IMG/VR virus record: IMGVR_UViG_3300020723_000030
Location: 1-21,629 of that record
Length of the DNA: 21,629 nt
From: a virus
Direction: 5' to 3' (one strand)
The notes under the pieces are model-generated. The model saw only the letters and a program-made list of their open reading frames with translations. It did no database searches and was not told the origin of the DNA. Numbering within the stretch: position 1 is the stretch's first letter; each line of letters starts with the position of its first letter. The position numbers and the translations under genes were made by a program. Below are positions 1 to 21,629 of this stretch, one piece after another.

Positions 1-1
1 C

Positions 2-817
2 ATCACACAATACACAGATGCTTTAGCAGAACTAAAAGCATACCCACGTATTCTAGTGCCTTCAAACCTTGATGGTGACGTTGATTTACGTGCAGGCGGT
101 GTTACTACTTGGGATATCAACGAACCCAATGGTAAACCAGCAGAATGGGCTACAATAGGCGATTACAAGATGGGCATGGAGTTAATCGCTAATAAGAAGG
201 AAATGATTAACGAAGCGTTCTTCGTTCCTATGTTTAAGATGCTAGGTTCAGATCCTCTTATTGATAAGAAGATGACTGCCTATGAAATCTCGCAGCGTCT
301 TGCAGAAAAACTAGAACAGTTCACACCAGTATTTGACCGCCGTGTAACAGAATTTTTAAACCCATTACTACGCAGAGTATTTGGTATTTTATATCGTCAG
401 GGTAAGTTTGGTCAGGCTCCAGAGTCATTACTTGTACAATCTGGTGTTAATACAAAAGGTTTAGCCTTACCTGAAATCACAATTACAAGCAGAATCAGTC
501 TTGCATTAAAGGCATTACAGAATCGTGGTACTGAACAAGCAGTACAGTTCTTACAGCCTATTATGCAATTCAAGCCAGAAGTGGCAGACAACTTTGATTT
601 AGATAAGATGATGCGGAACTACGCCATGAACTCAGGAATGAACGCTGATTTATTCCGAGATGAACGTTCCGTTGCAGCAATACGTCAACAACGCATGAAG
701 TTACAACAGCAACAACAAGCTCTCCAAGCTGCTGAACAACTTGGTAAAGCTGGTAAGGGATTAGGTGGCTCACCTGATTTTGTACAAGATGCTGCTAAGA
801 ACGCCATGCAGCAATAA
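2..817 (+). CDS. Portal (head-to-tail connector) protein, C-terminal part
   Basis: This is the C-terminal 271 residues of a podovirus portal protein; the frame is open to the left edge, so the true start lies outside the window (the GTG at 56 is internal). Portals form the dodecameric ring at one capsid vertex through which DNA is packaged and ejected and to which the tail binds. The visible sequence has the late part of the head-tail connector family: a helix with MTAYEISQRLAEKLEQ at fragment residues 91-106, then TPVFDRRVTEFLNPLLRRVF, matching the family pattern 'MTAxEI..R..EKl..l.PvfgRl..E.L.PLi.RvF'. The C-terminus is glutamine-rich (fragment residues about 220-245), typical of portal tails that project into the head. 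It opens the head-assembly operon. The family is fairly certain; the exact subfamily (T7 gp8-like or BPP-1-like) is not. Confidence 0.87.
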   Translation: MTQYTDALAELKAYPRILVPSNLDGDVDLRAGGVTTWDINEPNGKPAEWATIGDYKMGMELIANKKEMINEAFFVPMFKMLGSDPLIDKKMTAYEISQRLAEKLEQFTPVFDRRVTEFLNPLLRRVFGILYRQGKFGQAPESLLVQSGVNTKGLALPEITITSRISLALKALQNRGTEQAVQFLQPIMQFKPEVADNFDLDKMMRNYAMNSGMNADLFRDERSVAAIRQQRMKLQQQQQALQAAEQLGKAGKGLGGSPDFVQDAAKNAMQQ

Positions 818-825
818 ACCCAATA

Positions 826-1146
826 ATGTCAAAAGCCACACTTGATAAGACAGACCCACTAGCACAAACCAAAATCGAGCAAGGAAGGATAGCAGATTCT
901 TTCTTGCAGGTTATTGGTATCGAAGGACACCGCTCACAGGCACAGAATGATGTTATAGAACATCTACGCAGATGTGCAGGTGAAAGCGGAAATGTATTTC
1001 AGTTTGCAGAAGCAGATGGATACAAGATTGCATTAGCAGCAGCACATCGTGATGGTGCATCTTCAATACTCCGAGTGATTGAAAGACAGTTACAACTTTC
1101 TCAAAAGGTTACAGAACCAAAGCCACAACCCATAACTAAAAGGTAA
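826..1146 (+). CDS. Small phage protein of unknown function (possibly Bbp19-like)
   Basis: A 106-residue soluble protein starting 8 bases after the portal stop, with no Shine-Dalgarno sequence before its ATG (the upstream bases are CAATAAACCCAATA). It has no membrane segment or catalytic motif I recognise. The middle, LRRCAGESGNVFQFAEADGY followed by KIALAAAHRDGA, has the layout of the small Bbp19-type proteins that sit next to portal genes in BPP-1-like phages: a Cys-containing helix, a Phe-rich turn, then an 'EGxRxxaL.ll' helix. The match is weak. The C-terminal 15 residues are proline- and lysine-rich and look disordered. The position between portal and scaffold suggests a head-assembly or packaging accessory role, but this is inference. 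Confidence 0.65.
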   Translation: MSKATLDKTDPLAQTKIEQGRIADSFLQVIGIEGHRSQAQNDVIEHLRRCAGESGNVFQFAEADGYKIALAAAHRDGASSILRVIERQLQLSQKVTEPKPQPITKR

Positions 1147-1149
1147 TAT

Positions 1150-1788
1150 ATGCCAGATGCTACAGCAGCTCCAGAGTTTGAACTCTTGGACGACGGTAAG
1201 ATAGTCAATAATCGCAGAGGTAAACAAACCCTGCTTGCTACGTATGACCAAGAAACTGGTCATCTACAGTATGAATCAAAAGAAATATCTGCAAAGCACG
1301 GTCAACGTATTTCAGTATTGATTGGTACTATTGGAGATGGTCGTCAGGTTTCTGAACGTAAGATTAAAGAAATTAGCATCAAAGGCCAGAAGCGTGATGA
1401 AGTTAAAGCTAATACACCACCACCACCTAAACGTAACAAGTTGCTCGGTGAAGATGATGAGGCATTTAACAAGTGGGAATTGAAATATAAGCCACAACAA
1501 TTCTATGCACGTTTTGGTGTGTTACTAGATCAGTACGGTGAACCACGTAGAGCTACTGTAAAACGTCTCATTCCTATCATTCGTGATGATCGTAATACGG
1601 CAGACGACAACAACCTTGAGAAGATTCAGCAAGGTGCAAAGACGTGGAGCACAGGTGCAATCAACTATGAGATGCACGTAGTAACATTAGATGACCAATT
1701 AATTGGTACTCGCAAATGTTCGATAGTATTTACGCAAGACGAAATAGTCGGTAACAATTCAATCACAGATGGAGACGATGACCTATGA
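1150..1788 (+). CDS. Hypothetical phage protein
   Basis: A 212-residue protein that I do not recognise. The N-terminal 75 residues look beta-rich (alternating hydrophobics around LLATYDQETGHLQYES). A basic, proline-rich linker follows (TPPPPKRNKLLG, about residues 90-100), and then a second domain beginning EAFNKWELKYKPQQFYARFG. The end is very acidic (DGDDDL). The two-part build with a PPPP linker suggests two small domains joined flexibly. The ATG has a weak purine-rich upstream signal (AAAAGG, 8 bases away). Its last bases overlap the next start as ATGA, suggesting translational coupling within the head operon. No function can be assigned. Confidence 0.7.
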   Translation: MPDATAAPEFELLDDGKIVNNRRGKQTLLATYDQETGHLQYESKEISAKHGQRISVLIGTIGDGRQVSERKIKEISIKGQKRDEVKANTPPPPKRNKLLGEDDEAFNKWELKYKPQQFYARFGVLLDQYGEPRRATVKRLIPIIRDDRNTADDNNLEKIQQGAKTWSTGAINYEMHVVTLDDQLIGTRKCSIVFTQDEIVGNNSITDGDDDL

Positions 1789-2006
1789 GCGATCAAGATT
1801 TTAAAGATAAAGCAGCAATTTCTGCTATGGTAGCATTTCGTGAGAAATTTGATTTTTCTCGTGAACAAGATTACAAAGACTGTTCAGCTATGGCATTTAA
1901 ACTAGCGTTAGCTATGTTTGAAGAAAGAAAAGAGCATTTGGAAGTAGTAAAAGAAACAGAACAAATAGATAAAGAAGTTAAAGCTGTTAAAACTAAAACC
2001 ACATGA
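1785..2006 (+). CDS. Small helical hypothetical protein
   Basis: A 73-residue protein, charged and predicted almost entirely alpha-helical, with a Lys/Glu-rich C-terminal helix (about residues 45-70) ending in KAVKTKTT. It lies in an unbroken chain of overlaps: its ATG overlaps the previous stop (ATGA) and its own TGA overlaps the scaffold start (ATGA), so it is probably translated by coupling. A GGAGA sequence about 10 bases before the start can act as ribosome binding site. I do not recognise a family. A small helical protein directly before a scaffold gene could be an assembly cofactor, but nothing in the sequence proves it. Confidence 0.65.
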   Translation: MSDQDFKDKAAISAMVAFREKFDFSREQDYKDCSAMAFKLALAMFEERKEHLEVVKETEQIDKEVKAVKTKTT

Positions 2007-2995
2007 TCCCACGCACGCCTTTGTATGATTCAATCACAGGCGATGCACCTGCTGGTGGATCTGCTCCTGCTCTGAATCTAGCTCCTACGCCAGTAGAAGC
2101 AAACGTACCTGCTCTTAATCAAACTGCACCTGCAACACAGACAACTGCGTCTGCTGTTAAAGAACCATTTTATAAGAGCTTTATTAATGCTGATGGTACA
2201 CTAAACCATAAAGCATTAGACAATTTACCCGAACACCACACATCGCTTAAGAATACATTAGCACGTCAAAAGACGTTTGATGATGTATTAACAGTGATGG
2301 CTAATCAGCAAACACTTGCTGGTAAAAAAGGTCTAGCACCTTTACCAGCTAATGCTGCACCTGAAGTTGTAGCGGAACGCAAGGCACTCCTCGATTCTAT
2401 AAACGGAGTACCTAAAGATCCCAAAGACTATGGCATCACAAAACCAGAAAACATAGCCAATGAACTTTGGAATGAGTCCCTAGCTAAGGGTGCAGCAGAA
2501 ATTGCTCACAAATATAGTGCATCACCGCAGATGCTTAAAGATCTTGTAGCTTTACAAACCGCAGAGCTACAAAAGCAAGTCGCAGCACAAGCAGAATACG
2601 AAAAGAACTTTTTTGCTACTCAGCAGAAAAACTTAGAAGCAACCCTGCGTAACGAGAATATTCCGTTAACCAAAGCACAAGAATTAGCAGAGCGTGGTGC
2701 TATGCGTTTAGGTTTAGATATGCAGAATCCAGAGCATCAAACATTAATGAAGAACAGCAATGTATTCTTAATGGCTATGCGTCATGCTATGACCACAATG
2801 GAAGATAAGTTTGTATCTGGTGAAGCTAAGGCTGGCATGGGCAACAACCCATTAGCTGAAGCTCGTGATATTGCTCATAACAAATCTAATCCTCTATACG
2901 ATGCCTTCTACAATTCGTCTAGTCCTCAAAATGCTATGGCAAAGGCTCGTTACAAGTCTCTTATGGAAGAAGCTGGTAAGAGAGGAATGAGATAA
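2003..2995 (+). CDS. Putative capsid scaffolding protein
   Basis: A 330-residue protein with the composition and position of a phage scaffold. Residues 1-55 are rich in Ala, Pro and Thr and look disordered. A KDPKDYGITKPE turn lies near residue 135. The remainder is largely helical and rich in Ala, Gln, Glu and Lys (about residues 145-330). It ends in a strongly basic helix (KARYKSLMEEAGKRGMR), like the C-terminal capsid-binding segment of known scaffolds. Scaffolds line the inside of the procapsid, guide coat assembly and leave before or during packaging. The gene starts by an ATGA overlap with the previous gene and lies upstream of the capsid, the usual order. No protease motif (Ser/His/Asp triad) was noticed, so a fused protease is unlikely. 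The assignment rests on composition and synteny rather than a sharp motif. Confidence 0.72.
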   Translation: MIPRTPLYDSITGDAPAGGSAPALNLAPTPVEANVPALNQTAPATQTTASAVKEPFYKSFINADGTLNHKALDNLPEHHTSLKNTLARQKTFDDVLTVMANQQTLAGKKGLAPLPANAAPEVVAERKALLDSINGVPKDPKDYGITKPENIANELWNESLAKGAAEIAHKYSASPQMLKDLVALQTAELQKQVAAQAEYEKNFFATQQKNLEATLRNENIPLTKAQELAERGAMRLGLDMQNPEHQTLMKNSNVFLMAMRHAMTTMEDKFVSGEAKAGMGNNPLAEARDIAHNKSNPLYDAFYNSSSPQNAMAKARYKSLMEEAGKRGMR

Positions 2996-3309
2996 TGAAG
3001 ATGAAAATACCACGTCCTTTAAAGGACAACTTGATTGCCAGACCAGTTGAGGAAACTAATAAACAAGGCTTGCTGATCATTCCACCAAACTATCAACAAG
3101 CACTAAGAACGCATTTTAGATGCGTTGTAGTAGGATCTGGACCCTTATCTAAAGAAATGGCACCTGTCGGAAGCATTATTCATGTGTCCGAATCATGGGG
3201 TGAGAAATTTATTTATGAGGGTAATATGTTTATCTGTGGTCGCTTACGTGATATCAATGGTGTTATTGATGGTGAGGCATTGACAATACCAGAACATCTC
3301 CTAAGTTAA
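2995..3309 (+). CDS. GroES-like co-chaperonin
   Basis: A 104-residue protein that reads like a divergent GroES/Cpn10. The start IPRPLKDNLIARPVEET matches the GroES opening 'iRPLhDRViVkr.e.et'. QGLLIIP (residues 24-30) sits where GroES has GGIVL, so LLI at 26-28 would be the GroEL-binding hydrophobic tripeptide of the mobile loop. VVVGSGP (44-50) matches 'G.VlAVG.G'. APVGSIIHVSESWGEKF (56-72) matches 'vkvGD.Vif...G.k' and YEGNMFIC aligns with the last strands. GroES caps the GroEL folding chamber; phage versions (T4 gp31, RB49 CocO) replace GroES so that the coat protein fits. The gene overlaps the scaffold stop by one base (TAATG), has a GAGG ribosome binding site and lies two genes before the capsid gene, the expected client. 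There is an extra 10-15 residues at the C-terminus. ATG codons at 2995 and 3001 are both possible; the first is better placed for the ribosome binding site. Confidence 0.78.
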   Translation: MKMKIPRPLKDNLIARPVEETNKQGLLIIPPNYQQALRTHFRCVVVGSGPLSKEMAPVGSIIHVSESWGEKFIYEGNMFICGRLRDINGVIDGEALTIPEHLLS

Positions 3310-3331
3310 CCCTCGTCCCCCAACTTACAAC

Positions 3332-3730
3332 ATGGCACAAAATACAGCATTTTCACCAAATCCAGACTTTACAGCACAGATCACAGGTTCTGGAGTAACC
3401 GTAGCAGGCGTATCAGGAACTGGTATTGCTCCTACTTATGCTTCTTCAATCGAACTAGCATCATACTTACAAAGCACACGTTTTATTGTAATTAACACGA
3501 CTTCAGCAGTTGGTAATGCTACTTTAACGGCAGCATACGTACCACAGGCTGGTGCTCGTTTAGTTATTCAGACTAACAACGATGCTTCTGGTGCTCGTAC
3601 AATTACGTTTTCGACAGGTTTCCGTCCAACAGGAACAGTAGTAGGAACAGCATCAAAAGCTATCCTAGTAGAGTTTACTTCAGATGGTGCAACTTGGAAC
3701 GAAACCGCACGTTCCGCTTCAGCAGTATAA
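3332..3730 (+). CDS. Small beta-rich putative head protein
   Basis: A 132-residue protein, Ala/Thr/Ser/Gly-rich and without membrane segments. The second half, QAGARLVIQTNNDASGARTI followed by TFSTGFRPTG and a final ATWNET, resembles the beta-sandwich pattern 'pGqrltl...nda.GgrTvtf...f.p.Gt' found at the ends of many phage fibres and small head proteins. In such proteins this module usually packs on a structural subunit, so a head decoration or fibre role is plausible but unproven. The ATG has no Shine-Dalgarno sequence (upstream CCCCCAACTTACAAC). It is the last gene before the strong terminator at 3752-3783, so it closes the scaffold transcript rather than belonging to the capsid unit. Confidence 0.6.
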   Translation: MAQNTAFSPNPDFTAQITGSGVTVAGVSGTGIAPTYASSIELASYLQSTRFIVINTTSAVGNATLTAAYVPQAGARLVIQTNNDASGARTITFSTGFRPTGTVVGTASKAILVEFTSDGATWNETARSASAV

Positions 3731-3751
3731 TATCATTATAGTTCATAGACT

Positions 3752-3783
3752 AAGCACTTGACTTAACCGTCAGGTGCTTTTTT
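3752..3783 (+). terminator. Rho-independent terminator before the capsid unit
   Basis: An 11-bp stem, AAGCACTTGAC pairing with GTCAGGTGCTT (one G-U pair), with a 6-base loop TTAACC, followed directly by a run of six T. It lies 22 bases after the stop at 3730. It would end transcription from the scaffold/co-chaperonin operon and separate it from the capsid gene. Confidence 0.88.
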
Positions 3784-3824
3784 ATGCCCAAAGACGAACA
3801 GAGGAGAACCAGCGAAAGCTGACC

Positions 3825-3858
3825 CGATCATTTGTCGAACAATAGTGTTCGATGATCG
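3825..3858 (+). promoter_or_regulatory. Bulged hairpin in the capsid leader
   Basis: CGATCA at 3825-3830 pairs with TGATCG at 3853-3858 and TCGAACA at 3835-3841 pairs with TGTTCGA at 3846-3852. This gives 13 base pairs with a 4-base bulge (TTTG) and a 4-base loop (ATAG). There is no T-run after it, so it is not a terminator. It could be an mRNA-stabilising 5' structure, an RNA-processing site or a protein-binding site. Confidence 0.5.
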
Positions 3859-3926
3859 ATCCCATTTGGGACAACCGAGGAGCGAACGTACAATCCGTAC
3901 GGCATATCGCTGTACAAAACCTCAAT

Positions 3927-3932
3927 TATAAT
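3927..3932 (+). promoter_or_regulatory. Possible -10 element of the capsid promoter
   Basis: A perfect TATAAT hexamer ends 6 bases before the capsid ATG at 3939. No good -35 hexamer lies 16-18 bases upstream (that stretch reads around CATATCGC). If used, transcription would begin at or near the ATG itself, giving a leaderless capsid mRNA, which would fit the absence of a Shine-Dalgarno sequence. In an AT-rich region the hexamer may also be chance. Confidence 0.28.
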
Positions 3933-3938
3933 ACTCTC

Positions 3939-4853
3939 ATGGCTGGTGCAATATTCTCACTACCTCCCCATTACGAGACAGCGTTCGACGACATTTGGCG
4001 TGAAATCATGGCCCAACAGGTCGATCACCGTCTCGCAGGGATGTACACTTCAGACAATGTAAATGGTAACCAAAAGAGATACGATCAAATCGGTGATCAA
4101 TCTTACGCTCTGCGTCAGATCACTGCTCGTGCTCAAAAGAGTGAACCATCTGACATTCCTACGTTTTTCCGTTGGGTACGTCCTCGTCCTTACGATAAAA
4201 CAACTTGGATCGACTACTTCGATCATATCCTTCTTGGTCAGCTCCCTGACCCACAGTCTCCAACAGCAAAGCAACACGCTATCGCTGCTAACAGACAGAA
4301 GGATATCATTCTTATCAATGCTCTATTAGGCACAAACTATACTGGTGCTCAAGGAACAACAGCTACAACGCTGCCTTCTTCACAGCAAGTTGGTGTTACT
4401 TATGGATCAGGCTCTGCAAACTCAGGTCTGCAACTCGCTAAATTAACTCAGACATCCTACGTTATGGATTCTAATGATGTTAAAGAAGAGGGTCGTGTAT
4501 TTGTTTATTCTGCAAAGCAATTAAACAACTTAATCACTAACGTTGATCAAGTTAACAGCGTACTTTATAACGATGTGCGTGCTCTACGTGACGGTATGAT
4601 CCGTGACTTCATGGGCTTCCATTTCGTTCGTACTCAGTTGGTTCCTTACCAAGCTGGTTCAACAACAATCCGTACCTGCGTCGCTTACCAAAAAGACTTC
4701 CTCTTAATGGGCATCGGCGAAGATGTACGTACACACATCGATATTCTTCCAATGCAAAGCCATGCAATTCAAGTGCGTACTGCACTTTTAATGGATGCTA
4801 CTCGCTTAGAAGAAAAGGGTGTCGTCCAAGTAAATTGCGACGAATCCGTATAA
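3939..4853 (+). CDS. Major capsid protein
   Basis: A 304-residue major coat protein that would form the icosahedral shell. The start at 3939 gives MAGAIFSLPPHYETAFDDIW, matching the typical 'MA...LP.HYv..F.d.' opening of the podovirus capsid family; the longer frame from ATG 3852 adds 29 residues with no such likeness. Family-typical stretches follow: a charged N-arm (NGNQKRYDQIG), FFRWVRPRPYDKTTWIDYFD, then LPDPQSPTAKQHAIAANRQK leading into the long spine-like helix. The DPQSP-AxAAxRQxD pattern is characteristic of this capsid group. No Shine-Dalgarno sequence is visible. Codons end in C much more often than in the internal virion protein genes, as expected for the most abundant virion protein. 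The gene is bracketed, with the next one, between two strong terminators. I expect an HK97-type fold; this is inference from the family. Confidence 0.88.
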   Translation: MAGAIFSLPPHYETAFDDIWREIMAQQVDHRLAGMYTSDNVNGNQKRYDQIGDQSYALRQITARAQKSEPSDIPTFFRWVRPRPYDKTTWIDYFDHILLGQLPDPQSPTAKQHAIAANRQKDIILINALLGTNYTGAQGTTATTLPSSQQVGVTYGSGSANSGLQLAKLTQTSYVMDSNDVKEEGRVFVYSAKQLNNLITNVDQVNSVLYNDVRALRDGMIRDFMGFHFVRTQLVPYQAGSTTIRTCVAYQKDFLLMGIGEDVRTHIDILPMQSHAIQVRTALLMDATRLEEKGVVQVNCDESV

Positions 4854-4863
4854 CCCTTAACAT

Positions 4864-4868
4864 AGGAG
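4864..4868 (+). promoter_or_regulatory. Ribosome binding site of the cement protein gene
   Basis: AGGAG lies 9 bases before the ATG at 4878. This is a standard Shine-Dalgarno signal and contrasts with most neighbouring genes, including the capsid gene, which have none. Confidence 0.7.
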
Positions 4869-4877
4869 ATAACTAAC

Positions 4878-5579
4878 ATGGCTATCTGGTACACAGACGT
4901 AGCAACAAATCAACAACAAGGGGTTAACTTCCCAGGTCAGAGCGGTCTCACAATGATGACCCCTCAACCAGGAGTTCAAAACAATCCTTTACTCGAAGGC
5001 TTCCCAGAAATCATTGCCACTTATACGTGGACAGGTTCTGAGGCTGCTGGAGATCTCATCAACATTGCAATCATCCCAAGTGGTACAATGATTGATCCTA
5101 ACGGTCACGTAGCAAGCGGTACAACCGCTCCTGCAACGACTTTGACCTTAGCAATCGGTGATAACGATCAAGGTTTGGCTTCAAACCTTCCAATCGTAAA
5201 TCCACAAGTTCTGCCAAATACAAATATCGTTATTCAAGCTCCAACTTGGGTATCAGGTACATCATATGCAGTTGGTGCAGTTGTATTAGATTCAGCATCT
5301 ACTCCAGCTTACCAAACATATACTTGTATTGCAGCAACCAGTGGTTCAACAGCACCTCACTCAGACAGCACACACTGGATAGCTAACAGCCAACGCTATT
5401 CAACTGCTATCGACGTACACGCAGCATCTGGCAATGTTTCCACAACTGGTGGTACAGCACTATATGCTCCTTACTTCGTATCTGAAGATAGCTGGTTACA
5501 GGCACTCGTTGCTTCAGCAGCATCTATCAATGCTGGTGCAATCAGCGTGTTCCGCTTCAGCTCAGTTGCTAACAACTAA
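4878..5579 (+). CDS. Head cement/decoration-like protein with inserted carbohydrate-binding-like module
   Basis: A 233-residue protein encoded directly after the capsid, where BPP-1-like phages place the cement protein (Bbp16). Residues 45-100 follow the common pattern 'atytlt..eaaGDvi.iaiiPkGa.i', then LTLAIGD. The continuation QRYSTAIDVHAASG appears only at residue 172, so about 65 residues interrupt a fold in which 'lGD.dd..RY' is normally continuous. The insert contains WVSGTSYAVGAVV and YTCIAATSGSTAP, ending STHW (about residues 121-169, bases 5238-5384). This has the aromatic pattern of CBM5/12-type chitin-binding modules: W..GtsY..G..V, then Y.c....t...P, then a final W. I infer a cement protein displaying a sugar-binding module on the capsid surface. 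The gene has a good ribosome binding site and C-rich codons like the capsid gene, and is followed by a strong terminator. Confidence 0.72.
   Translation: MAIWYTDVATNQQQGVNFPGQSGLTMMTPQPGVQNNPLLEGFPEIIATYTWTGSEAAGDLINIAIIPSGTMIDPNGHVASGTTAPATTLTLAIGDNDQGLASNLPIVNPQVLPNTNIVIQAPTWVSGTSYAVGAVVLDSASTPAYQTYTCIAATSGSTAPHSDSTHWIANSQRYSTAIDVHAASGNVSTTGGTALYAPYFVSEDSWLQALVASAASINAGAISVFRFSSVANN
5238..5384 (+). repeat. CBM5/12-like module, copy in the cement protein
   Basis: About 49 residues with Trp-Val-Ser-Gly-Thr-x-Tyr, then Gly-x-Val-Val, Tyr-Thr-Cys-Ile-Ala and a closing Trp. The same module, in diverged form, recurs in the two tail tube proteins downstream. It is set between two halves of an otherwise familiar head-protein pattern. 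Confidence 0.62.
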
Positions 5580-5610
5580 TTGGGTTAGTGGTTTGACGTA
5601 ATTAAAACCT

Positions 5611-5652
5611 GCCCGATAGTTGCGTTGTGGCGACGTGACTATCGGGCTTTTT
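5611..5652 (+). terminator. Rho-independent terminator after the capsid unit
   Basis: A perfect 10-bp stem, GCCCGATAGT pairing with ACTATCGGGC, with a 17-base loop that may fold further, followed by TTTTT. It lies 31 bases after the cement gene stop and only 7 bases before the next start. It closes the capsid plus cement transcript. Confidence 0.9.
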
Positions 5653-5659
5653 ACTTTCT

Positions 5660-6505
5660 ATGTTTACAACATTATCACCTACGGATATTGCTAACTTAGC
5701 TTTAGCAAAGATTGGTGCACAATCTATCCAATCACTTACCGATCTTACCAATCCGTCTGCGATTGTTTGTAACAGTAATTTTCAAATAGCATTTGAATCA
5801 GTAGCTCGTGCTACTCGTTGGAATTGTTTATTAACAACTGCGGTACTAAATGAAGTACCACAGATTCCTTTGCCATCGGTTGCCCCAACGCCTCCATCAA
5901 TACCTTGGGCACCTTATACATCATACGCTGCCAACGTTTATTTATCTTATGGCAACGCCATTTACACTACTGAGTACGCTTACACTTCGACAGGTAATTT
6001 TACTAACGATCTTACAACAGGTGCTCTCGTCCAAGCGGACTACCCAGACTACAATGCGTTCGGGGGGTATCCAGACGGATCCAGCTATCCTAGTGGTTGG
6101 CCTTACGCTTTCGCTCTCCCTAGCGACTTTATATTACTTGATTCAGTAAACCAAGGATCAAACGATGAAACCTATGGTAATATGGATTCAGATGAGTATG
6201 AAATTAACGGTCAGTTAATATTCACAAATACTCAACAGACCTCAATTAAGTACGTATCAAACAATCAAGATACTACACGTTGGGATCCACTTTTCGTAGA
6301 TTGTGTTACTTATAAACTAGCTTCAAATATTGCTACACCATTACGTCAAGATGGCGGTAGAATGGAAGAAGCAATGCTCGCTATTTATAAGCAAACATTG
6401 TCTCATGCTATGACCAAGAACGCAGGCGAAAGATTGCCTGTACGTTTCACTCCTGTAAATTCTTCACGCTTCGTTGCAGCACGCTGGTACTTTATCAATG
6501 GCTAA
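5660..6505 (+). CDS. Tail tubular protein A-like / head-completion protein
   Basis: A 281-residue protein resembling T7 gp11 and P22 gp4-type connectors, which form the ring joining portal to tail tube. Residues 1-60 carry the family start: a 'TDIANLALAKIGAQSI.SLtD' helix, then AFESVARATRWNCLLTTAVL. The closing part resumes at FALPSDFILL (about 151), YEINGQLIFTN (180) and IKYVSNNQDTTRWDPLFVDC (196-215), then a helical C-terminus with ATPLRQDGGRMEEAM. Between them, about residues 79-145, is extra sequence beginning PWAPYTSYAANVYLSYGNAI, another carbohydrate-binding-like module, followed by a Tyr/Pro/Gly-rich stretch. The ATG at 5660 has no Shine-Dalgarno sequence and starts 7 bases after the terminator T-run, so transcription must come from read-through or an unseen promoter. 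The stop overlaps the next start by 8 bases. Confidence 0.78.
   Translation: MFTTLSPTDIANLALAKIGAQSIQSLTDLTNPSAIVCNSNFQIAFESVARATRWNCLLTTAVLNEVPQIPLPSVAPTPPSIPWAPYTSYAANVYLSYGNAIYTTEYAYTSTGNFTNDLTTGALVQADYPDYNAFGGYPDGSSYPSGWPYAFALPSDFILLDSVNQGSNDETYGNMDSDEYEINGQLIFTNTQQTSIKYVSNNQDTTRWDPLFVDCVTYKLASNIATPLRQDGGRMEEAMLAIYKQTLSHAMTKNAGERLPVRFTPVNSSRFVAARWYFING
5894..6030 (+). repeat. Module resembling CBM5/12, copy in tail tube protein A
   Basis: The translated segment has Trp-Ala-Pro-Tyr-Thr-Ser-Tyr-Ala, then Val-Tyr-Leu-Ser-Tyr-Gly-Asn-Ala-Ile-Tyr, equivalent to the first two-thirds of the module seen elsewhere. The closing Trp is not clearly present, so this copy is degenerate or partial. It is followed at 6061-6120 by an unusually GC-rich patch. 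Confidence 0.45.
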
Positions 6506-9500
6506 ATCAATCGACAGCCAAATTAGTTTCGCTGGTGGTGAGTTTAGCCCAAAGCTAGACGCACGAGTTGACCAAGAGAAATATAGAGCAGCATCTAGGC
6601 AGATGGTGAATATGATCCCTTATAAACAGGGACCAGTCACTAGGAGACCTGGCACACAGTTTATTGCTGCTGCTAAATCTGGTTCATATGCAAATACTGT
6701 AGGTGGCGTAACAACGATCACCAATTATGCCACAAGGCTTGAAAAGTTTATCTATAGTCCTAACACAACTTTTATTTTAGAGTTTGGTCACGAGTACATA
6801 CGTTTTTATAGCAACGGTCAGCAAGTCAACGTAAGCTCTGCTCCAGTATGGGCAGATCCTGCTAGTACAATAGTCACCGCAGGTAACTTCAACGTAGGTG
6901 TAGTTTACGTAATTGAATCAATAGGTACTACTAATTTTACATTATGTGGTGCTGCTAGTAATACAGTTGGTATTGCATTTACTGCAACTAACGCAGGTAC
7001 AGGAACTGGTACAGCAGGACAATCTACTGCGTATGCAGCAGGTTCTTATATTACATCACCAACTAATAGTTTAATTTATTATGTTACTATTGCTGGTTAT
7101 GCTCCTGTAGATCCTGTTTATCAGCCAAGTCGTTTTATTCAGCAGACGATTTTAGAAGTACCTACACCATATCAGGCATCATATACGACTAATAACATTG
7201 GTTTAACTGCCTCTCCATATTCAACAGATATTTGGAAGTTAGCTTTCTGTCAGGTTAATGACGTAATGTATATTACGCATCCTGATTATCCAGTTTATAG
7301 TCTGACACGTTACTCAGATACTGATTGGGTAATGAAAGAAGTGCAGTTCTTAACGCCTGCATTGTTAGATCAGAACGCAAATCAGACTACTTTAACAGCA
7401 AGTTCAACCAGTGGTGCTATTACTTTAACGGCTAATGCACCAGCTTGGACTTCATATAACTTTTACGAGGTAGGTAATACTGTTTCTAATGGCGGTAATA
7501 TCTATCAATGTTTAATACAAAACAATTCATCGCCAAGTTTTCCTGCTGATTTAGCTGCTGGTCTTTGGGAATTAGTAACTATATTTCAAGCTCCTAGTGG
7601 TAGCAATCAAGGCCATGTTAATTCTTATTGGCAAATTGCTACACTTCGTAGTTCATCATCTGTTGAAATAGACGCATCAACACCTTCAGCACCGTTTCCT
7701 ATAGGTTATTCTCAGCAAATAGAAATCTATGGTGCTTGGGAAGCACACACGTATGGCGTATGGAACGCACAATTTAATATCGAACGTTCCTTAGATGGCG
7801 GTCAAACATGGGATGCAGTACGTAGCGTATCTGGTGCATCTGATCGTAACGTAGATATTACAGGTACGGCACAAGAACCTGCTTTGTTTAGAATTAATGT
7901 TTTAAGTTCTAGTGCACCTACAACAGCAGGTGCTACAAACCCACGTATCGTATTAGAAGCTGAAGATGGGTTCTTATATGGTTTAGTTCAAATTACAGGT
8001 GTTACAGGACCATATACTGCTACAGCTAATGTAATTCAGCAGCTTTATGATAATGCACCACTAGCTGCATTATGGGTATCTGGTACTGCTTATACTACTG
8101 GTACTGTAGTCAATTATGGCTCTCAAAACTTCGTCTGTATTTCCAACGTTACGAGCAGCACGGTCCCTCCAGCCGACAGCACTCATTGGTCCCCAGAAGG
8201 TCCAACTACAGAATACTGGAGCGAAGGTGCTTGGTCGGACTATCGTGGATACCCACAGGCAGTTGCCTCATATCAGCAACGCATTATATATGCCTCGTCC
8301 TCCTACCAACCGCAACGTATATGGGGCACCGTCACCAACGACATTGAAAATTTCGCTTTAGGTGATCAAACACAGGCTACAGATTCTTTTGCATTTGATC
8401 TCAATGCACCAGGTCGTGGTCCTATTGTTTGGCTTGTAGCACAGAATAATTTGTTTGCAGGATTCTCTGGTGCTGAATGGGTAGTCAATGGTGGTGCAGG
8501 AGCTACAGGTTCATCTACAGGTGGTGCTATTACACCAACATCAATCTCAGCTACAGAACATTCTACATGGGGTTCTATCTTTGGTGTTAATCCATTAGTT
8601 GTAGGTGATGGCGTTTTATTCCTACAACGTCAGGCTAATCAAATAAGGCAGATGTTATTCTCGGTTTATACTGAGAAATACATGAGCCAAAGCCTAACTA
8701 CTTATTCTAGTCATTTATTTAATACAGGAATAGTACAGCTAGACTATCAACCAATGTGGCATGGTCAAAGCGAGCTATGGGCTGTTACACAGCAAGGTCA
8801 GCTATGCGGTATGACCTATGAAATGGAGCAAAACGTATTTGGCTGGCACAGGCATACCACAGGTACTAATAGCAATACTCCTGATTTTAATACGCCTGAC
8901 GTTGGTTTCCAATCAGTAGCTACTGTTTATGGCAAAGGCTATCAAGACGATGAAGTCTGGGTAGTAGCTAATCGCTATACTACACCACCACCTTGGAATA
9001 ATGGCACACGTTACTATTCTAACCGTGATGTTTATGCCTTTAACAACATGGTAAGCTATAACGGCAATAACTATGTTTGTATAGCTCCTGCACCTAATTA
9101 CTCGGTACAATCTAATATATCGCCAGATCACGATCATACTAACTGGTTGGGCGTAACTCCATATACTTATGGACAAAACTACATTGAACGAATCAACCCA
9201 AACAACTGGGAGCAAGAATGGAGTTCTGCACCGAATAACTCAGTGGCTAATGTTAGTGATGCCTTTTACGTGGACTCAGGAATCACAGTCACAAACAATG
9301 TGTCAAACGTGGTTTCTGGCCTTGGGAACCTTGCTGGTCGTTGGGTTGTGGGCTTGGCAGATGGTTATGCTTTTGGACCCATACAGGTGGGTTATACAAG
9401 TTCTGATTATGGAACAATAACCATTCCATACGCTACAAGTCCTAGCGTGGTCAACGTTGGCCTTCCTATTACTTATACGGCTCAAGCTATGCGTTATGAT

Positions 9501-9971
9501 AGTGACGCTAGGGCTGGCAATACTCAGGGGCTTGTAAAGCAAATCTCTGACGTATTTATAAGGGTTTGGAACAGTCTAGGCGGTAACATAGCAAACAAAG
9601 CATCTGGCCCAGCAGCTTGGATTAGCCTACAACCTTACAGCCAAGGTTCACAAGTTAGCTATAATGGGGTCTATTATCAGGTTATAACCACTGGCGTAGC
9701 TAGTGCAGTACCACCGCCTTCAGATCCTACTAATTGGAAGCCTTATGGGGGTTATTTAGCCTTACCAGTACCTATACCTTATGGTAACTTGGCTAACCCA
9801 TTTGCCAGCCCACAGTCTAACTTTATTAGTACACCTACCGATATACGTATAACGCCTCAATTAAACCTAACTCCTGATACTGACCCTATTATCATAGTTA
9901 CAGGTTCTGACGCATTGCCGTTGACCGTATTAGCCGTTATTATTAAGTACGAGGTAATAGCTACGCCATGA
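6498..9971 (+). CDS. Tail tubular protein B / tail stabilisation-like protein with inserted modules
   Basis: A 1157-residue structural protein, long compared with T7 gp12 (about 800). ATG 6498 gives MAKSIDSQISFAGGEFSPKL; an in-frame TTG at 6474 lies inside the previous gene and adds nothing family-like. Core segments of this tail tube/stabilisation family are clear. They include EFSPKLDARVDQEKY and PVTRRPGTQFIA at residues 15-56, LEKFIYSPNTTFILEFG (81-97) and DVMYITHPDYPVYSLTRY (255-272). Further on are WSDYRGYPQAVASYQQRIIY (579-598), IWGTVTNDIENF (608-619) and the C-terminal DALPLTVLAVIIKYEV. Inserted among them are a Gly/Thr-rich 'GTTNFT..GAASNTVG' module (about 128-174) and four carbohydrate-binding-like modules (about 314-360, 523-568, 830-886, 1038-1084). 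The protein is predicted to form the tail tube hub below the connector. It overlaps the previous gene by 8 bases and the next by 4 (ATGA). A GC-rich patch lies at 8120-8345. Confidence 0.8.
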   Translation: MAKSIDSQISFAGGEFSPKLDARVDQEKYRAASRQMVNMIPYKQGPVTRRPGTQFIAAAKSGSYANTVGGVTTITNYATRLEKFIYSPNTTFILEFGHEYIRFYSNGQQVNVSSAPVWADPASTIVTAGNFNVGVVYVIESIGTTNFTLCGAASNTVGIAFTATNAGTGTGTAGQSTAYAAGSYITSPTNSLIYYVTIAGYAPVDPVYQPSRFIQQTILEVPTPYQASYTTNNIGLTASPYSTDIWKLAFCQVNDVMYITHPDYPVYSLTRYSDTDWVMKEVQFLTPALLDQNANQTTLTASSTSGAITLTANAPAWTSYNFYEVGNTVSNGGNIYQCLIQNNSSPSFPADLAAGLWELVTIFQAPSGSNQGHVNSYWQIATLRSSSSVEIDASTPSAPFPIGYSQQIEIYGAWEAHTYGVWNAQFNIERSLDGGQTWDAVRSVSGASDRNVDITGTAQEPALFRINVLSSSAPTTAGATNPRIVLEAEDGFLYGLVQITGVTGPYTATANVIQQLYDNAPLAALWVSGTAYTTGTVVNYGSQNFVCISNVTSSTVPPADSTHWSPEGPTTEYWSEGAWSDYRGYPQAVASYQQRIIYASSSYQPQRIWGTVTNDIENFALGDQTQATDSFAFDLNAPGRGPIVWLVAQNNLFAGFSGAEWVVNGGAGATGSSTGGAITPTSISATEHSTWGSIFGVNPLVVGDGVLFLQRQANQIRQMLFSVYTEKYMSQSLTTYSSHLFNTGIVQLDYQPMWHGQSELWAVTQQGQLCGMTYEMEQNVFGWHRHTTGTNSNTPDFNTPDVGFQSVATVYGKGYQDDEVWVVANRYTTPPPWNNGTRYYSNRDVYAFNNMVSYNGNNYVCIAPAPNYSVQSNISPDHDHTNWLGVTPYTYGQNYIERINPNNWEQEWSSAPNNSVANVSDAFYVDSGITVTNNVSNVVSGLGNLAGRWVVGLADGYAFGPIQVGYTSSDYGTITIPYATSPSVVNVGLPITYTAQAMRYDSDARAGNTQGLVKQISDVFIRVWNSLGGNIANKASGPAAWISLQPYSQGSQVSYNGVYYQVITTGVASAVPPPSDPTNWKPYGGYLALPVPIPYGNLANPFASPQSNFISTPTDIRITPQLNLTPDTDPIIIVTGSDALPLTVLAVIIKYEVIATP
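6879..7019 (+). repeat. 'GTTNFT-GAASNTVG' phage module
   Basis: Residues 128-174 of the tail tube B-like protein read AGNFNVGVVYVIESIGTTNF, then LCGAASNTVGIAFTATNAGT, then Gly/Thr/Ala. This is the widespread small module 'G.Y.I.svGTTdFT.iGAa.N.vG..FtAtgaGtGtGta' found pasted into many phage structural proteins. It interrupts the N-terminal domain of the family. Function unknown; probably surface exposed. Confidence 0.65.
7437..7577 (+). repeat. CBM5/12-like module, tail tube B copy 1
   Basis: Ala-Pro-Ala-Trp-Thr-Ser-Tyr-Asn-Phe-Tyr, then Val-Gly-Asn-Thr-Val, Ile-Tyr-Gln-Cys-Leu, and a closing Leu-Trp-Glu. The spacing matches the other copies. Confidence 0.58.
8064..8201 (+). repeat. CBM5/12-like module, tail tube B copy 2
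   Basis: The clearest copy: Trp-Val-Ser-Gly-Thr-Ala-Tyr, then Gly-Thr-Val-Val, Phe-Val-Cys-Ile, Pro-Pro-Ala-Asp-Ser-Thr-His-Trp. It is closest to the copy in the cement protein (both start WVSGT and end DSTHW). The composition turns GC-rich within this copy. Confidence 0.65.
8985..9155 (+). repeat. CBM5/12-like module, tail tube B copy 3
   Basis: Pro-Pro-Trp-Asn-Asn-Gly-Thr-Arg-Tyr-Tyr, then a doubled middle (Val-Tyr-Ala-Phe-Asn-Asn, Val-Ser-Tyr-Asn-Gly-Asn-Asn-Tyr-Val-Cys-Ile), and a closing Asp-His-Thr-Asn-Trp. It is longer than the other copies by about 10 residues. Confidence 0.58.
9609..9749 (+). repeat. CBM5/12-like module, tail tube B copy 4
   Basis: Ala-Ala-Trp-Ile-Ser-Leu-Gln-Pro-Tyr, then Gly-Ser-Gln-Val-Ser-Tyr-Asn-Gly-Val-Tyr-Tyr, and a closing Pro-Pro-Ser-Asp-Pro-Thr-Asn-Trp. 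It lies near the C-terminus, just before the conserved final domain. Confidence 0.6.
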
Positions 9972-10384
9972 CCATTAGACCTTACAGTTCAGAAGATTAC
10001 AACATGATCAGGTCATGGTGGGAAGTTCATGGTGTTGGTGTTATGCCTCCAGAAGTATTTTTGCCTGCAACTGGTGCTATTGCTGAAGTTGATGGCAATC
10101 CAATAGCAGCAAGTTTTCTTTACTGTTGTATAGGTGGTATTTCAGTAATCGAGTTTACCACAACTAATCCTGTAGCAAAATTATCAAAGGATTTAGTTAA
10201 GGCAGTAAAAGCACTTTATTCTTATTTAGAAAAGATTGCATGGGAAAATAAAAGTCCCTGCATATTATCATTTGTTAAACCTAATTCTGGCGAAGCTAGA
10301 ATAATGGCTAAAACAGGATACCAAGATCTTCAAGGTGAACCACATGTAACATACGGAAAGGCTTTCTCATGCCAGTGCCTCTAG
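9968..10384 (+). CDS. GNAT-like acetyltransferase-fold protein
   Basis: A 138-residue protein with the outline of a GCN5-related N-acetyltransferase. The opening MTIRPYSSEDYNMIRSWWEV is typical of the first strand and helix. GAIAEVDGNPIAASFLYC (about 36-53) resembles the GNAT beta-hairpin 'vae.dg.ivG...l'. SFVKPNSGEARIMAKTGYQD ends in the 'a.k.Gyq' element of the last helix. The acetyl-CoA pyrophosphate loop (Q/RxxGxG/A) is not recognisable; TTTNPVAKLSKDLVKAVKAL occupies its place, so catalysis is uncertain and the fold may serve a structural role. The ATG overlaps the tail tube B stop (ATGA) and the gene overlaps the next by 16 bases, so it is translated with the virion genes. GNAT-like genes at this position are known in other podoviruses; substrates are unknown. 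Confidence 0.65.
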   Translation: MTIRPYSSEDYNMIRSWWEVHGVGVMPPEVFLPATGAIAEVDGNPIAASFLYCCIGGISVIEFTTTNPVAKLSKDLVKAVKALYSYLEKIAWENKSPCILSFVKPNSGEARIMAKTGYQDLQGEPHVTYGKAFSCQCL

Positions 10385-10869
10385 CAGTAACCGCATTAGT
10401 TGCAACAGGTGTAAGTGCTTACGGTCAATACAAAGCTGGCAAATCTGCTGCTGATGTATCTGAAGCTACTGCACGATATAATGCTAATGTAGATAAAGTA
10501 CAGGCACAACAGCTTGATTACAACACGCTGCAAAACATTAGAACTCAAAGACAAGAAGGTAATGTTTATTTATCTAAACAAGCTGCTTCTTATGCAAGTG
10601 CTGGTGTTTTAGCTAATAGTGGATCTGCACTTCATGCACAAATTACCACTGCTGGTCGTTTAGAACAACAGGCACAGCAAATGTATTTAGATTCACAACA
10701 AAAACAACAACAACTCTATAGTGCTGCTGCTATAGGAGTAGCTGAAGGTGAAGCACAAGCATACGCTGATAGAACTGCTGCAAATATAGCTTTAATTGAT
10801 GGTGGTGCTAAAATGGCTTCTATGGCAGCATCTGATATACAATCTGGAATATTTGGCGGTAAAAAATAA
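10369..10869 (+). CDS. Internal virion protein (T7 gp14-like ejection protein)
   Basis: A 166-residue, Ala/Gln-rich, helical protein. The start has a short hydrophobic Ala/Val helix (PLAVTALVATGVSAYGQY, residues 3-20), followed by an amphipathic helical body. ASYASAGVLANSGSALHAQI (about 73-92) is the conserved 'aG...nSGS.l.v' motif of the small internal core/ejection proteins. It is followed by LEQQAQQMYLDSQQKQQQLY and a C-terminal Ala-rich helix with a GGKK end. In T7, gp14 is the smallest core protein and goes into the outer membrane during ejection; the same role is inferred here. A GGAAAGG stretch is usable as ribosome binding site, and the gene overlaps its upstream neighbour by 16 bases. 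It is first of three consecutive ejection genes of increasing size (166, 567, 1710 residues), the T7 gp14-15-16 order. Confidence 0.72.
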   Translation: MPVPLAVTALVATGVSAYGQYKAGKSAADVSEATARYNANVDKVQAQQLDYNTLQNIRTQRQEGNVYLSKQAASYASAGVLANSGSALHAQITTAGRLEQQAQQMYLDSQQKQQQLYSAAAIGVAEGEAQAYADRTAANIALIDGGAKMASMAASDIQSGIFGGKK

Positions 10870-10872
10870 TTT

Positions 10873-12576
10873 ATGGCTTTAGAAATAGTACCAGGCACTG
10901 AAGTACAAACGCAAGCTACAGGGGTTAGAATTGACCCAAGGGCTTTTCGTGAAGCTGCTATGGCTCCTGGTCGCCTTGTTAGTGCTTTAGGTCAAGATGC
11001 TGCTGGAGTATTTCAGCAAGTTTCTGATTCAATGACTAAAGTTGCCACTACAAAACACGTATTTGATTTCACAAATATGTTGGATACGGCAAAAACAGAT
11101 TTTGATGGTAAGTTAATAACTATCCAAGACGGTAAACAATTTAAGCCTGAATTTGATAAATACGCTCAAGATAAAATAAACGCCTATTTCAAGGATCATC
11201 CAGATATGAGTCCTTTTGATAGAAGATTATTGATGCAGAAAGGCGATGCTTGGAAAAATCAATTATCTTCAGAATATAACACTAGAGGATTAATAAAATT
11301 TAGTAATGATACTATTGAATCTGGTATTAAAAGTTCAGTTAAGTTAGCTAATACCTATTCAGACAATAGAGATGAAGGAATTAAAAGAGCATCTGCTCCA
11401 TTGTACCAACTATACAATGATAAATTAATTTCCTCACAACAGTTACAAGATCATTTAGATAAAGTTCCACAACTTGTAGATGAATCTAGATTTGAGCACG
11501 CATTGAGAATGAACGCTAATCAAGCTCAAATGGAAATTAATGATCCATCTGTAGATAAAAATGGTAATTACATTAATTATCCAGGAATTAAAGGCGAAGC
11601 TAGAGAAAGTGCTGCAAGTCAAGCTCAAGCTAGAGCCAATGCACAAACTAAAAAGGCAAATATAGAGGTAACTGATAATATTGATCAGTGGTTAAGAAAT
11701 CCTCAAGGTCCTGCACCATATACACCTGAGTCATTAAAATCAAAATATGTTGATACACATATTATGACACAGTCTGCTGCTAATGGTTATATGGATTTAA
11801 TTAATGGTAGAGTAGATCCAGAAGAAATAAATAAAAGAACTCAATTTTTTTATAATGCTATTAGAAAAATACCTCGTGGTCTTACCGATGCACAATTAGT
11901 AGCCAAAGAAATACAATTAGATCAAGATGGTGAATTTAATAGTTTATCAGCACCAGTAAAAGCTGATCTTAAAAGATTATTAAACAGCAGAAAAACAAGT
12001 CCAATACTTAAACAGCCTTGGAAAAATGATATTTTAAACGAAATTAAAAGTTCTTCAAATACTGGTACTGCTGTTGCACCTGAATTTTTTACAGAAGAAG
12101 ATGCTAAAACTGGATCAACCATAGAAGGTTTAAAAACTGTGAAAGTAAAAAATTATCAAGTGGTAGCAGGTGGTATAGATGCTATGCGTGATGAAAAGAA
12201 AATTCCTAATGAAGTATTACAAAAATTAGGTGCAAAAGTAGGGGAAGAATCAGTTTTTAGAGCTAGATTAGTTAAATTAATGGAAGAAACACGAGATGAT
12301 ATGACAGAAGCTGCTCGTGACTACATGATCGACAATCCAGATGCAGACGTAAAAAAGGTAAGAGATTACGTACATAGTTTAGAAGCAGATAAAATTTACG
12401 ATGCAGTAAATAATCTTTTAGTTCCAAAACAAAAATACTTACAAGAACTAGAAAAGCCTGCACAACAAAAAGGTAAATCTATAACAAAAAATCAATCTTT
12501 TGAAGAAGGTGCTTTATACAAATTTTCTAATGGTGTACAAAAGCGTTGGGTTAATGGTGAATGGGTAAATCCTTAA
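10873..12576 (+). CDS. Internal virion protein (T7 gp15-like position)
   Basis: A 567-residue, mostly helical, soluble protein. The N-terminus (VPGTEVQTQATGVRIDPRAF, then APGRLVSALGQDAAGVFQQV) follows the loose pattern 'P......g.....a......G......l' of middle-sized ejection proteins. The rest is long charged helices with Gln/Asn/Lys-rich stretches and a basic end (KRWVNGEWVNP). I see no lysozyme, protease or membrane segment. In T7, gp15 forms with gp16 the periplasmic and inner-membrane tunnel; gene order and size support the equivalent role. The start has no Shine-Dalgarno sequence and only 3 bases separate it from the previous stop. From here to 17712 the DNA is clearly more AT-rich, with codons ending mainly in A or T. 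Confidence 0.65.
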   Translation: MALEIVPGTEVQTQATGVRIDPRAFREAAMAPGRLVSALGQDAAGVFQQVSDSMTKVATTKHVFDFTNMLDTAKTDFDGKLITIQDGKQFKPEFDKYAQDKINAYFKDHPDMSPFDRRLLMQKGDAWKNQLSSEYNTRGLIKFSNDTIESGIKSSVKLANTYSDNRDEGIKRASAPLYQLYNDKLISSQQLQDHLDKVPQLVDESRFEHALRMNANQAQMEINDPSVDKNGNYINYPGIKGEARESAASQAQARANAQTKKANIEVTDNIDQWLRNPQGPAPYTPESLKSKYVDTHIMTQSAANGYMDLINGRVDPEEINKRTQFFYNAIRKIPRGLTDAQLVAKEIQLDQDGEFNSLSAPVKADLKRLLNSRKTSPILKQPWKNDILNEIKSSSNTGTAVAPEFFTEEDAKTGSTIEGLKTVKVKNYQVVAGGIDAMRDEKKIPNEVLQKLGAKVGEESVFRARLVKLMEETRDDMTEAARDYMIDNPDADVKKVRDYVHSLEADKIYDAVNNLLVPKQKYLQELEKPAQQKGKSITKNQSFEEGALYKFSNGVQKRWVNGEWVNP

Positions 12577-12579
12577 TCT

Positions 12580-15500
12580 ATGGCTATTGATTCTACAACG
12601 TCTAGTACACAAAATACTAGCAACGAAACGTATTTTGATCCATCTGTTGTAAAAATAGGTGATAAGGAAATTAACCGACCTTATGATATGGGTGGAAAAA
12701 ATGAATTTGATCCATCAACTGCTGTAAAAGTACAAGATGCAGAAAAACCCAAAATTGGTAAACCTGTAGATACACAAGAATTTGATCCATCAACTGCTGT
12801 AAAAGTTGAAGAACCTAAAGAACAAGATACTACATGGAATGATATATATGGTGGTCGCTATACACCACAGCAGAAACTCATTTTAGATAAAATAAAAGAT
12901 CCAGAGGAAAAAAATAAAGTAGTTAATCAATCTTTTGCTCAATATTTAATGCCAGAATTGTCTAATGATACTATAAGACAAAATTGGCCTTCAATAAGAT
13001 CTGCTATTGGTAAATCTAAACTTAGATTATCTGAAGAAGAATTAAAAAATCTAAGTGATACTAAACTAGCTAATGAAATTAATAACTCTTTAGTTACCGA
13101 AAAATATGGTGAAATTAAACCATTTACTTGGCCTAAAGCATTATTATCTGTGCCTGCAAACGTAGCATATCAAACGCAACATAGTATGTTTTGGAAAGGT
13201 TTAAATAAACCTGGGTTAGATATAAAAAAAGCTACAGCAGAAGATTTCAAAACATTACCAGATGAAGTACCACAAGAATATTTAGATGATCCTACTGGTA
13301 CAGGCTGGATTGCAAGTCCTGCAATAACAGCAGGTGCTTATAATATAGCTGCTGGTTTAATAGAAGGAACTTCTAGCTTAAAAGGTATTTTAGAAACTTA
13401 CGCTTTAGGTTCATTAAGTAAATTAAAAGAAGGTGTGCAAGTTGCAGCAGAAACTAGTAAGGCTGCCAGTGAATCTTTGGCTATTGCACAAGCAGAAAGA
13501 GCTGCACCAGAAGTTATAGCTGAAGCTGCTACAAATGTAGCAAATGCACAACAAAAGTTTGATATAACTAAAAAGCTATTATTAGGCACAAATGCTTACT
13601 TTGTGGCTACTATGGGCAAAACTGCTTATGATGCAGATAAAAATTTAATTTCTACAGTAAAAGATCCTAACGTTCCTACTGAAGATAAAATATCCGCAGT
13701 TGGTTCTGCACTTTTAGGAACAGTAGCTGCAACCGCTACAGTTTTAGATGGTGCATTAAATTACATAGATGTTGGTAAAGCTACTAAATTTGCTAATGAA
13801 GCCTATGGTTTAAAAGCCTCTGAATTAGCAACAAAAGCAATGCAAGAAGCATTGTTATCTGCGACAATAGAAGAACAAGCAGCATGGCAAAACGTGGCTG
13901 ATCATTATGATGAATTACAACACTTTGAAAATGGTCCAGAAACTTGGCCTTCTCGTGGTGATCTTGGCGGTATAAAAACTAATGCAGAATCATTTGAAGA
14001 TTTATTACCAGAAGAACAACAACAACCAGTTGTTAGAGATAGACCACCAACAGCATTAGAAAAAAAATATGATGGTACTGCATTAAAAAACGCAGTTGGT
14101 GAATTAGAAAGATTAGACGCATCAGGTGAAGCATTTACACCTGCTGAAGAACGTGCAATGGCTCCACGTTGGATACAAGCAGGTGAAGTATTATCAAAAG
14201 ATCCTAGTGCTGGTGCTGTATTAACAGAAAGATTAAAAAACAATCCAAACATTGGATTATCTGATGATCAATCTGCATTACTTTTAAGACACAAAGTACA
14301 ACTTAAAAACGCTTTAAATTCACAAATAGATATTATTAATGATTTTAGCAAAACTTCACAAGAACGAGCATTAGCTGCCAACGAAGCGTATAAATTAAGT
14401 GATCAATTAGTTGAATTTTTAGATGCTGTAAAACGTCGTGGAAGTGAATGGGGACGTGAAGGTAGATGGAGACAAGCTATGGCACAAGAAGATTACACTT
14501 TTGCCACACAATCTACATTATTACGTGCTGCTAAAAAAGGTGCTGAATTAACACCAATAGAAATAGAAACTTTAGCTAAACAAACATCAGAATTAGAGCA
14601 AGCACAAGCAGAATACGATTCATCTGCTAGAGCTGATTTAAAGCAAACTCCAGAAGATACAGTACAAAAGTTTGTTGAAGAAAATAAACCTACTAAAAAG
14701 AAAAATCCTAAAACAAGTAGGACTGAAACATTACGTAAAAAATTATCTGAAACGGCAGAAAAGTCTCGTGCAGCACTAGAAGAAATTAAAAAAGGCGGTC
14801 GTTTATTTGATATACAAGGAGTAGGACCAGAAGCAGCTTATCACGTTGCAGTAATAGGTGCAGATAAAATATATTCTACAGGTTTAGATTTTGTTAAGTG
14901 GTCTGGTGAAATGATTAAAGAGTTTGGTGAAAACATTAAACCGTTTTTAAACAAATTCTGGGAAGATTCTAAATCTAAGTATTTTGTAGAGCATAGAGAA
15001 GCAGCAACCGAGTTATTATCAAACGCACATGAAGTTGGTGATTTATCAACTATTGGAAGTATAGCTAAAGAATTAGCTTTAGGCTTTGTTGCACAAGGAG
15101 AAGATAATGCTAAAAATTTAATCAAATCTGTATTTGAAGAATTAAAAAAAGGCGTACCTGATATAACAGAACGTCAAACAGCAGAAGCTATTTCTGGTTA
15201 CGGAAAATATCGCAAATTAAGCAAAAATGAAATTGTTGCTAAGTTAAGAGATTTACAAGCACAGCAACGTTTACAACTTTCTTTAGAAGATATTAAAGCT
15301 GGTAAAGCACCACCAAGACAAGGTTATGAAAGACGTGTACCTTCTGAAGAAGAAAAATCATTAGCACAGCAAGTTAAGGCTGCTCGTGAAGAAGCTGGAA
15401 TGGTTGTTAAAAAGAAAACCAAAGCAGCAGTTGATAAATTTAAAACTTTAGAAGCGTCATTAAGTAAAAGAATTAATGAGTTAACTAAACAGTTTGAAAC

Positions 15501-17712
15501 TGGTATTAAACCAGAAGGTAAAACAGCAGTTGAAGTACCTCAAAAAATACAAGATCTTAGAGATTTACGTGATCGTATTTCTTCAACGATAAAAGATCTT
15601 GAACCTACTGAACCAACAGAGGAAAAAGTTGTAACTCCAGAAAAAGAATTACAAAATAAAATAAAGGCATTAGATACTTCAATTTCTAAATTAGAAAGTG
15701 AATTACAAGAAGGTAAAATAAGACCAGATGAAAAAGAGCCTTCTAAAGTAACAAGTCCTGAATTAGAAGAAAAACAAAAGTATTATCAAAGCCTTAAAGA
15801 TTTTAGGAAAGAGTTACGTGATTTAGAAAAACCTAAACCAGAACCTGTAGTAGAAAAAACTCCAGAAGAAAGACTTAACGAGAAACGTCAAAAGTATCTA
15901 AAAAAGCAAATAGATGATTTACAACGTCAAATAGATACCAGAGTAAAAGATGCTAATACTAAAACATCGCCTAGTTACAATGCAGACACAGAAGCATTAC
16001 AAGCAGAACGTGATGAATTAAAAGCAAAGTATGATGAGATATTCAAAAAGGCAGGTTTATCAGATTTAGAAAGAGAAAATCGTTATAACACGTATTTAGA
16101 TAGCAAAATTAAACGTTTAGAAGAAAAAATAAGAAATAACGATTTTGAAGAAGAAGCTAAAAAACCACCATTACAATTAAGTAAACAAACTTTAGAAAAG
16201 AAAGCTAAAGTAGGACAGTTACAAACAGAAATAACACTTAATCGTGAAAAAGCTCGTTTAGCATCTAGATCAAAAGGATTAAAATTATTAACCGCAGCTA
16301 GCGATATAGCACGAGCTTCAGCATTATCTGGTTTAAGTATATTCGGTAAATTGTTTTCTTTTGGTGTTGGACGTTTAATTGAAACTGGTTTAGCAGAACC
16401 TGCTGGAATTATATTAAAACAAGTGCCTGGTTTAAGAGACTTGATGGCGGCTGCTACTTTAGAAACAGGCGGTGAAACAAAAGCATTATCTACATATTAT
16501 ACTAAATGGGCTACAGAAGGATTTTCAGAAGGATGGAGTATATTAAAAAATAAAGGCGTAGGAAGATTAGATGCTGAATTAGGAAAACCTATTGAAAATG
16601 CAGTACCTGTTAAGTGGTATGATTATTTTGGTATTGCACACAAAGCAGCAAAAGCACCTGAGTTCGTAGCTAGATTTAATGTCAATTTAGAACGTGGATT
16701 TGCTGACGCTATTGCTAAAAAACAGGATTTATCTGATGAATTTGTACAAGGTGCTATTAGGAAACAAGCGTATGACAGTGCTGCTTCTGAAGTCTTAAAA
16801 GAAAATAGTGATTTTGCTAATTGGGTAAAAAGAATAGAAGCAAATGCTTTAGAAAAAAAACCTGATCTTACACCAGAAGAAGCTGCAAAATTAGTTGTAG
16901 GAACTGGTATTAGGATTTTTCTAACTAAAGGTATTGTTCGTGCTTCTGCTAATTATGTTTCACAAGCTATAGAAAGAACACCTGCTTATTTACTTACTGC
17001 TGGTGTTTATAAAACTATTTATGCTTATAGAGCTGGATTAGAAAATATACCGCCAGCATCATTAAATGCTATAGCTAAAATGTGGAAAGTCGGAGCAGTA
17101 GGTAGTGGCATATTTGCTTTAGGTGTAATGGATGCTTTATACAATCCACCAGAAAAACGCATTGGTGGTGGTTATTATCAACCAGGAAAACGTGATCCTA
17201 AAGATGTTCCATTTGGACACTTAAGAATAGGTGGTGTTGTATTACCGCACGTAGTTTCACACAATCTTTTATCTGAAGTATTCCAAATGGGTGAAACTTT
17301 TGCAAGAGTAGGTCTGCAAAAATTCAGTGAAGGTAAATTTAAAGATATGGATGAATTTACAAAAATTGCTGCTGGATTTGCTGCAAGTTATGCAGGTGTT
17401 GGTATAGAAGCACCTTTAGCTGGTCCAACATATAGAATTTCTCAAGATATTAGTCGTGCTGAGTATAATAAAATAGTACAAGATTCTTTTGCTAGTTTAA
17501 TACCAACCATGTCTGGTCAATTAGCACGTTTAGTTGATCCAAAAACAGGTAAAATTACTTATCCGTTAGATCCTGTAGTACGTGAACCTAAAGGTATTCC
17601 ACAAGCTATAGAGCAAGAAATACCCTTTGCTCGTCAATTAGTACCTTTAAAAAAACCAAAATATATGACAAATAGTTATATATCTAACGTACCCCAAATA
17701 GGTGAATATTAA
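12580..17712 (+). CDS. Giant internal virion protein (T7 gp16-like position)
   Basis: A 1710-residue protein, third and largest of the ejection set (T7 gp16 has about 1320). Residues 18-76 hold three FDPS repeats, two of them near-exact EFDPSTAVKV copies. Ala/Gly-rich weakly hydrophobic helices follow at about 250-300. A very Lys/Glu-rich, probably coiled-coil region spans about 690-1230. A hydrophobic helical region lies at about 1232-1285 (SIFGKLFSFGVGRLIE). Near the C-terminus are further hydrophobic helices (VGAVGSGIFALGVMDALY, about 1505-1522) and VPFGHLRIGGVVLPH. This C-terminal block resembles the 'large polyvalent protein' type domains injected with phage DNA. I find no clear lytic transglycosylase signature, which T7 gp16 has at its N-terminus. 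The role is inferred as an ejected channel protein crossing the inner membrane. The gene is AT-rich (17 G+C in 60 bases at 15541-15600). The start has no Shine-Dalgarno sequence. Confidence 0.68.
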   Translation: MAIDSTTSSTQNTSNETYFDPSVVKIGDKEINRPYDMGGKNEFDPSTAVKVQDAEKPKIGKPVDTQEFDPSTAVKVEEPKEQDTTWNDIYGGRYTPQQKLILDKIKDPEEKNKVVNQSFAQYLMPELSNDTIRQNWPSIRSAIGKSKLRLSEEELKNLSDTKLANEINNSLVTEKYGEIKPFTWPKALLSVPANVAYQTQHSMFWKGLNKPGLDIKKATAEDFKTLPDEVPQEYLDDPTGTGWIASPAITAGAYNIAAGLIEGTSSLKGILETYALGSLSKLKEGVQVAAETSKAASESLAIAQAERAAPEVIAEAATNVANAQQKFDITKKLLLGTNAYFVATMGKTAYDADKNLISTVKDPNVPTEDKISAVGSALLGTVAATATVLDGALNYIDVGKATKFANEAYGLKASELATKAMQEALLSATIEEQAAWQNVADHYDELQHFENGPETWPSRGDLGGIKTNAESFEDLLPEEQQQPVVRDRPPTALEKKYDGTALKNAVGELERLDASGEAFTPAEERAMAPRWIQAGEVLSKDPSAGAVLTERLKNNPNIGLSDDQSALLLRHKVQLKNALNSQIDIINDFSKTSQERALAANEAYKLSDQLVEFLDAVKRRGSEWGREGRWRQAMAQEDYTFATQSTLLRAAKKGAELTPIEIETLAKQTSELEQAQAEYDSSARADLKQTPEDTVQKFVEENKPTKKKNPKTSRTETLRKKLSETAEKSRAALEEIKKGGRLFDIQGVGPEAAYHVAVIGADKIYSTGLDFVKWSGEMIKEFGENIKPFLNKFWEDSKSKYFVEHREAATELLSNAHEVGDLSTIGSIAKELALGFVAQGEDNAKNLIKSVFEELKKGVPDITERQTAEAISGYGKYRKLSKNEIVAKLRDLQAQQRLQLSLEDIKAGKAPPRQGYERRVPSEEEKSLAQQVKAAREEAGMVVKKKTKAAVDKFKTLEASLSKRINELTKQFETGIKPEGKTAVEVPQKIQDLRDLRDRISSTIKDLEPTEPTEEKVVTPEKELQNKIKALDTSISKLESELQEGKIRPDEKEPSKVTSPELEEKQKYYQSLKDFRKELRDLEKPKPEPVVEKTPEERLNEKRQKYLKKQIDDLQRQIDTRVKDANTKTSPSYNADTEALQAERDELKAKYDEIFKKAGLSDLERENRYNTYLDSKIKRLEEKIRNNDFEEEAKKPPLQLSKQTLEKKAKVGQLQTEITLNREKARLASRSKGLKLLTAASDIARASALSGLSIFGKLFSFGVGRLIETGLAEPAGIILKQVPGLRDLMAAATLETGGETKALSTYYTKWATEGFSEGWSILKNKGVGRLDAELGKPIENAVPVKWYDYFGIAHKAAKAPEFVARFNVNLERGFADAIAKKQDLSDEFVQGAIRKQAYDSAASEVLKENSDFANWVKRIEANALEKKPDLTPEEAAKLVVGTGIRIFLTKGIVRASANYVSQAIERTPAYLLTAGVYKTIYAYRAGLENIPPASLNAIAKMWKVGAVGSGIFALGVMDALYNPPEKRIGGGYYQPGKRDPKDVPFGHLRIGGVVLPHVVSHNLLSEVFQMGETFARVGLQKFSEGKFKDMDEFTKIAAGFAASYAGVGIEAPLAGPTYRISQDISRAEYNKIVQDSFASLIPTMSGQLARLVDPKTGKITYPLDPVVREPKGIPQAIEQEIPFARQLVPLKKPKYMTNSYISNVPQIGEY
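12631..12806 (+). repeat. Three FDPS tandem motif repeats in the giant internal protein
   Basis: Two identical 29-base copies lie at 12703-12731 and 12778-12806 (period 75 bases, 25 residues), and a diverged copy begins at 12631. Each encodes (E/Y)FDPS followed by VK. The spacers are charged and look disordered, so the motif may be a repeated short binding peptide. Confidence 0.75.
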
Positions 17713-17858
17713 TGGCAAATAACTTTCCAGATGAAGTAGAATACAATATGGATCCTGCTGAAACAGGCCGTAAAGGATGCCTCATACCTAAGTTAGATGA
17801 TGAGCCAGATACATCAAGCGATTCAGATTGGGAGGACGATGATGAAGCGACGGATTAA
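17712..17858 (+). CDS. Small, highly acidic peptide (48 residues)
   Basis: A short ORF directly after the giant internal protein; its ATG overlaps that gene's stop by one base (TAATG). AGGTGA at 17700-17705, 6 bases before the ATG, is an exact match to the Shine-Dalgarno core, better than most genes here, and supports real translation. The product begins MANNFPDEVEYNMDPAE, has a small basic patch (GRKGCLIPK, residues 19-27, with a single Cys at 23), and ends in about 20 residues that are almost all Asp, Glu, Ser and Thr around SDWEDDDE. It overlaps the ATP-grasp gene by 17 bases in another frame. It has no domain I recognise and is probably disordered. It could be a virion-associated acidic peptide, a DNA-mimic-like inhibitor, or a substrate of the ligase encoded next to it; none is proven. 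Confidence 0.62.
   Translation: MANNFPDEVEYNMDPAETGRKGCLIPKLDDEPDTSSDSDWEDDDEATD
17830..17835 (+). promoter_or_regulatory. Ribosome binding site deciding the ATP-grasp start
   Basis: GGGAGG lies 6 bases before the ATG at 17842 (only 3 before the adjacent in-frame ATG at 17839). This favours 17842 over the longer frame that opens at 17797, whose extra residues overlap the small acidic ORF. The site is inside that ORF, so the two genes are likely coupled. Confidence 0.72.
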
Positions 17859-19392
17859 AGCAGCAGCAGTTAAAGACGCTAATGGCGTACTTCACACCGC
17901 ACGTATGCACGATGATACTGGCGTTGAGGGTGAGCGTGGCTTTCTTTTAAACGACGGCTCATTTGTAGATCGTTATGAGGGTATGAAAGTAGCTCGTGAA
18001 TCTGGTCAACTTATGGACGATGAAGGTCGTGAGGATTTACATAGTCGCATGACTATGATGGATGATTACCCAGAAGATATAGGTGATACTACCGATGAAA
18101 AACAAGATGATGATATTTCTACAAAGACTGTTCTGTTTGTTTGCAATCCACTTTTCGTGGATATGGCTACACGACTTGCACGAGACTTTAAGAAAGTCTA
18201 TCTCTACGTTCCAGTAGCTGGTAGCTTTCCAACCATGAATCATGGCATGGTAGGCTATGGTTTAGAAGGTGTAGAGCTTGTAGATAATATGTGGGATAAA
18301 TACGATGAGATTGATCTCTATGTATTTCCAGACTTAGGTCATGCAGCTTTACAGGTACAGTTAGAGAAAATGGGTAAACGTGTATGGGGTGCACGTTACG
18401 GTGAGGAGCTAGAAATTTACCGTGATGTAACAAAAGAGCTAATGGAGAAAGAAGGCTTACCAGTACAACCTTGGAAGATGATGACTGGTATGAAGGCTTT
18501 GCGTGAATATTTACAGACGCACGAAAACCAGCATATAAAGATTAATAAATGGCGTGGCGTTACAGAATCATTCTTTGCACCTCGCTACGATATTGTAGCA
18601 CCAAAGCTAGATGAAATAGCAGCCAAGTTAGGTGCTTTCCAAGAAGTTTTAGAATTTATTGTAGAAGATGATTTACCAAATAAAGTAGAAATAGGGTTAG
18701 ATTGCTACTGCATAGATGGCAAATACCCTAAAAATACCTTGTGTGGTATTGAAGTTAAGGATTTGGGATACGTGGGCGAAATGATGCCTTACAAAGATAT
18801 ACCTGAGCCTATAACACGCTGGACTGATACAATGGCTAAGTACATGGGTCGTGCAGGCTATAGAGGCTTTTTAAGCAACGAGATACGTATTGGTAAGGAC
18901 AAAGAACCATATATGATTGATGCTACTTGCCGTGCTCCTTGCCCACCTAATGAACTTTATTGCGAGCTATACACTAACCTATCAGAAATTATCTGGCATG
19001 GTGCTAATGGCGTTTTAGTAGAGCCTATACCAGCAGGTAAGTTTGGCGTGGAGGTTATCCTTAAATCTGCATGGGCTGAAAAGAACTGGCAGCAAATCAG
19101 TTTTGATCCTAAGTATCGCAAGAACATCAAGTTATTTAATGCCGTAAAGGTAGATGATAACTATTACATAGTCCCACAAGATGACGAAATGATAGAAATA
19201 GGGGCTGTAGTAGGCTGGGGTGATACCCTAGAAGAGGCCATAGAAATGGTCAAAGAAGCAGGCGATACTATAGAAGGTTATGGCATTAAATTTAACGTTG
19301 GACCAGTCGAGATGGCTAAAGAACAAGTAGCTAAAATCGAGGAGTTTGGCGTATCACCATTTTCCATTGAATCTGAAAAAGAAAAATCTTAA
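17842..19392 (+). CDS. PurD-like ATP-grasp ligase with N-terminal phage domain
   Basis: A 516-residue protein. Residues 1-58 (KAAAVKDANGVLHTARMHDD, then RGFLLNDGSFVDRYEGMKVA and ESGQL) match a small domain common in phages: 'AAv...G.v..g..H......GFv...GrFvdR.EA...A...GQ'. An acidic linker spans 59-95. Then comes a glycinamide-ribonucleotide-synthetase-like body. A Rossmann-like start (TVLFVCNPLF, 96-105) leads to DLYVFPDLGHAALQVQLEKM, like PurD 'D..v.Gpe..l...l...g'. An ATP-grasp fold follows with KELMEKEGLPV, a Lys pair near HIKINKW (231-237) and FIVEDDLPNKVEIGLDCYCI. NEIRI (346-350) and YMIDATCRAP (357-366) lie where metal-binding E and E-x-N-x-R are expected. The C-terminal part (IEIGAVVGWGDTLEEAIEMV to about 490) matches the PurD C-domain. 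Such enzymes join an amine to a carboxylate using ATP; the substrate here is unknown. The D-x-T-x-R variant argues against ordinary PurD activity. Confidence 0.75.
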   Translation: MKRRIKAAAVKDANGVLHTARMHDDTGVEGERGFLLNDGSFVDRYEGMKVARESGQLMDDEGREDLHSRMTMMDDYPEDIGDTTDEKQDDDISTKTVLFVCNPLFVDMATRLARDFKKVYLYVPVAGSFPTMNHGMVGYGLEGVELVDNMWDKYDEIDLYVFPDLGHAALQVQLEKMGKRVWGARYGEELEIYRDVTKELMEKEGLPVQPWKMMTGMKALREYLQTHENQHIKINKWRGVTESFFAPRYDIVAPKLDEIAAKLGAFQEVLEFIVEDDLPNKVEIGLDCYCIDGKYPKNTLCGIEVKDLGYVGEMMPYKDIPEPITRWTDTMAKYMGRAGYRGFLSNEIRIGKDKEPYMIDATCRAPCPPNELYCELYTNLSEIIWHGANGVLVEPIPAGKFGVEVILKSAWAEKNWQQISFDPKYRKNIKLFNAVKVDDNYYIVPQDDEMIEIGAVVGWGDTLEEAIEMVKEAGDTIEGYGIKFNVGPVEMAKEQVAKIEEFGVSPFSIESEKEKS

Positions 19393-19400
19393 CTAACAAC

Positions 19401-21629
19401 ATGAAAGTTTTCCGCTATATTTTACCTCTGATAGTTTTATCGATACAGGCGTGTGCTACTATTGTTAGCACTCAAGATGTATCCCTGCCATACGTCCTTA
19501 CTGGTTTGTCCCCTACTAATCCAGTATATGTTACATCTGGTATCCCATTTCAACAGGCAAGCGACATTCTTGTTGTCGACGTAGGTCAATCTTCAGCTCC
19601 TCGTAGCCCAGCAGACGTATTAGTATTAGGCTCAGACTACACTGTATCGGGTGGTGGATATAACACGACTAATCAAATGCAGGTTGGTACGTTAAGAGTA
19701 GTAACCAATTCAGCATCTAAGAATGTTATAGCTGGTGATACCATTTACGTATTACACAACTCTCCAGCCAACCAATTATCAGTCTTTGCTAATAGCGGAT
19801 ATTTAACGGCAAGCATGATAGAACAAGGATTAGATAAATCGGCTCTTTTGGCACAGCAGGCTTTAAATGGCAATGCAACCAGCTTACACGTCGAAGCATG
19901 GGAAACAGGCAACACTATACCTCCACAACTACTTATGACCAAGAACGCAAGGTCAGGTAGCATATTAGGATTTGATGCTAATGGTAATGTTACATTCTTT
20001 CCTACGTCTGCATCTACAATTAACTATGTTAACAGCATTACGGCTGGTGCAGGCATAACGACCAACAACAGTACAGGTAATGTTCTTATTACTAATAGTG
20101 GTGTATTAACATTAACAGGTGGTACTGGTATCAGTGTTAGCGGTTCTACAGGCAATATAACGATTAACTCTACAACTAACGGTACAGTTACCAGTGTTAG
20201 CGATACAGGTGTTAGTCCTTTATTTACCACATCTGTAACCAATTCTACAACCAATGCTAGCATTACCCATGCTTTATCTAACGCAGCAGGCAATACGATC
20301 TTTGGTAACATACTACCGACAACTACATACCCAGCTTATTATACAATTAGTAGCTTTCTAGATACGTTTAATAACACACAGGGTAGTTTACTATATCGTG
20401 GTTCTTCCTCATGGCAGGCTTTGACTCCAGGCACATCTGGTCAGGTATTAACATCTGGAGGCTCGGGTGCTAATCCTACATGGACTAATTTAACAGGTAG
20501 TGGCACTGTAACCTCTTTTAGTTCTGGTAACTTTAGTCCTTTGTTTACAACGGTTGTTACTAATAACACAACGACTCCAGCTCTTTCATTTATTACAAGC
20601 AATGTAGCAGCAAGTACGGTTTATAGTAATATTTATGGCGTATCTGGTCCTCCTAGCTTTAACACAATTACTAGTGTTTTAGATAACACATTAGGTAGTG
20701 GACAAGGTTACATACCTTACCGTGGGGCTACAACTTGGACTTCACTAACCCCAGGTACGGCAGGACAGGTTCTTACTTCGGGTGGTTCAGGGGCTAATCC
20801 TTCGTGGACAACAGTATCAACAGGTAGCGGTACGGTGACACAAGTAGGCGGTACAGGTTCAGTTAATGGTATTACGCTTACAGGTAATGTAACCACAACA
20901 GGCAATCTTACATTAGGCGGTACATTAACAGGTATAAGCAACTTACAACTAACCAATTCTAGCATAACGATTGCAGGCACTTCTACGGCTCTAGGAGGCT
21001 CTATTTCGCAAGATACCATCACTGGCCTATCCACGACAGGAATAGTCAAACGTACAGCAGCTAACACGCTTGCTATAGCTACGGCTAATATGGACTACTT
21101 ACCAGCTACTACAGGCAATAGTTCACAACTATTGGGCTCTAATGGTAGCGGTGGCTTAAGTAATGTAAGCGTAGGGTCTGGTCTTAGTTATACAGGTGGG
21201 GTATTATCAGCTACGGCAGGCGGAGGCGGTACAGTAACAACTTTTACATCGGGTAATCTTAGCCCATTATTTACTACGGCTGTATCTACACCTAACACAA
21301 CTCCAGCACTTAGCTTTGCTTTAAGCAGTGCTAATGCTCTTACAGTTTTAAGTAACCTAACAGGTAGTGCTGCTGCTCCTGCTTACAATACAGTGAGTGC
21401 TGTATTAGATAGTACGTTAGGTACAGGCCAAGGATATATACCCTATCGTGGAGCTACTATATGGACTTCGTTAACCCCTGGCACTTCTGGTCAAGTTTTA
21501 ACTAGCGGTGGAGCTGGTGCTAATCCATCTTGGACTACCCCAGCTACAGCCCCAACAGCAGCCAATCCTACGGCCTTTGTGGGCTTAACGGCGGTTAATG
21601 GTAGTGCTACTACCTTTATAAGGTCAGAC
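19401..21629 (+). CDS. Tail fibre protein with signal-peptide-like N-terminus, 3' end outside window
   Basis: An open frame of 743 residues with no stop before the window edge. Residues 1-20 (MKVFRYILPLIVLSIQACAT) are a basic-hydrophobic-Ala/Cys stretch like a secretion signal or lipoprotein signal (C18; the -2 Gln is unusual). Residues about 24-175 follow the T7 gp17 N-terminal, tail-binding domain: IPFQQASDILVVDV, VLVLGSDYTVSGGG, GTLRVV, AGDTIYVL, ASMIEQGLDKSALLAQQALN, then SILGFDANGNV. From residue 261 on it is Gly/Ser/Thr/Asn-rich with three copies of a block of about 105 residues. The sequence at the edge (ANPTAFVGLTAVNGSATTFI, then RS) is a common pre-tip segment of fibres. The role is to attach by the N-domain to the tail and recognise the host surface. 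The start has no Shine-Dalgarno sequence and lies 8 bases after the ligase stop. Confidence 0.83.
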   Translation, partial: MKVFRYILPLIVLSIQACATIVSTQDVSLPYVLTGLSPTNPVYVTSGIPFQQASDILVVDVGQSSAPRSPADVLVLGSDYTVSGGGYNTTNQMQVGTLRVVTNSASKNVIAGDTIYVLHNSPANQLSVFANSGYLTASMIEQGLDKSALLAQQALNGNATSLHVEAWETGNTIPPQLLMTKNARSGSILGFDANGNVTFFPTSASTINYVNSITAGAGITTNNSTGNVLITNSGVLTLTGGTGISVSGSTGNITINSTTNGTVTSVSDTGVSPLFTTSVTNSTTNASITHALSNAAGNTIFGNILPTTTYPAYYTISSFLDTFNNTQGSLLYRGSSSWQALTPGTSGQVLTSGGSGANPTWTNLTGSGTVTSFSSGNFSPLFTTVVTNNTTTPALSFITSNVAASTVYSNIYGVSGPPSFNTITSVLDNTLGSGQGYIPYRGATTWTSLTPGTAGQVLTSGGSGANPSWTTVSTGSGTVTQVGGTGSVNGITLTGNVTTTGNLTLGGTLTGISNLQLTNSSITIAGTSTALGGSISQDTITGLSTTGIVKRTAANTLAIATANMDYLPATTGNSSQLLGSNGSGGLSNVSVGSGLSYTGGVLSATAGGGGTVTTFTSGNLSPLFTTAVSTPNTTPALSFALSSANALTVLSNLTGSAAAPAYNTVSAVLDSTLGTGQGYIPYRGATIWTSLTPGTSGQVLTSGGAGANPSWTTPATAPTAANPTAFVGLTAVNGSATTFIRSD
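20181..21540 (+). repeat. Fibre shaft repeats of about 105-109 residues
   Basis: Three related blocks lie at 20181-20501, 20502-20828 and 21228-21540. Each starts Gly-Thr-Val-Thr, then 'SPLFTT' about 12 residues in, a middle 'VLD.TLG.GQGYIPYRGA', then 'W.SLTPGT.GQVLTSGG.GANP.WT'. Between the second and third is a 400-base related but different segment starting GTVTQVGG and containing 'GITLTGNVTTTGNLTLGGTL'. This repeat type is widespread in phage fibres, consistent with a trimeric beta-structured shaft. Repeats 2 and 3 are closer to each other than to repeat 1. Confidence 0.82.

Follow-up and report, generated by a model that had tools for sequence, protein, structure and literature searches.

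A diverged Cpn10 (GroES-like) gene in the head operon of a podovirus

Phage-encoded co-chaperonins

Phage members of the Cpn10 (GroES) family are already well known, and include gp31 of T4, CocO of RB49, the proteins of phrog_3188 and those of HTVC023P-type phages. T4 gp31 has no roof loops and a wider opening (PMC6318259), and is needed to fold the capsid protein gp23 (PMC3012670). For HTVC023P-type podoviruses/pelagiphages, the published list of core genes includes GroES (PMC9599517). The gene described here lies in a window of 21,629 nucleotides (the whole stretch of DNA that was analysed, positions 1 to 21,629 of the IMG/VR virus record IMGVR_UViG_3300020723_000030); what is new about it is that it encodes a diverged member of the family and occupies a notable position in its operon.

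The product of this gene resembles T4 gp31 and RB49 CocO in being a phage-encoded co-chaperonin with a predicted Cpn10 fold, and shares with gp31 the absence of roof loops. It differs from gp31 in its clearer sequence kinship to ordinary Cpn10s, in a mobile loop shorter than the 22 residues of gp31, and in a candidate client of 37 kDa rather than 56 kDa; its gene stands in the head operon beside a scaffold-like gene, whereas T4 gene 31 is found between rIII and cd, away from the head genes. Bacterial GroES and mitochondrial Hsp10 (PF00166) have the same fold and strand order as the window family, together with the PL.D start, a mobile loop in which an aliphatic tripeptide is followed by proline, and a C-terminal strand of the RxRDI type; members of the window family are about 22-32% identical to E. 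coli GroES. Unlike bacterial GroES, the window family has neither a roof hairpin (about 8-9 residues) nor a paired groEL gene. Other phage GroES genes (phrog_3188; the BFVD entries named 'co-chaperonin GroES') likewise encode Cpn10s and supply the nearest folds to the window model in the viral library, but the window clade scores weakly on PHROG and Pfam models and, unlike them, is operon-locked next to the scaffold-like gene.

The gene and its head operon

An open reading frame of 104 residues with an ATG start lies exactly where the sequence-only reading had placed a GroES-like gene, and its translation contains all four of the motifs quoted in that reading (RPLKD, QGLLI, VVVGSGP and VGSIIHVSESWGEKF; Table 1). 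This is a real gene. Purifying selection on it is strong, with pairwise dN/dS of 0.04-0.20 against near relatives; given that dS to the same relatives is at least 0.85, synonymous changes have been many and amino-acid changes few.

Table 1. Features of the head operon, the Cpn10 gene and its relatives (window coordinates unless a contig is named)
Feature	Coordinates	Strand	Evidence and remarks
Portal (head-to-tail connector) gene, C-terminal part	56..817	+	PF12236 E 1.8e-35, profile positions 301-488 of 489; cut by window edge
Scaffold-like head assembly protein, 330 aa	2003..2995	+	phrog_3742 (function unknown) E 3.2e-9; gene lies between those of portal and capsid
Ribosome-binding-site-like AGAGGA	2981-2986	+	Read from sequence
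TAATG overlap	Scaffold-like gene stop TAA 2993-2995; Cpn10 ATG 2995-2997	+	One base in common
Cpn10 (GroES-like) co-chaperonin gene, 104 aa, 11.6 kDa	2995..3309	+	Pfam, family profile, AF2 model, Foldseek
Mobile-loop segment, about residues 22-39, NKQGLLIIPPNYQQALRT	3058..3111	+	HMMER register against solved Cpn10; low pLDDT
Hydrophobic tripeptide L27-I28-I29	3073-3081	+	HMMER alignments to solved Cpn10
Shortened roof region, residues 48-60, SGPLSKEMAPVGS	3136..3174	+	GroES roof hairpin absent
Putative small structural protein, 132 aa	3332..3730	+	Weak phrog_16886; relatives have a homologue between Cpn10 and the capsid gene
Major capsid protein, candidate client	3852..4853	+	PF19821 E 8.5e-49; phrog_3437 major head protein E 6.8e-44
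Insertions directly behind Cpn10 gene	L028:724-4227; L106:5279-5899		Radical SAM, methyltransferase, other genes

The gene order is portal, three small genes, scaffold-like gene, Cpn10, 132-residue protein and capsid protein. Pfam and PHROG matches identify the flanking portal and capsid genes, which bears out the description of the locus as a podovirus head operon with the capsid gene two genes downstream of Cpn10. The position of the scaffold-like gene corresponds to that in HTVC010P-type phages, where some records name a putative protease; a tblastn search with the scaffold-like protein matched nothing in 50,697 phage records. The 132-residue protein may be a cement or decoration protein. 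The first ATG of the capsid reading frame (window 3852-3936) adds 28 residues relative to the start in relatives, and is doubtful as a start since L011, L028 and other contigs begin at the methionine equivalent to 3936. Further along the window, positions 12580-17712 encode a 1710-residue protein with no credible family match, at a place typical of large internal virion proteins. The 531-residue protein of positions 17797-19392 matches nothing in Pfam and, among the PHROGs, resembles one of unknown function over only part of its length.

Membership of the Cpn10 family

Taken alone, the window protein has a single Pfam match, to Cpn10 (PF00166; E 0.0028), which is full-length (profile positions 3-93 of 93) and at 18.1 bits falls below the gathering cut-off of 21.1; its sole PHROG match is to PHROG 3188, 'co-chaperonin GroES' (E 0.019). 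Its close relatives in IMG/VR share 55-100% identity, and further contigs were reached with the capsid protein as an anchor and then with a profile of the close Cpn10 family. This profile picks out a Cpn10-like reading frame upstream of the capsid gene in the diverged lineages L074/L075, L096, L097, L098, L099 and L100 (E 3e-7 to 9e-11). These six diverged syntenic homologues (23-36% identity) each pass the Pfam Cpn10 cut-off on their own (E 1.3e-5 to 1.2e-13), and a further scan added another homologue, L106. By our reading of the result tables, a homologue is present in 41 distinct IMG/VR contigs, at 23-100% identity. When a profile of 13 family members was run against the PDB, all 18 sequences found at E<=0.1 were co-chaperonins, the best match (9.6e-14) being the Cpn20 subunit of 7ekq. 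Judged by sequence, the window protein is thus a diverged member of the Cpn10 (GroES) family, as the sequence-only reading had proposed, and its clade is a coherent subfamily of phage Cpn10s that previously lay below threshold.

Single-sequence phmmer searches of the PDB placed PknB domains above GroES, all matches being weak; the PknB matches extend over residues 30-64 only, and were taken to be chance. The 50,697 phage records contained no tblastn match to the window Cpn10 gene and no Cpn10 matching the L028 homologue, while L099 gave one match, in an unannotated 5-kb faecal contig. A scan of a genome collection found no relative, and therefore points to no host for the phage. HTVC019P was considered as a possible GroES carrier, and no gene is annotated as such in its record.

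Predicted fold, mobile loop and roof

The window protein is predicted to adopt the Cpn10 beta-barrel fold. Run without templates on a diverse alignment, AF2 returned a model with a pLDDT of 79, its five models being alike (76-79) and low confidence being limited to the ends and the mobile loop. All of the best 33 Foldseek matches in the PDB are co-chaperonins, T4 gp31 among them (probability 0.98-1.00, with 1.00 reached for Cpn10 and gp31). VIA superposed 65 residues of the model on Xanthomonas GroES (3nx6; Z 9.0, 2.2 A) and 63 on T4 gp31 in 2cgt (Z 7.4, 1.9 A); oxidoreductases that contain a GroES-like domain scored lower (Z about 6). Among the matches listed from the viral structure library (BFVD), every named one is a co-chaperonin or chaperonin. 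For the monomer, then, the GroES barrel and flexible loop anticipated from the motifs are both predicted. An earlier model, for which the alignment comprised 11 near-identical sequences, reached a pLDDT of only 55 and has been superseded; Foldseek gave no significant match for it, and re-inspection found several Cpn10s in the top rows (Z about 4).

HMMER alignments to solved Cpn10s set L27-I28-I29 against IVI (3nx6), LVI (1lep) and IVL (1wnr), and P30 against the proline that follows the tripeptide in many Cpn10s. Each of the aligned phage domains has an aliphatic residue, L, I or M, at positions 27 and 29. Confidence in the AF2 model is lowest in the loop, with pLDDT under 50 for residues 26-29 and averages of 54 and 61 across residues 21-40; the loop is about two residues longer than that of GroES by alignment register, not six. 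The QGLLI segment earlier read as a mobile loop is present within a region predicted to be flexible, but the tripeptide LLI had been taken one residue early and should be LII. As LII is like the IVI and LVI of ordinary GroES, the accompanying suggestion that an unusual tripeptide tunes affinity for GroEL is without basis.

The roof of the protein had been overlooked. All 13 of the 13 phage domains show a 9-column gap against the roof hairpin of E. coli GroES, and M. leprae Cpn10 also has extra residues in this region relative to the window protein, in whose AF2 model it is coil. By alignment, the loss of the roof is common to the whole window family. An equally short connection occurs at this position in the first domain of the Cpn20 chain of 7ekq; since both this domain and gp31 do without the hairpin, it is typical of Cpn10s but not essential to them. 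A joint MAFFT alignment with T4 gp31 was discarded, gp31 being out of register. Further along, W68, part of a clade-specific and almost invariant ESWGEKF block, aligns with Tyr71 of GroES and may line the cavity.

Coupling to the scaffold-like gene

The junction between the scaffold-like and Cpn10 genes, mostly with overlapping codons, recurs in L011, L028, L096, L100 and L106. In L028, radical SAM and methyltransferase genes (identified by Pfam) and two more reading frames stand between the Cpn10 gene and the homologue of the 132-residue protein, and in L106 a methyltransferase gene directly follows Cpn10; these insertions are possibly a modification cassette. Because they separate Cpn10 from the capsid gene, the bond of Cpn10 to the scaffold-like gene is the tighter one. 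L100 carries two tandem Cpn10 domains in the slot after its scaffold-like gene (L100:5144-5863, + strand), an arrangement like that of chloroplast Cpn20, itself a tandem co-chaperonin, whereas the window gene has a single domain.

Among capsid relatives at about 30% identity, no Cpn10 was detectable in the whole records of HTVC010P, Skadi-3 and two Manatee Spring phages, or in the portal-to-capsid stretch of L101. The capsid family thus needs no phage-encoded Cpn10 in general, and the Cpn10 gene marks one branch of it. L072 and L073, which at first looked like further capsid relatives lacking Cpn10, were dropped from this comparison, as neither contig holds the portal. Their gene order is different: in both, a reading frame that by eye resembles a small terminase stands directly before the 132-residue-type and capsid genes (L072:4173-6252; L073:689-2768). 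The contig end at L072:1-600 carries low-complexity repeats (GQLGGQLEG / GANLRDNL) that can be read through in several frames. No chaperonin gene (PF00118) was found in eight related phage contigs, which may be incomplete; the most likely partner of the phage protein is accordingly the host GroEL.

Proposed role and alternatives

The product of the gene is probably a co-chaperonin with which the phage caps the GroEL of its host for the folding of head proteins, the capsid protein being the most likely one. If it works as GroES and T4 gp31 do, the protein would form a heptameric ring, and its seven mobile loops, each bearing L27-I28-I29, would dock on the apical domains of host GroEL and close the folding chamber. 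With the GroES roof hairpin absent, the dome of this lid is expected to be open at the top, like that of gp31. As the gene belongs to the head operon and its start codon overlaps the stop of the scaffold-like gene, the lid and the head proteins would be made together, late in infection. The most likely client is the major capsid protein, favoured by gene order (its gene is the second one downstream) and by the precedent of T4 gp23; other possible clients are the scaffold-like protein and the portal, which has a mass of about 63 kDa.

That one of these two, rather than the capsid protein, is the main client of the co-chaperonin seems rather unlikely. Such a reading draws on the direct coupling of the scaffold-like gene to Cpn10 in every lineage read, L028 included, and on the size of the portal, which is near the usual limit of the GroEL-GroES cage; the lambda portal, moreover, is a classic GroE client. 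Scaffold proteins, on the other hand, are usually soluble. Those phage co-chaperonins for which a client has been tested serve the capsid protein (gp31/gp23; PMC3012670).

It is improbable that the protein, while keeping a Cpn10 fold, now serves the head as a structural or assembly component such as a cement or connector and has lost its function with GroEL. The flexible loop and hydrophobic tripeptide are kept family-wide, and a separate structural-looking gene, that of the 132-residue protein, already sits directly before the capsid gene. The location of Cpn10 among head genes and the near invariance of the clade-specific ESWGEKF block would suit a structural part, as would the missing roof hairpin, but gp31 is equally roofless and yet a true co-chaperonin. 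A protein that mainly retunes host GroEL, or blocks its use by the host or in defence, is very unlikely: a small GroEL-binding phage protein could displace GroES, but this gene is coupled into a late head operon and is not among early host-takeover genes. A merely fortuitous likeness to Cpn10, or membership of some unrelated head-completion family, is highly implausible as far as these methods reach: single-sequence scores are marginal and the first AF2 model was poor, but Cpn10 is the answer given alike by transitive homology, by the profile search and by the deeper model.

Implications of a roofless lid

Within the preferred reading of a lid for host GroEL, the absence of the roof calls for separate consideration. 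The open dome of gp31 is usually explained by its 56-kDa client; at 37.4 kDa, the capsid protein of the window would fit the ordinary GroEL-GroES cage, so that this size argument does not carry over. Tentatively, one podovirus clade may have a family of roofless lids, translationally coupled to the scaffold-like gene, that is dedicated to head proteins in need of no larger cage, although this is held with less than even confidence. If true, roof loss would have a purpose other than cage size, such as release through an open top or the recognition of clients. A roofless family with a 37-kDa capsid protein is a test case for separating roof loss from client size, and its fixed coupling to the scaffold-like gene offers a simple, testable link between the supply of the lid and head assembly.
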